Source of the DNA: Hyphobacterium sp. CCMP332
GTDB lineage: Bacteria; Bacteroidota; Bacteroidia; Cytophagales; CCMP332
Reading direction: 5' to 3'
NCBI GenBank assembly: GCA_014323545.1
Contig: CP058647.1
Location: 1,962,001-2,026,000, forward strand
Length of the DNA: 64,000 bases
How positions within the stretch are numbered: the first letter of the stretch is position 1; every line of letters begins with the position of its first letter. A program made the position numbers and the translations under genes. Positions 1 to 64,000 of the stretch are shown piece by piece. Below the pieces are notes generated by a model. The model saw only the letters and a program-made list of their open reading frames with translations, was not told the origin of the DNA and did not search any database.

Positions 1-1304
1 TTTTCTACAAATTGCTTTATTGCTCTTTTGGCATCCATGTCCCATTTTTTCTCAACAACTTTCGGATCGTAATTTACAGGACGTTCGAAACAAGTGCGAC
101 TTTCATCAAATAGGTCAGAGGGGAATACCAATCTTTCCTTTACAAGCTCAATAATATCATTGAGTTTTTCTTCATTGTATTCAAGGCCTTCTTTTTTAAG
201 ATCTTCAATAAGGAATTGCGATAATTCCGAATTTGATTTTTCGCGCAAATAGTGCTGATTGAACCACTTGGCCTTTTCAATGTCAAATTTCGTTCCCGCT
301 TTTCCAATTCTGGAAATACTGAATTTTTCAATAAGATCATCCATACTGAAAAATTCTTCATTATTTCCCGGACTCCAACCAAGCATTGCGAGAAAGTTAT
401 TCATCGTTTCAGGAAGAAATCCCCTTTCTCTAAAGCCTGTACTTTTTTCTCCCGTTTCCGGGTCGGTCCAATTCAAAGGAAATACTGGAAAACCCAGCTT
501 GTCTCCATCTCTTTTACTCAATTTTCCATTTCCATCAGGTTTTAGGATTAGTGGCAAATGAGCGAATTCAGGCATTTCACTTTCCCAACCGAGATACTTG
601 TATAAAAGGACATGCAAAGGTGCAGAAGGCAGCCATTCTTCACCTCTTATCACATGAGTGATCTTCATAAAGTGGTCATCTACTACATTGGCCAAATGGT
701 AGGTGGGCATTCCATCGGACTTTAAAATAACCTTGTCGTCGATGGTTTCTGACTCTACCATTACCCATCCACGAACAAGATCATTCAGTCTTACCTCCTC
801 TTTTCTGGGAACTTTTATACGCACAACATAGGGCTCACCTGAGTTTAAACGCTTTTTTACTTCGTCTTCGGGCAGTGTGAGAGAGTTTTTCATGCTTTCT
901 CGTGTCACAGAATTGTACTGCGGATTAGGAACCCTTGCCGCTTTAAGCCTTTCACGCATGACATCCAGCTCTTGAGGTGTGTCAAAAGCATAATATGCAT
1001 TTCCGTTTTCGATTAGTCGATCGGCATATTGCTTGTACATATTTTTTCTTTCAGATTGTCTGTAGGGCTCATATTTTCCAGGATTAAGTGGGCTCTCATC
1101 CGGAGAAATGCCCAGCCACTCCAAAGATTCCATTATGTATGCTTCAGCACCCGGAACAAAACGCGTTTGATCAGTGTCTTCAATTCTTAGTACAAAAGTC
1201 CCACCTTGATTTTTTGCAAAAAGAAAATTAAATAATGCTGTTCTTACTCCTCCTATATGCAACGGCCCGGTAGGACTCGGCGCAAATCTTACTCTTACCG
1301 ACAT
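1..1304 (-). CDS. gltX: glutamyl-tRNA synthetase, 3' part cut by window edge
   Basis: Charges tRNA-Glu with glutamate in the cytoplasm. The first 434 residues are in the window; the C-terminal anticodon-binding end lies beyond position 1. Class I signatures are present: a HIGH-type motif (PLHIGG, H16) and KLSKR at residues 261-265. The opening SVRVRFAPSPTGPLHIGG is typical of the family. The ATG at 1304 is chosen because the conserved N-terminus begins there. A phylum-type -7 box (TACTTTTG, 1328 to 1321) lies just upstream on the minus strand. The gene could charge tRNA-Gln as well if the organism lacks glnS; this cannot be told here. Confidence 0.97.
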   Translation of the reverse strand, partial: MSVRVRFAPSPTGPLHIGGVRTALFNFLFAKNQGGTFVLRIEDTDQTRFVPGAEAYIMESLEWLGISPDESPLNPGKYEPYRQSERKNMYKQYADRLIENGNAYYAFDTPQELDVMRERLKAARVPNPQYNSVTRESMKNSLTLPEDEVKKRLNSGEPYVVRIKVPRKEEVRLNDLVRGWVMVESETIDDKVILKSDGMPTYHLANVVDDHFMKITHVIRGEEWLPSAPLHVLLYKYLGWESEMPEFAHLPLILKPDGNGKLSKRDGDKLGFPVFPLNWTDPETGEKSTGFRERGFLPETMNNFLAMLGWSPGNNEEFFSMDDLIEKFSISRIGKAGTKFDIEKAKWFNQHYLREKSNSELSQFLIEDLKKEGLEYNEEKLNDIIELVKERLVFPSDLFDESRTCFERPVNYDPKVVEKKWDMDAKRAIKQFVE

Positions 1305-1320
1305 AGTCAAAAATTTTGTG

Positions 1321-1328
1321 CAAAAGTA
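1321..1328 (-). promoter_or_regulatory. putative -7 box upstream of gltX
   Basis: On the minus strand this reads TACTTTTG, which fits the Bacteroidota -7 consensus TAnnTTTG and lies 16 bases before the gltX ATG. No TTG was found at the expected 17-23 base distance for a -33 element, so support is partial. Confidence 0.3.
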
Positions 1329-1364
1329 TAAAAGAAGGGGCGTTTATCTTAGAAAATGCAAGGT

Positions 1365-1832
1365 TCAATTGAATATCTGTAAAAGCAGTTCGCGACTTTT
1401 TTTTGAATGAAGATTAAAATTACCTAGGACTATAGAATAATTGATGAGTAATATAACAATAGCCGCTAATGAATATTCTATTTTGAATGATATTAATAGA
1501 AAGAAAACAGCAGCCAGAATGCAAATTGATGTCCATAAACTCAGGTACAATTTGGAACCTCTAAACAGGTCATACTCCAATTTAAGGAGTGATTCATCTT
1601 CGCCTTCAACAAATTCTCCGCGAATCATCGGAATAAAATATTGAGGATAAGATGTGTTTTGGGAAATGATGAAAGAATTTTCTTTTAACAAGCCGTTGAA
1701 AAAAATATTCTCAGTGTCTTTTGAGTTTTTCCGACTTGGAGATGCGACTTTCTTCTTGAGTTTATCAAGTAAAATGTGTTGAGGTGTAGTAAACAAATGT
1801 GTCTCCCGGATGTAAAGTCCTGGAAAATACAT
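1365..1832 (-). CDS. small membrane protein of unknown function
   Basis: A 155-residue protein not recognised as a known family. The first 95 residues are polar and Lys-rich, followed by two adjacent hydrophobic segments at about residues 96-116 and 118-138 and a short basic tail. This suggests a two-pass inner-membrane protein with a cytoplasmic N-terminal region. Its ATG overlaps the ridA stop codon (TAATG on the minus strand), so the two genes are likely translationally coupled. No catalytic motif is visible. Confidence 0.7.
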   Translation of the reverse strand: MYFPGLYIRETHLFTTPQHILLDKLKKKVASPSRKNSKDTENIFFNGLLKENSFIISQNTSYPQYFIPMIRGEFVEGEDESLLKLEYDLFRGSKLYLSLWTSICILAAVFFLLISFKIEYSLAAIVILLINYSIVLGNFNLHSKKSRELLLQIFN

Positions 1833-2212
1833 TATTTAACTGCAATGCAGGAAATTTCCACATTTACATCTTTCGGTAAACGAGATACTTCAACTGTTTC
1901 TCTTGCGGGGGGGTCCTCTTTAAAGAAATTGCCATAGACCTGATTTACTTTGATAAAATCATCCAAATTCTTTAAGAAAATACTGCATTTAACTACGTGT
2001 GAGTAATCCATACCGGCCTCATTTAATATGGCACCAATGTTTTCCATAACCCGCTGGGTCTCAAGCTCAATGTATTCAACTTCCATTTTACCGGTATCGG
2101 CATTCATGGCAATCTGTCCGGATACATAAAGCGTATTACCTGCATAAACCGATTGGGAATAAGGCCCGATTGGTTCGGGTGCATCGCTTGAATTGATAAT
2201 TTTTTTGCTCAT
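1832..2212 (-). CDS. ridA: RidA family reactive enamine/imine deaminase
   Basis: A 126-residue protein of the YjgF/YER057c/UK114 family. These enzymes hydrolyse reactive enamine and imine intermediates such as 2-aminoacrylate. The full family length is present, including IGPYSQ near residues 15-20, the conserved active-site Arg (R104, in ARETVEV) and a Glu at residue 119 near the C-terminus. It is the first gene of a two-gene unit with the downstream membrane protein and is transcribed divergently from the gene at 2243, with only 30 bases between the starts. Confidence 0.93.
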   Translation of the reverse strand: MSKKIINSSDAPEPIGPYSQSVYAGNTLYVSGQIAMNADTGKMEVEYIELETQRVMENIGAILNEAGMDYSHVVKCSIFLKNLDDFIKVNQVYGNFFKEDPPARETVEVSRLPKDVNVEISCIAVK

Positions 2213-2242
2213 TTTTGAAATTCTGAATTAAGAATTAAAGAT

Positions 2243-2905
2243 ATGAATGTTTTTGCGATAGGTGGAGAAAAACGCACAAAGGAATTAAAGGCACTATATA
2301 ATCAAATTCAAACAGCCGAAGATTTTGCCGGAATTTCAGATAAAATTAAAACCGGTGATGCGGTGATTCATTTTTGGGAGAGCGAAAGCCTTGACGATTT
2401 ACAATGGTTATTAGCCAACCGGGAAATTCACGTTTTAATAAATACCCTTAACACAAGCCTATCTGAATTAAGAGTATTCATTGGCAAGGTCAATTCCAAT
2501 ATAATGGGATTTGCAGGCATTCCCGGATTTATAAATAGAAACAAATGGGAAATCACAGCTTTGGATGATCATTCGATTATAAATTCAGAAGAATTATTCA
2601 AGCTTTTAAAAGTAAAACCAATTCGGGTTGAGGATCGAGTGGGGATGGTTACACCGCGTGTTGTAACCATGATAATAAATGAAGCTTATTTTACCGTTAT
2701 GGAAGGAACGGCAGAAAAAGAAGACATTGATATTGCAATGAAATTGGGTACGAATTATCCGGAAGGTCCATTTGCCTGGTTAGAGAAAATTGGAATAGAG
2801 CATGTTTATGAATTACTCGATGCTCTCTACGAAGATACTAAAGAAGAACGGTACAAAATATGTCCCTTGTTAAAGCAGGAGTATCTTAAAGCAATGAATA
2901 ATTAA
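2243..2905 (+). CDS. 3-hydroxyacyl-CoA dehydrogenase C-terminal domain protein
   Basis: A 220-residue protein. Residues of about 125-215 match the C-terminal helical domain of 3-hydroxyacyl-CoA dehydrogenases (NYPEGPFAWLEKIG, VVTMIINEAY). The first ~120 residues are shorter than the usual NAD-binding domain and lack a GxGxxG nucleotide motif; only a weak IGG near the start remains. It is therefore probably not an autonomous dehydrogenase. It might be a binding or regulatory relative, or act with another subunit. A bona fide dehydrogenase of this family is encoded at 22884-23738. Confidence 0.75.
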   Translation: MNVFAIGGEKRTKELKALYNQIQTAEDFAGISDKIKTGDAVIHFWESESLDDLQWLLANREIHVLINTLNTSLSELRVFIGKVNSNIMGFAGIPGFINRNKWEITALDDHSIINSEELFKLLKVKPIRVEDRVGMVTPRVVTMIINEAYFTVMEGTAEKEDIDIAMKLGTNYPEGPFAWLEKIGIEHVYELLDALYEDTKEERYKICPLLKQEYLKAMNN

Positions 2906-2962
2906 CATTTTTGTTGGGCAGTTAAGCTAATGTCCGCGTAAAGTACAATTGCGATAAAAATA

Positions 2963-4798
2963 TTATTCTACCGTCACAGATTTAGCCAAATTTCTTGGTT
3001 GATCAACATTAGTTCCTCTTAATACGGCAATATGATACGATAAAAGTTGCAATGGAACAACAGAGACCATTGGCGACAATGCTTCATGACAATGGGGAAT
3101 TTCAATGGTATAATCTGCTATTTTCGGAATTATATCGTCTCCCTCTGTGACTATTGCTATTATTCTACCTTTTCTGGCCTTTACTTCCTGGATATTGGAA
3201 ATTATTTTTTCATAGGAACTGTCCTTTGTTGCTATCACAACCACTGGCATTTCTTCATCAATTAAAGCAATTGGACCATGCTTCATTTCTGCTGCCGGAT
3301 AGCCCTCTGCATGTATATAGGATATTTCTTTTAGTTTTAATGCACCTTCCAGTGCAACAGGAAAATTATATCCTCTACCCAGATATAGGAAATTGCTAAC
3401 ATCTTTAAATTCTTTTGCTATTTTCTTAATAAGCTCATCTTGTTTGAGCACTTTTTCAACCTTGTCGGGGATTGAATTCAAGTCCACAAGAATTTCCTGA
3501 TAAGTTCTTCTTCTCAAAGTACCCCGAGCATCTGCGAGAATTAAAGCCATCATCGAAAGCACGGTAAGTTGTGCGGTGAAAGCTTTGGTACTTGCAACTC
3601 CAATTTCGGGACCTGCATGGGTATAAGCCCCTTCATGAGAAAATCTTGCAATCGAAGATCCAACTACATTGCAAACACCAAATATTATTGCCCCTTTGGA
3701 TTTAGCAAGTTCCATAGCCGCCAAAGTATCTGCAGTTTCGCCGGATTGTGAAATAGCAATTACCACATCCCCTTCTTTTAAAACAGGATTTCTATAGCGG
3801 AATTCAGAAGCGTATTCAACCTCTACCGGTATCCTTGCAAATTCTTCAATCAAATACTCTGCAACCAGTCCCGAATGCCAGGAAGTACCACAGGCCACAA
3901 TGATGATTCTGTCTGCCTTTACGAATTTATTGTAGTACTCGCGAATCCCACCTAGAGCAACTTTACCATTATCAAGCTGTACTCTTCCTCGCATAGAATC
4001 GCGAATTGATTTAGGTTGCTCAAAAATCTCTTTTAACATGAAATGGTCAAAACCACTTTTTTCAATGGATTCCAACTCCATTTCCAGTTTATGTATTAAG
4101 GGGCTTTTAACAACATCTTCTGTGTTTTTAATTGATAGATTTCCGTCTCTGATAACTGCGATTTCAAAATCATCCAAATAAACAACTTCATTAGTATATT
4201 CTATGATTGGGGTTGCATCCGAAGCAATCAGGAACTCATCTTTCCCAACGCCAATTACTAAGGGACTTCCTTTTCGTGCGGCAATTAATTGATTGGGATT
4301 GTCCAGAGAAATAATGACAATTGCATAGGCGCCAATTACCTCGTTGAGTGCCAAACGCACTGCTTCCTCCAGAAGACAATCGTGAGAGTTTTTGATGTAT
4401 TCAATGAAATGAATTAAAACCTCTGAATCAGTTTCACTGGTAAACTTATGTCCTTTGCTTTCCAGTTCTTTCTTAATTGAACTGTAATTTTCAATGATTC
4501 CATTGTGAATTATTGCATGATCCGCGGTAGAAGAATAATGCGGATGGGCGTTTATATCATTTGGCTCACCATGAGTAGCCCAACGTGTATGGCCTATTCC
4601 AACTACGCCTTCTGTATCTTGATTTTCAATAAAGGCTTCAAGTTCAGAAACTTTCCCTTTTTTCTTGAAAACTTTAAGATCTCCATTTAAAATTGCAATT
4701 CCAGCGCTGTCATATCCGCGATATTCCAATCGGTGCAATCCTTTTAAAATGATAGGTGCAGCTTGCTTTTGTCCTATATAGCCAACTATTCCACACAT
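2963..4798 (-). CDS. glmS: glutamine--fructose-6-phosphate aminotransferase (isomerizing)
   Basis: Makes glucosamine-6-phosphate from fructose-6-phosphate and glutamine, the first step toward UDP-GlcNAc for peptidoglycan and LPS. It is full length (611 residues). Catalytic Cys2 follows the initiator Met (MCGIVGYIG). The N-terminal glutaminase domain covers about residues 1-215, with two SIS sugar-isomerase domains at about 285-420 and 455-600. The canonical C-terminus PRNLAKSVTVE is intact. It follows the DUF4270 lipoprotein gene by 13 bases, so it probably shares its transcript. No glmS ribozyme can be placed in so short a gap. Confidence 0.98.
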   Translation of the reverse strand: MCGIVGYIGQKQAAPIILKGLHRLEYRGYDSAGIAILNGDLKVFKKKGKVSELEAFIENQDTEGVVGIGHTRWATHGEPNDINAHPHYSSTADHAIIHNGIIENYSSIKKELESKGHKFTSETDSEVLIHFIEYIKNSHDCLLEEAVRLALNEVIGAYAIVIISLDNPNQLIAARKGSPLVIGVGKDEFLIASDATPIIEYTNEVVYLDDFEIAVIRDGNLSIKNTEDVVKSPLIHKLEMELESIEKSGFDHFMLKEIFEQPKSIRDSMRGRVQLDNGKVALGGIREYYNKFVKADRIIIVACGTSWHSGLVAEYLIEEFARIPVEVEYASEFRYRNPVLKEGDVVIAISQSGETADTLAAMELAKSKGAIIFGVCNVVGSSIARFSHEGAYTHAGPEIGVASTKAFTAQLTVLSMMALILADARGTLRRRTYQEILVDLNSIPDKVEKVLKQDELIKKIAKEFKDVSNFLYLGRGYNFPVALEGALKLKEISYIHAEGYPAAEMKHGPIALIDEEMPVVVIATKDSSYEKIISNIQEVKARKGRIIAIVTEGDDIIPKIADYTIEIPHCHEALSPMVSVVPLQLLSYHIAVLRGTNVDQPRNLAKSVTVE

Positions 4799-4811
4799 AA
4801 TTCTCTACAAT

Positions 4812-6089
4812 TTAATTGATAGGTATGTAATACACAATAAGTTTGACGGGGCTTTCTTCATCTTTATAGGCCCCAAATTTCAATTGATTAACAGAAGATC
4901 CATTCAAAGAAGGAATCATAATTAAATCTGTAACACTTTCTCTACTACTAATTAATTCTCCAAAATAGGATGTAACATCCACAGAATAGGTATTATTAAA
5001 CCTGCTTCCCGATCCTACTTCTCCACCGTTATATAATTCAAGGTTATCATTAGAATCCACTTTAAACAAAAACAGTTCAAGCGGGGGGGAATAATAATCA
5101 TCATTATCTAAATCGGCATCTATGGATAATATGGCTTGTTCAACGATTATATTTCGATGTAGGTTTCTTAAATTTTTAAATGTAGGAAAATCAAAACGAC
5201 TGATTATTCCTGTACCTGCGAGTAAAAAAACTTCATCATTAGTAAGATCTGAGCTAATCTTTTGATTGTTTGCTTTTAGATCGGATAAAAGGGGTGGCCG
5301 GTCATGTATAATTTGATTAAACCTTTGATAATTGACCGATATCGGAAATTTATAAAAAGTAGTATCTGCTGTTGAGTCAACACTTGTTCTGTAATAAAGG
5401 AAGATTCCTGAAGTGATGGTAGATGTTGTCGAAGAAGCCGGATCCACCTCAAAACCAATTACAGACCCTTCCGAAGTCTTCGTAATTAATGCCAAACCTT
5501 TAAAATATTCGATAAAGTCGAGCGGATCATCGAAAAACTCCAATTCTCTATCATTAAAAAACTTCTGTCCGAGACCACTTAAATTTATTCTCAAATTTTC
5601 ATCCTGAATATCCTGGGCTGAAAAGACCACTTCTGCTTCTGCTTCCTTATCGTATTCGAGCGATTCAGATGCTAAATAGCTCTTCCTGAGATCAAAACCT
5701 TCTTTTAAGCGGTGAATACCCATTTTAATACTGGCATCAGGATTTCCAAATACATAATTTGGCCTTAATACTAAAACCATCGAATCAAACTGCGGGTTTT
5801 CAATATTTAGAAAATTATTTCCGGTGATTGCGGTTTGGAGAAATGCATTGCAGGTTGTTGTACCAAAATTTTCATTCTCTATTTTCCCAACCAGCAAGGT
5901 ACTTGCCGAAGAAGTAACAATTGAGTCTCTTAAAAAAGTACTCGTTTCTATGTCAAATGTATCGACAAGAATAGCCTGCAGGTTATCGCCGTTGCCAATA
6001 CCGGGTGCAGAGATATTTTCTTTATTTGTGCAAGACCAAAGAAAAAAGGCCGGTACGATAAATCGAACCAGCCAAGATTTTAATAACAT
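4812..6089 (-). CDS. DUF4270 family lipoprotein
   Basis: A 425-residue secreted protein typical of Bacteroidota. The start at 6089 gives a clean lipoprotein signal (VRFIVPAFFLWSC, Cys20); a longer in-frame opening back to 6269 would run into the upstream gene and is rejected. The rest is beta-rich with repeated TSTITSGIFLYYR- and KLIVYYI-like strands, as in DUF4270 proteins. The function of this family is unknown; a surface or outer-membrane location is inferred. It lies 13 bases downstream of the GT5-like gene, in the order GT5-like, DUF4270, glmS. Confidence 0.85.
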   Translation of the reverse strand: MLLKSWLVRFIVPAFFLWSCTNKENISAPGIGNGDNLQAILVDTFDIETSTFLRDSIVTSSASTLLVGKIENENFGTTTCNAFLQTAITGNNFLNIENPQFDSMVLVLRPNYVFGNPDASIKMGIHRLKEGFDLRKSYLASESLEYDKEAEAEVVFSAQDIQDENLRINLSGLGQKFFNDRELEFFDDPLDFIEYFKGLALITKTSEGSVIGFEVDPASSTTSTITSGIFLYYRTSVDSTADTTFYKFPISVNYQRFNQIIHDRPPLLSDLKANNQKISSDLTNDEVFLLAGTGIISRFDFPTFKNLRNLHRNIIVEQAILSIDADLDNDDYYSPPLELFLFKVDSNDNLELYNGGEVGSGSRFNNTYSVDVTSYFGELISSRESVTDLIMIPSLNGSSVNQLKFGAYKDEESPVKLIVYYIPIN

Positions 6090-6102
6090 ATAATTTTTCG
6101 AA

Positions 6103-6915
6103 TTAACCTGCCAAATCGTTGTATAGGTTGTATACATTGTCAACCATTTCATCATCGGAAGCAATGGTTTCAAGTTTTTTATTGCTTTGCAAATCTTCAA
6201 ATATTGTTGCGAGATTATCTTCAACGGCATCTCCTGCGTGGAGTACTTTGTCGGCATATTGGGTTGCAATTTTAATAAATCCTTCGAAATCCGCTGACTT
6301 TAGAGGACTAAGAAGATTCTCATCTATGTCAATCATCCTTGCCTTCTCAAGTAAATCTTGACCAAATTTATGTGTAAATCCGTTATCATAAACGGTATAT
6401 ACACTCTTGGCACTCTTGAAAATAGGATCATTTTTATATGTTGTTTTTAAATAAAGTGGGATTAAACCTGTGATCCAGTCATGACAATGCACTATATCCG
6501 GAGCCCAACCAAGTTTTTTTACGGTTTCTAAAACACCTTTGCAGAAAAATACTGCTCTTTCACCGTTATCCTCGTAAAACTTATTTTGTTTATCGTAGAA
6601 AACGGACTTTCTGTGGAAATAGTCTTCATTGTCGATAAAATATACCTGTAATTTGGCATTAGGGATAGAAGCAACCTTTATTACAAGTGGTTTTTCCTCA
6701 TCACCAACCGGAATATTTATGCCTGAAAGTCTAACAACTTCATGCAATCTGTTCTTTCTTTCGTTTATTAAACCAAAGCGGGGAACAAGTATTCTGATTT
6801 CCATACCCCTTTCCTGCATAGCCTGAGGCAATTTTCTTACGAATTCTGCCACTTTGGTGGTTTGAAGAAATGGATTGATTTCTGATGAAGCGTAAAGAAT
6901 ACGAAGCTTTGACAT
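6103..6915 (-). CDS. GT5 (starch/glycogen synthase) catalytic-domain-like protein, N-terminal half only
   Basis: A 270-residue protein resembling the N-terminal Rossmann half of bacterial glycogen synthase: ILYASSEINPF at the start and DIVHCHDWITGLIP in the middle. Glycogen synthases are about 480 residues, and the C-terminal GT1 half is absent here. The KxGGL nucleotide-sugar motif that normally follows the PF motif is also missing (the protein reads LQTTKVAEF). It is therefore unlikely to be a working glycogen synthase. The ATG at 6915 is preferred over the opening at 6954 because the conserved region starts there and a promoter with a leader fits it. Confidence 0.8.
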   Translation of the reverse strand: MSKLRILYASSEINPFLQTTKVAEFVRKLPQAMQERGMEIRILVPRFGLINERKNRLHEVVRLSGINIPVGDEEKPLVIKVASIPNAKLQVYFIDNEDYFHRKSVFYDKQNKFYEDNGERAVFFCKGVLETVKKLGWAPDIVHCHDWITGLIPLYLKTTYKNDPIFKSAKSVYTVYDNGFTHKFGQDLLEKARMIDIDENLLSPLKSADFEGFIKIATQYADKVLHAGDAVEDNLATIFEDLQSNKKLETIASDDEMVDNVYNLYNDLAG

Positions 6916-6953
6916 ATATAATGGATTTGTTAAAAGATTGGCTAAATAGCTCA

Positions 6954-6984
6954 CAAAAATACCACTAATTTTGAATATTTACAA
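6954..6984 (-). promoter_or_regulatory. promoter of the GT5-like/DUF4270/glmS unit
   Basis: On the minus strand a TTG (6984-6982) is followed after 20 bases by TATTTTTG (6961-6954), matching the Bacteroidota consensus TTG-N17..23-TAnnTTTG. The ATG at 6915 lies 39 bases downstream. It overlaps the divergent panC promoter. Confidence 0.55.
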
Positions 6985-7000
6985 CCATATGCTTTATTTG
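6970..7000 (+). promoter_or_regulatory. promoter of panC
   Basis: TTTG (6970-6973), then 19 bases, then TTTATTTG (6993-7000). The spacing is ideal, and the -7 box has one mismatch to TAnnTTTG. It lies 25 bases before the TTG start of panC and overlaps the divergent promoter of the GT5-like gene. Confidence 0.5.
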
Positions 7001-7024
7001 GCTCCATTCTAATAAAGCCCGGCC

Positions 7025-7873
7025 TTGGATGTAATTAGCCGAATTGACCACCTGAATGAAATTGTTCGGGACAATAAGAATTATTTAAAGACCTCTGGAT
7101 TTGTACCCACGATGGGCGCTTTGCATGAAGGTCATTTTTCTTTGATAGCAAGAAGTATCAGAGAAAATGATATTAGCATCTGCAGCATCTTTGTTAATCC
7201 TCTTCAGTTTAACAACCAGGTTGATCTTAAAAAATACCCCAGGGATCTGGAAAAGGATATTGATCAATTAAAAAGTCTAAATTGTGACTATGTATTTGCC
7301 CCTGACAGTTCAGAGTTTTATAGAGAAAAACCAAAAATAGAATTGGATTTTGGTTTATTGGGAAGTGTATTGGAGGGTCGATTCAGACCTGGTCATTTTA
7401 ACGGTGTTGCTATTGTTGTATCTCGTTTGTTGCATTTGGTTGAACCGGATAAAGCTTATTTCGGGTTAAAAGATTTGCAGCAATATTATATTGTGCGTCA
7501 AATGTGTCTTGATTTGGGTATTAAATCTGAGATTGTTCCTTGCGAAATCATTAGGGAAGATGATGGATTAGCCATGTCATCCAGAAATAGGAGGCTCGCG
7601 GAGGAGGACAGGAAAATTGCACCTTTGATTTACCAGAGCCTCAAAACTATTAGATCTGAAATACAGAAAAGCGCTAGGTTTAGTAATGCGTTAAAAACGC
7701 AAATAAAACTTGAATTACAACGAAATAATATAAAATCGGAGTATCTTGAATTGGTAAGTTTGCCTGATTTTGGTTTAAACCCAATGCTCAAAAAAGGGAA
7801 TACTTATGCCATATGTATAGCTGTAATGCTTTCGGATATACGACTGATAGATAATATTAGGTTCCAATTGTAA
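7025..7873 (+). CDS. panC: pantothenate synthetase
   Basis: Ligates pantoate and beta-alanine with ATP to give pantothenate, the precursor of coenzyme A. At 282 residues it is the usual length. VPTMGALHEGH at residues 27-37 holds the HxGH nucleotide-binding motif; GRFRPGHFNGVAIVV and the AMSSRN loop are also intact. The start must be the TTG at 7025: an in-frame stop (TAA, 7013) lies just upstream, and the next ATG is inside the active-site motif. The beta-alanine supplier panD follows. Confidence 0.96.
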   Translation: MDVISRIDHLNEIVRDNKNYLKTSGFVPTMGALHEGHFSLIARSIRENDISICSIFVNPLQFNNQVDLKKYPRDLEKDIDQLKSLNCDYVFAPDSSEFYREKPKIELDFGLLGSVLEGRFRPGHFNGVAIVVSRLLHLVEPDKAYFGLKDLQQYYIVRQMCLDLGIKSEIVPCEIIREDDGLAMSSRNRRLAEEDRKIAPLIYQSLKTIRSEIQKSARFSNALKTQIKLELQRNNIKSEYLELVSLPDFGLNPMLKKGNTYAICIAVMLSDIRLIDNIRFQL

Positions 7874-7940
7874 ACAATAAAGGAACTAATTAGAAAGCAT
7901 TTGGTTATTTTATAACTTTGCAGCCTCAATTTTGAGCTTC

Positions 7941-8288
7941 ATGAATATAGAAGTCCTTAAGTCAAAAATCCATCGTGTAAAAGTTACACAGGCCGAGCTT
8001 CATTATGTTGGTAGTATTACTATAGATGAAGACCTGATGGATGCCGCCAATATTTTCGAGAATGAGAAAGTTCAGATTGTTAATATTAATAATGGTGAAA
8101 GACTGGAAACTTATGTAATTAAAGGTGAAAGAGGTAGTAAAGATGTATGTCTCAACGGTCCCGCAGCAAGAAAGGTACAGGTTGGAGATATTATCATTAT
8201 TATATCTTATTGTTCCATTGATTTAAATGAAGCCAAGAGCCACAAACCAGTGGTTATTTTTCCCGATTCAAATAATAGTGTTTCTTAA
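7941..8288 (+). CDS. panD: aspartate 1-decarboxylase precursor
   Basis: Pyruvoyl-dependent enzyme that makes beta-alanine from aspartate for pantothenate synthesis. It has 115 residues. The self-cleavage site Gly24-Ser25 (HYVGSITID) is at the family position when the ATG at 7941 is used, which supports that start over an upstream in-frame TTG at 7932. Tyr, Thr and Asn active-site neighbours (SITID, NGPAARK) are conserved. A -7-like TAACTTTG lies at 7913-7920 without a clear -33 partner, so it may be transcribed both from panC and on its own. Confidence 0.95.
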
Positions 8289-8323
8289 CTTATAAAAGGC
8301 TGAAAAAGACAATCATATATATC

Positions 8324-9274
8324 TTGTCATTTGTCGCCGGGGGCGGCCTGATCTGGTATACTTATCGAAACGAAAACATTGGCGATGTAATATCTAAAAT
8401 CAAAGATGCACACTTTGAATTTATATTACTTTCTTTTTTGGCTATGATTTTAAGTCATATTGCCAGAGCCTATCGATGGAACCAATTGTACCAAACCATG
8501 GGATTTAACCCGGGTACGGGACGATCATTTCTGGCTGTTATGTTTGGATATTTTATGAATCTGGCAATACCCAGGGCCGGTGAAATTTCCAGATGTGCGA
8601 TTTTGCGTAAAACAGATAAAATTCCTTTAGAAGAAAGTATAGGAACAGTGGTCGCCGAAAGAGCATTTGATCTGCTTACGATTATTGTTATCGTAGCACT
8701 TGCCTTTTTATTCAATTATGAACTGTTCAATCAAATATTAAGTGCCACACAAAATACCAATGGTGAGAGTACTTCTGAAGGTTCGAGCTATTTGCTTTGG
8801 ATTTTTATTGGAATACTTTCTGTACTTTTCTTTATGTATCTGCTCAGAAGAAGACTAATGAGATATCGGTTTTTTGCAAAGATTGGAGCCTCATTGCAAA
8901 AAGTAGGTACCGGAATTATGAGCATCAAACACGTTGAAAACAAATTCATGTTTCTTTTCAATACAGTGGTGATTTGGGTAATGTACTTCTTGGCAAGTTA
9001 TGTTGTATTTTTTGCCATTCCCGCTACTTCACATTTAGGATTGGATGTGGCGCTTACCTTATTAATTGTAAGCACAATGGCAATGATAGTCCCTGTTCCT
9101 GCCGGCAGCGCATATCCTCTTTTTGTACAAACAGCTTTAACCATTTATGGAGTTTCAACTTCAGATGGTAAAGTATACGCTACAGTAATGTACGGATCCA
9201 CGGTACTTATGATATTTATAATTGGCGGAATATCATTTTTAATTGCGGCCTGGCTGGCAAGTAAAAGCGAATGA
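8324..9274 (+). CDS. lysylphosphatidylglycerol-synthase-TM / UPF0104 family membrane protein
   Basis: An integral membrane protein of about 316-324 residues with about eight hydrophobic segments, typical of the flippase-like domain of MprF relatives. Family marks include ARAYRWNQL, IPRAGEISRC and VVAERAFDLL. The substrate is unknown; such proteins move or modify lipids. No ATG is available at the 5' end: the frame opens after a stop at 8276. The candidates are a TTG at 8324 or a CTG at 8300, and the latter gives the more family-like opening LKKTIIYIL. The stop overlaps the next ATG by 4 bases (ATGA), indicating coupling. Confidence 0.85.
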   Translation: MSFVAGGGLIWYTYRNENIGDVISKIKDAHFEFILLSFLAMILSHIARAYRWNQLYQTMGFNPGTGRSFLAVMFGYFMNLAIPRAGEISRCAILRKTDKIPLEESIGTVVAERAFDLLTIIVIVALAFLFNYELFNQILSATQNTNGESTSEGSSYLLWIFIGILSVLFFMYLLRRRLMRYRFFAKIGASLQKVGTGIMSIKHVENKFMFLFNTVVIWVMYFLASYVVFFAIPATSHLGLDVALTLLIVSTMAMIVPVPAGSAYPLFVQTALTIYGVSTSDGKVYATVMYGSTVLMIFIIGGISFLIAAWLASKSE

Positions 9275-9750
9275 TTGTTACAGAGAGAAAAATAAGTACA
9301 CTTAAGGACTTTCTTGTATTAAGAGACAAACTTAAAAAGAAAGGCAAAAAACTTGTTTTTAGTAATGGCTGTTTTGATATCGTACACTTAGGACATATCG
9401 ATTATTTACAAAAGGCCAGAAACTTAGGTGACTTTTTAGTTCTTGGGCTTAATAGTGATAAAAGCGTCAGAATGCTCAAAGGTGAAGGCAGGCCTATAAT
9501 TGATGAGGCGTCACGTGCCAGATTAATGGCTTCCATGGAATTTATCGATGCTGTCATTTTGTTTGATGATTTAACTCCTAAAGAACTTATAAATGCCATT
9601 TTGCCAGATATTTTGGTCAAAGGGGATGATTATTTAATAAAAGATATTGTTGGCTCAAATGTTGTTATCGAGCATGGAGGTGAGGTCAAAACTATTTCCT
9701 TGGTGAAAGGGTATTCGACTTCAAAAATTATAGAGAAAATAAAATCTTAA
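9271..9750 (+). CDS. rfaE2: D-glycero-beta-D-manno-heptose 1-phosphate adenylyltransferase
   Basis: A 159-residue nucleotidyltransferase that activates heptose-1-phosphate to ADP-heptose for lipopolysaccharide core. The cytidylyltransferase-type signature HLGH is at residues 39-42 (GCFDIVHLGHIDYL), and the family RPI..E..R segment follows. The separate kinase half (as in fused HldE) is not in this window. The ATG overlaps the stop of the preceding membrane-protein gene. Related nucleotidyltransferases for glycerol-3-phosphate or FAD are less likely given the GEGRPI-type sequence. Confidence 0.88.
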   Translation: MIVTERKISTLKDFLVLRDKLKKKGKKLVFSNGCFDIVHLGHIDYLQKARNLGDFLVLGLNSDKSVRMLKGEGRPIIDEASRARLMASMEFIDAVILFDDLTPKELINAILPDILVKGDDYLIKDIVGSNVVIEHGGEVKTISLVKGYSTSKIIEKIKS

Positions 9751-9753
9751 GCC

Positions 9754-10446
9754 ATGTATATATTAATAATAATACTATTTGCTATAGTCAGCTTTGCAGT
9801 GCAAGCAAGATTAAAAAGTAAATTCAAAAAATACTCACAAACACAACTTTCCAGTAATCTAACGGGCAAAGAAATAGCTGAAAAAATGCTCAGGGATAGT
9901 GGAATTTACGATGTTAAGGTCACTCATGTGCCGGGGAAATTAACTGATCATTACAATCCTGCTTCAAAAACAGTCAATTTGAGCGAAGAAGTATATTTTG
10001 GGAGAAATGCCGCAGCTGCTGCGGTAGCTTCACATGAATGTGGTCATGCAGTGCAACACGCCAATGCATATAGTTTTCTTGAGTTCCGGTCAGCCATGGT
10101 TCCAATTCAAAATGTCAGTGCAAGAATTATCAACATCGTATTTATAATGATGTTTTTTGGTGCATTCTTTCTTCAGGGAGCAATTCCTATGGAAATGGCT
10201 TTACTCGTAATTATTGGATGCTACGCAGTGTTTACACTCTTTGCTTTCATCACACTACCTGTCGAATTTGATGCGAGTAAAAGAGCTCTGGCCTGGATAA
10301 GCAATCAGGGAGTTGTTAATGCTAATGAACACAATATGGCAAAAGATGCATTAAAATGGGCAGCAATGACTTATGTAGTAGCAGCCATTGCTTCTTTAGT
10401 TACGTTGATGTATTGGATAATGATGTTTTTGGGTAGAAGAGATTAA
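9754..10446 (+). CDS. YugP-type zinc metallopeptidase, membrane
   Basis: A 230-residue putative membrane protease. The zinc motif HExxH is present as HECGH at residues 94-98 (VASHECGHAVQHA). One N-terminal hydrophobic segment and three further segments at about 130-155, 157-178 and 205-226 anchor it. DHYNPASKTVNLSEEVY before the motif is typical of the family. The substrate is unknown. It starts 4 bases after rfaE2, in the same transcription unit. Confidence 0.9.
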   Translation: MYILIIILFAIVSFAVQARLKSKFKKYSQTQLSSNLTGKEIAEKMLRDSGIYDVKVTHVPGKLTDHYNPASKTVNLSEEVYFGRNAAAAAVASHECGHAVQHANAYSFLEFRSAMVPIQNVSARIINIVFIMMFFGAFFLQGAIPMEMALLVIIGCYAVFTLFAFITLPVEFDASKRALAWISNQGVVNANEHNMAKDALKWAAMTYVVAAIASLVTLMYWIMMFLGRRD

Positions 10447-10467
10447 ATAACACAAAATAAACAATAA

Positions 10468-11607
10468 ATGGATTTTCAGTTAACGGAAGAGCAGATAGCG
10501 GTAAGAGAAGCAGCGAAAGACTTTGCTCAAAAGGAATTGCTTCCGGGTGTAATAGACCGTGATACGAAACAGGAGGTTCCCCTGAAACAATTAAAAATGA
10601 TGGGAGAATTGGGATTTATGGGCATGATGGTGGACCCAAAATACAATGGTGGAGGAATGGATACTGTTTCGTATGTTCTTGCTATGGAGGAAATTTCTAA
10701 AATTGACGCTTCTGCTTCTGTTGCAATGTCAGTTAACAATTCCTTGGTTTGTTGGGGTCTTGAAACCTATGGTACAGAAGAACAAAAGGAAAAATATCTC
10801 AAGAAGCTGGCAAGCGGTGAAATGATAGGTGCTTTTTGCCTTTCAGAACCCGAAGCGGGATCAGATGCCACTTCGCAAAAAACAACGGCGATAGACAAAG
10901 GAGATCATTACCTATTAAATGGAACAAAAAACTGGATTACAAACGGGGGTATTGCAGATGTTTGCCTTGTAATAGCTCAAACATATCCTGAAAAAAAACA
11001 CAAGGGCATCAATGCACTTATTGTTGAAAAAGGATTAGAAGGATTTGTGGTAGGTAAAAAAGAAGACAAACTTGGAATAAGGGGCTCGGATACACATTCG
11101 CTCATGTTTTCAGATGTAAAGGTGCCAAAAGAGAACCGAATTGGCGAAGATGGTTTTGGATTCACCTTTGCTATGAAAGTACTCGATGGAGGCAGGATTG
11201 GTATTGCTTCACAGGCTTTGGGAATTGCAAGTGGGGCCTATGAATTGTCTCTTCAATATTCAAAAGAACGAAAGGCTTTTGGTAAGGAAATTTCAAAACA
11301 TCAGGCAATCCAGTTTAAATTGGCCGATATGGCTACGCAAATTGAAGCAGCAAGGCTATTGTGTTTAAAAGCCGCAAAACTTAAAGATGATCATGAAGAC
11401 TATGCAACTGCAAGTGCTATGGCAAAGTTGTATTCTTCAAAAGTAGCCATGGACACAACAATTGAAGCAGTTCAGGTACATGGTGGTTATGGATACGTAA
11501 AAGAGTTTCATGTAGAGCGGCTGATGCGCGATGCTAAAATCACTCAAATCTATGAGGGGACTTCGGAGATTCAAAAAATAGTTATATCCAGAAGCATCCT
11601 ATCGTAA
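10468..11607 (+). CDS. acyl-CoA dehydrogenase
   Basis: FAD enzyme that introduces a trans-2,3 double bond in acyl-CoA during fatty-acid or amino-acid degradation. At 379 residues it is full length. The FAD-binding stretch CLSEPEAGSDA, the WITNGG motif and the catalytic glutamate E363 in IYEGTSEIQ are present, with VHGGYGY before it. Overall this resembles short-chain/butyryl-CoA dehydrogenases. An intrinsic terminator follows within 30 bases. The 3-hydroxybutyryl-CoA dehydrogenase at 22884 may act in the same pathway; that is inference. Confidence 0.95.
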   Translation: MDFQLTEEQIAVREAAKDFAQKELLPGVIDRDTKQEVPLKQLKMMGELGFMGMMVDPKYNGGGMDTVSYVLAMEEISKIDASASVAMSVNNSLVCWGLETYGTEEQKEKYLKKLASGEMIGAFCLSEPEAGSDATSQKTTAIDKGDHYLLNGTKNWITNGGIADVCLVIAQTYPEKKHKGINALIVEKGLEGFVVGKKEDKLGIRGSDTHSLMFSDVKVPKENRIGEDGFGFTFAMKVLDGGRIGIASQALGIASGAYELSLQYSKERKAFGKEISKHQAIQFKLADMATQIEAARLLCLKAAKLKDDHEDYATASAMAKLYSSKVAMDTTIEAVQVHGGYGYVKEFHVERLMRDAKITQIYEGTSEIQKIVISRSILS

Positions 11608-11636
11608 GGAAACGGTGGTCAATATTGGAATTTTTC

Positions 11637-11663
11637 AAAACACTCTTCGGAGTGTTTTTTTTT
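11637..11663 (+). terminator. intrinsic terminator after the acyl-CoA dehydrogenase gene
   Basis: The inverted repeat CACTC-TTCG-GAGTG is extended by AAAA on the left and pairs into a run of nine T. The TTCG tetraloop with a U-tract is a textbook rho-independent terminator. It closes the panC-to-dehydrogenase run. Confidence 0.9.
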
Positions 11664-11694
11664 GATTTGTGAAATTTACTAAATTACATGCCCT

Positions 11695-11725
11695 TTTGTT
11701 AATGCATTTTACTAAGATAAATTTG
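11695..11725 (+). promoter_or_regulatory. promoter of the AraC-family gene
   Basis: TTTG (11695-11698), exactly 19 bases, then TAAATTTG (11718-11725). This is a perfect match to the Bacteroidota promoter consensus. The ATG follows 19 bases later. Confidence 0.75.
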
Positions 11726-11744
11726 GATTTATCAAACTCCAACA

Positions 11745-12668
11745 ATGGAGGACTACAATAAAATATTAGAAAGTTTAAGTATTAAGTTTACCAGTTTGAG
11801 GAATGTTAAAGTTCTTCAGCCTCATAAGGTTTTCAATTTCTATGACTTTGAGAATACTATTATCTTGGTTCACAATGGAGAAATCTCCACAGAGAATGGG
11901 CAGGTTACTGCAGCGCAGGGCGATTTATTGTTCATACCCGCGGGAAAAACGATTACTATAAGTTTTGGAAAGGGTAGTTTTACTGAATTACAACAGGAGA
12001 AATACTTAGTTGATAAAAGCAAGTTTGTTAGCTATACTAAAGAAAGGGTACCGGCGCTCAATCCTGAAGGATCCTATAGTGTATTATCATTTGAAGCTAA
12101 AATATTTGATTCAGTCAATTTTTATTCATCACTGGACATACCTCCATTTTTAATTAAGGAGCGGCCGGCGATTGTAAATCTTATTTTAGATACGATCAAA
12201 GAGGAATTTACAGAATTGCCGGGCAAGGAGCGCATAAAAAAATGCAATACTGAAATAATAGTTTTGGATATATTTCGCTATATCCTAGACCATAAAATAT
12301 TTATTGAAAAGCTTGCAACAAATTTGAATTATTTCAAAGACCCAAGACTTATTGATATTTTTAATTTTATCAAAACAAATTTGGGTGGAGATCTTTCAAA
12401 CAGAGTTTTGGCCAATGTTGCCAATGTTTCAGAAGATTATGTAGGCCAGTATTTCAAATCAATGACCGGCATTAACCCACAGGATTATATCGAATATCAG
12501 AGAATGGAGAAATCCGTTGGGCTTTTAAGAACTACAAAAAAGAGCATTCGGGAAATTGGAATTGAAGTAGGATATAAGGACACTGCCTATTTCTGCAGAA
12601 GATTCAAAATGATGTTTGGAATTTCTGCAGGTAAAATGAGAAAAAGAGAGTCATTGGTCAGAGCCTGA
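11745..12668 (+). CDS. AraC family transcriptional regulator
   Basis: A 307-residue regulator. The N-terminal ~110 residues look like a cupin-type sensing domain (LVHNGEISTENGQ, GDLLFIPAGKTITI). The C-terminal ~100 residues contain the two helix-turn-helix units of AraC proteins (LANVANVSEDYVGQYFKSMT and IREIGIEVGYKDTAYFCRRF). It is monocistronic between a terminator and a convergent gene whose stop abuts its own. The ligand and targets are unknown. Confidence 0.92.
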   Translation: MEDYNKILESLSIKFTSLRNVKVLQPHKVFNFYDFENTIILVHNGEISTENGQVTAAQGDLLFIPAGKTITISFGKGSFTELQQEKYLVDKSKFVSYTKERVPALNPEGSYSVLSFEAKIFDSVNFYSSLDIPPFLIKERPAIVNLILDTIKEEFTELPGKERIKKCNTEIIVLDIFRYILDHKIFIEKLATNLNYFKDPRLIDIFNFIKTNLGGDLSNRVLANVANVSEDYVGQYFKSMTGINPQDYIEYQRMEKSVGLLRTTKKSIREIGIEVGYKDTAYFCRRFKMMFGISAGKMRKRESLVRA

Positions 12669-13403
12669 CTATTTTAAATAAGCCGAGTTTAATTCTTCGA
12701 GACTGACTTCATTGTTTTGCAACGCATTTCCAATTACCACAATATCTGCTCCTGCATCAAAAGCCTTCTCCATTTGTCCATAATTTCGAATTCCACCACC
12801 CACGATTAATGGGCCTCTTATTTCATTTTTTACAGCACTGATTACACGTGAAGGAATTGGATTCTTTGCACCGCTTCCGGCATCTAAATAGGTTATTTTC
12901 AAACCTAAATATTGTCCTGCTAGCGCTGTACACGCGGCAATATCAGGTTTGTCAGCAGGAATTGGCACTGTATTACTCATATATTGTACTGTAGTTGATT
13001 TACCTCCATCTATGAGCATATAAGCAGTAGGTAATACTTCTATTTTAGCTTCTTTGATTAATGGGGCAGAAATGACTTGTTGACCGATCAAATAGTCGGG
13101 ATTTCTTCCGGAAATAAGTGAAAGGAATAAAATAGCATCTGCCTTATCGGAAATATGTCCCGAGTTACCCGGAAATAAAATTACCGGTTTTGAATTTATA
13201 CTCTTCAAATTCTCTATTAGCTCATCTAAGCTTTCCTTTTTTAAAAGACTTCCTCCAACAAATAAATAACTCACATGTTTAAAATCTACAGAAAATAAAT
13301 TTTTCAGCGATTCGTTTTGATATTCATCCGGATCCAATAATAGAGCCAGCGACTTTTTTCCTTGTTGAGAATCTTTTATGATTTTACTAAGGATTCCCTC
13401 CAT
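12669..13403 (-). CDS. geranylgeranylglyceryl phosphate synthase family protein
   Basis: A 244-residue TIM-barrel prenyltransferase of the PcrB/GGGPS family. It is expected to join a polyprenyl diphosphate to glycerol-1-phosphate, the ether-lipid step of archaea. Family marks: LALLLDPDE near the start, FPGNSGHIS, YLDAGSGAKNPIP and IVGGGIRNYGQ with a phosphate-binding glycine loop (VIGNALQ) at the end. Bacteroidota carry this enzyme, but its in vivo product in them is less clear than in archaea. It overlaps the upstream membrane-protein gene by 17 bases. Confidence 0.9.
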   Translation of the reverse strand: MEGILSKIIKDSQQGKKSLALLLDPDEYQNESLKNLFSVDFKHVSYLFVGGSLLKKESLDELIENLKSINSKPVILFPGNSGHISDKADAILFLSLISGRNPDYLIGQQVISAPLIKEAKIEVLPTAYMLIDGGKSTTVQYMSNTVPIPADKPDIAACTALAGQYLGLKITYLDAGSGAKNPIPSRVISAVKNEIRGPLIVGGGIRNYGQMEKAFDAGADIVVIGNALQNNEVSLEELNSAYLK

Positions 13404-13752
13404 TACTTTGTTGTTTACTTTTGTTTAAATCCGGTAGTACAATACTCTTAGCAATTCCAATAAAAAATGGGATCGCGAGAGTTTTAAAAGCAGAGCCAAA
13501 TCGCGATGGCTTTCTTTTATATTTATTCTTAAAATTTTCTTTGTTTTCTTCTTTGTCTGAGGATTCTGAAAGGAGTTTATAAGAAAGAGCAATTCCAAGA
13601 CCAATAGAGCTCACTATTAATACGTTTTTTCCAAATTTTAAGGTGCTTTCTTCCAGATCTTCCCGAACTGATTCAAATTCTCTCCAATAGGCATCAGCCT
13701 TTTCTAATAGCTGTTTTCGTTCCGGACTTATGTAGCTGTTATTTTTACTCAT
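13387..13752 (-). CDS. small membrane-associated protein of unknown function
   Basis: A 121-residue protein, not recognised. It has an acidic N-terminal helix (residues 8-40), a hydrophobic segment at about 44-62, a very charged Lys/Glu linker (66-88) and a second hydrophobic patch at about 88-105. It sits between the holin-like gene and the GGGPS gene and overlaps both (8 and 17 bases), so the three are almost certainly cotranscribed and coupled. Confidence 0.75.
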   Translation of the reverse strand: MSKNNSYISPERKQLLEKADAYWREFESVREDLEESTLKFGKNVLIVSSIGLGIALSYKLLSESSDKEENKENFKNKYKRKPSRFGSAFKTLAIPFFIGIAKSIVLPDLNKSKQQSNGGNP

Positions 13753-14089
13753 TTTTATCGAAAATAAAGAAGTCTATTATACGATGAAATACTAATTGAA
13801 GTCTCTTACTTTTTCGCGTAAGAAAGAGTAATATCATAACAATAAAGAAAAAGGCAGCCAGTATAAAAAAACCGTAATATCTGCTATTTGTAATTTCATT
13901 AAGGTAAAAAGCCAGCCCCAGTGAAATAAAAAATAAGATCAAAAGGAAAATAAGAACGACACCAAAGAGAAAAGTTCCTTTCATTAGGTACTCGCCGCTC
14001 TGTTCTTTGATGTCCAGCTTTAACAGTTCCACACGGACTTCAACATATTTCTTAGCTATTTCAATTATCTTTTGTAAGTCGGAAACCAT
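13745..14089 (-). CDS. phage-holin-family (YqjE-like) membrane protein
   Basis: A 114-residue protein with an amphipathic N-terminal region (KKYVEVRVELLKLDIKEQ) and two strong membrane segments at about residues 39-62 and 71-90. This layout is that of the DUF1469/holin-X group of bacterial inner-membrane proteins, which despite the name are mostly chromosomal and not phage genes. It is the first gene of a three-gene unit with the unknown membrane protein and the GGGPS homologue. Confidence 0.75.
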   Translation of the reverse strand: MVSDLQKIIEIAKKYVEVRVELLKLDIKEQSGEYLMKGTFLFGVVLIFLLILFFISLGLAFYLNEITNSRYYGFFILAAFFFIVMILLFLTRKSKRLQLVFHRIIDFFIFDKNE

Positions 14090-14143
14090 ATTTCAGCTTG
14101 TTCGAAATATAAATATCGTAAAAATGAGCCCTTTGTTCGATTC

Positions 14144-15289
14144 TTATTTGAGAATTATAATCCCGGAAAAATAAATTAAGAGAAAAGGAATCAGAAAAAA
14201 AGTTACAATTATATAACCAAAACCAACCAATCTGTATTTTACAGTGGCATTTCCAAGTCGTTTGGCAATATAAATGGGTATGTTTCTTAAAACTGGGAAA
14301 GGGTAAAATATCAATACACCTAAAATATTGAAAATTAAATGAACTAAAGCAATGTCCAAGGCGGCTTCAGACTTTGAAATAGCTGCGAGCAATGCCGTTA
14401 CGGTAGTTCCAATATTCGCTCCCATTAGAAAAGGAAAGGCCTTTTCCAGACTTACCTTTTTAGTAGCTACGAGAGGGACAGTAATTGAAGTCGTTAATGA
14501 ACTTGATTGTACTACAGCGGTAATACCTGTTCCCCAAAGCAATGATTTTAAAGAATTTCCAAAAAAATACTTTTCAAACTGATCCTGCCTTTCACCTATA
14601 AAAAAGCTTCGAATAAGAAATGAAAAAATCCGAAGAGAAATAAACAGCAATACAAAGGATAAGATTACCATAATTATTCCAAATCCTTGTGTAATAGATA
14701 TAACAAAATTGCTCATTGCCTGAAGTAAAGTGAAAATGACACCCAAACTAATTCTTGAACCTTCTTCTGAATAAATATTCGATGTTAAAAACAATGCCCC
14801 CTTAGATAAAATCTTAAAAGACATTTCTAATGGAAAAAGTATGGCAGTAACGAAAATGTTAAAAAAATCATGAGCAGTTGCTGCTGCGATGGCTCTTTTA
14901 AATTGATTTTTCTTGGTTATATGCCCTAATGATACAATGGTGCTCGTGAGTGAAGTACCAATGTTTGCTCCCATTACCATGGGGATTGCACCTTCAAAAC
15001 TTAAGGTTCCTGAGGCAACAAGGGCCACAACCATTGATGTTGTTGTAGAGCTGGATTGAATTATTGCAGTTGCCAAAAGGCCAATAAACAAACTGACAAA
15101 GGGATTGGATGTGGCGGAAATTATATGCCTTGCGAAGGGTCCTCCAAATTCTTTAAAGGACATTTCCATCAGGTTAATGGAAAATAAGAAAATGAAGAGA
15201 ATAAAAATAATAAGTACAATCTTTCCAACCAACTGGGCATGCGAAAGCGAATTTCCGTACTTAAAATTCTTAAAACGGGCAATTTTCAT
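14144..15289 (-). CDS. Na/Pi cotransporter family protein
   Basis: A 381-residue membrane protein with two inverted family repeats, each carrying the QSSS signature (QSSSTTTSMVVALVASG and QSSSLTTSITVPLVA) and a GANIGT motif. Probably imports phosphate with sodium, or exports it. It lacks the C-terminal PhoU-like domain of the longer homologues. The ATG at 15289 is preferred over an in-frame opening at 15316 because the family-like sequence begins there. A terminator of the upstream ccm unit precedes it. Confidence 0.92.
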   Translation of the reverse strand: MKIARFKNFKYGNSLSHAQLVGKIVLIIFILFIFLFSINLMEMSFKEFGGPFARHIISATSNPFVSLFIGLLATAIIQSSSTTTSMVVALVASGTLSFEGAIPMVMGANIGTSLTSTIVSLGHITKKNQFKRAIAAATAHDFFNIFVTAILFPLEMSFKILSKGALFLTSNIYSEEGSRISLGVIFTLLQAMSNFVISITQGFGIIMVILSFVLLFISLRIFSFLIRSFFIGERQDQFEKYFFGNSLKSLLWGTGITAVVQSSSLTTSITVPLVATKKVSLEKAFPFLMGANIGTTVTALLAAISKSEAALDIALVHLIFNILGVLIFYPFPVLRNIPIYIAKRLGNATVKYRLVGFGYIIVTFFLIPFLLIYFSGIIILK

Positions 15290-15304
15290 AAGTCGGCAAA
15301 TATC

Positions 15305-15339
15305 ATAAAAAAGCACTTAATTGTTGAATCTCAGTGCTT
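15305..15339 (-). terminator. intrinsic terminator of the ccm/DUF2520 operon
   Basis: On the minus strand AAGCACT (15339-15333) and AGTGCTT (15317-15311) form a 7-bp stem around a 15-base loop, followed by a run of T. It lies between the DUF2520 stop and the Na/Pi transporter start. Confidence 0.7.
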
Positions 15340-15373
15340 AAATATGATTTAATAACATTTAGATCATGTTATT

Positions 15374-16159
15374 TTAGCCCTTGGTGCCATTCATAATTTG
15401 TCTGGAGATGAGTTCATAAATTTCCGCAATTTCAGGATGATCCCTCAGGAGTTTTAGATGCTCATTAATTGTCTCCATATCTCCTCTTTTTGCCGGACCT
15501 GTTTGTGCTTCAAAAGGACCCATTTCAAAAGCTTTATTAAGTGTTTCAATCACCAGTGGCTGCAAAAGCGAAAGACTTAAATTTGAGTTAATAAGAATAT
15601 CATCAGAAATGCTGAGCATGTGATTGACAAAATTATTGGCAAATACAGCTGCTAAATGAAGTTGTTTTCGTTTTTCACTGGAAACAAATGAAACATTCTT
15701 GCTAATTGACCTTGCCAATATTGTAAGCTTATCTGAAAGAGCTTCGTCAAAACTTTCCACACAAATTGGAATATTTTTGAATTCTGTTCGTCTTCCTTTG
15801 CTAAATGACTGCAAAGGGTAAAATACACCTGTTGAACCCGGAAAATCATTTAATACATCAATATGAGCAAATCCGGAACAATGAACTAGCTGAGCACTTT
15901 CCGGTGCTTTAATATCTTTAACAATAGCTCGTAAATTATCATCTTTTGCGGCTAGAAAAATTATTTCAGTATCCTCGGAAGAGAAATCATTATCATCAAT
16001 AGCCCTGGTATTGTAAAGCGAATCAGCCAATTTTTCTGCCGAATATAAGTGCAGGCTGGAAATGCTGTTTATTATATGGCCGGCATTTTCCAGACAAGGA
16101 GCCAGATTACTTGCAAGGTTACCCGCACCAATAAAAGAAATTTTAAAACTTCGAGCCAT
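15374..16159 (-). CDS. Rossmann-like and DUF2520 domain protein
   Basis: A 261-residue protein. The N-terminus is a NAD(P)-binding fold with FIGAGNLASNLAPCL. The remainder is the DUF2520 helical domain (residues ~125-255), similar in layout to F420/ketopantoate-type reductases. The substrate is unknown. It overlaps the ccmF stop (TAATG) and so ends the cytochrome c maturation operon. Whether it has any role there is not known; this neighbourhood may simply be transcriptional convenience. Confidence 0.85.
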   Translation of the reverse strand: MARSFKISFIGAGNLASNLAPCLENAGHIINSISSLHLYSAEKLADSLYNTRAIDDNDFSSEDTEIIFLAAKDDNLRAIVKDIKAPESAQLVHCSGFAHIDVLNDFPGSTGVFYPLQSFSKGRRTEFKNIPICVESFDEALSDKLTILARSISKNVSFVSSEKRKQLHLAAVFANNFVNHMLSISDDILINSNLSLSLLQPLVIETLNKAFEMGPFEAQTGPAKRGDMETINEHLKLLRDHPEIAEIYELISRQIMNGTKG

Positions 16160-18696
16160 TATTCGAGCTGTTTGTCTCGCATTTTCTTGAATTCGGTATA
16201 ACGTCTATAAATAGCAAGACAGAACCCAAAAACCATTATTAAGGTACCAATCCATAATACATTTATCAGCGGTTTTTCCATAGCCTTCATGATAATGTAA
16301 TCTTTTTGAGCGGTGCTTATGCCAAATTGTATTTCATTTTTTTCAGGGATTATGTTGTGGATCGTCATTTTAATCCCCAATGCTGTAGATTCATCCGGTA
16401 TTCTTCCCACAAGGTCATTTCTAATTATAAAAACAGGTTCAAGGTAGTATTCCTTGTTATTGCCCATTACTTTAACCTGTGCTTTCACACCTGCCTCTGT
16501 GTCTTTAAATTTTATTCCCTCATATTCATAAATTCTTTCAATTCTTTCAAGATATGCAATAAAATCATTGATAAAGAATGTGTCGGAATTCATGTCAATA
16601 CTTTCAATTTCTATTTCACTCCAATCAAGTTCTTCATTTGGATTTATAATTGATGATACATGCGTGTAAATATCTTTTTCCAAGATTCGTCTAATATCGG
16701 GCGATGCGATTAAACCACCCATGGCTTCATTGACCTGTGCTCTGGGGAATAGGGTAAATTCAACTTTGCCTTCTTTCTGATATTCTACTTCATAATAGGT
16801 GTTTTCACCAAATACTTCTATGGTATCTCCTTTTTGGTATATAATTTCTCCTTTGTATTTCAAATCCCTTTCTATGATCACCTCGTTTTGATCAGAAGTC
16901 GGACTTAAAAAATCTTTATCCAAATAAATGTTCTCTTTCCGACTCTCTACCCTCGGTCCCCTATAAATGACGCTGTATTGATCCATTTGTTGCGGGGCAT
17001 CTCTCCACAACAAAATGTTTTCTCTATTCATACTTTCCGAGAAGTTCTTGCTGTAGGGAATCCCGCTGGCATTCAAAGAGATAACCTTGGAGTAACCCGA
17101 AGAAAACAGAATACCTATTAACATCATGGCTATTCCGATATGGGCAATGGACCCTCCTGAAAGTTTAATATTTGACTTTCTAAGAGATATCAGTATTTTC
17201 GAATTGGCAACAATTGAGAATATTGAGGTGCTCATTAAAACAATATATGAGGCTTCATGCATGTCAATTAGCAAAAGTATTGCGCTTGATATCAACATGG
17301 CTATAATTGCAGGCGTACTTAAAGCTTGCCACAAGGTTTTTTTATCTATTTTCTGCCACCAAAAAAATTGTCCGATCGCCGAAAGGAGAGCTATAGCAGA
17401 TGCAAACCAAATTTGAATATTGGAATAATGTGCAATTGGGTCAGGTGGTGGAGCAATGTTAGAATCAATATTAAAAAGTTTGATAATCGCATTAAAAACA
17501 GGAATGGAAGTAGTTACAAATACCTGAAATGCCGCAAGGCTTAATGTTGTGGCCCCGATAAATATCCAAAATTCTCTGGAATATGTAGAAACTTCAATTT
17601 TGCTCACCGGTATTTCTTTCCACCTTTTGATAAGAAGGCCTGCGCTTATAAACGTGAAAAATAAGAGGTAAATGAGCAATTGGCCTGACATGCCCATATC
17701 TGTAAATGAATGGACAGATGTATCTTCCAATACTCCGCTTTTCACAAGATAATTGGAATATAAAATCAGAATAAACGTAGAGATCAACAATATCATTGAG
17801 GATTTCAAACCTCTTCCACTTTTGCGATATGTGATCATAATATGAATAGAAGCCACTAAAACCAACCAGGGAATGTATACAGCATTTTCCACGGGATCCC
17901 AATTCCAATAACCACCAAAATTCAGAGTTTCATAAGCCCAGTAGCCTCCCATCAGAATTCCCGTTCCCAATATCATAGCTGCCACTAAGGTCCATGGTAA
18001 TGCAGGCCGAATCCATTCCTGATATTTATTTAACCATAAACCGGATAAGATATAAGAGAAAGGCACCAGAGTTAATGCGAATCCAAGAAATGTTGTAGGA
18101 GGGTGAATAACCATCCAGTAGTTCTGTAACAATGGATTTAAACCGGTTCCGTCTTCGGGCACAAAATCGGGGTTTAACTGAAAAACAGGTAAATCCGTCA
18201 TCACTTCCCTAAGTAATATAAAGGGTGATGTGCCTATTTTTAAATTGACCCAGGGAATAACTACTCCAAGAATCATCGAAGCCAAAAAAGCCTGGACAAT
18301 CATAAAAATACTCATTGCCGGTGCTTCCCAGTACTTGTTGACACGAATAAAAATTAGGCCAAGTACACTGTGCCAAAATATCCACAACAAAAAGCTTCCT
18401 TCCTGGCCTTCCCAAAAACAGGAGATCATGTATTGGGTAGGCAGGTTATTTGAAGAGTGATTCCAGGCGTAGTGATACTCGTAATAGTGATTATAAATAA
18501 TAGCAAACAAGGAGATTACTGTACCAAAAACAGCAATCACATGGATGTAAAAAGATGTTCGTGCAAATCTCTTCCAGGAGGTTTCGTTTACTTTTTCACG
18601 AACTGCGAAAAAAAATCCTATCGAAGATAGAATCGCAGTTATAAATGATATGATTACAAGAAGATGGCCAATTTGGCCAATCAGAGATCTGAACAT
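16159..18696 (-). CDS. ccmF: cytochrome c heme lyase CcmF-like
   Basis: An 845-residue polytopic membrane protein that handles heme at the outer face of the inner membrane and attaches it to apocytochrome c. The WWD heme-handling domain is intact (GGYWNWDPVENA, about residues 260-271) with many membrane segments on both sides. A long periplasmic domain covers about residues 550-800, and a last membrane segment precedes the C-terminus. It starts on the last base of the ccmE stop (TGATG), indicating coupled translation. Confidence 0.93.
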   Translation of the reverse strand: MFRSLIGQIGHLLVIISFITAILSSIGFFFAVREKVNETSWKRFARTSFYIHVIAVFGTVISLFAIIYNHYYEYHYAWNHSSNNLPTQYMISCFWEGQEGSFLLWIFWHSVLGLIFIRVNKYWEAPAMSIFMIVQAFLASMILGVVIPWVNLKIGTSPFILLREVMTDLPVFQLNPDFVPEDGTGLNPLLQNYWMVIHPPTTFLGFALTLVPFSYILSGLWLNKYQEWIRPALPWTLVAAMILGTGILMGGYWAYETLNFGGYWNWDPVENAVYIPWLVLVASIHIMITYRKSGRGLKSSMILLISTFILILYSNYLVKSGVLEDTSVHSFTDMGMSGQLLIYLLFFTFISAGLLIKRWKEIPVSKIEVSTYSREFWIFIGATTLSLAAFQVFVTTSIPVFNAIIKLFNIDSNIAPPPDPIAHYSNIQIWFASAIALLSAIGQFFWWQKIDKKTLWQALSTPAIIAMLISSAILLLIDMHEASYIVLMSTSIFSIVANSKILISLRKSNIKLSGGSIAHIGIAMMLIGILFSSGYSKVISLNASGIPYSKNFSESMNRENILLWRDAPQQMDQYSVIYRGPRVESRKENIYLDKDFLSPTSDQNEVIIERDLKYKGEIIYQKGDTIEVFGENTYYEVEYQKEGKVEFTLFPRAQVNEAMGGLIASPDIRRILEKDIYTHVSSIINPNEELDWSEIEIESIDMNSDTFFINDFIAYLERIERIYEYEGIKFKDTEAGVKAQVKVMGNNKEYYLEPVFIIRNDLVGRIPDESTALGIKMTIHNIIPEKNEIQFGISTAQKDYIIMKAMEKPLINVLWIGTLIMVFGFCLAIYRRYTEFKKMRDKQLE

Positions 18697-19103
18697 CAGG
18701 AAGCTACTTTTATTTCGTCTTCAACATACTTAGACGGGCACTTCATGAGAATTTTTTCTGCAACAAAAACTTCACCCGACATTTTACCGACAACTACCAC
18801 CTTTTCCGATCTTTCAAAATCGACGGGTTTAGGTTCATTGTAATAAACCATACATGTATTTTTGTTTTCATCTACCAGTTGAAATGAAAAGGAAAGCTTA
18901 TCACTCTCATCCATTCCCAGAATTTCACCTGAAGTTGTTTTTGGAAGTTCACCTACAACGTGCACAAGTTTCTCAATTTTTTTATCTGACATTTTTTTTG
19001 CCTCATCAAAGGTGACATAGGTTCCGGCATCTCCGGCAGTAGACATAATTATGGCTATTGCTATGGCGATTACTACTATTCCGATTATATGAGATTTTTT
19101 CAT
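18696..19103 (-). CDS. ccmE: CcmE-like heme chaperone, CxxxY type
   Basis: A 135-residue periplasmic protein anchored by an N-terminal membrane segment (residues 5-22), with an OB-fold-like body (TYVTFDEA, VHVVGELP, VVVVGKMSG). It carries heme between CcmC and CcmF. Classical CcmE binds heme through a His in an HxxxY motif. Here the corresponding place is CPSKY, with Cys122 and Tyr126 (CxxxY), the variant described in some archaea and sulfate reducers. The gene sits between ccmD and ccmF with 4- and 1-base overlaps, so the identity is firm despite the change. Confidence 0.9.
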   Translation of the reverse strand: MKKSHIIGIVVIAIAIAIIMSTAGDAGTYVTFDEAKKMSDKKIEKLVHVVGELPKTTSGEILGMDESDKLSFSFQLVDENKNTCMVYYNEPKPVDFERSEKVVVVGKMSGEVFVAEKILMKCPSKYVEDEIKVAS

Positions 19104-19339
19104 TTTTTATTCTCCAAAGAATCTACTTCTTTTTCAAGCTGTTTTAGTTTCCGGTCTGTTTGAAATATATAAATCAATATTCCAATTAATATGACTAATA
19201 CAACGGCGATTACAACGTAGATTTTCCCATTAGCCCTCATTGCATCTGCCATTTCAACTTCCTGGGCAAAACCGGAAATTGGAATCAACAGAACGCTAAG
19301 AAAACAGCATAAGAATATTTTTAGTTTAATAATTATCAT
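19100..19339 (-). CDS. CcmD-like small membrane protein
   Basis: A 79-residue protein. A signal-peptide-like start (LKIFLCCFLSVLLIPISGFAQ) is followed by ADAMRANGKIYVVIAVVLVILIG-type sequence forming one membrane segment (residues ~33-55) and a coiled Lys/Glu tail, as in the CcmD family that stabilises CcmC/CcmE. The ATG at 19339 is used; it overlaps the ccmC end by 14 bases. Its stop overlaps ccmE by 4 bases. Confidence 0.8.
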   Translation of the reverse strand: MIIIKLKIFLCCFLSVLLIPISGFAQEVEMADAMRANGKIYVVIAVVLVILIGILIYIFQTDRKLKQLEKEVDSLENKK

Positions 19340-20000
19340 CAATTTTCTCTTTTAAAAGGGTCATTCTTACTCTTAAGCTGCTTATCCAAAGAATTAGCAT
19401 AGTCCAGCCGATTATTGAGGGATAAAAAACCATTCGCATGCTATTGTCAAGATCGTAAATATTAAAACCAGGATTTCCTCCACTTCCGGGATGCAGAGAA
19501 TCGGTTAAGCGTGGCAATATATAAAGCAAAGGGATAAGCGTTGAAAAAGCGAAGATATTATATATGGCACTTATTCTTGCTCTTTGCTGCGGGTCAGTAA
19601 ATGATCCTCTCAAAACAAAATAAGCCAGATATATCAATAGGGCAATCGCCGCGCCATTTTGTTTGGGGTCCCCGCTCCAGAAAGCTCCCCAGGTGAATTT
19701 AGCCCAAATTGAACCGGTTATTATGCCTAAAATCCCCAGAATTACACCTGCATTGGCAGTTTCCAGCGAAAGTATATCATTGTATTTCTTTCCATTGGAA
19801 AGGTAACGAATCGCGTAAACCACCGAAATAATCAATACAATCATCATTGAGAACCACATGCTCACATGAAAATACTGATTTCTAATGCTTTCATTTAAAA
19901 TGGGAATTTTTGGAACCGGCATTAAAAAGCCCCCAATTATGGTGTAAAGCATCAATAAAACAGTGATTATTTTTATATCTAACCTCTTGAAAAAGCCCAT
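19326..20000 (-). CDS. ccmC: cytochrome c biogenesis protein CcmC/CcsA-like
   Basis: A 224-residue membrane protein with about six hydrophobic segments that loads heme onto CcmE. The tryptophan-rich region reads WGAFWSGDPKQNGA, so it keeps WG..W and D but has Gly where the WWD consensus has Trp. Two conserved membrane-edge His candidates are visible (FHVSMW and LHPGSGG). It lies 3 bases after ccmB in the operon. An ABC-type role with ccmB is expected, but the ATPase gene ccmA is not in the window. Confidence 0.88.
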   Translation of the reverse strand: MGFFKRLDIKIITVLLMLYTIIGGFLMPVPKIPILNESIRNQYFHVSMWFSMMIVLIISVVYAIRYLSNGKKYNDILSLETANAGVILGILGIITGSIWAKFTWGAFWSGDPKQNGAAIALLIYLAYFVLRGSFTDPQQRARISAIYNIFAFSTLIPLLYILPRLTDSLHPGSGGNPGFNIYDLDNSMRMVFYPSIIGWTMLILWISSLRVRMTLLKEKIDDNY

Positions 20001-20003
20001 AAT

Positions 20004-20669
20004 TTATGAACGCCAAAGATAAGGAAAGAGGAGGTAAGTAAGGCTTCCCATGATGAGGTTTATGCCAAGTAATTGAAGAATCAAATTGAAAATTTCTTCA
20101 TTTTCAATTCCGGTCAATGCATACTCTGAAAGTTTGATTAAAATTAATAGAATTGGAATTATAACGGGAAAACCCAATATGACCATGAGCGTGCTGGCAT
20201 TCCCGGTTTTTGATGCGATTCCGGAGATCAAGCTAAGTGCTATTGAGAAACTCAATGATCCCAATAATAGGGTGGCTACAAAAAGAGCAATATCGGCCAG
20301 AGGATTTCCTAAAACTAGCGAGTAGAATAGAAAGGCTAAAGCACTTAATAGAAGCATTAATAGTACATTGTAAAAAACCTTAGAGATTATTACGGAAAGT
20401 GGTGAACAAGTTTGAAAATAATAATAAAAGCGATCTGATGATTCCTGGATAAAAGTCTTAACAATTGAATTCACCGCGGAGAATACCATAATAATCCAAA
20501 ATACCGTATTCCAGGTTTCAGGAGCAATGACCGTACTTTTTACTTCAAATGCGATATAACAAATGAATATGGTACAGAACACATAAAGAAGAATTCCATT
20601 TAACGCATATCGATTTCTCCATTCAAGACGGAAATCTTTTATCATCAGCGCAAAAACTTCTTTAAACAA
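20004..20669 (-). CDS. ccmB: heme exporter protein CcmB
   Basis: A membrane subunit of about 221 residues with six hydrophobic segments, belonging to the CcmAB ABC complex. Opening marks are KDFRLEWRNRYALNG, a Bacteroidota CcmB hallmark. The long in-frame opening to 20708 would overlap the upstream lipoprotein gene. TTG at 20669 gives a family-like start (FKEVFALMIKDF); ATG at 20645 is the alternative. It is the first maturation gene of the run, coming 10 bases after the lipoprotein gene. Confidence 0.88.
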   Translation of the reverse strand: MFKEVFALMIKDFRLEWRNRYALNGILLYVFCTIFICYIAFEVKSTVIAPETWNTVFWIIMVFSAVNSIVKTFIQESSDRFYYYFQTCSPLSVIISKVFYNVLLMLLLSALAFLFYSLVLGNPLADIALFVATLLLGSLSFSIALSLISGIASKTGNASTLMVILGFPVIIPILLILIKLSEYALTGIENEEIFNLILQLLGINLIMGSLTYLLFPYLWRS

Positions 20670-20679
20670 AGGAAATTGA

Positions 20680-21081
20680 TTAGGGATCAATTTTAACGAG
20701 AGTACCAATTGTGGTATTACTTTGGTAGCTCATTTCAGTTTGGCTACCCGTTTCTGTTATTGTATAAACCCATGTAGGACCGATTATGGTAGAGTCCAGT
20801 ATTGTTCCATTTTCAAGTGTAAAGCCGGTGATGGTAAAAGAAATGACCCGGTTTTCTTTATCGGAATAATAATTGCCAAAAGTGCTATCCAAATTCGCAG
20901 TATCAAGTGGATTATCAATTAAGTTTTTCTGACCGTAGGTTTGATCTTCTAAAAATGTAATAGTAACAATTTCATCGGTCCAGGTACCAAAGATTTGCTC
21001 ATCCGGTTCAGGGTCACCGGATACACCACAACCCGAAATGATCGCAATGATTAAAAATAAAATCGCATTCTTAATATTCAT
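20680..21081 (-). CDS. small lipoprotein, lipocalin-like, unknown function
   Basis: A 133-residue exported protein. The start at 21081 gives a lipoprotein signal ending in IISGC. The mature part begins GVSGDPEPDEQIFGTWTDE and is beta-rich, with a pattern reminiscent of lipocalin-type or extracellular repair domains. No catalytic residues are evident. It begins 2 bases downstream of the preceding barrel-like gene's stop, so the pair look like an envelope unit ahead of ccmB. Confidence 0.7.
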   Translation of the reverse strand: MNIKNAILFLIIAIISGCGVSGDPEPDEQIFGTWTDEIVTITFLEDQTYGQKNLIDNPLDTANLDSTFGNYYSDKENRVISFTITGFTLENGTILDSTIIGPTWVYTITETGSQTEMSYQSNTTIGTLVKIDP

Positions 21082-21082
21082 A

Positions 21083-21751
21083 TTAGAACGTAATTCCAAT
21101 GGATGGTTGTAAATATATGCTTAAGAATAATTTATTGTTATTTTCAGAATTATCCTGATTTAAGTCAAGCCCTACTTTGAGATTAGCAATAATTGCATTA
21201 GGAACGACCATGACCTGAATTCCGGTAGCGCCTCCAAGTCCAAATGGACTTGGTTTTTTTATGTCATTAGGAGAACGGAGACCATCCAATTCTTTCCATC
21301 TATTATAAAGTGTATAAGGCATTGGGTTGCCATCAAAATAAATTATGGTATTATAAAAAAGCTTGCCTTCGAAGAACAATCCAACAGGCGCTTCACCTCT
21401 AAAAAAGTATCTGCCGAAAATCTCTGCCCTGAATCCGTCCTGCTGGTAATCTTCAGGTCTTACTTTAAAGTTCTTATCATTGCCAAAACGTTCATTAAAT
21501 TTATACATACCTGCCACCCCAAAAGTCATCATACCCATTGGCATTTCAAATTCTAAGCCTATTGTACTCCAATAGATTGCAGGAGAAATTTTTACATTTG
21601 GCCCTGGTCCGCGAAATGAACCCGGCACATTCATCATTACCGGATGGTTTACCTTCATCACAGAAAATGGTGTTTCCGCATTAGACTTACTCAAAGTGAG
21701 TAGCAGGATAAGAAGCAGAAATAAACACGATTTTGCAGTCTTGCTTAACAT
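21083..21751 (-). CDS. outer-membrane beta-barrel-like protein
   Basis: A protein of about 222 residues with a signal peptide (KSCLFLLLILLLTLSKSNA). It ends in a phenylalanine after alternating hydrophobic strands (LFLSIYLQPSIGITF), as outer-membrane barrels do. No specific family was recognised. The start at 21751 fits the signal peptide; the in-frame opening at 21796 adds a non-signal extension. A -7-like TATATTTG (21777-21770, minus strand) lies upstream with a TTTG only 16 bases further up. Confidence 0.7.
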   Translation of the reverse strand: MLSKTAKSCLFLLLILLLTLSKSNAETPFSVMKVNHPVMMNVPGSFRGPGPNVKISPAIYWSTIGLEFEMPMGMMTFGVAGMYKFNERFGNDKNFKVRPEDYQQDGFRAEIFGRYFFRGEAPVGLFFEGKLFYNTIIYFDGNPMPYTLYNRWKELDGLRSPNDIKKPSPFGLGGATGIQVMVVPNAIIANLKVGLDLNQDNSENNNKLFLSIYLQPSIGITF

Positions 21752-21843
21752 ATATTTTGCTATGAATGTCAAATATATAAAAAAAGCACCTTTCAAATAT
21801 CACTATTGGTCATTCTTAATCTATATTTCATTAGATGTCTTTC

Positions 21844-21851
21844 TATATTTG
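21844..21851 (+). promoter_or_regulatory. putative -7 box upstream of pheS
   Basis: TATATTTG fits TAnnTTTG and lies 8 bases before the ATG at 21859. No correctly spaced -33 TTG is visible. If used, transcription would start close to the ATG and favour it over the ATG at 21835. Confidence 0.3.
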
Positions 21852-21858
21852 CCCTGTT

Positions 21859-22884
21859 ATGAATAAGGATCTCGAAAGACTGGAAAAAGAAATTGACGAG
21901 CAAAGGATAAGTGATTCTGAAGAATTGGAGATATTTCGCCTTAAATATCTTAGTAAAAAAGGCCTGGTTTCTACTTATCTCGAAAAGCTTAAGGAAATAC
22001 CTAAGGAGGAGAAACGAGCATTTGGTCAAAAAATAAATACCATTAAAAATAAGGCCAAAGACAAATTTAACAGTCTCAAAGAAGAACTGGAGATGGGTGG
22101 AAATACTAAATCAAAAATTGATTTTGACTTTAGCCTCCCAACCTATACCCATGAAGTAGGAAGCCGTCACCCTGTGAATATTGTTAAAAATCAAATGGTA
22201 AAGATTTTTGAAAGAATTGGCTTTAATCTTAGTTATGGCCCGGAGATAGAAGATGATTGGCATAATTTCACTGCCCTAAACTTCCCACCCGATCACCCCG
22301 CAAGAGAAATGCAGGATACGTTTTTTCTGAAAAAAAATCCGGATATCGCTTTGAGAACACATACATCTTCCGTACAGGTGCGTGTGATGGAAAATCAACA
22401 ACCGCCGATAAGGACCATTTCACCTGGCAGAGTTTATAGAAATGAAGCTATATCTGCAAGGGCGCATTGCATGTTTCACCAAGTGGAAGGGCTGTATATC
22501 AATAAAAATGTAAGTTTTAAAGACCTCAAGCAAACCCTCTATTATTTTGCCAGAGAGTTCTTTGGAGAAAATACGGAAATCAGATTTCGGCCATCGTATT
22601 TCCCATTTACTGAACCAAGTGCTGAAATGGACATTTCCTGTTTTATCTGTGGTGGTAAAGGGTGTAAAATATGCAAGCAAAGTGGATGGGTAGAAATAGG
22701 TGGAGCAGGGATGGTAGATCCAAATGTGCTTGAAAATTGTAAGATTGACCCGGATGTGTATTCCGGATATGCTTTTGGAATGGGGGTAGAAAGAATTGTG
22801 ATGTTAAAATATCAAATTGATGATATTCGTTTACTTACAGAAAACGATGTAAGGCTTTTACGTCAGTTTAAAAGTGTGCTCTGA
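21859..22884 (+). CDS. pheS: phenylalanine--tRNA ligase alpha subunit
   Basis: Catalytic subunit of the alpha2-beta2 phenylalanyl-tRNA synthetase. At 341 residues it is full length. It has an N-terminal coiled coil (residues ~1-90) and a class II catalytic core: motif 2 with GRVYRNE and FHQVEGL, and motif 3 with GYAFGMGVERIVMLKY. The start at 21859 (MNKDLERLE) is preferred to an upstream in-frame ATG at 21835 that adds a non-family octapeptide. The beta subunit gene is not adjacent. Its stop overlaps the next gene by one base. Confidence 0.97.
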   Translation: MNKDLERLEKEIDEQRISDSEELEIFRLKYLSKKGLVSTYLEKLKEIPKEEKRAFGQKINTIKNKAKDKFNSLKEELEMGGNTKSKIDFDFSLPTYTHEVGSRHPVNIVKNQMVKIFERIGFNLSYGPEIEDDWHNFTALNFPPDHPAREMQDTFFLKKNPDIALRTHTSSVQVRVMENQQPPIRTISPGRVYRNEAISARAHCMFHQVEGLYINKNVSFKDLKQTLYYFAREFFGENTEIRFRPSYFPFTEPSAEMDISCFICGGKGCKICKQSGWVEIGGAGMVDPNVLENCKIDPDVYSGYAFGMGVERIVMLKYQIDDIRLLTENDVRLLRQFKSVL

Positions 22885-23738
22885 TGGCAATTAGTGAAAT
22901 AAAGAAAGTTGGAATTGTAGGTGCAGGGACAATGGGTGCCGGAATAGCCCAGGTTGCTGCACTGTCCGGTCTTGAAGTAATTATTTTTGACCTTGCTTCA
23001 GAAGCCCTTAAAAATGGTGAAAATCAGATAAAAAGGAATTTGACCAAAGGTGTAGAAAAAGGCAAACTTACTGAAGAAGAATCTGAAAAGGCGATAAAAA
23101 GGATAGTGTTCACTCACAGTATTAGAGATTTGATTTGTGACATTATAATTGAAGCAGTAGTTGAAAAACTGGATGTCAAAATTGATATTCTCAAACAGCT
23201 GGAAACTCAGAATGACGAGAAATGCATTTTAGCAACAAATACGTCTTCAATCCCAATTACAAAAATAGCTTCGGGTTTATCTCGTCCGGAATATTTAGTT
23301 GGCATGCATTTTTTCAATCCGGCCCACATAATGAAATTGGTTGAAATTATTAAGGGTGCAGATACAAAAGAAATAGTAGTTGAGGTTGTAAAAAATCTGT
23401 CATTGTCAATGGGAAAAACACCTGTGATGGTCAGTGATTCACCGGGCTTTGTAGTGAATAGAGTAGCAAGACACTTTTATGTAGAATCACTAAAAATCCT
23501 GGAAGAGGGTGTCGCTGATCTTGAGAGCATAGATCATTTGCTTGAATCATTTGGTTTTAAAATGGGACCATTCAAATTAATGGATCTGATCGGAGTTGAT
23601 ACCAATCACTCCGTCACGCAGAGGATGTACGAATCTTTTTATTACGATCCTAAATTCAGGCCCAGCAGAATCCAGCAGCAAAAAGTTGATGCCGGTCACT
23701 TGGGTAGAAAAACAGGCAAAGGGTTTTATGAATATTAG
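22884..23738 (+). CDS. 3-hydroxybutyryl-CoA dehydrogenase
   Basis: A 284-residue NAD(P)-dependent dehydrogenase converting 3-hydroxyacyl-CoA to 3-ketoacyl-CoA. The nucleotide motif GAGTMGAGIAQ is at the N-terminus, the catalytic His is in GMHFFNPAHIMKLVEI, and NRVARHF and KTGKGFYEY finish the C-terminal domain. Translation is coupled to pheS (TGATG). Pairing with an acyl-CoA dehydrogenase and enoyl-CoA hydratase in beta-oxidation is expected, but no hydratase is in the window. Confidence 0.96.
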   Translation: MAISEIKKVGIVGAGTMGAGIAQVAALSGLEVIIFDLASEALKNGENQIKRNLTKGVEKGKLTEEESEKAIKRIVFTHSIRDLICDIIIEAVVEKLDVKIDILKQLETQNDEKCILATNTSSIPITKIASGLSRPEYLVGMHFFNPAHIMKLVEIIKGADTKEIVVEVVKNLSLSMGKTPVMVSDSPGFVVNRVARHFYVESLKILEEGVADLESIDHLLESFGFKMGPFKLMDLIGVDTNHSVTQRMYESFYYDPKFRPSRIQQQKVDAGHLGRKTGKGFYEY

Positions 23739-24159
23739 GTCTTCATATATTTTTGCTATTTACTTACTCTTAATTTCTTGTAGTAATGACGATGACAACT
23801 CTCAAAATCTAATTGATAATTTAGGAGTGGTTAATATTACAATTGACCTCAGCGATCCTGACAATCAAATTTTATTGCAAAATAAGGGCTACAAGTATTT
23901 TGAAGGAGGAAGACGCGGCGTCCTGGTGATCAATAGGAATTTAAGCAATTTCATTGCGTTTGAACGAAATTGTACTTTTCAACCAAATAATGCCTGTGCA
24001 ACGGTCAGTATGCACCCCTCTCTGGAGTTTTTGCTGGATTCATGTTGCAGTAGTCAATTTGATCTGAATGGACAGGTCTTACAGGCACCTGCAACAGACC
24101 CATTGATTCAGTACAGCACTTTTCAGGTAGGCAATGAATTGAGAATTCAATATCCTTAG
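23728..24159 (+). CDS. Rieske-like lipoprotein without canonical iron-sulfur ligands
   Basis: A 143-residue lipoprotein (signal ends LLLISC, Cys18). The later part matches the shape of Rieske domains: FERNCTFQPNNACATV, then SCCSSQFDLNGQV and APATDPLIQY, resembling the C-x-H...CPCHGS-x-FD..G.V..GPA pattern. The two His ligands are not there, and the second box reads SCCSSQFD. A [2Fe-2S] cluster is thus doubtful; disulfides or another metal are possible. The start ATG at 23728 overlaps hbd by 11 bases. The end overlaps the convergent moxR stop by 4 bases. Confidence 0.75.
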   Translation: MNIRSSYIFAIYLLLISCSNDDDNSQNLIDNLGVVNITIDLSDPDNQILLQNKGYKYFEGGRRGVLVINRNLSNFIAFERNCTFQPNNACATVSMHPSLEFLLDSCCSSQFDLNGQVLQAPATDPLIQYSTFQVGNELRIQYP

Positions 24160-25118
24160 AGCAATTCTGAAATAATATCATCAACACTGATGCCATCAGC
24201 TTCAGCCTTGAAATTTCTTACTATTCGATGTCTTAAAATAGGAGTAACAACTGCATGGACATCTTCAATATCAGGAGAATATTTTCCCTGAAGTAATGCA
24301 TGGCATTTGGCTCCCAGAATTAAATATTGCGAGGCTCTGGGGCCAGCACCCCAATCGATATACTTTTTTGTGATTTCAGTACTCTGCTGACTTTCTTTTC
24401 TGGTTTTGTTGACCAGACTTACTACATATTCAATCACATTGTCCGCTACGGGTACTTTTCTTACGAGTGTTTGATATTTTAAAATGTCTTCTTTGCTCAA
24501 GACTGGATTTACAGAGGCCACCTGATTGGAAGTTGTTTTTTTCACGATTTCTATTTCGGAATCGTAATCAGGATAGGTCAAAATAATATTGAACATAAAC
24601 CTGTCAAGTTGAGCTTCAGGCAAAGGATAAGTACCCTCCTGTTCTATGGGGTTTTGTGTTGCCAACACAAAAAATGGCTGATCTAATAAATGATCTTCAC
24701 CGGCTATCGTCACTTTCTTTTCCTGCATGGCTTCAAGCATGGCAGATTGGGTTTTAGGTGGCGTTCTATTTATTTCATCGGCAAGAATAATATTTGAGAA
24801 TACCGGCCCTTTAATAAATTTAAAATTTCTATTGATATCAAGTGTTTCGGAACCAACAATATCCGATGGCATTAAATCCGGTGTAAATTGAATTCGTTTA
24901 AAATCGAGATGAAGAGCTGAAGCTATGGTATGGATCAAAAGTGTTTTAGCTAAACCCGGAACCCCTACCAATAAACTGTGGCCATTACAAAACATAGATA
25001 TCAATACTTGTTTGATAACTTCATCTTGTCCAATTATCACTTTGTGAATTTCTGAACTAAGTTTTTCGTAATCTTTAAAAAAGGCCTCTGCCAATGCCTT
25101 GTCTGATAATTCAGCCAT
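24156..25118 (-). CDS. MoxR family AAA ATPase
   Basis: A 320-residue chaperone-like ATPase. Walker A GVPGLAKT, Walker B LADEINR and the ATQNPIEQEGTYPLPEAQLDRF sensor region are intact. MoxR proteins usually work with DUF58 and VWA-domain (Bat) proteins to mature complexes. None of these follows here: the gene ends against a convergent lipoprotein gene. The ATG at 25118 is chosen (MAELSDKALAEAF); it lies 2 bases after the preceding foldase stop. Confidence 0.93.
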   Translation of the reverse strand: MAELSDKALAEAFFKDYEKLSSEIHKVIIGQDEVIKQVLISMFCNGHSLLVGVPGLAKTLLIHTIASALHLDFKRIQFTPDLMPSDIVGSETLDINRNFKFIKGPVFSNIILADEINRTPPKTQSAMLEAMQEKKVTIAGEDHLLDQPFFVLATQNPIEQEGTYPLPEAQLDRFMFNIILTYPDYDSEIEIVKKTTSNQVASVNPVLSKEDILKYQTLVRKVPVADNVIEYVVSLVNKTRKESQQSTEITKKYIDWGAGPRASQYLILGAKCHALLQGKYSPDIEDVHAVVTPILRHRIVRNFKAEADGISVDDIISELL

Positions 25119-25119
25119 G

Positions 25120-26460
25120 TTATTGTAAAATTTTACATTGATTGTATTCATCGTCTATACTGATGAACACCTGATTTTTTGTTTTTTCAAACCACTCCTT
25201 TTTTTTCTCAAACCGTTTTTCATCTAAGGTGGCCTGATAAATTTTTTGGTAATCATCCTGAAGATTGGCCTGATGTGGAGCGACTTTATCTTTAAAGTAT
25301 ACGATTCGCATGGCCCTTTGCCCATCTGGTTTTGTAAATACAATTGGATTTGAGATTTCTCCCACTTCCATTGTATCTAACACAAAATAAAGCTCTGTAT
25401 CCATCCTTTCAAGTGGGATTTTTGTGGAACCCGTATTCTGATCTACAAGAATTCCTCCATTTGGTTTGGTATATGGATCCTGAGAAAATTCTTTGGCGGC
25501 TTTTTCAAAAGTCATGGAATCGTTTAAAATCAATTGCTTGATTGAGTCCATTTCTTTTAAGGTATAGCTAATATCGAGTTCGGAAAAATTCGGACGCAAT
25601 AGTATATGTCTTGAATTAAATTCATTGCCTCTTTTACCTACCATTTGAATCAGATGATATCCAAATTGTGTTTTTACAACAGGCGAAACCTGTCCGGAAT
25701 CTAATTTCATTGCAGCCGCTACATAATCGGGATCAAGATCGGATTTCTTCCAATAACCAAGCTCCCCACCTTTTTCCTTATTTCCAAAGTCCTGAGAATA
25801 TTCTCTTGCCATAACTCTAAAATCTGTTCCATTCAAAATTTGATCTCTTATGGAATTCATCTTACCTAATATGGATTTTTTTGAGCCCTCACCCGGGTTA
25901 ATATCTCTGACCAAAACACCAACTACAACTTCTGTGGAGAAAAAGGGCAAACTATCTTCAGGAATTTGATTGAAAAATTTTCGCACTTCTTTTGGAGAGG
26001 CTTCCAGATTAGACGCAATTTTTTCATCCATTCTTTCAATAATCAGTTGATCTCTCACTTGATCACGAAACTCATCCTTAAATTCATCTATTGTTTTACC
26101 ATAAAATTCCTCCAGTTTTTTTTCCGAACCGAACTGAGAGGTAAAAACCTGCATTCTCTGATCCAGATTAGATTCAACTATATCTTCTGAAACGGTAACT
26201 GAATCAATTTCTGCTTTCGCAAGTAAAAGCTTATTTATTATTAAACTTTCCAGCACCCGACATTTTGCATCTCCAATTAGCGACTGACCGCTCGATAAAT
26301 ACTGAAGGTAAGCAACTTCCATTTCGGATTTTAGAATGATGTGATCATCCACCTTAGCAAGAATTTTATCTATTACTACCGATTCTGTGATCTGACTCTT
26401 TGCATTAAAAGAAAATGCAAACACTAAAATTAAAATGACTTTAGTCTGTAAATATTTCAA
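25120..26460 (-). CDS. SurA-like periplasmic peptidyl-prolyl isomerase
   Basis: A protein of about 446 residues with a signal peptide (LQTKVILILVFAFSFNAKSQ), an N-terminal SurA-type chaperone domain and two parvulin domains (about residues 170-275 and 280-385; GGELGYW and GYHLIQMVGKR, SRHILL). It should help fold outer-membrane proteins. No ATG is available near the signal. TTG at 26460 gives a clean signal peptide; TTG at 26475 is also open. It overlaps the preceding gene by 20 bases. Confidence 0.9.
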   Translation of the reverse strand: MKYLQTKVILILVFAFSFNAKSQITESVVIDKILAKVDDHIILKSEMEVAYLQYLSSGQSLIGDAKCRVLESLIINKLLLAKAEIDSVTVSEDIVESNLDQRMQVFTSQFGSEKKLEEFYGKTIDEFKDEFRDQVRDQLIIERMDEKIASNLEASPKEVRKFFNQIPEDSLPFFSTEVVVGVLVRDINPGEGSKKSILGKMNSIRDQILNGTDFRVMAREYSQDFGNKEKGGELGYWKKSDLDPDYVAAAMKLDSGQVSPVVKTQFGYHLIQMVGKRGNEFNSRHILLRPNFSELDISYTLKEMDSIKQLILNDSMTFEKAAKEFSQDPYTKPNGGILVDQNTGSTKIPLERMDTELYFVLDTMEVGEISNPIVFTKPDGQRAMRIVYFKDKVAPHQANLQDDYQKIYQATLDEKRFEKKKEWFEKTKNQVFISIDDEYNQCKILQ

Positions 26461-27310
26461 AGCTATTTTGTTCAACGCCCTCTTCGTAGATCTTATTCTC
26501 TAATTCCTTTGATAACGTGACTTTCCTTTTATTAATTATAATATTTTGAATTTGATCTCTAACAAATTCTATTGGTGATAGCTGATCCTGAATTTTATAC
26601 TCTTTAATGTAAAGCAGATATTTAAAGAGTGAATCCTGGGTTTCAACCATTTTATTAGTTTTTAAAAATTGAATCTTATTCGGAATACTTTTTAAAGGTG
26701 TATTGAGGACAATATCATCAAAATTCAACCAAATAGAATCCTCAAGGTTGTAATTGGATGCAAACTGAAAACAATATGAATTTAATTCACGTATGTCTTT
26801 TGGTTTTGAAGAAGATATCGTCCGTCTGATTTTCGAAAATCTTGGAGCATCCTTGGGAACCTGAATATACCTGCAACGGACTATGTTTTGATTCAATAAA
26901 AAGTTGTCCAGGTTATTTTGATAGTACTCCTGAATTTCTGATTCATCAACGTTGACATCGAGATTTTCAGAAACGTATTTTTTCTTGAATTCAAATGTTG
27001 TAAGTGCATACCTGTAATCTTGCACCTTTCTCTCAATTTCTGCACGATTGATATCAATAACCTCCTCTGCTTTATCAAGGATTAGCTGCTTTCTTACCCA
27101 GGAATTAATAAATCGGTTTGTGATACTAATGCTGTCTTCTACGGAAGTGGCTTCCGCTAAAAGTGGGTTGAGATCTTCCTGGTACAGAAAGACCTCATTT
27201 ACTCTTGCAATTGGTATTTTTTCAATAGTTTTTTCCTCGGCATCACTTTTTCTGGTGACGTAATCGCAAGCTGAGGTAATAAAAACAATGCAAATGAAAA
27301 AATATCGCAA
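26441..27310 (-). CDS. lipoprotein of the foldase cluster, SurA-N-like without a clear parvulin core
   Basis: A 289-residue lipoprotein (signal ending FITSAC). The N-terminal ~125 residues have the helical SurA/PpiD-type chaperone look (ARVNEVFLYQEDLNPLL, FINSWVRKQLILDKAEE, IQEYYQNNLDNF). The part where a parvulin domain would lie does not show the GG.LG or GYH marks. The start is a TTG at 27310, two bases after the preceding stop, since no ATG is available. It sits between two parvulin genes, so a chaperone role in envelope biogenesis is inferred. Confidence 0.75.
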   Translation of the reverse strand: MRYFFICIVFITSACDYVTRKSDAEEKTIEKIPIARVNEVFLYQEDLNPLLAEATSVEDSISITNRFINSWVRKQLILDKAEEVIDINRAEIERKVQDYRYALTTFEFKKKYVSENLDVNVDESEIQEYYQNNLDNFLLNQNIVRCRYIQVPKDAPRFSKIRRTISSSKPKDIRELNSYCFQFASNYNLEDSIWLNFDDIVLNTPLKSIPNKIQFLKTNKMVETQDSLFKYLLYIKEYKIQDQLSPIEFVRDQIQNIIINKRKVTLSKELENKIYEEGVEQNSFEIFTD

Positions 27311-27312
27311 TA

Positions 27313-29613
27313 TTACTCTTTAATCAATTTTTTAATCTCCCCTTCATTGTATACAATGGGGTATTTTTGTCTCAATGTATGAAGCCATTCGTTTTCCAAA
27401 TATTCCTGATAATCGGAAATAACCTCACCACGAACTTCATTTAGTTCTTTTGGCCTTGGATCTAATACTTCATTTATTTTGATGAAGTAGGTTCTGGCAT
27501 CAAAAACGAATGTATACTCACCGGGTTCCCATTCCACTTTGTCGAGCGCCGGTATATCTCCTTTTTCAAATTTTCCTCTTTGAATTTTTAATCCCAGAGG
27601 GGAAATGGTATTGATATAATTTTCAAGTGCATTGTCTTTGCTTGATAAAAACTCAACTTTAAGGCTTCTTTTGATTTTATCACCTTTTTCTCTATCGTAG
27701 CGATAAGCGGCATTTATAGTCAGGATTTGATCTTCAGGAACGCCACTTTCAACCAGATAGGACTTTACTTTTTCCAATCGATCCGCAACAATATTTTTGT
27801 TTGAGCCTGCAGCTTCTTTTTTACTGGTGGTCGCTGTGAGTCTGACGTATAAGTAATCCTCATTTCTCAAACGCTTGGTAAGCCTTAACAATTTATCGCT
27901 GTCTACTTCGGACAAGCCACTTGCTCGGTAGTCGTAATAAAAAGTGGCGCTATTTGGAGTGGTCACAGGATATTTACCATATGGCAATTCAGTTTTAACT
28001 TTTTCAGCAATCAGTTTATTCTCACAATCATAAACTACCGCATCAACTCGCTGCTCCCATTCGTATTTGTTTCTGTTTTTTTCAAAATAATTTTTAAGTC
28101 CGGTGGTATCTCTTGTAGATTTCGACCAAACTTTTTGATCCATCAGATTGAACATTAATATTCCATCCCTGTATTCTTTATAAAGCATTTTGAAATCATG
28201 GTATTTCTCATCCAAATGTCTGTCTTCATAATCCAGCAACATGTCGTTTACATAATCGGAATAACTTAATTTGACATAAAATTCAGGGGAAACCTTTCGC
28301 GTTTTCTTTTGTGAGTTCATGTATTTATAAAAGTCAGCAATAGTATGGGTTTCATCCATTATGCTAATGAGTGGTTTGGCGAAATCCTTATCCTTCTCGG
28401 ATATAGTAAATTTGCCATTGATTACGGTGGAATCGGCTTTGGAAACAGCCAGATTTAAAGCGTCTTCATGCTCTACCAATTTATTTTCCTTACGAAGTCT
28501 TTTTAGCAGTACTTTTTGACCCATTTCTGAACGGGAATCTCTTTCTATCCGAACTCTCAATCCCTGCTCCATGTCTTTAAAACTTTCCAATGGCTGCTTT
28601 TCAAGCAACTTTATAATATGCCATCCATAAGGTGTTTGTACGGGTTCAGAATAGTCACCAACATTGACCAGAGCAAATGCTGCATCCTTAAATTCATTGA
28701 CAATCCTGCTGTTAACATCCAACAATTGCAATTCCCCGTCTCTGCTTTTGGAATTACCATCTTCAGAGAACTGACGACATAATTCTGACCAGTCTTCTCC
28801 TGTGTTCAATTTGGAGTAAATCTTATCGATTTTGTTTTTGGCGTTCAGAGAATCAGATTTATCCATTCCTTGGCTTGCCCTGATCATTATATGAGCAACT
28901 TTATATTTCCCTTTCGAAGGCCTTTTATCTGTTACTTTTAAAATATGATATCCAAATTGTGTTCTAAAAATTGGTGAAACTTCACCAACTTCGGTTTTAT
29001 AAGCCATGTCTTCAAAGGGGTAAACCATTGAAAAAGATGAAAAATAACCCAGATCGCCTTTTGAAACTTCAGCTGAACGATCCTCTGAATATCGTTTAGC
29101 CATTTCGCCAAACTCCTCCCCTTCCGCTATCCTTTTTCTAAGCGTTTCCATTTTTTTAAAGGCCGTTAGAGTATCTTTTGGTTCGGCTTCCGGTTTTACA
29201 AGCACCAAAATATGCGAAGCTCTTACTTCTTCTTTCATGCGCTCATAGGCTTGCTGAACAAGCTCTTCAGTGACTTTCTTTTCCGTCAAATATGGCTTGG
29301 CGAGGCTTTTTCGATGGCCTGCCAACTCCTCAATAAAAGCCTTACTGGTATCCATTTTTAATTTTTCGGCTTCTTTTATTTTCAATCTGAAATTAGTGTA
29401 CAGATCTAAATATTCATGGACACTCTCATGTGAATAAAAGTCATCTGAACTCGAATTATGCTTTTCATAAACATATTTGAATTCATCGACATAAACCGGC
29501 TCTTTTCCAATTGTAAATATGACCGGCTTATCCGGGCTTTTTGATGCCGGATTTTGACAGCTCGAAATGGCTATAAAAGCGAATAATAACCAAATTACAC
29601 TTACTTTATTCAT
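27313..29613 (-). CDS. periplasmic peptidyl-prolyl isomerase, PpiC/PpiD-like lipoprotein
   Basis: A 766-residue lipoprotein (signal ends AISSC). An N-terminal helical region is followed by two parvulin domains at about residues 130-230 and 235-340 (ASHILVLV, GDLGYFSSFSMVYPFE, FGYHILKVTDKR; then HIMIRA, DGELQLLD, PYGWHIIKLLEKQP). A long C-terminal half of unknown fold contains a VRLTATTSK..AGSNKN stretch and another possible binding domain. It is the first gene of the foldase trio, followed by the lipoprotein, the SurA homologue and moxR. Confidence 0.9.
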   Translation of the reverse strand: MNKVSVIWLLFAFIAISSCQNPASKSPDKPVIFTIGKEPVYVDEFKYVYEKHNSSSDDFYSHESVHEYLDLYTNFRLKIKEAEKLKMDTSKAFIEELAGHRKSLAKPYLTEKKVTEELVQQAYERMKEEVRASHILVLVKPEAEPKDTLTAFKKMETLRKRIAEGEEFGEMAKRYSEDRSAEVSKGDLGYFSSFSMVYPFEDMAYKTEVGEVSPIFRTQFGYHILKVTDKRPSKGKYKVAHIMIRASQGMDKSDSLNAKNKIDKIYSKLNTGEDWSELCRQFSEDGNSKSRDGELQLLDVNSRIVNEFKDAAFALVNVGDYSEPVQTPYGWHIIKLLEKQPLESFKDMEQGLRVRIERDSRSEMGQKVLLKRLRKENKLVEHEDALNLAVSKADSTVINGKFTISEKDKDFAKPLISIMDETHTIADFYKYMNSQKKTRKVSPEFYVKLSYSDYVNDMLLDYEDRHLDEKYHDFKMLYKEYRDGILMFNLMDQKVWSKSTRDTTGLKNYFEKNRNKYEWEQRVDAVVYDCENKLIAEKVKTELPYGKYPVTTPNSATFYYDYRASGLSEVDSDKLLRLTKRLRNEDYLYVRLTATTSKKEAAGSNKNIVADRLEKVKSYLVESGVPEDQILTINAAYRYDREKGDKIKRSLKVEFLSSKDNALENYINTISPLGLKIQRGKFEKGDIPALDKVEWEPGEYTFVFDARTYFIKINEVLDPRPKELNEVRGEVISDYQEYLENEWLHTLRQKYPIVYNEGEIKKLIKE

Positions 29614-29743
29614 ACCTGTTTATTTGTGCTTTTTTATTAAAATGACTGCAATTTTACATAATTTTTTTAGGCTTTCGCAATGCAATAATTGAATGATTGA
29701 AATAATTCAATGCAATTCAAATAGGATGGATGCCAAACTATTA

Positions 29744-31210
29744 TCACCTACTGTAATTTGGAGCTTCTCTTGTAATGAATACATCATGCGGATGACTTTC
29801 ACGAACACCTGCGGTGGTAATTTTAACAAATTTTGCATTTTGGAGAGCTGGTATGTCCTTTGCCCCGCAGTAGCCCATTCCGGCTCTGAGTCCACCTACC
29901 ATTTGATAGAGCACTTCTGATACCAAGCCTTTATAAGGTACCCTTCCAACAATTCCTTCTGGTACTAATTTCTTAATGTCATCTTCTGCATCCTGGAAAT
30001 AACGGTCCTTAGAGCCATCTTCCATGGCTTCTACAGAGCCCATTCCTCGATATGACTTAAATTTTCTTCCCTCATAAATTATGATTTCACCAGGAGCTTC
30101 TTCAGTTCCCGCTAGCAATGACCCTATCATTATAGAATCTGCTCCGCCTGCTAAAGCTTTTACCATATCTCCGGAATACCTCACCCCGCCGTCAGCGATA
30201 ATCGGTACTCCGCTATTTTTCAATGCATTTTTTGCTTCGATTACAGCACTTAATTGTGGCATTCCTACTCCGGCAATCACTCTGGTAGTACAAATACTTC
30301 CTGGCCCAACTCCAACTTTTACTCCGTCGGCCCCGGCATCTGCGAGGGCTTTTGCCCCTTCCGCGGTAGCCACATTTCCCACTATAATGTCAATCTTGGG
30401 AAATTCAGATTTTGCCTTTTTTAATGCATCAATCACACCCCTTGAATGTCCATGGGCTGTATCAATTCCAATCACGTCGACTCCTGCCGACTTTAATACT
30501 TCAATTCGTTCGAGATAATCGGGTGTAATTCCAACTGCAGCACCTACACGCAATCTACCATAACTATCCTTGCAGGCGTTGGGACGATCTTTTTTCTTCA
30601 AGATGTCCTTATAAGTAATAAGGCCAACTAATTTTCCGGCTTTGTTGACAATTGGTAGTTTTTCAATTTTATGTGCTTTGAGTATTTCTTCTGCCTCACT
30701 TAGGCTTATGCCCTCATTGGCAGTTATCAAATTGATTCTGGTCATGATTTCAGAGACCGGTGCTTCCATATTCTTTTGAAACCTCAGATCTCTGTTAGTA
30801 ATTATACCAACTAGATTTGATTCTTTATCAATGACCGGAATCCCACCAATTTTAAATTCATGCATGATGCGATCAGCATCCTTTAATAATGCGTCTTTTT
30901 CCAAAGTGATCGGGTCGAGGATCATTCCACTTTCACTACGCTTAACCTTTCTCACTTGTTCAGCCTGGGCTTCCTTACTCATATTTTTATGAATAAAACC
31001 GATTCCACCTTCCCTTGCAATTGCAATAGCCATTTGGTATTCAGTTACGGTATCCATCGCCGCTGATACTATAGGCACATTAATTGCAATGTTTTTGGTC
31101 AACATTGATTTTGATTCGGTATCTCTTGGTAAAACCTGGGAATAGCCCGGTACGAGCAAGACATCGTCGTAGGTAAGGGCTTCGAATATTACTTTATTGG
31201 ATTGGCTCAT
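29744..31210 (-). CDS. guaB: inosine-5'-monophosphate dehydrogenase
   Basis: Oxidises IMP to XMP, the committed step of GTP synthesis. It has 488 residues. The catalytic Cys loop GPGSICTTRVIAGVG is present, and two CBS domains (about residues 90-205) sit inside the barrel. A flap with GMGSVEAM and the IADGGVRYSGD phosphate site are intact. ATG at 31210 is chosen; an in-frame TTG at 31219 adds only three residues. A consensus-like promoter lies upstream. There is no guaA neighbour. Confidence 0.98.
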   Translation of the reverse strand: MSQSNKVIFEALTYDDVLLVPGYSQVLPRDTESKSMLTKNIAINVPIVSAAMDTVTEYQMAIAIAREGGIGFIHKNMSKEAQAEQVRKVKRSESGMILDPITLEKDALLKDADRIMHEFKIGGIPVIDKESNLVGIITNRDLRFQKNMEAPVSEIMTRINLITANEGISLSEAEEILKAHKIEKLPIVNKAGKLVGLITYKDILKKKDRPNACKDSYGRLRVGAAVGITPDYLERIEVLKSAGVDVIGIDTAHGHSRGVIDALKKAKSEFPKIDIIVGNVATAEGAKALADAGADGVKVGVGPGSICTTRVIAGVGMPQLSAVIEAKNALKNSGVPIIADGGVRYSGDMVKALAGGADSIMIGSLLAGTEEAPGEIIIYEGRKFKSYRGMGSVEAMEDGSKDRYFQDAEDDIKKLVPEGIVGRVPYKGLVSEVLYQMVGGLRAGMGYCGAKDIPALQNAKFVKITTAGVRESHPHDVFITREAPNYSR

Positions 31211-31241
31211 TGCAAACAAAATTGGGATTCTATTTGCGGTG

Positions 31242-31276
31242 CAAAGCTAAGTATTTGAAATTGATAAAAAAACAAA
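31242..31276 (-). promoter_or_regulatory. promoter of guaB
   Basis: On the minus strand TTTG (31276-31273), then 23 bases, then TAGCTTTG (31249-31242), agreeing with TTTG...TAnnTTTG at the long end of the accepted spacing. The ATG is 31 bases downstream. Confidence 0.5.
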
Positions 31277-31367
31277 TAATTCCGACTTTACCGCTTGCGG
31301 TCAAATATGTCATTCACAGGACAAGGCATTAATCATATAATTCACTTATTGTTTTAAAATTTATAAA

Positions 31368-32072
31368 ATGATACGACTAGGACTGATAATTCTTATTGTT
31401 GCCAACTCAATCATGCCAATAATTGGTCAGGATTTTTTTGGAGAATCAGATATTTTTTTAAAAAAATACGTTAAGGAAGGTAAAGTAGCCTATTCTGAAA
31501 TTCAACAAGATTCAAAAGTGCTGGATAGGCTGATAAATTTTATTGCTACTTATTCATTAGAACAGGTCCCTGAAAGAGAGCAAAAAGCTTTTTACATCAA
31601 TGCTTATAACATACTTGTAATCAAAGGAATTGTGGATAATTATCCGATTCAATCGCCTCTCGATAAAGAAGGGTTTTTCGAAAAAGTTAAATATAAGGTT
31701 GCAGGAGAGGCTTTGACACTCAATGAAATTGAGAATATAAAGCTTAGAAAAGAATACAATGACCCACGAATTCATTTCGTTCTGGTCTGTGCAGCTGTAT
31801 CATGTCCTGAACTAATTTCCTCAGTGTATCATCCCGAATCCTTAGAAAAGCAAATTGAATCGAGTACAATAAAAAGTCTTAATGACCCTGAATTTGTGCG
31901 AGTTTCTGATACAAAAATTGCCATCTCCGAAATTTTTAAATGGTATGCTGAAGACTTTGGTGGACAAAGTAATTATATAAAATTCATTAATAAGTACCGA
32001 AAAAATATACTGCCTACCAATATTGCATTAAGTTTTTATGAATACGATTGGACTTTAAATGAAAAAAAGTAA
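31368..32072 (+). CDS. DUF547 domain protein, exported
   Basis: A 234-residue protein with a signal peptide (LGLIILIVANSIMPIIGQ). The DUF547 marks are present: KAFYINAYNILVIKGI, LTLNEIENIKLR, DPRIHFVLVCAAVSCPEL and a C-terminal FKWYAEDFGG. The domain is related to papain-like/transglutaminase folds, and a cysteine sits in the AVSCP motif, but no activity is established. The function is unknown. It is divergent from guaB and is followed, in an offset frame, by a beta-barrel-like gene that begins at its stop. Confidence 0.88.
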   Translation: MIRLGLIILIVANSIMPIIGQDFFGESDIFLKKYVKEGKVAYSEIQQDSKVLDRLINFIATYSLEQVPEREQKAFYINAYNILVIKGIVDNYPIQSPLDKEGFFEKVKYKVAGEALTLNEIENIKLRKEYNDPRIHFVLVCAAVSCPELISSVYHPESLEKQIESSTIKSLNDPEFVRVSDTKIAISEIFKWYAEDFGGQSNYIKFINKYRKNILPTNIALSFYEYDWTLNEKK

Positions 32073-32152
32073 TTAGGGAAAAGGAAGTACAGTCCCTTCC
32101 TGATCCCGAAGTAATTTCCCAGGACTTTAATATTCAAACCTATACGCCTTCT

Positions 32153-32947
32153 GTGCTTCTTAAAAAAGGACAATGGGAGTACAAACTGTTTAACAACCTT
32201 TATACCCAGACAAAATCTTTTAATAGTGGAAGGAAAGCAGATAATGGAAACAGGCAGAATTATTTTAGTTCAATTCACCAATTTCTATATGGAGTCAGCA
32301 CGAATTTAAATATTGGAATTGACGTCTGGTTTAAATCTGTTCATGTGCAAGCCAATCCAAAAGATAATCCATTGAGAACATTTCGATTCAATCATGAAAA
32401 TAGTGACTTTACGATTACAGGAATAGGGCCAAAAATTAAAATTGCACCTTTTAATAAAATAAAAAGACTCTCGATTCAAACGACTATATTGTTTCCCATA
32501 AGGGATGATCTTGAAAATTCAAGTAAAAACAAAGCCTTTCTTGAATTCGACAGAGATGCTTTGTGGATAACACAGATCTTTTTTGATAAACCAATTGGAA
32601 ATGATTTTCAGCTGTTTTTTCAGTTGGCGCCATGGTACACATTCAGCAGAAATTCCTTTAGAGAAAGAAACTTCATGCAAACTCCTACAAGTGTGTTTTT
32701 TAGTTGGTTTGCCAATGATCGCCTGACCTTTTATTTTCAAAACGAATATTGGCCGACCCATTACAACAGTAGTGAGCAATCTTTCGAAGCTTTTTACTCC
32801 TGGTTCAACCAATCCGGCTTTGGAATTAAATACCAATTAATTCCGGGCTTTTTAGAAATAGAAAGTTTATATACAAATTTTTGGATTGGAAGCGATGGAG
32901 AAGGGGCAGGAGAAACCTATAATCTGGGAATTAGAATAATTAATTAA
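32153..32947 (+). CDS. outer-membrane beta-barrel-like protein, 5' end unclear
   Basis: An open frame of at least 264 residues, beta-rich with Tyr/Phe/Trp-lined strands (IWFKSVHVQ, FFQLAPWYTFSR, LTFYFQNEYWP). It ends in YNLGIRIIN and is probably an outer-membrane protein. The first conventional start is the GTG at 32153, yet coding-like sequence (SLPDPEVISQDFN) extends back to 32063, and no signal peptide is found. An ATG at 32059 would enter this frame if one A of the seven-A run at 32062-32068 were absent. It may be a frameshifted or 5'-damaged gene. Confidence 0.65.
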   Translation: MLLKKGQWEYKLFNNLYTQTKSFNSGRKADNGNRQNYFSSIHQFLYGVSTNLNIGIDVWFKSVHVQANPKDNPLRTFRFNHENSDFTITGIGPKIKIAPFNKIKRLSIQTTILFPIRDDLENSSKNKAFLEFDRDALWITQIFFDKPIGNDFQLFFQLAPWYTFSRNSFRERNFMQTPTSVFFSWFANDRLTFYFQNEYWPTHYNSSEQSFEAFYSWFNQSGFGIKYQLIPGFLEIESLYTNFWIGSDGEGAGETYNLGIRIIN

Positions 32948-35378
32948 AATCAAAATACTCATCTTCATCGAGTTCTAAATCCTCTTCTTGTTCTTTTTGA
33001 TTTTTTAATATCTTTTTGAGCTCTTTAACCTCTTCTTTTATTCCTGTTTTAATGTTTTCCTTTAATGCTTCTTCATTGTATTTGACCTTATAATCGTTAC
33101 TTGTCCCGGTTAACTTTATAAGCAGTTTGGTTTTGCCGCTCTTATCATCTTTTATCTGCCCAAATCTTTCATCGCGATCGATTTTTTCCCTTGTCACAGG
33201 AATTTCAAAATCGTAGTTGATATGATTGTTAAAAGTATGAGTGCCCTGAACATTGATTGTTCTGACATTTGAAGAGATCGACATTTTAGGTAGGGTAATT
33301 AGACTGTTCTTAATAAATATTTCATTTTCGAGCTCATCAAATTTTAAATTCATCAAATCATCCTCTCTAATAAATTTGCTCACAGCCTGAAGTGGTTCAA
33401 ACAAAATCAATCGGCCATTTGAAACTTTCGAATTGATAGAAAAAATATGTTTATCCATGTCAAAATTAAGATGATCATCAGAAATCATAAAACCGGTGAA
33501 AGAGGCAGTTAATTGACCTTCCAGATGTCTTTGCTGAATAAATTCCTGATTGAAATCCTTGAATATGTAAAAGACACTATCGATGAATACTCTATTTAGT
33601 TTACCGCTTGTAAACCATTCAATCCTTTTTGGGTTTCTTGCGTCAAGATCCATATTGACCATAATTTGCCCTCCCGCGACATTCATTCTGACCGAATCAA
33701 TATGCAAAGTCTTATTTTTGATGCTAAGATCTCCATTGATATTCTGAGCCTTAAAACGTTTGAAGTTTAATTTTTTAATGTTCAGGTGATGTTTGTGAAT
33801 GATTCTATCAGGTAATTTTAAAATATATTCATTCTTTTCATCAGAGTCATTAATCCATTCTTCCAAATTGATAAAGTCACTTGTAACGCTTGTTTCAATA
33901 AACATTCTTGAATTCTCTTTGAGAAAGTAATCCATTGAATTAGAAACTGTGCCATCGAGTTTAAAGTGGCTGTTCACTGTACTTGCCAACAGCGATTGAA
34001 TTGTCAATAAGCCTTTATCATAAACCAGTTGCCCATTCATGTCTTTTATCAAAACACTCGGTTCAATTGTCTCAAATTGAACATGGTTTAAAGTGAGAAT
34101 ACCGGAGAGCTCAGCATTTTTGGGGAAACCTGATTTTTTATTTGGTAAATGGCCATTATAAACCAGATCAATATCTATTGTGCCTTTAGCATTGTTTTTA
34201 ATTGGCAGGTGTAAAAATTTGGAAATAAAATCAACTTTTTGACTCGTAAATAGTTGAGCCTTTATAGTGGGATTATTAAAGTCCTGAATTTTTAATGAAG
34301 CTGAGAAATCAGAAATATCATTTTTCCCTCTAATTGACTGCAGATTTAAAGTAGAACTTTTCCAGTTTGACAGATTGGAAAAGTTCCAGTTGGCATTCAG
34401 TTCATTTATTCTGAATCCTTGCTCCGGATTTTTGAGTTTTAATTTTATTGACTGCGATTTAATATTTAAATCGCAGGCCCAATTATTTTTTGAAATATTG
34501 CCATTAAGCGTAATATCAAAAGCGAAATTTCCTTTTATACTATAGTCATTAATGTATTTTTTTGCATCCTGATTTAGAAAAGCATAAAGTTTTTCTATTT
34601 GAAATTCTTTGGAAGCAATAGAAATTTCACTCTGGTTGCCCAATAAGTCCAAAACAGCCTCACCTTCAATATTTGAACCGTACAGGGAAGATTTGAGGTC
34701 CGAAATAAGAATGAATTTAGATTTGAGACCCATCTTGAAATTGTGACTTAATTCGATAAGCTCCTCAGAATCAAATTCAATATTATCTGATTTTAATTCT
34801 AAAACTTTCCATTTACCGCTATGATCTGCGATAATTTCATTTTCTTTTATTTGACCTGAGATATTAGCCCTTTCAGAATAGAATTTAAAGTTTTGATGTT
34901 CTATTCGCGATTCATAGTCCAGAAATATATTGGAGAGTATTATTCTCTCAAGTTTTATTTCTTCTCCTCCTTCTGATTCTTTTTTAAAGATATCGTAATT
35001 ACTGCATCGCTGATCTCGAAAAATGTAAATTCGGCCATTTTCTAAATAAATGTGACGAATATTAAAATCACCTTTGAAGATCGCAATTGGATTGGCAAGA
35101 ATTGAAAGCTTTTCTACACTTAATAAAGGTTCAGAAATACCACAGTTCGCTCCCCGAATTGATGCATTGTTTAATTCAACGGCGACATATGGCCAATGCT
35201 CAAATATATTGAGATTAATTTGCTCAACTTTTGCTTCCACGTCAAGGTAATTGTTGATTTCATTGACGAAGGCCTGAATTATTTTATCTTGATTAAAATA
35301 AAAATAAGTGACAATTCCCCCTGAACTCAGAATGAACACTAGTAGCAATGCCCCAAATATGATTTTTAGTTTACGCAA
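32940..35378 (-). CDS. AsmA family protein
   Basis: An 812-residue protein with one N-terminal membrane anchor (residues ~6-28) and a very long periplasmic part in the AsmA/TamB-like repeat style. Such proteins bridge or regulate lipid transport and outer-membrane assembly. The C-terminus has a charged Lys/Glu tail (residues ~775-812). It starts with TTG at 35378, since no in-frame ATG precedes the conserved RKLKIIFG opening. Its end overlaps the barrel gene by 8 bases on the opposite strand. Confidence 0.88.
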   Translation of the reverse strand: MRKLKIIFGALLLVFILSSGGIVTYFYFNQDKIIQAFVNEINNYLDVEAKVEQINLNIFEHWPYVAVELNNASIRGANCGISEPLLSVEKLSILANPIAIFKGDFNIRHIYLENGRIYIFRDQRCSNYDIFKKESEGGEEIKLERIILSNIFLDYESRIEHQNFKFYSERANISGQIKENEIIADHSGKWKVLELKSDNIEFDSEELIELSHNFKMGLKSKFILISDLKSSLYGSNIEGEAVLDLLGNQSEISIASKEFQIEKLYAFLNQDAKKYINDYSIKGNFAFDITLNGNISKNNWACDLNIKSQSIKLKLKNPEQGFRINELNANWNFSNLSNWKSSTLNLQSIRGKNDISDFSASLKIQDFNNPTIKAQLFTSQKVDFISKFLHLPIKNNAKGTIDIDLVYNGHLPNKKSGFPKNAELSGILTLNHVQFETIEPSVLIKDMNGQLVYDKGLLTIQSLLASTVNSHFKLDGTVSNSMDYFLKENSRMFIETSVTSDFINLEEWINDSDEKNEYILKLPDRIIHKHHLNIKKLNFKRFKAQNINGDLSIKNKTLHIDSVRMNVAGGQIMVNMDLDARNPKRIEWFTSGKLNRVFIDSVFYIFKDFNQEFIQQRHLEGQLTASFTGFMISDDHLNFDMDKHIFSINSKVSNGRLILFEPLQAVSKFIREDDLMNLKFDELENEIFIKNSLITLPKMSISSNVRTINVQGTHTFNNHINYDFEIPVTREKIDRDERFGQIKDDKSGKTKLLIKLTGTSNDYKVKYNEEALKENIKTGIKEEVKELKKILKNQKEQEEDLELDEDEYFDFN

Positions 35379-35460
35379 AGACGGCCATTTATAGCGGAAA
35401 ACGAATCTATTTCAATAATCATTGTTATTTAAATATTTTTTGTAAAAATATTCCAAATTC

Positions 35461-35491
35461 TTTGCCTCATATCAAAAAGGATTTACTTTTG
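35461..35491 (+). promoter_or_regulatory. promoter of tRNA-Val
   Basis: TTTG (35461-35464), 19 bases, then TACTTTTG (35484-35491). This is a perfect match to TTTG-N19-TAnnTTTG. It would give a leader of about 100 bases before the tRNA. Confidence 0.75.
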
Positions 35492-35519
35492 CAGTCCCTT
35501 TTTTAAGGATATATAATTT

Positions 35520-35562
35520 GGGCGCTTAGCCCTGAAGTAATTCACGATGTGAATCCTACAGG
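35520..35562 (+). other. structured leader with an 11-base copy of the tRNA 5' end
   Basis: GGGCGCTTAGC (35520-35530) is identical to the first 11 bases of the downstream tRNA-Val (35602-35612). It is followed by a hairpin: CCTG, a short bulge, ATTCAC, loop GAT, GTGAAT, a bulge, CAGG. The copy lies inside the predicted transcript. It may be a relic of a second tRNA or a processing element. Confidence 0.5.
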
Positions 35563-35601
35563 ACAAGCTCTCTGATTTGATCTTCTTTAAGACGATAAAA
35601 A

Positions 35602-35676
35602 GGGCGCTTAGCTCAGTTGGTTCAGAGCACTTGGTTTACACCCAAGGGGTCGGGGGTTCGAATCCCTCAGCGCCCA
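35602..35676 (+). tRNA. tRNA-Val (anticodon TAC)
   Basis: A 75-base cloverleaf that can be folded by eye: acceptor GGGCGCT/AGCGCCC, D stem GCTC/GAGC, anticodon stem CTTGG/CCAAG with loop TTTACAC (anticodon TAC, reading GTA valine codons). The T stem is GGGGG/CCCTC with one G-T pair and the TTCGAAT loop. The discriminator is A, and CCA is not encoded. A strong promoter lies upstream and a hairpin with a T-run directly downstream. Confidence 0.97.
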
Positions 35677-35688
35677 CTAAAGAATGCG

Positions 35689-35722
35689 AAATCCTCGCTT
35701 GCGTAGCAAGTGGGGATTTTTT
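35689..35722 (+). terminator. intrinsic terminator-like hairpin after tRNA-Val
   Basis: AAATCC...TCG CTTGC, loop GTA, GCAAG TGG GGATTT followed by six T. The stem is about 14 pairs with two wobbles. It is also a copy, in opposite orientation, of the hairpin repeats at 35759-35805 and 35877-35923. Confidence 0.6.
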
Positions 35723-35741
35723 GTTTACAAACAAGCCAAAA

Positions 35742-35986
35742 TTATTTGAGCGAAGGAGGTAAACAAAAAATCCCATAGTGCGATAGCACTAGAGGATTTC
35801 GCATTTAGACTTCGTTGGCGAAGAGGGATCGGCGACCCGAGTGGGGAGCCAATCCTAATTTATTTGAGCGAAGGAGGTAAACAAAAAATCCCATAGTGCG
35901 ATAGCACTAGAGGATTTCGCATTTAGACTTCGTCGGCGAAGAGGGATCGGCGACCCCGTATTTATTGCGGGGGAGCCAATCCTCAA
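35742..35986 (+). repeat. tandem pair of ~118-base hairpin-rich repeats
   Basis: Unit A starts at 35742 and unit B at 35860. The first 97 bases of each are identical but for one T/C difference (35816 in A). Each unit contains a hairpin with tip TAGTGCGATAGCACTA, a second hairpin CTTCG-loop-CGAAG, and a third palindrome between CGGCGA and GGAGCCAATCC. Only the third palindrome differs between the units. No open reading frame or transposase is present. Confidence 0.85.
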
Positions 35987-36072
35987 TCATGAAGGCCAAT
36001 TTGATTAGCTTTTGATTGGTTACAAGGGCCGAGTATTTAATTCGGCGATCCCGAATTTATTTCGAAGGAGCC

Positions 36073-36089
36073 AATCCCTCAGCGCCCAC
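36073..36089 (+). repeat. 17-base copy of the tRNA-Val 3' end
   Basis: AATCCCTCAGCGCCCAC is identical to 35661-35677, the 3' part of the tRNA T arm and acceptor plus two bases. The two copies are 412 bases apart and bracket the hairpin repeats, as a target or attachment duplication would. Confidence 0.8.
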
Positions 36090-36099
36090 AATCAAAAGC

Positions 36100-36125
36100 C
36101 TTGCAAGAAATTGCGAGATTTTTTT
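36100..36125 (+). terminator. intrinsic terminator beyond the second tRNA end
   Basis: CTTGCAA-GAAA-TTGCGAG forms a 7-pair stem with a GNRA-type loop, followed by A and seven T. It directly follows the 36073-36089 copy. It may be the ancestral tRNA-Val terminator displaced by an insertion. It ends just before the convergent Nudix gene. Confidence 0.65.
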
Positions 36126-36127
36126 GT

Positions 36128-36811
36128 TTACACTTCAAAATGCATTCCTTTTTTTATTAATTCTTCATAATTCTTTTGGTTGAATGAGTATAGGTTTCCT
36201 GGTCTACCGGCACCGTCACTTTTTACTTTTTCCTCCAATTCATCCAAAATATTTAAACTTATGATTTTACGTTTGAAATTCCTTCTGTCAATTGGGCGGT
36301 CTAATAGTGTGGCGTATAATTGTTCAAGATCCGAAAAAGGAAATTTTTTATCCAATAATTCAAACCCGATCGGCTGATATCTGATTTTATTTCTCAGTCT
36401 TTCTATTGCTGTATTTAGTATTATTTTATGGTCAAATGCCAAATGGGGTAAGTTTTTAATATTGAACCATGCCGCTTCTTCTGCGTCAGTACTTGCAGAT
36501 AACTGTTTGAAGGAGTTTGATTTGACCAATAAAAAATAAGCAATGGATATTACCCTTTTTCTTGGATCTCTATTGGGTTCGCCAAAGGTATAGAGTTGTT
36601 CCAGAAACTTGATTTTAATACCTGTTTCTTCTTCCAGTTCACGTTTTACAGCACTTTCAAGACTTTCATCGTCAAGCACAAAACCACCGGGGATCGCCCA
36701 TGAGCCTTTAAAGGGAGGGTATTTCCTTTTAATTAATAGTATAGAAACTCCATTGTCTTTGCTGTATCCAAATACAATGGCATCAACGGCCACTTTTATA
36801 TTTTGTGTCAT
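36128..36811 (-). CDS. Nudix hydrolase / NrtR-like transcriptional regulator
   Basis: A 227-residue protein with an N-terminal Nudix domain (residues ~5-140) and a C-terminal winged-helix segment (PIDRRNFKRKIISLNIL, then GRPGNLYSF) typical of NrtR-family regulators, which bind DNA and sense nucleotide-sugar or ADP-ribose-like ligands. The Nudix box is complete: G-x5-E-x7-REL-EEETGI, so hydrolysis may still occur, unlike in many regulators of this class. ATG at 36811 is used; a GTG at 36817 is also open. Three similar 21-bp inverted repeats lie at and upstream of its start. Confidence 0.85.
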   Translation of the reverse strand: MTQNIKVAVDAIVFGYSKDNGVSILLIKRKYPPFKGSWAIPGGFVLDDESLESAVKRELEEETGIKIKFLEQLYTFGEPNRDPRKRVISIAYFLLVKSNSFKQLSASTDAEEAAWFNIKNLPHLAFDHKIILNTAIERLRNKIRYQPIGFELLDKKFPFSDLEQLYATLLDRPIDRRNFKRKIISLNILDELEEKVKSDGAGRPGNLYSFNQKNYEELIKKGMHFEV

Positions 36812-36822
36812 ATTCACGTAAA
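36802..36822. promoter_or_regulatory. putative operator 1 (overlaps Nudix gene start)
   Basis: The sequence has the form TTTGTGT-N7-ACGTAAA. Two bases deviate from a perfect inverted repeat. It covers the start codon region of the Nudix gene and shares the GTGTCATA core with operator 3. Confidence 0.4.
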
Positions 36823-36873
36823 AATAATGATTTAAAAATTAGCCTTACAATCAGTAAACAAAGAAAAAAATTA

Positions 36874-36894
36874 TTTGTGTAAAAAAAACGCAAA
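36874..36894. promoter_or_regulatory. putative operator 2
   Basis: TTTGTGT-A7-ACGCAAA, an inverted repeat with one mismatch and a 7-base A spacer. It is centred 72 bases from operator 1 and 52 from operator 3. Confidence 0.45.
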
Positions 36895-36899
36895 ATATT

Positions 36900-36929
36900 T
36901 TTGACATATAAATGTTTATTCTATATTTG
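36900..36929 (+). promoter_or_regulatory. promoter of the cyclase gene
   Basis: TTTG (36900-36903), 18 bases, TATATTTG (36922-36929). It agrees with the Bacteroidota consensus and lies 23 bases before the ATG. Its -7 box overlaps operator 3, so repression by an occupied operator is plausible. Confidence 0.65.
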
Positions 36930-36946
36930 TGTCATAATAACACAAA
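36926..36946. promoter_or_regulatory. putative operator 3 (overlaps cyclase -7 box)
   Basis: TTTGTGT-CATAATA-ACACAAA, a perfect 7-base inverted repeat with a 7-base spacer. It overlaps the last four bases of the -7 box and lies where transcription should begin. Confidence 0.55.
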
Positions 36947-36952
36947 AATAAA

Positions 36953-37639
36953 ATGCTTCAAGCTTTATTCAACGATAATACCAATCCTGTTTTCTGCTAT
37001 TTTTCTGAAAACAACCAATATGAAGATCTGAATTCAAGATTTGAAAATAATTTCATTGATTCCACCAATGTTGAGGATATCGCCATTGAGAAATTTGTGT
37101 CTATTCTTTTTGTTGATATCGCCGATTTTACACATCTAAGTGATAAAAACAGTGCCAGTAGTATTGCGAAAATGTTAAAAGAATACTACGAAATCGCAGG
37201 CAGAATTATTCAGAAATACAATGGAAGTATTATTGATTATTATGGCGATGGCTTTTTGGCCATATTTGGTTTGAATGGGAGCAAGAAACATCCTAAAAAC
37301 CTAATTAAGGCTGCTATGGAGCTTCAGGAGGCAGTAAAGGCTTTTAAACCCAGAGCTAAGGAATTATGTCATGAAGAATTTAATATCCGGATTGGAGGTC
37401 ATTCAGGTGAAATAATCTGGGAACGCATTGGAATTCCCGGAATGCACAAACACGCCGCAATCGGAGACTCTGTAAACTTCGCTTCAAGAATAGAACAAGC
37501 CAATAAATACCTTAAAACAAATTTTTTAGTTTCTGAGAATTTATACCAACAGATACAAAAAGACGTTGTCGTTCAAAAATCTTTTAATATTAGGGCGAAG
37601 GGAAAAGAAGGAATGCACAAAGTTTATTCTTTAGTCTAA
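36953..37639 (+). CDS. adenylate/guanylate cyclase domain protein (class III)
   Basis: A 228-residue single-domain cyclase. It has ILFVDIADFTHLS (first metal Asp), YYGDGFLAIFG (second metal Asp), RIGGHSGEIIW and GDSVNFASRIEQ (transition-state Asn and Arg), so the catalytic set looks complete. There is no sensor domain or membrane segment; residues 1-45 are a short unrelated lead. The base specificity (cAMP or cGMP) is not decided here. It is divergent from the Nudix regulator and starts a three-gene run. Confidence 0.9.
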   Translation: MLQALFNDNTNPVFCYFSENNQYEDLNSRFENNFIDSTNVEDIAIEKFVSILFVDIADFTHLSDKNSASSIAKMLKEYYEIAGRIIQKYNGSIIDYYGDGFLAIFGLNGSKKHPKNLIKAAMELQEAVKAFKPRAKELCHEEFNIRIGGHSGEIIWERIGIPGMHKHAAIGDSVNFASRIEQANKYLKTNFLVSENLYQQIQKDVVVQKSFNIRAKGKEGMHKVYSLV

Positions 37640-37653
37640 AAAATGTTAATCAC

Positions 37654-37872
37654 ATGAATCTTATCATTTTGAAGTCCGACATCGATTCATCAGATAAATT
37701 GGTATCTGTCAAGAAAGCACTTTCTAATCTTTCAGAAATATTAGACTGGAATGTAGATTTCATGGATATTGACAAGGTTTTGAGAATTGAATGCGCTCAG
37801 GTTATTTCCGAAAGGGCAGTTATTGATCAATGTAAAAATGTTGGTATAATTTGTGAACCTCTGCCTGAATAA
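37654..37872 (+). CDS. small conserved protein, ferredoxin-fold-like, unknown function
   Basis: A 72-residue protein, 14 bases after the cyclase. The strand-helix-strand pattern (NLIILKSDI, VKKALSNL, WNVDFMDIDKVLRIE, ISERAVIDQCKNVG, ICEPL) resembles small HMA-like ferredoxin folds common in Bacteroidota, but the CxxC metal site is absent. It is in the cyclase transcription unit, but its role cannot be inferred further. Confidence 0.65.
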   Translation: MNLIILKSDIDSSDKLVSVKKALSNLSEILDWNVDFMDIDKVLRIECAQVISERAVIDQCKNVGIICEPLPE

Positions 37873-37890
37873 TTCCTTATCTTCAATACA

Positions 37891-38376
37891 ATGATACGTC
37901 GGGCAACATTGAAGGATGCAAGTCAAATTGCTGACATCTATAATTATTATATAGAAAATTCTATAGTCTCCTTTGAAACCGAACAGATCAGTGAGGAGGA
38001 TATGCAAAAACGCATGAAAGATGTAATCCCCGCTTTTCCCTGGCTGGTAAATGAGGAAAATGGCCTAATCCAGGGTTATGCCTATGCCAATAAATGGAAT
38101 AACCGATGTGCTTATGAGCAATCTGTTGAAACTTCAATTTACCTGCGAAATGGCTCTACGGGAAAAGGTATTGGCTATGCGCTTTATAAGCATTTGATTG
38201 ATATTCTCATCGACAAAAAATATCATGCCTTGATCGGGGGCATCTCTTTACCGAATGCTGCCAGTCAGGCCCTGCATGAAAAATTGGGATATACAAAGGT
38301 GGCCCATTTCAAGGAAACCGGATTTAAATTCGGAAAGTATATTGATGTTGGCTATTGGGAGAAGATTTTGGATTAG
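37891..38376 (+). CDS. GNAT family N-acetyltransferase, phosphinothricin-acetyltransferase-like
   Basis: A 161-residue acetyltransferase with the order and spacing of the Bar/Pat/MnaT group: RRATLKDASQIADIYNYYI, FPWLV, GYAYANKWNNRCAYEQSVETSIYL, then the acetyl-CoA loop STGKGIGYALYK, PNAASQALHEKLGY and GYWEKIL. Such enzymes acetylate the amino group of toxic amino-acid analogues such as phosphinothricin or methionine sulfone. It lies 18 bases after the small gene and converges on the T9SS protein with one base between the stops. Confidence 0.9.
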   Translation: MIRRATLKDASQIADIYNYYIENSIVSFETEQISEEDMQKRMKDVIPAFPWLVNEENGLIQGYAYANKWNNRCAYEQSVETSIYLRNGSTGKGIGYALYKHLIDILIDKKYHALIGGISLPNAASQALHEKLGYTKVAHFKETGFKFGKYIDVGYWEKILD

Positions 38377-38377
38377 A

Positions 38378-39904
38378 TCATTCCTTTAAAATCTTCCCTC
38401 TATCCATTTGTTTTCCATTCCTAATTTCAAAGATGTAAAGCCCCTTAGGAACTTTTGAAAGCGAAATGGTAGATATATCTGATTTAAGAATTTGTTGGAA
38501 CTGAAGGCTTCCTTGAATGTCATAAAGGCTGAATAATAAATCTTCATTATAAGTGTCAATTTGAACATTCAAATTATTACTGGTAGGATTAGGATAGACT
38601 TTCAGATTCTCAAATTCTCTAATTTCCTCCAATCCGACAATGCAAGTTGGATGAGGACAACCATTTGTATCTACAGAAACTAACCATAATTCCTGTTGAG
38701 GAGGGTTTGGACTAAAAGGATTCGTCACTTCACCTATTGCATATATCTTATCATCATCAATGTGGGTGTCAAAAAAAGCATCAAATTCATTTAGGATTCC
38801 ATTGTTGAGAAGACCATAACTTCTTTCCCAAGTACTATCGCCATTACTTAAAGAAAGCCTTTGTAAGAACCCATAATATCCGTTCGTATCGGGTTCAAAA
38901 AGATTCCCATATTTCTCTCCTCCAATGATTAAGTCACCTGAGCTCAACTCATCTATCGTATATCCATAAGTTTCAGAGCTAAACGGTGCATTCGATTCAT
39001 ATGTCCATTGCAGATTAAAAAAACTGTCAATTTTTTGTGCATATATTTTATAACCAAAACCACCGTCAAATTTTGATGATATGTAGGCAATACCTCCATC
39101 TTTTGTCCTAATTAATTCTTGAGCGCCGATAATATTGTTTGAAGAGCTTAAATACTCATTTAGGATTTGTCCTGAATAATCGCATTGTAATACCCAAGAA
39201 TATAAGCTTCCACCTGGGAATTGCTTATCACCTCCTATTAGAATACTATTCGGGCCGTCATTTATAATTGAATAACCTTCATCTTGACTTTGATTGTTAC
39301 CATATCTATATGTACTGATGTAATCCCCTGAAGAATCAAAGAGCATCAAAAAGATATCCGAATCTTCAAAACTTGGATTTCCAGGTTGAATAGAATCACC
39401 TTTTAATACGTAAGCTCCAGTAACTGCAATAAGCTCGTTTTCAAGAATTGCAGCGTCTTGTACAATGAGATAAACGTAATCTAATGTATCGAAGTATTCT
39501 TTTGTCCATACTACCTGATTATTGCTATCTCTTTTATGAATAAAAATACCAAGTTGAAGCTCATTAGCCGTGCTATCAAATGAATACTCTCCAATTAGAA
39601 ATTTGCTTTTTTCTCTATTAGAGAGAATTTTCATAGAACGATATGATTGAAGACTATCTCCAATATTTTGATCCAGGAATATTAGATTTCCATTTTCATC
39701 GTACTCAGCAAAAATACTTCTAATAACTGCAGAGGATTGATAAGGTTGACAAACTCTACCAGTTACGAAAATAGAATTATCCTCATGCAAAACTGACAAA
39801 CCCAAAGCGCATAGATTTCCAAATGTGGTTTTTTGATTTATTTGTCCAAAAACCAATGCATGAACTAACGAAATTAAACTAATTATGAAACCTACTTTTA
39901 TCAT
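38378..39904 (-). CDS. T9SS-sorted secreted protein, propeller-like, unknown function
   Basis: A 508-residue protein with an N-terminal signal peptide (IKVGFIISLISLVHALVFG) and a C-terminal type IX secretion sorting domain (VYPNPTSNNLNVQ, ISLSKVPKGLYIFEIRNG). The middle is made of repeated strand units (GGIAYISSKFDGGFGYK, GDLIIGGEKYGN) as in beta-propeller proteins that are exported to the surface. No catalytic motif is seen. The ATG at 39904 is used; an in-frame opening at 39931 falls outside the signal. A stem-loop separates it from the upstream T9SS gene. Confidence 0.85.
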   Translation of the reverse strand: MIKVGFIISLISLVHALVFGQINQKTTFGNLCALGLSVLHEDNSIFVTGRVCQPYQSSAVIRSIFAEYDENGNLIFLDQNIGDSLQSYRSMKILSNREKSKFLIGEYSFDSTANELQLGIFIHKRDSNNQVVWTKEYFDTLDYVYLIVQDAAILENELIAVTGAYVLKGDSIQPGNPSFEDSDIFLMLFDSSGDYISTYRYGNNQSQDEGYSIINDGPNSILIGGDKQFPGGSLYSWVLQCDYSGQILNEYLSSSNNIIGAQELIRTKDGGIAYISSKFDGGFGYKIYAQKIDSFFNLQWTYESNAPFSSETYGYTIDELSSGDLIIGGEKYGNLFEPDTNGYYGFLQRLSLSNGDSTWERSYGLLNNGILNEFDAFFDTHIDDDKIYAIGEVTNPFSPNPPQQELWLVSVDTNGCPHPTCIVGLEEIREFENLKVYPNPTSNNLNVQIDTYNEDLLFSLYDIQGSLQFQQILKSDISTISLSKVPKGLYIFEIRNGKQMDRGKILKE

Positions 39905-39909
39905 AAGAA

Positions 39910-39937
39910 TGGCGGTCAAGTCATAACTCAACCGCCA
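39910..39937. terminator. stem-loop between the two T9SS genes
   Basis: TGGCGGT (39910-39916) and ACCGCCA (39931-39937) are perfect inverted repeats around a 14-base loop. No U-tract follows on either strand, so it may be an attenuator or an mRNA-stabilising structure more than a terminator. Confidence 0.4.
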
Positions 39938-39943
39938 ATAAAA

Positions 39944-42900
39944 TTAATGGTTTATATTGAATGCTCCTGATTCTGAATTGCCTTCCTCATCAATACATTG
40001 ATAATAATACTGACCAGTTAAAAATTCAGAAGTTGGTATTGACTTAACTCTATTGTCCTCAGAAGAAATATCAAGAGTTTTCATTATTGAACCTTTTTGA
40101 TCAATTATTCTTAACGTCAACTTTTTTGAATTAGCACCGAAGAATGTAAAACTTACATATTCATTTGCCGGATTGGGAAATACCTTTACATGAAATTTTG
40201 GTTTTTCAAAAGTGTTCCCAGAAATACCCCTTTTTCCTGAGTTGTTAATTTCGTCACTTTGTTCAGGAAATGGAATATCAAAAACATAGTATAATAAGTT
40301 TTGCGACATTGTGCCTACATAATCTAAAGATGAAGATAAATTTTGCAAACTTGTTAAATCTGTTGAATCTAAAAACTCAATAGGTTTGCCGCTACTATAC
40401 CATGTAGATTTCAAAGTATTCCAGTTTTCTGCTTTGTTGTGTTGCTCCAAAAGAAATGTGTTATAAGGAAGTTGATTTTCGATTGAATCTAGTAGGCTAG
40501 CTGATTCTTCATAGTCTCCTGATTGCAATTTCCAGTTTGCATTCCTATATGCTCTTCTAAGTGTAACATTCCTATTTAAGTAAAAATGCAAAGAATCAAG
40601 CTCTGATCCAGTAGAATCGAATTGAATGGATCTTAAAATTCTTCTATTATGCTTTTCCATAGTATTTAATATTTCACCGAGTTGGCTTTCTAATGCACTT
40701 AAAGGAGTTTCTTGTCCCCAATTAGCCTGTATTAAATCGATGGATTGCTGATCAAGAGTATTTGGTATTTCATACTGAAGAATGTTCAGAACATCTTCGC
40801 TTTCTGTAGCATCGGGGTTCGCCAAGGCTACTTCGAGTAAAAGAGCATCCGGTAGAATACCTGTATTGGCGGCTTCTAAAAATGCTTCTTGCGACAATGG
40901 TGAGCTTGACAATAAATCATCTCGGAAAGACCATGCATCCTGGGTCCATGATTGTTGAATTTGAGTCAAAAGAGCAGGTGTATTTCCTCCATCAATCATC
41001 TGTTCATAAGTGAAGTAAGCATTAGCGTAAGAAGTATCTAATTGATAATATTCAAATTCTATGGCTTGAAATTCAGATTGACTAAGTACAATCGGGTCAA
41101 TTGGGTCAGTTCCTCCTCCACCAATTTGAAATGGTTGATCACATTTGAACTGACTTGAAGAATTAGGCAGAGTAAAAGTTCCTAATGTATGTTGAGGTTG
41201 CCCTCCTTGATGCCAATAATATAAAACAGCACTAGGTGTTTCTACATTGTAGTGACTCCCAGGTTGTGTACCATCTGAATCAAAAATATTGCTCGCCGAG
41301 AAAGACTTGCTTCCCTGCATTTGTTTGATGCCATATTCACTTAAAGGTATGCCTTGGGTAATGTCATCAAGAACTAAAACATCAAAATCGTTAAAATCAA
41401 AATCTATACATTTTATTTCTAATCCAGTAAATGGGAAAACACCTGCTCCAAGAAGCCCCCTATTAATGGTCCTAGTTGAAACTGCCTGTGTCATTTCTGT
41501 TATATCATTATAATAAACTTCATTGGCCTCTGGTCCTGAGTTCTGTATTCTAATTCCTATATCTTCATATCCCGGATTTAAACTTTCAGAAATAACATTG
41601 TCTTCTATTTGATACCCTGAAGAATTTAATGACCAAATTCCAATGGATAAATCGTTACCCAAATTCATTGGATCGCCTACTTCTATATTAGATCTGGTAA
41701 TTGAAGCATCATCAACCGCACTGATAAATACTCCCCATTGGTTATTAAAGAAATCTGTTTGATCAACTGCAAAGGTTTCCATGGAACCTGTCCCAAGAGC
41801 ATTGATGGCGTATTTAAGATTAGTAAAACTCGATCTTTTCGCTCCTGGTGAGGAGTATTTAGGTTTTACTATGAATCCAGCATCGAGCGCCAGAATACCA
41901 TTTCCACCGGTAGGTTCTTCATTTTTAAACTCACAACCCATGAACTTTACTCCATGCACATTTTTCAGATCTACAAATGAATAGAATTGTCCATTCCCTG
42001 GACCTTGATCATCGTTAATGAATTGGCAGTCTCTAAAGTAACTTAAATCCGGCAGGATTGTGCTAGGATTGGATAATAGATAATTAATATAATCCTTCAT
42101 CAAGACCGATTTAGAATTATTAATAAAAAATGAATTATTAGCTATAATTATTCCACCGGATTGTTGAGGAATATTGTTTGAAGGTGTCCAATCTAAACTG
42201 TAATTTCTCACTGCTGTTAAAGCGTTCTCTATTATAGCTCCATTCTTAAATTCAGCTACCCCTTGGTTCCCCGCCGTGAGAGATTGATTTAATCCCGCAG
42301 TTCCCAATACTTCAATTCCTTGCCATGATTCGTTACCGCAATTTTCATTGTTGAAATTTGTTATAATTCCTCCATCGACCAATAATTTACCCCCTGGTTC
42401 AACAATAATTCTTCCATTCCGAGGCATTCTAAGAATGCAACTGATCGTAAGAGTATGGCCTGCTTCAATAACTAAGTTTTGGTATAACTTTCTATCATGT
42501 GTCCAAATTTCATCAGATGATATAACCAAATTGATCGGGCCAGGATAACACTCGTTCACATAATCTCTCGCTTCAAAAAGTTCAAAACCCCTGTGCCATT
42601 GACTCATCTGTCTATCAAATAAATAGTTTCTAGAACTATTACCAGAACCGTCCATTATATTATTCGCACATGAAGAAGTGTGGTCTGTATGCCATAGACC
42701 TACAATATGACCTAATTCATGAACTAAACCACCTGCACTGGCGGCCCAACTACCGCAACCAAAAGGTGGAGGATCACAACAAGGTGAATTTGGATTTGAA
42801 GGAGAACAAAAAGCTCCATTCTTCATACCTGTCCACTTACACCATAAATCTCCAACATGTATAGAAGCTCGATAATATTGATTATTAAAATTTGGCCATG

Positions 42901-43639
42901 AAGCGCAACCTGAACCTCCCCAATAATTTGAAGGAGGGTTTGTAATTAGTTGATTATTTAAGACGTAATTTTGATAACCCGTTTCCGATCCTGATAAAAA
43001 TACAACTATGGCATCATCAGGCACATAACCTAAAGTATTGGTCATATGTTGTTTGTACTTGGTCACAGATATGTAATTTGCATCTAGGTAACAAGTTGGG
43101 AAATTTTCCAAGTCCCAATAATATTGATCTTCGATTTCTACTATATCATGTCTTCTTAGCCTGATTTTAAGATCATTCCAACCTGAAGGGGAGTTAACAG
43201 CAATTACTCCATTACAACCTGCTTCAGCGAAATCACAATCAGGATTATTAGATTGAATTAAGCCACTTAAACGATTATTAGCTTTAAAAATCCAATTATC
43301 CAGAAATTGAACATCAGTTGTGTTGTCTTTGTCAAAATTTCTCGGATCATTTAATTCCCATTGAAATATTACAAACCTCACGTTGATAGTTTTGACATTA
43401 GTTTGACCAGGTGAAAAATATTTCATGTGATCTGATATAGGGCTATGACATCGATTGGATAATAAGGGAAAATCACAATTGAAATTATTACTTCGTTCAT
43501 GATAAGGTGATTGAAATATTGAAGTATCAGGAGTTGGAATATCTGGAACATCGCAACTGAAGTCCAATACTTGTGCATGAATGTTCAAATTAAATGCCAG
43601 AAAAAAAAGAAAGGTGAAAATTTTGAATAAAAATCTCAT
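39944..43639 (-). CDS. T9SS-sorted M43-type zinc metalloprotease with beta-helix region
   Basis: A 1231-residue exported protein. The signal peptide is at residues 3-22. A protease domain of about 90-360 carries HELGHIVGLWH with HExxH at 307-311 and a third His at 317, as in M43/pappalysin-type metallopeptidases; Cys-rich loops surround it. A parallel beta-helix-like part (about 390-800) contains right-handed repeat strands (SGGIIIANNSFFINN). A linker and a type IX sorting tail (FPNPANEYVSFTF, SIPTSEFLTGQYYYQ) end it. It is secreted to the cell surface or beyond. Confidence 0.9.
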   Translation of the reverse strand: MRFLFKIFTFLFFLAFNLNIHAQVLDFSCDVPDIPTPDTSIFQSPYHERSNNFNCDFPLLSNRCHSPISDHMKYFSPGQTNVKTINVRFVIFQWELNDPRNFDKDNTTDVQFLDNWIFKANNRLSGLIQSNNPDCDFAEAGCNGVIAVNSPSGWNDLKIRLRRHDIVEIEDQYYWDLENFPTCYLDANYISVTKYKQHMTNTLGYVPDDAIVVFLSGSETGYQNYVLNNQLITNPPSNYWGGSGCASWPNFNNQYYRASIHVGDLWCKWTGMKNGAFCSPSNPNSPCCDPPPFGCGSWAASAGGLVHELGHIVGLWHTDHTSSCANNIMDGSGNSSRNYLFDRQMSQWHRGFELFEARDYVNECYPGPINLVISSDEIWTHDRKLYQNLVIEAGHTLTISCILRMPRNGRIIVEPGGKLLVDGGIITNFNNENCGNESWQGIEVLGTAGLNQSLTAGNQGVAEFKNGAIIENALTAVRNYSLDWTPSNNIPQQSGGIIIANNSFFINNSKSVLMKDYINYLLSNPSTILPDLSYFRDCQFINDDQGPGNGQFYSFVDLKNVHGVKFMGCEFKNEEPTGGNGILALDAGFIVKPKYSSPGAKRSSFTNLKYAINALGTGSMETFAVDQTDFFNNQWGVFISAVDDASITRSNIEVGDPMNLGNDLSIGIWSLNSSGYQIEDNVISESLNPGYEDIGIRIQNSGPEANEVYYNDITEMTQAVSTRTINRGLLGAGVFPFTGLEIKCIDFDFNDFDVLVLDDITQGIPLSEYGIKQMQGSKSFSASNIFDSDGTQPGSHYNVETPSAVLYYWHQGGQPQHTLGTFTLPNSSSQFKCDQPFQIGGGGTDPIDPIVLSQSEFQAIEFEYYQLDTSYANAYFTYEQMIDGGNTPALLTQIQQSWTQDAWSFRDDLLSSSPLSQEAFLEAANTGILPDALLLEVALANPDATESEDVLNILQYEIPNTLDQQSIDLIQANWGQETPLSALESQLGEILNTMEKHNRRILRSIQFDSTGSELDSLHFYLNRNVTLRRAYRNANWKLQSGDYEESASLLDSIENQLPYNTFLLEQHNKAENWNTLKSTWYSSGKPIEFLDSTDLTSLQNLSSSLDYVGTMSQNLLYYVFDIPFPEQSDEINNSGKRGISGNTFEKPKFHVKVFPNPANEYVSFTFFGANSKKLTLRIIDQKGSIMKTLDISSEDNRVKSIPTSEFLTGQYYYQCIDEEGNSESGAFNINH

Positions 43640-43843
43640 AACATAGTTTTATAGTTAATTTATAGTTACTTCTCTAATTTGAATTGGATGGCCAAATTGG
43701 AAGCACCAACTATATCATGAGCTTGGCTTTTTCCGAAATTTTGTTAGTTGAATCTGTAATTCAACTTATTAAATCTAAGGAAAAATTATTTGATTCCCTT
43801 AGAACCACATACTTTAAAAAACAATACAACGCAATTTTTCTAC

Positions 43844-44197
43844 TTATCTATAATCCAACCAACCCAAATGCGTATGCTTAAAATCATCTGAATATTTCAG
43901 TCCATAACCAAATATTCTATCCATACTGGAATGCGCAAATAAAATAATTCCTGTAAGTTCCCCAATATGTGATTCCATATGAAACGCTAGCAGAAAAATC
44001 AAAATGGCTATTCCTTTATGATGAAAAATATTGTAACTGATGGCTCCCACTTTGGTGTTAATGAGATAGCCCAGCATTCCAATATCCGGAAGAAGTATTA
44101 ATAAGGGAAACCACCACCAGGCCAGGTCGTAGAGAGAGAAGAGAAATATTGAGCCCATAAACATCAACAGCTCTTCTAATTTTAATGTAATGCGCAT
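43844..44197 (-). CDS. DUF4260 family membrane protein
   Basis: A 117-residue protein with three hydrophobic segments at about residues 8-22, 28-50 and 60-85, and the family endings HSSMDRIFGYGLKY and FKHTHLGWL. The function is unknown. It follows a 60-residue membrane protein in a run of four minus-strand genes after the ABC transporter. Confidence 0.88.
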   Translation of the reverse strand: MRITLKLEELLMFMGSIFLFSLYDLAWWWFPLLILLPDIGMLGYLINTKVGAISYNIFHHKGIAILIFLLAFHMESHIGELTGIILFAHSSMDRIFGYGLKYSDDFKHTHLGWLDYR

Positions 44198-44222
44198 TTT
44201 TTATACGCAATATAATTATTCT

Positions 44223-44405
44223 TCAGGCACCTAGTTTCGAAAAAGCCTCATAAACCAAAAATGCAGGCCAGACCAGGGCTTTTAAAACACCCAGAACACC
44301 TGTTCCAAAACTTGTGGCTGTAGAAATATAATAAACCAGTGCGCCTATCAAGCCCAGGCCATAAACCGCGCTGTTTGGGCCATTATCTCTAATCTGATTT
44401 TTCAT
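44223..44405 (-). CDS. small conserved membrane protein
   Basis: A 60-residue protein of a widely spread small family: NGPNSAVYGLGLIGALVYY, then TATSF and LGVLKALVWPAFLVYEAF, giving two membrane segments. The function is unknown. The ATG at 44405 is chosen over an in-frame ATG at 44426 because it fits the family start (KNQIRDNGP). Confidence 0.75.
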   Translation of the reverse strand: MKNQIRDNGPNSAVYGLGLIGALVYYISTATSFGTGVLGVLKALVWPAFLVYEAFSKLGA

Positions 44406-44483
44406 TTTGTAGATGATTAATTCCATGTGAAATTGCTCATCCCAAATGATAATAAGAATGATTTATGACAAATTGAAGATGAT

Positions 44484-44900
44484 TTAAGTCAGTTCTCCAT
44501 GCGTTTTGAAATAGTTTTTCATTGGCTTCCAGTAATAGGTATGCCAGCCATTTGAAACATTTTCTGCAATTACTTTTGGCAATTCTGTTTGTATAAAAAT
44601 CAATCGTGTTCCGCCTTCCTCATTGTCTTCCAAATGAAATTCTATTTTAGACCAATGATTCTCTGGCCAGTTTTCTTCGATGGCTCTCCATTTCTGAACT
44701 ATCTTTTGGCCGGGTCTTAACTGAATATTTTCACCAATTATGTATCCGTCATAAGCCTGAAATTTACCACCTTCCTCATTATCAACTTCAGCCTCAGCTT
44801 CAGTAAATGCTGCGTGATGATTGGAACTCATTAATGCCTTATACACAGACATTGGGCTGATTTCAAAATCTATTTCCTGGCGAATTTTGACGGTTTCCAT
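44484..44900 (-). CDS. SRPBCC (AHSA1-like) domain protein
   Basis: A 138-residue protein with the helix-grip fold of the START/AHSA1 group. It has VYKALMSSNHHAAFTEAEAEV, GGKFQAYDGYIIGENIQL, KIVQKWRA and HTYYWKPMKNYF at the end. Members bind hydrophobic ligands or Hsp90; the ligand here is unknown. It lies 26 bases after the ABC transporter gene. Confidence 0.88.
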   Translation of the reverse strand: METVKIRQEIDFEISPMSVYKALMSSNHHAAFTEAEAEVDNEEGGKFQAYDGYIIGENIQLRPGQKIVQKWRAIEENWPENHWSKIEFHLEDNEEGGTRLIFIQTELPKVIAENVSNGWHTYYWKPMKNYFKTHGELT

Positions 44901-44926
44901 TAATCCGAATTTAAAAATTTTAATTA

Positions 44927-46729
44927 TTAATTGTCTGAAAAATCAAATTGCAATTTAACCAGTTTGGAATAAATTCCACCTTCCTTGAATGCCAGATCAT
45001 CGTGTAAGCCTTCTTCCTCAATTTTACCTTCATTGAGTACGAAAATCCTATCTACTTTTCTAATCGTAGCCAGTCTATGTGCTATGATAATTGTAGTTCT
45101 GTTTTTCATTAACTCATCCAAGGCCTCCTGAACCAATAATTCAGATTCGGCATCAAGAGAACTGGTAGCTTCATCCAAAACGAGAATCCTGGGATCTTTC
45201 AATAATGCTCTTGCTATTGCGATTCTTTGTCTTTGCCCTCCCGATAACTTTATCCCTCGCTCTCCCACCAAGGTTTCAAATCCTTCAGGGAAACTTTCGA
45301 TAAAATGCAAAGCATTTGCTTTTTTCGCAGCTTCATTTATCTCTTTATCACTTGCATCTGGCCTTCCATAGGCAATATTCTCTTTGATCGTCCCACCAAA
45401 TAGTATGACCTCCTGAGGTACCATACCTACATGATGTCTATAGGCTTTCAGATCCATTTCGCGAATATCTTTTCCATCCAAACTAATCGTTCCTGAATCC
45501 GGATCATAAAATCTCAATAAGAGCTGTATAATTGTAGATTTACCCGCGCCGCTATGACCTACAAGCGCTATTTTTGATCCACTGCTTATTTGTAGATTTA
45601 TTTCCTCTAAAACATTGATTTCTTTTCGGGTAGGGTAGGCGAAACTCACGTTTTTGAATTCAATATGTCCTTCGCACTCTTTGATATCTACAGGGTCATT
45701 TATATCCGAACCTTCCTGTTCTTCATCCAATATTTCCAATACTCTTTCCGAAGCTCCAACCGCTTTTTGTATCTGGCTGTAAAGCTCCCCCAGACTCCCC
45801 ACTGAAGCGCCAATAAACATGGTGTAGATTATAAATGAAGTAAGATCCCCAATGCTGAGTGTTCCTTCGGAAACCATTCCGGCACCATACCAAAGCACCA
45901 AAACGATTGCTCCAAACAATCCGAATATTATAAATGAGAAAAATACGCCACGATACACAGCAGTTTTTAAGGCCAGACGGACCACTTCTATTAAATTTTT
46001 GGAATACCTTTTGTTTTCAAAATTTTCGTTTGTAAACGATTTCACAACGTTTACAGCCTGAAGAGATTCTTCAACAATTACATTGGCATCTGCCAGGCTA
46101 TCTTGTGTTTTCTTTGAAAGTCTTTTGATAAACCTTCCAAAAACCATGGCCACAATTACCAATACCGGAAATACCGAAAGCATTAAAAACGTCAACTGCG
46201 CGGATTCCCAGAAAATAATTCCTACACCAATCACGAATACAGTGATCTGTCTGAAAAACTCAGCCAGAGTGGTCGAAAAGGTCTCTTTAAGAAATGCCAC
46301 ATCATTGGTAATTCTGGATATGAGTTCACCAATCCGTCTTTTATCAAAGAATTCCAGATGGATATGAAGCAGTTTATCAAAGAGATTCTTTCGAATATCA
46401 GCCATGGAATTCTCACTAACTTTGGCAAACAAATAAACTCTTGCAAAGGAGAGTGTACTTTGCACCACCAGGATAGCAACCATAACAAGGGCTATTTGAT
46501 CTATACCCTGAAGAAGCCAATTTGCCTCACCAATGGCTGAATCGACAAGTTTTCCTGTGACATAGGGAAATATCATCACTATGGAGCTTGAAAGAAAAAG
46601 AGCAATCATTCCGCCGGCGAAATAGCCTTTATAGGGCAACATATATTTGAACACCCCTAATAATTTTTGAAAATTTTCCTTGCTCAGTTTTCGCTTGTCC
46701 TCTTCGGGCAAATCTACTCGTCTCGCCAT
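44927..46729 (-). CDS. ABC transporter ATP-binding protein/permease, MsbA-like
   Basis: A 600-residue half-size exporter: six membrane segments (about residues 35-330) followed by a nucleotide-binding domain with Walker A GHSGAGKST, signature LSGGQRQR and Walker B ILVLDEATSSLD. Lipid A-core or other hydrophobic cargo is expected by similarity to MsbA, but the substrate is not provable here. The ATG overlaps the uvrB stop (TAATG). Confidence 0.93.
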   Translation of the reverse strand: MARRVDLPEEDKRKLSKENFQKLLGVFKYMLPYKGYFAGGMIALFLSSSIVMIFPYVTGKLVDSAIGEANWLLQGIDQIALVMVAILVVQSTLSFARVYLFAKVSENSMADIRKNLFDKLLHIHLEFFDKRRIGELISRITNDVAFLKETFSTTLAEFFRQITVFVIGVGIIFWESAQLTFLMLSVFPVLVIVAMVFGRFIKRLSKKTQDSLADANVIVEESLQAVNVVKSFTNENFENKRYSKNLIEVVRLALKTAVYRGVFFSFIIFGLFGAIVLVLWYGAGMVSEGTLSIGDLTSFIIYTMFIGASVGSLGELYSQIQKAVGASERVLEILDEEQEGSDINDPVDIKECEGHIEFKNVSFAYPTRKEINVLEEINLQISSGSKIALVGHSGAGKSTIIQLLLRFYDPDSGTISLDGKDIREMDLKAYRHHVGMVPQEVILFGGTIKENIAYGRPDASDKEINEAAKKANALHFIESFPEGFETLVGERGIKLSGGQRQRIAIARALLKDPRILVLDEATSSLDAESELLVQEALDELMKNRTTIIIAHRLATIRKVDRIFVLNEGKIEEEGLHDDLAFKEGGIYSKLVKLQFDFSDN

Positions 46730-48750
46730 TATGCTTTTTTAATTAAATCCTTTAGGGCATACCATTCATCTCTCAATCGCGCAGCTTCTATAAAATCCAG
46801 ATCCTTGGCCGCCTTTTCCATGTCTTTGCGGGTTTTATCCGCCAGTTTTTCAAGATCTTCCTTAGGCATATATTGGATGACGGGATCGGCAGCAACTGAA
46901 GGTTTTTCTTCTTCCTGATAGTAATTTTTTATTCCTTTTTTGGAATCCGCCACTTTGGTCTGACCTAATATGGCCTCCTTACTTTTGCTAATTCCTTTTG
47001 GCTCAATACCCATTTCTTTGTTGTAATCTTCCTGTAGTTTTCTTCTCCTTTCAGTTTCTGAAATAGCCTGATTCATGGAATCGGTAACCTTGTCGGCATA
47101 CATGATTACCCGGCCATTTACGTTTCTGGCGGCCCTGCCTATGGTTTGTATTAAAGAACGCTGATTTCTTAAAAAACCTTCCTTATCCGCATCCATAATT
47201 GCAACCAATGCAACTTCAGGCAAATCCAGTCCCTCTCTTAGCAAATTTACACCCACCAAGACATCGATCACACCAAGTCTTAATTCTCTTAGTATTTCTG
47301 TTCGGTCAAAGGTTTTAACCTCGGAATGGATATAACGCGATTTGATATTGAGATTTTTAAGAAATTTATATAATTCCTCTGCCATTCTTTTTGTCAAGGT
47401 AGTGACCAGAATTCTTTCACCGGCATTGATAGCATTATTTATTTCTTCCAGTAAATCATCAATCTGATGTGTACAAGGCCTTACCTCTATTTTAGGATCT
47501 AACAATCCGGTAGGACGAATGATCTGTTCCACGATTACTCCTTCTGAAATCTGTAATTCATAATCACCCGGTGTGGCACTAACATAAACCGTCTGATTTT
47601 TCATGGATTCAAATTCATTAAATGTCAAAGGCCTGTTGTCCAATGCGGATGGCAATCTGAATCCATAATCCACCAAAGTTTCCTTTCTCGATCGGTCGCC
47701 GCCCCACATGGCTCTTACCTGCGGAATTGTAACATGACTTTCATCTATGATCATCAAATAATCTTCAGGGAAATAATCGAGAAGGCAGAAGGGCCTTTGA
47801 CCGGCTTGCCTCCTGTCAAAGTACCTTGAATAATTCTCGACTCCAGAGCAATAACCCAATTCGTTGATCATTTCAAGATCAAATTCTGTTCTTTCCTTAA
47901 TTCGTTTTGCCTCGAGAAACCTTCTTTCTTTCTCAAAAAAGCCGACCTGCATTTCCAAATCATTGGATATTTCATGCATAGCCACATCGATGACATCTTT
48001 GCTGGTCACAAAAAGATTAGCAGGGAATATTGTAATGCTTTTCTCATCCGATAGTTTTTTACCCGACTCAGGGTCTATCATCTGAATGGCTTCAATTTCA
48101 TCTCCCCAGAAATATATTCTATAACCAAAATCCGCATAAGCTACGAATATATCTACTGTATCTCCTTTGACTCGAAAAGTGCCTCTTTTGAATTCAGCAT
48201 GAGAGCGGCTGTAAAGAATATCCACCAAGTGAAGTAAAAACTGCTTCTGAGAAATGTTGTCTCCTACACTTATACTGATTACATTTTTACCAAATTCATC
48301 GGGATTTCCAATACCATATATACAGGAAACCGAAGCGACCACAATTACATCTCTTCTACCTGAAAGCAGAGAGCTGGTTGCACTTAATCTCAGCTTTTCT
48401 ATTTGCTCATTTATTGAAAGATCCTTTTCAATGTAAACATTGGTTACAGGCATAAATGCCTCAGGCTGGTAATAGTCGTAATAGGAAATAAAATATTCTA
48501 CCGCATTATTTGGGAAGAATTGTTTGAATTCACCATAAAGTTGTGCTGCAAGTGTTTTGTTGTGACTTAAAATTAATGTTGGCCTTTGTGTTTCGTGAAT
48601 AACATTGGCCATAGTAAAGGTTTTACCTGTTCCGGTGGCTCCTAAAAGCACCTGATTGGCTTCACCGTTGTTTACAGCTTCGGTCAATTGACGTATTGCC
48701 TCGGGTTGATCTCCCGTTGGTTGATACTCTGATTTTAATTTAAATTCCAT
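46729..48750 (-). CDS. uvrB: excinuclease ABC subunit B
   Basis: DNA-repair helicase-like subunit that verifies damage and loads UvrC. At 673 residues it is full length. It has Walker A GATGTGKT, the beta-hairpin YYDYYQPEAFM, DEX-type IIDESHVTIPQ, and the C-terminal UVR motif that binds UvrC (LEKLADKTRKDMEKAAKDLDF). The ATG overlaps the aroE stop. Confidence 0.98.
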   Translation of the reverse strand: MEFKLKSEYQPTGDQPEAIRQLTEAVNNGEANQVLLGATGTGKTFTMANVIHETQRPTLILSHNKTLAAQLYGEFKQFFPNNAVEYFISYYDYYQPEAFMPVTNVYIEKDLSINEQIEKLRLSATSSLLSGRRDVIVVASVSCIYGIGNPDEFGKNVISISVGDNISQKQFLLHLVDILYSRSHAEFKRGTFRVKGDTVDIFVAYADFGYRIYFWGDEIEAIQMIDPESGKKLSDEKSITIFPANLFVTSKDVIDVAMHEISNDLEMQVGFFEKERRFLEAKRIKERTEFDLEMINELGYCSGVENYSRYFDRRQAGQRPFCLLDYFPEDYLMIIDESHVTIPQVRAMWGGDRSRKETLVDYGFRLPSALDNRPLTFNEFESMKNQTVYVSATPGDYELQISEGVIVEQIIRPTGLLDPKIEVRPCTHQIDDLLEEINNAINAGERILVTTLTKRMAEELYKFLKNLNIKSRYIHSEVKTFDRTEILRELRLGVIDVLVGVNLLREGLDLPEVALVAIMDADKEGFLRNQRSLIQTIGRAARNVNGRVIMYADKVTDSMNQAISETERRRKLQEDYNKEMGIEPKGISKSKEAILGQTKVADSKKGIKNYYQEEEKPSVAADPVIQYMPKEDLEKLADKTRKDMEKAAKDLDFIEAARLRDEWYALKDLIKKA

Positions 48751-49484
48751 TAATAATTATCCTGCCAGATTTTCCAGGATTCTTCAGCTTGCAAAATTAG
48801 CATTTCCATTCCGTTTTTAATGCTTGCCCCCATCTTTTCAGATTTTAGAAGAAACAATGTTTTTTCAGGATTATAAACAAGATCAAAACAGAAGTGATTT
48901 GAACTGAGTAAGTGATATGGAATATTTGGACATTCCGAAGTATTCGGGTATGCCCCCAATGGACTACAATTGACAATTAAGGATGCTCCTTTGATTAGGT
49001 TTTCATTGAGTTGTTCATAACTCAAATCTGTTTTTTTGGGATTTCGACTTATAATTTTATAATCGATACTTAATTGTTTCAAAGCATATTGAATCGCTTT
49101 TGAAGAGCCACCTGATCCGATAATTAAGGCAATTTTACTTTTATCGAAATGCGTTTTTTCAAGACTTTTAGTAAAACCAAGCCAGTCAGTATTGAAAGCT
49201 TTTATTTTATTTTTAGTGATTTTTAATGTATTGGCAGCACCGGTCAGTTTAACCTCTTCACTCAGAATGTCACAATATTTTAATACTTCTGTTTTGAAAG
49301 GAATGGTCACATTCATTCCTGTGAGATGGTATTTCTCGATGATTGAATAGAGATCACTTATTTTTTTTGTTTCAAAATTTTCATAAGTACAATCCGATAT
49401 CCCTTCACTTTTAAATTTTCTATTAAAAAAAGATTTAGAAAAGGAATGTTTTATGGGATAACCAATTAGTCCGAAACGTCTCAA
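48750..49484 (-). CDS. aroE: shikimate dehydrogenase
   Basis: Reduces 3-dehydroshikimate with NADPH in aromatic amino-acid synthesis. It has 244 residues. Substrate Lys and neighbours (HSFSKSFF, NVTIPFK) and the nucleotide motif IGSGGSSKA are present, with NGMEMLILQAEESWKIW at the end. The open frame upstream (to 49559) is not family-like. The start is the TTG at 49484, which overlaps the PopT stop in the sequence TTGA, giving RRFGLIGYPIKHSFS as the true N-terminus. Confidence 0.93.
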   Translation of the reverse strand: MRRFGLIGYPIKHSFSKSFFNRKFKSEGISDCTYENFETKKISDLYSIIEKYHLTGMNVTIPFKTEVLKYCDILSEEVKLTGAANTLKITKNKIKAFNTDWLGFTKSLEKTHFDKSKIALIIGSGGSSKAIQYALKQLSIDYKIISRNPKKTDLSYEQLNENLIKGASLIVNCSPLGAYPNTSECPNIPYHLLSSNHFCFDLVYNPEKTLFLLKSEKMGASIKNGMEMLILQAEESWKIWQDNY

Positions 49485-50455
49485 TTCGATGAAATATTTC
49501 CAATTTTTTCGAGGCCCAATACTAAAACAACGCCCAGACAGGCCAAAAGCAACGCCCATAAGAGCTGATGTGAGGTAGAGTATAATTCTGCATAATAAAA
49601 GGGACTTATATTTTCTTCAAGGAAAGGCACCTTTTCTCCACTTGAATTCAAACGGTATTCTAAAGTTTCTTTCCAGGGCCAAACCTTGTTCAAAGAACCA
49701 AGCATAAACCCGGTTAACACGGCTATCGTAACAGACCTGAAGTTATTCAATACATAACCCAAAAGCCTTGCAAACATGGCAATCCCGATTATACAACCCA
49801 AGGCAAAAACGAACAATTTAGAACCGTACAGAATTAGTTCATCGCCGTTGCCGACTTTCAAGGCATCGCTAAATCCGGTGACAGCACCCAGGACCACTGA
49901 ATATGAGCCGAGTAAAAGCAAAATAAAACTCCCGGAAATACCCGGAAGTATCATTGCGCAAATCGCAATTGTGGCGCTAAAGAAAATATAGGGCAAACTA
50001 TCTATTCCTCCAGCTGGACTGCTAATGGTTATTAAATAAGCCAAAATGGCTCCGAGTAACAAACTTATAATGTTTTGGGGATTCCATTTATCAATTTGTT
50101 TTCCTACATAAATCACTGATGCTATAATTAAACCAAAGAAAAACGACCATATCAAAACTGGTTCATAAGTAAGTAGATACTTAATTATTCTCGCCAATGT
50201 GATAATGCTCGAAAGAATACCGAGCAACAATATTGACAAAAATCTTCCATTGATTGCTTTCCAAAATGAAAGAGGGCCTTCTTTGAATAAGATTTTGATT
50301 GATTGATAATTTACTGACCGGATTGACTGGATCAGTTCATCATATATACCTGTAATAAAGGCAATTGTTCCACCGGACACACCGGGAACAACATCTGCGG
50401 CTCCCATACTAAATCCTTTGAGATATAGTAAAAGAGCAGCTTTAAATTTTCGCAT
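49481..50455 (-). CDS. DUF368 (PopT-type) polyprenyl-phosphate transporter
   Basis: A 324-residue membrane protein with about ten segments. The family motif GVSGGTIAFITGIYDELI is near the N-terminus and a related ILPGISGSFILLLLGSY is in the second half. PopT-like DUF368 proteins have been proposed to return undecaprenyl phosphate across the inner membrane for envelope synthesis. Neighbouring wall-related and lipid-export genes agree with this. It is coupled to ComA (TAATG) and to aroE (TTGA). Confidence 0.9.
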   Translation of the reverse strand: MRKFKAALLLYLKGFSMGAADVVPGVSGGTIAFITGIYDELIQSIRSVNYQSIKILFKEGPLSFWKAINGRFLSILLLGILSSIITLARIIKYLLTYEPVLIWSFFFGLIIASVIYVGKQIDKWNPQNIISLLLGAILAYLITISSPAGGIDSLPYIFFSATIAICAMILPGISGSFILLLLGSYSVVLGAVTGFSDALKVGNGDELILYGSKLFVFALGCIIGIAMFARLLGYVLNNFRSVTIAVLTGFMLGSLNKVWPWKETLEYRLNSSGEKVPFLEENISPFYYAELYSTSHQLLWALLLACLGVVLVLGLEKIGNISSN

Positions 50456-51216
50456 TACTTATTAAGAAATGTATTAAATGTATCTCCTCTTAAACCCAAT
50501 CTGATAGTCTCCAATGGAATCACTTCGTTTGGAGCAATATTACCAAGATTCACATTGGTGCCAAGGAGTTTGATAAACCAAACCTGTTGTACTTTTTGAG
50601 GTGCTTCCCAAATAATTTTTTCAAACGGGATTTTAGTTAAAATTTCTTCTACCAAACCGGATCTAACCTCACCAGATGATCGAAACAGGCCCACATTTCC
50701 TCCTTCTCTTGCTTCTCCGATTACTTTCCAGGCACCCGCATCCAATTCATCCTGCATTAATTTTATCCATTTGTAAGGCGGAATAATTTTTTCAGCATCT
50801 TTTGACCCTACCTCTGAAAGTACTGTCACCTGCGAAGATAGTTGTTCAATGTATTTACATTTTTCCTCATGGTCCAGGTCAATTGAGCCATCGGATACTT
50901 CACAATGTTCCAATTTATATTTGTCTAGGACTTTCCTGTAATCATCAAACTGATCTCTGATGATAAATGCTTCAAACAAAGTCCCACCAAAGTATACCGG
51001 AATGCCGGCATCTTTATAAATTTTTATTTTTTCTTCAAGTTTTGGATAAACATAGGAGGTAGCCCATCCCAGCTTAACAACATCTACATGATCCGAACAG
51101 GTTTCTAAAAAATCTTCTACTTCACGGCAACTTAAACCTTTATCCATTGCCATAGTCAATCCGAAATCCCGATCTTTTTTAGTTCTTTCAGGGATGTTTT
51201 TTAAGGTATAATTCAT
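50455..51216 (-). CDS. phosphosulfolactate synthase (ComA) family protein
   Basis: A 253-residue TIM-barrel enzyme of the ComA family, which adds sulfite to phosphoenolpyruvate to give (2R)-phosphosulfolactate in methanogen coenzyme M synthesis. Marks: VDVVKLGWATSYV, GIPVYFGGTLFEAFI, CEVSDGSIDL and GEAREGGNVGLF. No ComB, ComC or ComDE genes are in the window. In Bacteroidota the product may feed a different sulfonate such as a sulfonolipid, which is conjecture. It overlaps the TPR gene stop by 4 bases. Confidence 0.9.
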   Translation of the reverse strand: MNYTLKNIPERTKKDRDFGLTMAMDKGLSCREVEDFLETCSDHVDVVKLGWATSYVYPKLEEKIKIYKDAGIPVYFGGTLFEAFIIRDQFDDYRKVLDKYKLEHCEVSDGSIDLDHEEKCKYIEQLSSQVTVLSEVGSKDAEKIIPPYKWIKLMQDELDAGAWKVIGEAREGGNVGLFRSSGEVRSGLVEEILTKIPFEKIIWEAPQKVQQVWFIKLLGTNVNLGNIAPNEVIPLETIRLGLRGDTFNTFLNK

Positions 51217-52622
51217 TCGTTCTCGCCTTCTCTGAATTGATTTATAATATTATACAACATTTTATTGGCTTCCAGGTCGGGAAAATAGTTGTATAGATCC
51301 GCATGACCTTCAAAGTCCAAAAGTAGGGCATTTTCCAAATATTGAAATGCTTTTTGATAATTACCGGTTTTCAGGAAGCACACGACAAGACGGTAATACA
51401 AAATAGCCGATTCCGGAAGTTCTTCAACGCCAGATTTCAATAAGCTAATGGCCTGATCAAAATTGTTTTCTTCCAGGTACATCTCCGACCAGGAAACATA
51501 AAGGTCGGTATCCATAGGATTCAAAATTTCCGCTTGTTGAAATGCTTCTTCAGCAGAATTTACATTTCCTGTTTTATATTCATTTTGAGCCAATTTCAAT
51601 GCACTGTTATAATCACCTGAGTTTAATTCAAATGATTTTTTAAAGAAATGAGCGGCCTGCATCCATTTTTCTTCAAATTCCATAATCAATCCCATAAAAT
51701 ACCATGATTCATATAATTCAGGATCGCTGTCTATGGCTTTTTGAAAATTCTTTACAGCTTTGTCAAATTCTCCAAGGGAAATATAAACCTGTCCAATTTT
51801 AAGAAACAGTTCCGCATCACCGCCTTCTTCTTTCAGTACCTTATTGTACATGTCAAGCGCTTTGTCCAAATCGCCCAATTCGTAATACACCTGCCCCAGC
51901 TGAAATATTGCTGGTGTATTGGTCTCATTAATAGAGCTGCTGTATTCGAATGCCTGCTGTGCTTTTTTTAGATTTCCTGTTTTCTCATACAAGACTCCAA
52001 GGTTGTACCATGCACCATCGTAATAGGGGTTTTTTTCAACAAAAGCTTCAAAAAAATCGATTTCTTGATCGAATGCCTCAGTTATTTCAAGACAATAGAC
52101 CAATTCGTCGAGTGCATCATCATTTTCCGGATTTTCTGTAAGTGCTTGTTTATAATAATCAATGGCCTCGTCTATGTGATTGCTGATTTGATATGCAAAG
52201 CCGATATTGAACAGTTCTTCATCCTTATCTTCAGAAGCATCCAATACCTTGGAAAAATATTCATGGGCTTCTCTTTTGCGGTTGTTTTGAAGATAAAGCG
52301 AGCCTTTGACAAAAAGCAAATCGTAATCATTTGGAAAATAGCTTTCGGCCTGTTCCAAAACTTCAAATGCCTTTTGATGCTCTCCGGTACTATTGTACAG
52401 CTGAGAGAGTGTTAAAAATAAATCCAGTGAATAGGGGTGTTGCTCGAGAGCTATAGTACAGGCTTTTATTGCTTTTTTAATTTTCCCTGTGCCCTGATAA
52501 TAGGTAACTACAGATTCAAACACACCGACATCCATAAAATGGATACTTCCGGATGAAAGCATTTCTTCAAACTTCTTAACGTTTTCCTGTTGTTCTCGAA
52601 GATTTTCGGGTTCTTCAAACAT
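51213..52622 (-). CDS. tetratricopeptide repeat protein
   Basis: A 469-residue soluble protein built almost wholly of tetratricopeptide repeats, about 12 units from residue ~45 to 450 (for example AFEYSSSINETNTPAIFQLGQ and NFQKAIDSDPELYESWYFMG). It serves protein-protein interaction, partner unknown. There is no signal peptide or membrane segment. It leads a chain of overlapping genes down to the ABC transporter. Confidence 0.92.
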   Translation of the reverse strand: MFEEPENLREQQENVKKFEEMLSSGSIHFMDVGVFESVVTYYQGTGKIKKAIKACTIALEQHPYSLDLFLTLSQLYNSTGEHQKAFEVLEQAESYFPNDYDLLFVKGSLYLQNNRKREAHEYFSKVLDASEDKDEELFNIGFAYQISNHIDEAIDYYKQALTENPENDDALDELVYCLEITEAFDQEIDFFEAFVEKNPYYDGAWYNLGVLYEKTGNLKKAQQAFEYSSSINETNTPAIFQLGQVYYELGDLDKALDMYNKVLKEEGGDAELFLKIGQVYISLGEFDKAVKNFQKAIDSDPELYESWYFMGLIMEFEEKWMQAAHFFKKSFELNSGDYNSALKLAQNEYKTGNVNSAEEAFQQAEILNPMDTDLYVSWSEMYLEENNFDQAISLLKSGVEELPESAILYYRLVVCFLKTGNYQKAFQYLENALLLDFEGHADLYNYFPDLEANKMLYNIINQFREGENE

Positions 52623-52668
52623 AGAATTCGCAAAACTAAATTTAGATGAACAATATAAAAATTAAATG

Positions 52669-53661
52669 TTATAAATCGCTCAATTTCGGAGCGAGTTTTG
52701 GACATATCCATTGAAGGGTATCGTCCAGACTTCTGTATTTAATTCCCAGATCATTTTTACTTTTGTCAGATTTGAGAACATATTGGCTGTTCGCAGAGTT
52801 CGCAGAATCTTTTGTTATTATTGGCTTGCCTCCAAACACAAATGTTCTTATAGCCTCCAACCTCCAGATCACATTCGAAAGCGATTTGCTAATCTTGATT
52901 CCGGGTGCTTTGACACGCCAGTTTATAGCGATTTTTTGAAATAGATCTTTAAAACGAATTGTTCCACCACATATAATATAGCGTTCGCCGGAAATTCGTT
53001 TTTTCAATACGTTTATTACTGCATCAGAAACATCGCGTACATCTACATAATTCAAATTTCCTACCGTATAAAATTTGCTTTTTTTCCAAACATAATTAAA
53101 GAGTTGTGTGCTGCTTTTTTTGGGGTCTCCAGGTCCGAGGATGAATCCGGGATTTAATATTACGCCCATCAACCCTTCTTCAATTGCCCTCCAAACCTCT
53201 AATTCAGAATAAAATTTTGATTTGGCATAAACGGAGTTGTTAGGACTTTCTTCCCATTTTGTAGCCTCATCAAGTTCAAATTGTGTTTTAGGTCTACCAA
53301 TGGCAGCAATAGAGGAAATTTGAATAAAATGATCGACCTTTTTCTCGTTGGATAGGTCCACCAGATTTCTGGTGCCATTTACATTAATGGAAATCATGTT
53401 TTCCTTATCCTTTTTATCATAGGAAACCACCGCTGCTGAATGAATTACAATATTACAATCGGAAATGGCCTTTTTCATGGCAAGATAATCGCACATGTCT
53501 CCTTCAAACCATTCTATCTGTTCTTTGACATCTTCAACCAGGTTAAAATCGGAATTTGATCTGCAAAGGGCTTTTACAGCGTAATTATATTTTAAAAGAT
53601 CCCGAAGTATAAATGAACCCAATAATCCGGTAGCACCAGTTATAAATACTTTGTCTTGCAT
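52669..53661 (-). CDS. NAD-dependent epimerase/dehydratase family protein
   Basis: A 330-residue extended short-chain dehydrogenase. It has GATGLLGSFILRDLL (nucleotide motif) and the catalytic YxxxK pair in SVYAKSK. NPGFILGPGD follows. The substrate could be a nucleotide sugar or a steroid/flavonoid-like molecule; the family is broad. It begins on the stop of the PHP phosphatase gene (TAATG), so it ends the exopolysaccharide operon. The link to polysaccharide synthesis is by position only. Confidence 0.88.
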   Translation of the reverse strand: MQDKVFITGATGLLGSFILRDLLKYNYAVKALCRSNSDFNLVEDVKEQIEWFEGDMCDYLAMKKAISDCNIVIHSAAVVSYDKKDKENMISINVNGTRNLVDLSNEKKVDHFIQISSIAAIGRPKTQFELDEATKWEESPNNSVYAKSKFYSELEVWRAIEEGLMGVILNPGFILGPGDPKKSSTQLFNYVWKKSKFYTVGNLNYVDVRDVSDAVINVLKKRISGERYIICGGTIRFKDLFQKIAINWRVKAPGIKISKSLSNVIWRLEAIRTFVFGGKPIITKDSANSANSQYVLKSDKSKNDLGIKYRSLDDTLQWICPKLAPKLSDL

Positions 53662-54395
53662 TACAATAGGCTATTATTTTTCAGATATGGTGAATTTAAT
53701 TTTCTGATGAGTTTGGTTTCCAAACTTTTTTCAAGAAGTTCAGCATGTCTCAGATTATGAACGTCAGAACCAACAAAATCCACAATATTTTTTCTAATCA
53801 TATTTTTTGCCATTTTCTCAACGGGTCTGGAGTAATACCCGATTATGGAGTTAAGATTTAATTGCATATAAATACCTTTTTCTCTTAATGCGACAAGTTT
53901 GTCCAATTTACCTTGATAATATTGATAACGTTCCGGATGGGCCAAAACCGGTTTATATCCCTGGCTTTGCATTATAAAAATCGCTTCATCCATATGTATG
54001 GGTTGATTGATATAAGGAAGTTCAAAAAGTAAATAGTTGCCGGGAAGTGTCAGAATTTCTTCATCGCTTTTTAAAATTTTAATAAAATATTCATCCAAAT
54101 AATACTCTGCCGCTGCCGAAATTTCAATATTTATATTTTCCTTATCGACGGCTTCCTGCACTTCAATAAGACCGGATCGTATAATTTCGGGAGTGTTTTT
54201 ATAAAAATCTCCCATAACGTGGGGTGTAGTAATGACTTTTTTAAAACCCAAATTTTCAAATTTTCTGAGTATGCTTATACTTTCTTCAATCGTTCTAACT
54301 CCATCATCAATACCGGGAATTAAATGGGAATGAAGATCAACTTTTATTGTTGTTTTAAAAGACTTTTTATTTGACCCGAAAAAATTTGAAAACAT
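53661..54395 (-). CDS. tyrosine-protein phosphatase, PHP family (CpsB/YwqE-like)
   Basis: A 244-residue metal-dependent phosphatase. It has the PHP motifs DLHSHLIPGIDDG, TTPHVM, HPERYQYY and GSDVHNLRH. In capsule and exopolysaccharide clusters these enzymes dephosphorylate the partner tyrosine kinase, which is encoded immediately upstream. The pair thus forms the usual kinase/phosphatase regulator of chain length and export. No lead sequence for secretion is seen. Confidence 0.93.
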   Translation of the reverse strand: MFSNFFGSNKKSFKTTIKVDLHSHLIPGIDDGVRTIEESISILRKFENLGFKKVITTPHVMGDFYKNTPEIIRSGLIEVQEAVDKENINIEISAAAEYYLDEYFIKILKSDEEILTLPGNYLLFELPYINQPIHMDEAIFIMQSQGYKPVLAHPERYQYYQGKLDKLVALREKGIYMQLNLNSIIGYYSRPVEKMAKNMIRKNIVDFVGSDVHNLRHAELLEKSLETKLIRKLNSPYLKNNSLL

Positions 54396-54407
54396 AAATG
54401 AATGTAC

Positions 54408-56810
54408 TTAGAATATTCCTAAGAACTTCTTTTTTGTGTTGGACTCTCCGTAATAACCCGAACCATATCCGTAGCCATATCCATAATTATATCCATATCC
54501 CCCAAGTCCTCTTCTTCTTTTTAAGCCATTGAAAATAATGCTTAAATGATCAATCCCTTTTTGTTTTTGAAGCTTTTGTATGCTTTTCAAAAATCCTTTT
54601 TTAGAATATTCAGATCTTAAAATATACACAGGAATATCTACTTTTTTCATCAAAATGATTCCATCGGTTACAAGGCCAATTGGAGGAGAGTCCATTATAA
54701 TTATATCGTACTTTTCTTTGAGCTTAGATATGATATCGTCAAGCTGTGGTAGTAAAATTAATTCTGAAGGATTTGGTGGTGGTGGGCCTGAAGAAATATA
54801 ATCTAGGTTTTCCTGTGAAGTATGTCTTATGACTTCATCGAGTTCCATTTTACCAATAAGCAAATTGCTCATCCCAAAATGATTTTCTTCGTTTAAAGCA
54901 ATATGCAATTTTGGCTTCCTCATGTCAAGGTCGAGCAAAATAACTTTTTGATTGGACATGGCAATGACTGCACCGAGATTCACTGATACAAATGTTTTTC
55001 CTTCACTACTGACTGTTGATGTTACACTTATTGTTTTTTTACCATTATTTCCAGGAGTAATAAAATCGAGATTTGTTCTTATTGATCTGATTGCTTCGGC
55101 TATTTCTGATTTAGGATTATCCGTCACTACCAATCGTGAATACCTGCTTTTAATTTTTTGCAAAGGCACTACCCCAAGCATAGGAATGTTTAAATATTTT
55201 TCAATTTCTTCAACAGAATCAATTGTGTTGTGGCTTATATACCTCACTCCGAGTAAAAGCAAAATCAACAATAAGGCAGCGCCAAAACTAATTAGGTATA
55301 CATCCGATTCTTTTGGGAAAACCGGCACTTTTGGAAGATTTGCCGGAGAAAGCACTTGAAAATCAGGAATTGTTCCCGCCTCGCTTATTCCGAATTCTGC
55401 TTTTTTATCCATTAAAAGCAGATAAAATTTTTCATTTAAATCGTATATCCTTTTTAATCTTTTGTATTCGGTTTCCTTTTCAGGCAAAGCTTTTATTTCC
55501 GCTTCTAGTTCTTCTATGGCGTTTCTTAATTCAGCCACTTCCTTGGATGTAATTTGTCTGTCATTCTCCAATGCATTTTCAAGTGCTTTTTCCTGAATTT
55601 TTATATCCTTTTGGGCATATTGAAAAGCCAGCGTATTTGGATTCGTGGAATATTTCAGTACTTCAAGTTGATTTTTATTTTTCATCAACTGATTCATTTT
55701 GTCATCATAAGCCTGAAACCCGGGATAAGCGCTTGTTAATTGTTGATAATATAAAGTATCACCAGCTTCAAAGGCTTTTTCTAAATTTTTAAGTATTATT
55801 AATTTTTCATTTTCCGCTCTTAGCTCTTCCCTGTACTTTTCTATTTTTTCTATTCGTTTGGTAAAAATATTATCGATATCCGTAGTTTTATTTTCTTCCA
55901 CGAAGGCTTCCAGTTCTTTTTCAGATTGCGTAAGCTTTTCTTCGGTTTTATTCAATTGATCATTTAGAAAATCAATGGTTTGTTTTGAAGCTTGATTTTT
56001 TAGCTCCAAAGTATTTTCCAAATAGACTTTATTGATATAATCAACTATGGTTTTGGCTTTTAGAGGATTGGGATCTCTATAGATAATTTTAAGAGTATTC
56101 GCAGAGGGATTTAGGATTTGAACGAATAGGTTTGACTTTATCATATCCACCAGGCTTCTATGGCTGTTGACAATAAAATAAAACTGGTTTTGATTGATAT
56201 CAGACACGTCGTCAGACGTTTTGGTTATTAAAATTTCCAGATGAGCATTTTTAAAAGCTTTGTTAAAGATCAATTGCTCTGAATAATTGTCACCAAATAA
56301 TTTGTAATAAATTCTGAGATTTTTTTCATCAATAATTTTTACTTCTATTTTTTGATCGAGAAGGTCAGGGTGCAAATAATTGTATTGAACTTCAAAAAAT
56401 GAGTTCATGAATCGTTCGTCATCTTTGATCGTACCTTCTGTCATATAACTGACTTTAAGCGCATCAAGTTTATCTATAACCTGATCATGTATGAGTTCTG
56501 ATTTTATCAGTTCAACCTCTCCGGATAGATTGTTGGAAACTGTAGGATTCTGAAGTTTTGAAATACCAAGCGCATCAACGTCGCTTTTGATTTCCAACTT
56601 TAGTACAGAAGATGATTCGTATATAGGAATGGTATATCTTAGGTAAATATAACTCCCCGCAAAAGCGATAAGCAATAATAAAATAATCCAAATCAGGCTT
56701 TTGGTGAGAATAAGTAGAAACCTTCTGAAATCAATGTCGCCCAACAATTCCATATTGTTGATTTGAGTCTCAGTAGTGCTTACTATTTGTTTATTATCTC
56801 CTTCTGACAT
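54408..56810 (-). CDS. polysaccharide co-polymerase/tyrosine autokinase (Wzc-like)
   Basis: An 800-residue inner-membrane protein. Membrane segments at about 30-52 and 500-525 enclose a periplasmic Wzz-type domain with long coiled coils (about residues 265-440). A cytoplasmic BY-kinase domain follows with Walker A SSEGKT and A' LLDLDMRKP. The C-terminus ends in a Tyr/Gly tail with alternating GYGYNYGYG residues as the autophosphorylation cluster. The ATG overlaps the Wza stop. Confidence 0.95.
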   Translation of the reverse strand: MSEGDNKQIVSTTETQINNMELLGDIDFRRFLLILTKSLIWIILLLLIAFAGSYIYLRYTIPIYESSSVLKLEIKSDVDALGISKLQNPTVSNNLSGEVELIKSELIHDQVIDKLDALKVSYMTEGTIKDDERFMNSFFEVQYNYLHPDLLDQKIEVKIIDEKNLRIYYKLFGDNYSEQLIFNKAFKNAHLEILITKTSDDVSDINQNQFYFIVNSHRSLVDMIKSNLFVQILNPSANTLKIIYRDPNPLKAKTIVDYINKVYLENTLELKNQASKQTIDFLNDQLNKTEEKLTQSEKELEAFVEENKTTDIDNIFTKRIEKIEKYREELRAENEKLIILKNLEKAFEAGDTLYYQQLTSAYPGFQAYDDKMNQLMKNKNQLEVLKYSTNPNTLAFQYAQKDIKIQEKALENALENDRQITSKEVAELRNAIEELEAEIKALPEKETEYKRLKRIYDLNEKFYLLLMDKKAEFGISEAGTIPDFQVLSPANLPKVPVFPKESDVYLISFGAALLLILLLLGVRYISHNTIDSVEEIEKYLNIPMLGVVPLQKIKSRYSRLVVTDNPKSEIAEAIRSIRTNLDFITPGNNGKKTISVTSTVSSEGKTFVSVNLGAVIAMSNQKVILLDLDMRKPKLHIALNEENHFGMSNLLIGKMELDEVIRHTSQENLDYISSGPPPPNPSELILLPQLDDIISKLKEKYDIIIMDSPPIGLVTDGIILMKKVDIPVYILRSEYSKKGFLKSIQKLQKQKGIDHLSIIFNGLKRRRGLGGYGYNYGYGYGYGSGYYGESNTKKKFLGIF

Positions 56811-57583
56811 TATCGTGTTAGTAAAACAATAATGGTTACAAAACTTGTTAGCAAATTAATTATAGGTGCAATTTCTCTTGTTGCTTCAGAAACCACCCGC
56901 CGAACAGGTTCAATATATACAATGTCCTGATTTTGCAATTCAAGATTGGCAATTTGCATGCCTTCAATTGTACTTAAGTCAATAACTTCTACATAAGGAT
57001 TTTTAAAATTACCTCTGATCAATCTTATATTATGGGATTTTGAATAATTCCCAATCCCTCCACTTATTGCAAGAGCTTCAATTAAAGTTGTGTTTTCATT
57101 AGCCAAAGGAACAACCATACCCTTTTCACCATTGAAAATGTATACCCGTCTGTTTTTTATTTGTGTTACTACAAATGGGTCCTTATAAAACTTTAGGTAT
57201 TCAGCTCTGAGAATACTATCGGCCTGATATAGGGTAGATCCTGCAAGATATACATTGCCAACCATGGGAAGTTTTGCAGTTCCATCCGGCCTAATCAGAT
57301 AATCCGGCCCTGATTTGTTTTCAAGGCTGTTTAAGTTATTCACACCAAATTCTGATCTCAATTGAAAATTAGGGTCAATTAAAGCTTCGCCCTTATTCGT
57401 TTCTACATTGAGCTCTATTATATCGTCAGGTTTTAAAACATATTCTGATTCAATTTTCTTTAATGATTCCGCAATTTCCTTGTCCATTTCAAATTCATCT
57501 GTTTGAAACATTATATTTTGCCGATAACATGAAGTGTTTATAAGCAATATCAGTAAAGCGGAAATTGGAATAAAGATTTTCAT
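56810..57583 (-). CDS. polysaccharide biosynthesis/export protein (Wza-like lipoprotein)
   Basis: A 257-residue outer-membrane lipoprotein (signal ending LLINTSC). It has a polysaccharide export domain (YVLKPDDIIELNVE, GPDYLIRPDGTAKLPMVGNVYLAG) and an SLBB-like part (VVPLANENTTLIEALAISGG). A C-terminal hydrophobic stretch (PIINLLTSFVTIIVLL) may insert in the membrane. It forms the export channel with the downstream Wzc homologue. Confidence 0.94.
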   Translation of the reverse strand: MKIFIPISALLILLINTSCYRQNIMFQTDEFEMDKEIAESLKKIESEYVLKPDDIIELNVETNKGEALIDPNFQLRSEFGVNNLNSLENKSGPDYLIRPDGTAKLPMVGNVYLAGSTLYQADSILRAEYLKFYKDPFVVTQIKNRRVYIFNGEKGMVVPLANENTTLIEALAISGGIGNYSKSHNIRLIRGNFKNPYVEVIDLSTIEGMQIANLELQNQDIVYIEPVRRVVSEATREIAPIINLLTSFVTIIVLLTR

Positions 57584-57584
57584 T

Positions 57585-58121
57585 TTACGAATCTCTTAAA
57601 GTTTCAAAGCGGGGAAGTAATTTGTCTTTTGCCGAAATTATTGGATCATCGATTCCCCATTCTATATTTAAATCCGGATCATTCCAAATAATTCCTGATT
57701 CTGCTGCGCGGTTATAGTTTGATGTACATTTATAAGTTAAAATTGTATTCTCAAGAGCCAAAAATCCATGTGCAAAACCTTCCGGCACATACAATATCTT
57801 TCGCTGGATATCATCAATTATGAAGCTTTTATATTTGCCAAACGTCTTTGAATCTTTTCGAACATCAACAACCACGTCCAGAATTTTTCCTTTGATCACG
57901 CTTACAAGCTTTCCCTGCTGGTTTGGGTCATTTTGAAAATGCAGTCCTCTTAAAACACCCCTTCTTGATACAGAAAGATTATCCTGAACAAAATTGATAT
58001 CCAATCCAATTTCTTTGAAGATCTTTTTATTATAAGATTCTAAAAACTCACCTCTTTCATCAGGAATAATCGTTGGTAAAATCTCAACTAATCCATCAAA
58101 TTCTGTTGTTTTCAACTCCAT
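57585..58121 (-). CDS. rfbC: dTDP-4-dehydrorhamnose 3,5-epimerase
   Basis: Third enzyme in dTDP-L-rhamnose synthesis. It has 178 residues. The cupin-type active site is complete: RGLHFQ (His), GKILDVVVDVRKDS (Asp) and YVPEGFAHGFLAL (His). rfbA, B and D are not in the window and probably lie elsewhere, so it is an isolated pathway gene in an EPS operon. It lies 1 base upstream of the Wza gene on the same strand. Confidence 0.95.
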   Translation of the reverse strand: MELKTTEFDGLVEILPTIIPDERGEFLESYNKKIFKEIGLDINFVQDNLSVSRRGVLRGLHFQNDPNQQGKLVSVIKGKILDVVVDVRKDSKTFGKYKSFIIDDIQRKILYVPEGFAHGFLALENTILTYKCTSNYNRAAESGIIWNDPDLNIEWGIDDPIISAKDKLLPRFETLRDS

Positions 58122-58130
58122 ATTGCAAGT

Positions 58131-59255
58131 TTAACTTAATTTATCTGCAATTGCATTGTTATAAGCCTTGAAAATGAGCTCTTCAGCAAAGCTTTTTTTC
58201 ACAAATAATCTGCCATTTTTACCCATTTGTTTTACCTTTTCTATTGGCATTTCAATGAGTTCAATCATTTTTTGAGCCAGGTCATCTGCATCTTTTGCTT
58301 TACAAAGCAAACCATTTTGATTTTTGTTGACCAATTCTCTACAACCTGGAACATTCGTAGTCAGGATTGCTTTTTCCATGCTAAGAGCTTCCAATAATGC
58401 TCTTGACATTCCCTCTCTATAGCTTGGAAGAACTATAACATCAGCCTGAGCCATATAGGGTCTTACATCTTCTTTTGCAGGATGCCATTCAATGTTATTT
58501 TCGTCTGAAATCTGAATAATTTCTGATTTTGTATAACCTAAATTTCCTTTTTCTTCTGTCTGACCCAATATATCAAATTTGACATTGGGAAATTTATTCC
58601 TGACAATTCGGGCAGCTTTAATATACTCCCGAATTCCCTTGTCAAATATTAAGCGGGAGACCATTAAAAAAGTAAAGTTCTCTCTATATACATATACATC
58701 AGTAGGTTTAAAGTAATCAATATCAATACCTGATCCCGGTAAAACCTCTGTTCGATCGTGTTTAATAATTCCGGTTTCTATAAATAGATTTAAATCATCC
58801 TGATTTTGAAAAAAAACATTTGATGATTTTTTAAGCGCTCTTTTGTACAATATTTTGGCTATATGGGAGGAAGGCCTATTTCTTAAAAATACAGTACCCA
58901 ATCCGGAAATATTATTGATAAAAGGAACGTTTTCGGATTCTGAAGCCAGTGAACCGTAAATATTTGGCTTAATGGTATAAAACAAGCAAATATCCGGGCG
59001 GATATCCTTAATTATTCTTTTATAGGAGAGCAAAAGATTAAAGTCATCTAAAGCATTGGTTCCTTTTTGACTTATTTTTATATCATTAAATTCAATACCA
59101 AGTGAAATTAATTTATGACTGAATTCATCTTTTGGAGCACAAGCATAAACTTTCATGCCATGGTCTAAAAAATTCATGATAAGATTTCTTCTGAAATTGT
59201 AAATATTCCAGGAGGTATTGATTGAAATTAGGATTTTTTTGCCTTTTCCCGCCAA
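58131..59255 (-). CDS. glycosyltransferase family 4 protein
   Basis: A GT-B type glycosyltransferase of about 374 residues, similar in layout to capsular and bacillosamine-adding enzymes. The acceptor half has NTSWNIYNFRRNLI, FYTIKPNIYGSLAS and NNISGLGTVF. The donor half has MVSRLIFDKGIREYIKAA and the E-x7-E motif in EGMSRALLEALSME. The start is a TTG at 59255, because an in-frame stop lies just upstream and no ATG occurs before the conserved region. It is probably the first gene of the EPS operon. Confidence 0.9.
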   Translation of the reverse strand: MAGKGKKILISINTSWNIYNFRRNLIMNFLDHGMKVYACAPKDEFSHKLISLGIEFNDIKISQKGTNALDDFNLLLSYKRIIKDIRPDICLFYTIKPNIYGSLASESENVPFINNISGLGTVFLRNRPSSHIAKILYKRALKKSSNVFFQNQDDLNLFIETGIIKHDRTEVLPGSGIDIDYFKPTDVYVYRENFTFLMVSRLIFDKGIREYIKAARIVRNKFPNVKFDILGQTEEKGNLGYTKSEIIQISDENNIEWHPAKEDVRPYMAQADVIVLPSYREGMSRALLEALSMEKAILTTNVPGCRELVNKNQNGLLCKAKDADDLAQKMIELIEMPIEKVKQMGKNGRLFVKKSFAEELIFKAYNNAIADKLS

Positions 59256-59580
59256 AGTTTCTTCCGCTCAATTAATTAATATGTGTATCGGACTATCAAG
59301 AAACAAAAAAGCGAGAAAAATTTTAATTAATGGAGGATCTATTTTTTGCCACAATTCAGGGCTACCATAGATTTATCCATGAATTGAGCCTATTGAAAAA
59401 TTTTGAAAATTTTATAGGAGCGATAAGAAAAATCATATAAACAATAACAATCAAGAGAAATATGATAACGAAGAAATCAGTCATTACACGAAATTAATGG
59501 TGTAAAATTACAACTGATTTATCGATAAAATATTAAGTGAAGATGAATTAATAATGAAGTTTAATTCACATTTTTAGAAC
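59256..59580. other. 325-base non-coding gap ahead of the EPS operon
   Basis: No supported gene. It holds two inverted repeats: CAATTCA/TGAATTG at 59352-59358 and 59380-59386 (21-base spacer), and CCTAT/ATAGG at 59389-59393 and 59414-59418 around AT-rich sequence. Neither is followed by a U-tract. They lie in what would be the long leader of the exopolysaccharide transcript or the 3' end of the two-component unit. No consensus promoter was found here. Confidence 0.45.
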
Positions 59581-60264
59581 TTAAGCTTCTTCCCATTTGA
59601 ATCCGATGGAATGATAATTTATAATTCTATTTGAAGATTTGTTTAGGTACTTTCTGAGTTTACTGATAAATACATCAAGGCTTCTTCCTTTGAAATAATC
59701 ATCATCACCCCATATATTTAGTAAAATTTCCTCTCTTTTTACAATTCGATCTTTATTTGAAATCAATATTTTAAATAGATCTTTTTCTTTTTCAGTCAAT
59801 TTGATTTCATCCTTGGTAATTTTTAAAAGATTCTTTCTAAAATCTATGATTAAATTTTTGTGAGAGTACTGAGAAGGTTCTATCGCATCATGTGAATTTG
59901 CAGTTCTTTTGAGAAAAACATTTATGCGATACATTAACTCTTCCATGCTAAACGGTTTCGTTATATAATCATCAGCACCGCTTTTAAAAGCATTTAATTT
60001 ATCCTCCAGCAAATCTCTGGCCGTCAGGAATAATATGGGAGTTATTTGATCTTTTAACCTAAATTTTCGGGCTAAAGAAAAACCATCGCTTTTGGGAAGC
60101 ATAACATCCAATAAGCATATATCAGGGGTATTTTTAATAAACGAATTTTTACCGCTTTCTCCGTCTTTAAACCATTCTACAATGAATCCATGTTGCTGCA
60201 ATTGGTCTTGAATTAGAAAGCCAAGATTCTGATCATCCTCAATCAATAAGATTCGTTTTTTCAT
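59581..60264 (-). CDS. response regulator, OmpR type
   Basis: A 227-residue regulator. The receiver domain (residues 1-120) has LIEDD, the phospho-acceptor Asp in CLLDVMLPKSDG, the conserved Thr (LTARD) and Lys (ITKPF). A winged-helix DNA-binding domain (about 130-225) follows with GDDDYFKGRSLDVFISKLRKYL. It is coupled to the histidine kinase gene (4-base overlap). The EPS operon downstream on the same strand is a possible target. Confidence 0.95.
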   Translation of the reverse strand: MKKRILLIEDDQNLGFLIQDQLQQHGFIVEWFKDGESGKNSFIKNTPDICLLDVMLPKSDGFSLARKFRLKDQITPILFLTARDLLEDKLNAFKSGADDYITKPFSMEELMYRINVFLKRTANSHDAIEPSQYSHKNLIIDFRKNLLKITKDEIKLTEKEKDLFKILISNKDRIVKREEILLNIWGDDDYFKGRSLDVFISKLRKYLNKSSNRIINYHSIGFKWEEA

Positions 60265-61514
60265 TCCAGAGGTAGAATTATTTCAAAATATCCCGAGTTT
60301 TCATTGCTAACCCAACGAATTTTACCTTTATGCGCAAGTATCACATTTTTTACATAATGCAGTCCAAGGCCATAACCTTTTTTGTCATGCAAATCACCCT
60401 GGCTGATTCTAAAAAATGGACTAAAAATACGTTTCTTGAATTTGGCAGGAATTCCCTGGCCATTATCTTTCCAAGTTATTATCAATTGCTTTTTAATAGT
60501 ACGAATCCCAATTTCGAGGTGGGGAAATACCGGACCGTATTTGATTACATTATCCAATAAATTATGAATGACATGCTCCATATGGAGTTTATCCAGATTA
60601 ACATGTGTGCCTGATGCCAATGAATTTAAGTCAAAGTCAATTTTTTTATTGCTGCTTAAATTGAATCGATCCAGAATAGTTACCAAAAACAATTTAAAAT
60701 CAACCTTTTCTTTTTCAAGGCTAAGTCCGTCCTTCTCACCACGTGCCTGTTCTAAAACATTTTCAATCTGACGTTTTAGTTTATCGGCTTCATGTGAAAT
60801 AATCTCCAGGTATTTTTGCGTTTCTGCATCGATAGTCTTTTTATTCATTACTGCTTCTGAGCTAAGTTTAATACTTGAAAGAGGTGTTTTAAGCTCATGT
60901 GTCATATTATTTACGAAATCTCTTTTTATTTCAGAAAGCCTTTTCTGACGAAAAACAATGTAGAGAGAAATTGAAAAAAATATAATAATCAGGAGAAGTA
61001 TAAGAGAAAGCAAAATCCATCCTTTCAAACCTCCTACTAGTGTTTTTTCTACACTTGGAAAGAAAACACCAAAATAGTATTGATCTTTATCCCATTTAGG
61101 AAAAACTAATTTTTCTACAGGAGAATCCTGGTTTTGTGTTTCGCTGCCATAAAGCAGGTGATCGTTTTCACAATCGTAAATAGTATATATATAAGGGCTA
61201 TTGATATATCGCGATTGAAATTTTCTTTCCAGGAGATCATCGAGAAGTTGCAAATCAATTTGGTCATTGATCATTACCACAAAATAATTTTCAGATAGTT
61301 GTTCTACGGGAAAATTATCCTGAACCTTATTTCCATTGTAAACATAAATTTCAGCAGCTACCTCACTCAAGGCTTGAAACACGTTTAATTCAAATTCCTT
61401 CTTTTTAACATTAAAGGCCTGATGAAACCAGAAGAATTGCAAGAGTGCAATTGAAAGGATAGAAACTATACCGATTATAACTAAAAAACGAAAATGCCTG
61501 CTTTTCACAGGCAT
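60261..61514 (-). CDS. sensor histidine kinase
   Basis: A 417-residue membrane kinase. Two membrane segments at about residues 12-30 and 165-190 frame a periplasmic sensor region. The H-box is MTHELKTPLSSI, the N-box HNLLDNVIKYGP, G1 WKDNGQGIP and G2 KKGYGLGLHYVK. It pairs with the OmpR-type regulator directly downstream. The signal is unknown. Confidence 0.95.
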   Translation of the reverse strand: MPVKSRHFRFLVIIGIVSILSIALLQFFWFHQAFNVKKKEFELNVFQALSEVAAEIYVYNGNKVQDNFPVEQLSENYFVVMINDQIDLQLLDDLLERKFQSRYINSPYIYTIYDCENDHLLYGSETQNQDSPVEKLVFPKWDKDQYYFGVFFPSVEKTLVGGLKGWILLSLILLLIIIFFSISLYIVFRQKRLSEIKRDFVNNMTHELKTPLSSIKLSSEAVMNKKTIDAETQKYLEIISHEADKLKRQIENVLEQARGEKDGLSLEKEKVDFKLFLVTILDRFNLSSNKKIDFDLNSLASGTHVNLDKLHMEHVIHNLLDNVIKYGPVFPHLEIGIRTIKKQLIITWKDNGQGIPAKFKKRIFSPFFRISQGDLHDKKGYGLGLHYVKNVILAHKGKIRWVSNENSGYFEIILPLE

Positions 61515-61581
61515 AAATTAGATTTATTATTGACACAAAGCCAATATTTTAACAGTTCATTAACAAAATTTCATGTACAAT

Positions 61582-61878
61582 TCAATATTGATTCTTTGCG
61601 AAAAGCTCGGTTTCAAACCAGTCTTCTAAACATTTCTTTTGTGTCTGTAAATTAAGGTCTCCCGAACAACAATTTTCGTGTGAAGTAAAAGTTTCTACAC
61701 TTTTTAAATCGGCACATTTAAGAATTTCCACTGTGGAATATTCATCTCCTGTAATGGCGTAAATAGTATTATAAGGATTGCTTGTTTTATCAATCTGGAC
61801 AGTAAATTCATTTAAAGACCAGTAGATTAATCCAACTGCAAACAATCCGGCACTTAATATGGCTTTAAATTTTAACAT
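61582..61878 (-). CDS. small exported protein of unknown function
   Basis: A 98-residue protein with an N-terminal hydrophobic segment (FKAILSAGLFAVGLIYWSL) that is either a signal or an anchor. The mature part has four Cys including a CC pair (ILKCADL, HENCCSGDL, KKCLEDWF), suggesting disulfides outside the cytoplasm. No family was recognised. It is divergent from the DUF1573 gene and 67 bases upstream of the kinase gene, so it might be part of the same unit. Confidence 0.65.
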   Translation of the reverse strand: MLKFKAILSAGLFAVGLIYWSLNEFTVQIDKTSNPYNTIYAITGDEYSTVEILKCADLKSVETFTSHENCCSGDLNLQTQKKCLEDWFETELFAKNQY

Positions 61879-62023
61879 GATTTCTAATTTTTAATTAAAC
61901 TACCTTATTCCTGGTTTATTTAACATTTCATTAACAAGTATTAAGAACTTCTTAACACTATGTTATACGGGAAAAGCTGTGATTTGGATACATAAATTTT
62001 TTTTTAACCAAATTTTGTTAATT

Positions 62024-62428
62024 ATGAAATACTCATTAATCATTCTAATCTCAGTTTTTGCCTTTGGTTTTAATACCAATGCACAGGTCGAGTCTTTTAT
62101 CATGGAATCGGAATATTCAAATTCATCCTATGCTAAAATGGCGATGATGGAAGAAGAACATGATTTCGGGAAAATTGAAAAAGGAATTCCTGTTTCACAC
62201 ACCTTTAAATTTGAAAATAAAGGAGATGCCCCCCTGATTATCAGCAATGTGAAAACAAGTTGTGGATGCACGGCTTCAGAATATTCAAAAGAAGAAATAT
62301 TACCAGGTGAAATGGGTTATTTAAAAGCCACTTATAATGCTTCCAAAATTGGACATTTCAACAAAAGCCTTACTGTTTCTTCCAATGGTGGCGATGTCGC
62401 GCTAAACATAAAAGGAGAGGTTTATTAA
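62024..62428 (+). CDS. DUF1573 family exported protein
   Basis: A 134-residue protein with signal peptide LIILISVFAFGFNTNAQ. It has the DUF1573 immunoglobulin-like fold: EEHDFGKIEKGIPVSHTFKF, NKGDAPLIISNVKTSCGCT, LPGEMGYLKATYN and a C-terminal NGGDVALNIKGEV. The function is unknown. The start at 62024 fits the signal peptide better than the in-frame ATG at 61979. A weak terminator-like stem separates it from polA. Confidence 0.9.
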   Translation: MKYSLIILISVFAFGFNTNAQVESFIMESEYSNSSYAKMAMMEEEHDFGKIEKGIPVSHTFKFENKGDAPLIISNVKTSCGCTASEYSKEEILPGEMGYLKATYNASKIGHFNKSLTVSSNGGDVALNIKGEVY

Positions 62429-62443
62429 AATTCCAATTAATCA

Positions 62444-62470
62444 ATACCCGGAACTGACAACTCCGGGTAT
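62444..62470. terminator. stem-loop between convergent DUF1573 and polA genes
   Basis: ATACCCGGA (62444-62452) and TCCGGGTAT (62462-62470) form a perfect 9-base stem with a 9-base loop between two convergent stop codons. It lacks a T-run on both sides. It could act as a bidirectional terminator of modest strength. Confidence 0.5.
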
Positions 62471-62471
62471 A

Positions 62472-64000
62472 TTAATGTGCTTCCAACCAATTGAGGCCGG
62501 TACCCATACCAATTTCCATTGCCACTTTCATAGGAATGGCATTTTTCATTATATCCTCTACCTTGTTCTTTAAGCTGTCTAATTCATTTTTGTAAACATC
62601 AAAAACCAATTCATCATGAACCTGAAGAATCATTTTTGATTTCATTTTCTCTGATTTCATCCAGTCATGGATTTTTATCATTGCGACTTTAATCATATCT
62701 GCAGCAGATCCTTGTATGGGTGCATTGATAGCATTTCTTTCAGCAAAACCTCTTTGAGTCTGGTTTCTGGAATTAATATCTCTTAAATAGCGTCTCCTGC
62801 CTAAAATCGTCTCCACGTATTCATTTTCCCTGGCGCTGTTAATGATATCGTCCATGTATTTTTTAACGTTGGGAAATTCATTAAAATAAGCTTCTATAAG
62901 TGCTGCTGCTTCTTTTCTTGGGATATTTAATCTTTGGGAAAGACCAAATGCAGAAATTCCATATATGATCCCGAAATTGGCAACTTTGGCCTTTCTTCTC
63001 ATATCGGAATCAACTTTATTCAATTCGACTTTAAATATTTTACTTGCAGTGGTGGAGTGAATATCAATGCCATTTTCAAAAGCATCGAGCATACTTTTAT
63101 CTTCGGCAAAAGCGGCCATTATCCTCAATTCAATCTGAGAATAATCTGCAGATAATAAAATGTGTTCATTATCTCCGGGAATAAATGCCTTTCTTATTTC
63201 CCTCCCTTTTTCAGTCCTGATAGGAATATTCTGTAGATTGGGGTTTGTTGAACTCAATCGTCCGGTAGCAGCAACTGCCTGATTGTAAGAGGTATGAATT
63301 CTACCATCTTTTTGACTAATTAATTCGGGAAGGGCGTCAACATAAGTTGATTTTAGCTTTTGATATTCCCGAAAATCAAGTATTAAGGAAGCAATTTCGT
63401 GATTATTTGCAAGTTGAGATAGTATTTCTTCACCTGTTGCATATTGACCCGTCTTTGTCTTTTTGGGTTTTTCAACAAGTTTCATTTTATCAAATAAAAT
63501 TTCACCAAGTTGCTTTGGTGAAGCTATATTAAATTCTGCTCCTGCAATTTTAAAAATCTTATCCTGCGTTATCTGAGCTGCCTTACCCAGTTCATCAGAA
63601 ATTTCTTTTAATGTTCCACGGTCCACTTTAACTCCCGATACTTCCATATCGGATAAAACCTTTACCAATGGGGTTTCTACCTCATTAAATAATTTTTCCT
63701 GATTATGTGACTTGAGCTCTCGTTCCAGTTTGTATTTGAGTTGGAGAGTGATATCAGCATCTTCCCCGGCGTATTCTGCAACCTCTTTAGGGTCAGCATC
63801 ACGCATATTGCCTTGATTTTTTCCCTTTTTACCGATCAATGTTTCAATGGAGACCGGTGTATAATTCAGATAGTTCTCGGACAGGGCATCCATATTGTGT
63901 CTGGAATCCGGTTCAATTAAATAATGCGCAAGCATAGTATCAAATAATGCCCCTTTAACCTCAATTCCGTAGGTCAATAAAATTGTAATATCATACTTTA
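62472..64000 (-). CDS. polA: DNA polymerase I, 5' part beyond window
   Basis: Only the C-terminal ~509 residues are present; the 5' nuclease domain and the beginning of the exonuclease-like domain lie past 64000. The polymerase motifs are intact: motif A (LSADYSQIELRIMA), motif B (RRKAKVANFGIIYG) and motif C (MILQVHDELVFDV). The 3'-5' exonuclease-like region has YAGEDADITLQL. The reading frame is open to the window edge, so the apparent start (TTG, 63977) is not real. Confidence 0.97.
   Translation of the reverse strand, partial: KYDITILLTYGIEVKGALFDTMLAHYLIEPDSRHNMDALSENYLNYTPVSIETLIGKKGKNQGNMRDADPKEVAEYAGEDADITLQLKYKLERELKSHNQEKLFNEVETPLVKVLSDMEVSGVKVDRGTLKEISDELGKAAQITQDKIFKIAGAEFNIASPKQLGEILFDKMKLVEKPKKTKTGQYATGEEILSQLANNHEIASLILDFREYQKLKSTYVDALPELISQKDGRIHTSYNQAVAATGRLSSTNPNLQNIPIRTEKGREIRKAFIPGDNEHILLSADYSQIELRIMAAFAEDKSMLDAFENGIDIHSTTASKIFKVELNKVDSDMRRKAKVANFGIIYGISAFGLSQRLNIPRKEAAALIEAYFNEFPNVKKYMDDIINSARENEYVETILGRRRYLRDINSRNQTQRGFAERNAINAPIQGSAADMIKVAMIKIHDWMKSEKMKSKMILQVHDELVFDVYKNELDSLKNKVEDIMKNAIPMKVAMEIGMGTGLNWLEAH

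Follow-up and report, generated by a model that had tools for sequence, protein, structure and literature searches.

Tyrosine-integrase elements can usually be recognized by a restored tRNA and a direct repeat of its 3' end, and the rtT repeats of E. coli tyrT lie behind their tRNA and each carry a piece of its 3' end. The known system nearest to the locus described here is phage SegB, a free-standing GIY-YIG homing endonuclease of T-even phages. According to the parts of the SegB literature used here, the enzyme is associated with tRNAs in phages, cuts inside tRNA genes at RAWTSGAAC, and drives the tandem amplification of tRNA together with truncated segB by microhomology (PMC13096335); in T4, segB lies between tRNA-Arg and tRNA-Ile and is under hairpin control, with a hairpin before the ORF (PMC2988022). 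RAWTSGAAC corresponds, in our reading, to the complementary strand of the T-loop consensus. A survey of the GIY-YIG superfamily mentions genes of the HEase cluster in mobile elements, and its passages on tRNAs and gene neighbourhoods contain no placement at tRNAs (PMC1564403). Partial tRNAs are also reported, in the portion of PMC9897764 used here, to arise from integrated elements. Chromosomal GIY-YIG genes flanked by tRNA halves are not described in the open-access literature that was searched, outside which most subscription papers lie.

The locus lies in a window of 64 kb, the whole stretch of DNA analysed, which belongs to a source genome of 3.33 Mb in a single contig. The intact tRNA-Val(TAC) gene (35602-35677, + strand; Aragorn, Rfam) is the sole gene with a TAC anticodon among the 33 tRNAs found in this genome. 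As stated in a preliminary description of this DNA, its last 17 bases are found a second time, without mismatch, at a distance of 412 bp downstream. This 3' fragment (36073-36089, + strand) starts in the T-loop, and its sequence, AATCCCTCAGCGCCCAC, occurs at only two places in the 64 kb (35661-35677 and 36073-36089) even when up to 3 mismatches are allowed, against 0.04 expected from shuffles. The match extends to 28 nt (36062-36089) at 82% identity; further extension into the anticodon and D arms is not significant, since 304 of 1000 shuffles score equally. An 11-nt copy of the opposite end, which the preliminary description overlooked together with its palindrome, is located upstream (35520-35530, + strand) and corresponds exactly to bases 1-11 of the tRNA at an offset of -82. 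The whole-region alignment score of this 5' fragment is weak alone (44 of 1000 shuffles are as high), but its junction is common to tRNA-Ala. Directly behind the fragment follows a palindromic insert, CCTGAAGTAATT..CAGGACAAG (35531-35567, + strand), and the 17-nt junction TTAGCCCTGAAGTAATT (35526-35542) is matched exactly only once more in the genome, where it belongs to a 5' fragment of tRNA-Ala; a second tRNA-Ala 5' fragment has 1 mismatch to it. The 3' piece of tRNA-Val, which begins in the T-loop behind a hairpin, resembles in this respect other copies with palindromes in their loops.

The non-coding spacer downstream of the tRNA is packed with hairpins, as the preliminary description had noticed: the 453 nt from 35678 fold as RNA with a z-score of -10.6, and none of 100 shuffles is as stable. 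Directly behind tRNA-Val lies a terminator, T1 (35688-35720, + strand). Two tandem hairpin units of 107 nt each follow (35732-35838 and 35850-35956, not assigned to a strand), which are 96% identical at a spacing of 118 nt and hold inverted copies of the T1 arms (35759-35805 and 35877-35923). Each unit contains a terminator on the - strand (35791-35776 and 35909-35894), and a NUDIX-like gene (own ORF reading) on this strand runs towards tRNA-Val. Two + strand hairpins of 36 nt, 86% identical, end in GAGCCAATCC (35947-35982 and 36042-36077), the second of them abutting the 3' fragment; within the array, GAGCCAATCC stands at 35846, 35973, and 36068. Behind the fragment, the intrinsic terminator T2 of the preliminary description was recovered (36100-36117, + strand, with a T tail to about 36125). 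The suggestion that it is the old terminator of the tRNA, pushed away by an insertion, is unsupported because T1, which had been missed along with the two - strand terminators, sits directly behind the tRNA; a displaced old terminator was rejected on these grounds. In six frames of the spacer (35678-36072), no GIY-YIG signal was detected, and only the tRNA reached the Rfam gathering score in the window, with no group I intron or other family. Likewise, no second copy of the 453-nt element is present in the genome, where the sole other match is the region against itself, inverted, and no copies of the whole element were found in phage records. The preliminary description would have taken a lack of further copies as evidence against an inserted element; the exact element is indeed confined to this locus, but kindred structures exist at other tRNAs. 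Behind tRNA-Val (35678-35812), the spacer can adopt a four-arm fold consisting of an outer stem, a terminator hairpin, a U-tract stem, and a third hairpin. A similar four-arm fold of unrelated sequence is found behind tRNA-Ser(TGA) and tRNA-Pro(TGG).

Each of the 33 tRNAs was compared with its own flanks (1200 nt per side, other tRNA genes masked, exact matches of at least 11), and with the flanks of the other 32 as a control (1056 swapped pairs). Pieces on the + strand occur upstream of 9/33 and downstream of 7/33 tRNAs, compared with 22/1056 and 25/1056 swapped pairs, respectively; matches on the - strand are restricted to the downstream side (3/33 versus 0/33 upstream). Terminal partial copies, found by this 11-mer test at 11/33 tRNAs, have a strict polarity. 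Pieces of the 5' end lie only upstream (Val, Pro-TGG, Arg-TCT, Asn, Ala, Pro-GGG, Leu-TAG, and Ser-TGA) and pieces of the 3' end only downstream (Met, Val, Thr-TGT, Leu-TAA, and Ser-TGA), and there are a few non-terminal matches (Lys, Arg-CCT, and Leu-TAA). The partial copies are often split by a palindrome. Of the 12 genome places of GAGCCAATCC, 6 belong to the arrays of hairpins that follow tRNA-Val, -Pro(TGG), and -Ser(TGA). The CCTGCC palindrome, CCTGCCTGCCGGCAGGCAGG, has only four genome places when up to 2 mismatches are allowed, three of them in partial copies of tRNA-Arg, -Leu, and -Ala and the fourth with no listed tRNA nearby; palindromic mobile repeats such as REP/RAYT would be expected in dispersed copies accompanied by a cognate transposase. 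Like tRNA-Val, tRNA-Ala(GGC) bears both kinds of piece: two 5' pieces precede it, and downstream lies a degenerate 3' piece that contains the CCTGCC palindrome. Upstream of tRNA-Pro(GGG) there are five tandem repeats of 100 nt, each with a copy of tRNA bases 1-12 and a hairpin that pairs back to this copy. The tandem units behind tRNA-Thr(TGT) combine a 3' copy in direct orientation with an inverted copy of the T arm.

A candidate partner was found in the gaps between such pieces and their tRNAs. The genome contains eight GIY-YIG ORFs, one of them in a UvrC-sized frame of 598 aa, and four of the seven small ones adjoin a tRNA; at tRNA-Arg(TCT) and tRNA-Ser(TGA), the ORF lies between the 5' piece and the tRNA. 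In this genome and its relatives combined, 21 of 55 small GIY-YIG loci hold a tRNA, the 55 including a few with weak GIY-YIG matches and one (L139) with none by HMM, compared with none of 17 UvrC-type loci, a control drawn from the large-frame loci. Frames longer than 260 aa and two weak matches of 237 aa in G010 are excluded from the set of the relatives. The ORF is on the strand of the tRNA in 20 of the 21 tRNA-holding loci and lies between the tRNA and its partial copy in 13; in the other 8, it is not between the tRNA and a detected copy. One of the 13 loci with the ORF in between is the tRNA-Val locus of the relative G020, where the tRNA is followed by a terminator, a GIY-YIG ORF, and then a 3' copy in which a palindrome replaces the anticodon arm; the AsmA-like neighbour was not seen there, and the correspondence to the window is thus one of the tRNA. 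Among 28 relatives with a tRNA-Val(TAC) locus, fragments are present in 5 and a nuclease gene in 1. Three tRNA-Val loci with the same AsmA-like neighbour as in the window (G002, G004, and G006) are bare and free of fragments, in keeping with the empty sites that the preliminary description had expected of an insertion. Therefore, the tRNA-Val site has been seen in all three states, bare in these genomes, ORF-bearing in G020, and ORF-less in the window.

Named genomes were scanned with a profile built from five tRNA-adjacent proteins; of the 561 relatives obtained, the best 80 were kept. A tRNA was found in 70 of these loci and within 600 nt in 69, always on the same strand (69/69), although a query biased towards tRNA-adjacent loci means that 69/80 is not an unbiased rate. 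With the same biased query, the ORF lies between the tRNA and a partial copy in 56 of the best 80. It is upstream of the tRNA in 55 and downstream in 14, and upstream-type proteins dominate because of the query. The hosts are mainly Bacteroidota, followed by Ignavibacteriota, several lineages of Patescibacteria, and others that include Omnitrophota, Verrucomicrobiota, and Elusimicrobiota. From 78 inserts in partial copies, 37 clean ones were obtained, in which at most one tRNA base is lost or doubled; some loci give several. A tRNA loop is the site of 29 of the 37 (21 in the D-, 5 in the T-, and 3 in the anticodon loop), whereas the null expectation is 43% (p = 1e-5, an optimistic value as the loci share lineages). 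A palindrome is supported by the shuffle test (p <= 0.05) in 22 of the 37 inserts, and seven are identical CCTGCCTGCCGGCAGGCAGG. Near-whole tRNA copies with CCTGCCTGCCGGCAGGCAGG in the D-loop were observed in Terrimonas sp. NS-102 (L158, with the ORF at tRNA-Arg) and Flavobacterium sp. SUN046 (L159).

The position of promoters relative to the pieces was analysed by means of the motif TAnnTTTG, which we take to be the Bacteroidota -7 element. At tRNA-Val, such a motif (TACTTTTG, 35484-35491, + strand) ends 28 nt before the 5' fragment and none occurs within 100 nt of the intact gene, and the window as a whole shows no enrichment of the motif as such (79 found versus 88 expected). Genome-wide, it ends within 60 nt before the tRNA in 16 of 25 cases without a 5' piece versus 0 of 8 with one (Fisher p = 0.003). 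The test relies mainly on the absence at the intact gene, because the motif is within 60 nt of the first 5' piece in only 2 of these 8. For two of the eight, Arg-TCT and Pro-TGG, the promoter may be that of tRNA-Ser, behind which they lie in a common cluster. In 24 nuclease loci of other genomes, hand-picked from the scan as upstream-type loci with a 5' copy starting at base 10 or earlier, the motif precedes the 5' copy in 13, compared with 3 in which it stands before the intact tRNA. This distribution fits an original tRNA start at the 5' piece, with the insert placed between the piece and the rebuilt gene.

Considering the anatomy and polarity of the pieces, the empty sites, and the nuclease genes at other tRNAs and at the tRNA-Val of a relative, the tRNA-Val locus is best read, with a probability of about 0.52, as the ORF-less relic of a homing-type element resident in tRNA genes, or as a non-autonomous form of such an element. 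Its kinship with such elements is based on anatomy and short shared motifs, because the locus has neither a GIY-YIG remnant nor a second copy. A full element would combine a small Slx1/UPF0213-like GIY-YIG ORF with a part of the target tRNA that serves as a replacement. Most probably, the nuclease would break a bare tRNA gene and repair would copy the element in, thereby stranding the original 5' end with its promoter, or the 3' end with its terminator, beyond the ORF as a partial copy. Judging from the anatomy, the carried tRNA part would rebuild an intact tRNA without splicing. The stranded copy is commonly interrupted, for the most part in a tRNA loop, by a GC-rich palindrome, which may shield the copy from re-cutting, prevent the formation of a second tRNA, or be mobile in its own right. 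Two layouts occur, one in the order promoter, 5' piece, ORF, and tRNA and the other in the order tRNA, ORF, 3' piece, and terminator. The window tRNA-Val would retain a short remnant of each, both without the ORF, and its 3' remnant would subsequently have been enlarged by tandem and inverted hairpin duplication. The host promoter or terminator would then serve the tRNA and the nuclease on one transcript, from which RNase P or 3' processing would free the tRNA. From this arrangement we infer cutting of tRNA genes, homing repair, and mobility, and for the window locus either a former ORF or movement in trans.

The main rival is plain local duplication, which appears possible but is the less probable reading. 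It would invoke tandem and inverted duplication without a mobile element at this locus, brought about by replication slippage and template switching at palindromes and with a single break located in the tRNA; selection would keep the tRNA and the extra copy would decay. A tandem duplication that ends inside a tRNA yields 5' pieces upstream and 3' pieces downstream, clean tandem units are in fact present at tRNA-Thr, -Met, and -Pro(GGG), and the window units are both tandem and inverted, with the 13 nt of TTTTTTGTTTACA common to T1 and T2. These 13 nt and the clean Thr and Met repeats count against the homing reading, as plain duplication gives such features too. Less readily explained by duplication are the hairpins of T1 and T2, which differ, the same palindrome behind the 5' piece at two different tRNAs, the recurrence of one palindrome in copies from different phyla, and the nuclease genes that occupy the same gap. 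Stable hairpin RNAs or bidirectional terminators under selection, in the manner of the rtT repeats, would account for the two + and two - strand terminators, the fold z-score of -10.6, and the recurrence of similar four-arm folds with different sequences behind tRNA-Val, -Ser(TGA), and -Pro(TGG). Like rtT, the window has repeats behind a tRNA with pieces of its 3' end, but 5' pieces, palindromes, and nuclease genes occur here as well and no Rfam family except tRNA was matched. An array of this kind would also leave the origin of the copies unexplained, and fragments are present in only 5 of the 28 relatives with the locus. It is therefore improbable that function as RNA is the key to the locus.

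Equally improbable is the scar of a tyrosine integrase, where integration at the 3' end would have duplicated a core of 17 bp, with most of the element lost since then. The usual mark of such elements is there, as the tRNA is restored and a direct repeat of its 3' end, 17 nt and exact, stands at both ends. The locus shares these features with the integrative elements at tRNA 3' ends covered in part of PMC9897764 but differs from them in being very short, in its 5' pieces upstream, and in that no integrase was seen. The latter agrees with the preliminary description, since none was recognized by eye among the ORFs of 31-41 kb; nor was an integrase-bearing relative met, the 28 tRNA-Val loci having been read for fragments and GIY-YIG ORFs only. 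Furthermore, 5' fragments lie upstream of eight tRNAs, and palindromes are found inside copies. A plain integrase scar was rejected on account of the 5' pieces and because no integrase was seen among the ORFs of 31-41 kb, and of the insertion envisaged in the preliminary description only the general part stands, namely that an insertion or duplication broke and restored the tRNA. If the locus had a partner, this was more likely a GIY-YIG nuclease than an integrase. Group I introns with homing endonucleases in tRNA genes (PMC3984707) similarly combine an embedded nuclease gene with little harm to the host. However, the intact tRNA-Val gene is uninterrupted (Aragorn, Rfam), no intron was matched in the window, and the tRNA would, on its anatomy, be rebuilt by a carried DNA copy.

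The homing-type element is thus compared most closely with SegB, which resembles the chromosomal family in being a GIY-YIG nuclease of a small genome beside tRNA genes (part of PMC13096335). In contrast, SegB is phage-borne, and palindrome-split partial tRNA halves are not among the features described in the parts of PMC13096335 and PMC2988022 used here. The chromosomal proteins are about 80 aa long and match UPF0213 and Slx1 structures by sequence. A nuclease ORF within the element, as expected of a SegB-like system, is found at the tRNA-Val of G020 and in two gaps of this genome but not in the spacer of the window locus, and empty target sites exist in relatives (G002, G004, and G006). The closest phage relatives of one family member, L086, are GIY-YIG proteins of Rhizobium phages at about 40% identity, and no SegB record is among the best 15 of 17 phage matches; the L149 protein is 100% identical, so that L149 repeats L086. 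Tentatively, these loci might constitute an undescribed class of elements in Bacteroidota, Patescibacteria, and others that combine a tiny Slx1-like GIY-YIG nuclease with a palindrome and half a tRNA gene, and that settle by means of a replacement half instead of splicing; hairpin-only members would be mobilised in trans by a nuclease encoded elsewhere in the genome. If so, homing nucleases would have a way to occupy essential RNA genes unharmed besides self-splicing and integrases, one that is common in bacterial chromosomes and would account for many of the stray tRNA fragments and arrays of hairpins that adjoin tRNA genes. It would also supply a group of very small nucleases specific for tRNA genes, testable at once, and raise the question of why palindromes so frequently interrupt the displaced copy within a loop.

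A phylogenetic tree, weakly resolved, was calculated from 87 proteins (69 from the scan and 18 of the 21 from the relatives' loci, without L136, L138, and L141). On this tree, the tRNA isotype changes 40 times compared with a mean of 53.5 in shuffles, none of 200 being as low, whereas phylum, for the 64 proteins with a named one, changes 24 times compared with 23.8. For the ORF-bearing family, and as far as a weakly resolved tree allows, this is the pattern expected of nuclease lineages that stay with one tRNA target while passing from host to host, although part of the scatter of phyla could stem from contaminated metagenome bins. Two or three GIY-YIG ORFs in tandem, with a 3' copy of the tRNA behind every ORF, are located behind tRNA-Leu or tRNA-Thr in G035 (L143 and L144) and G002 (L121). 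Three small GIY-YIG genes of the source genome (L077, L081, and L082) lie away from tRNAs and have, by eye, repeated palindromic sequences on their flanks, and G034 carries eight tRNA-Val(TAC) genes in tandem.
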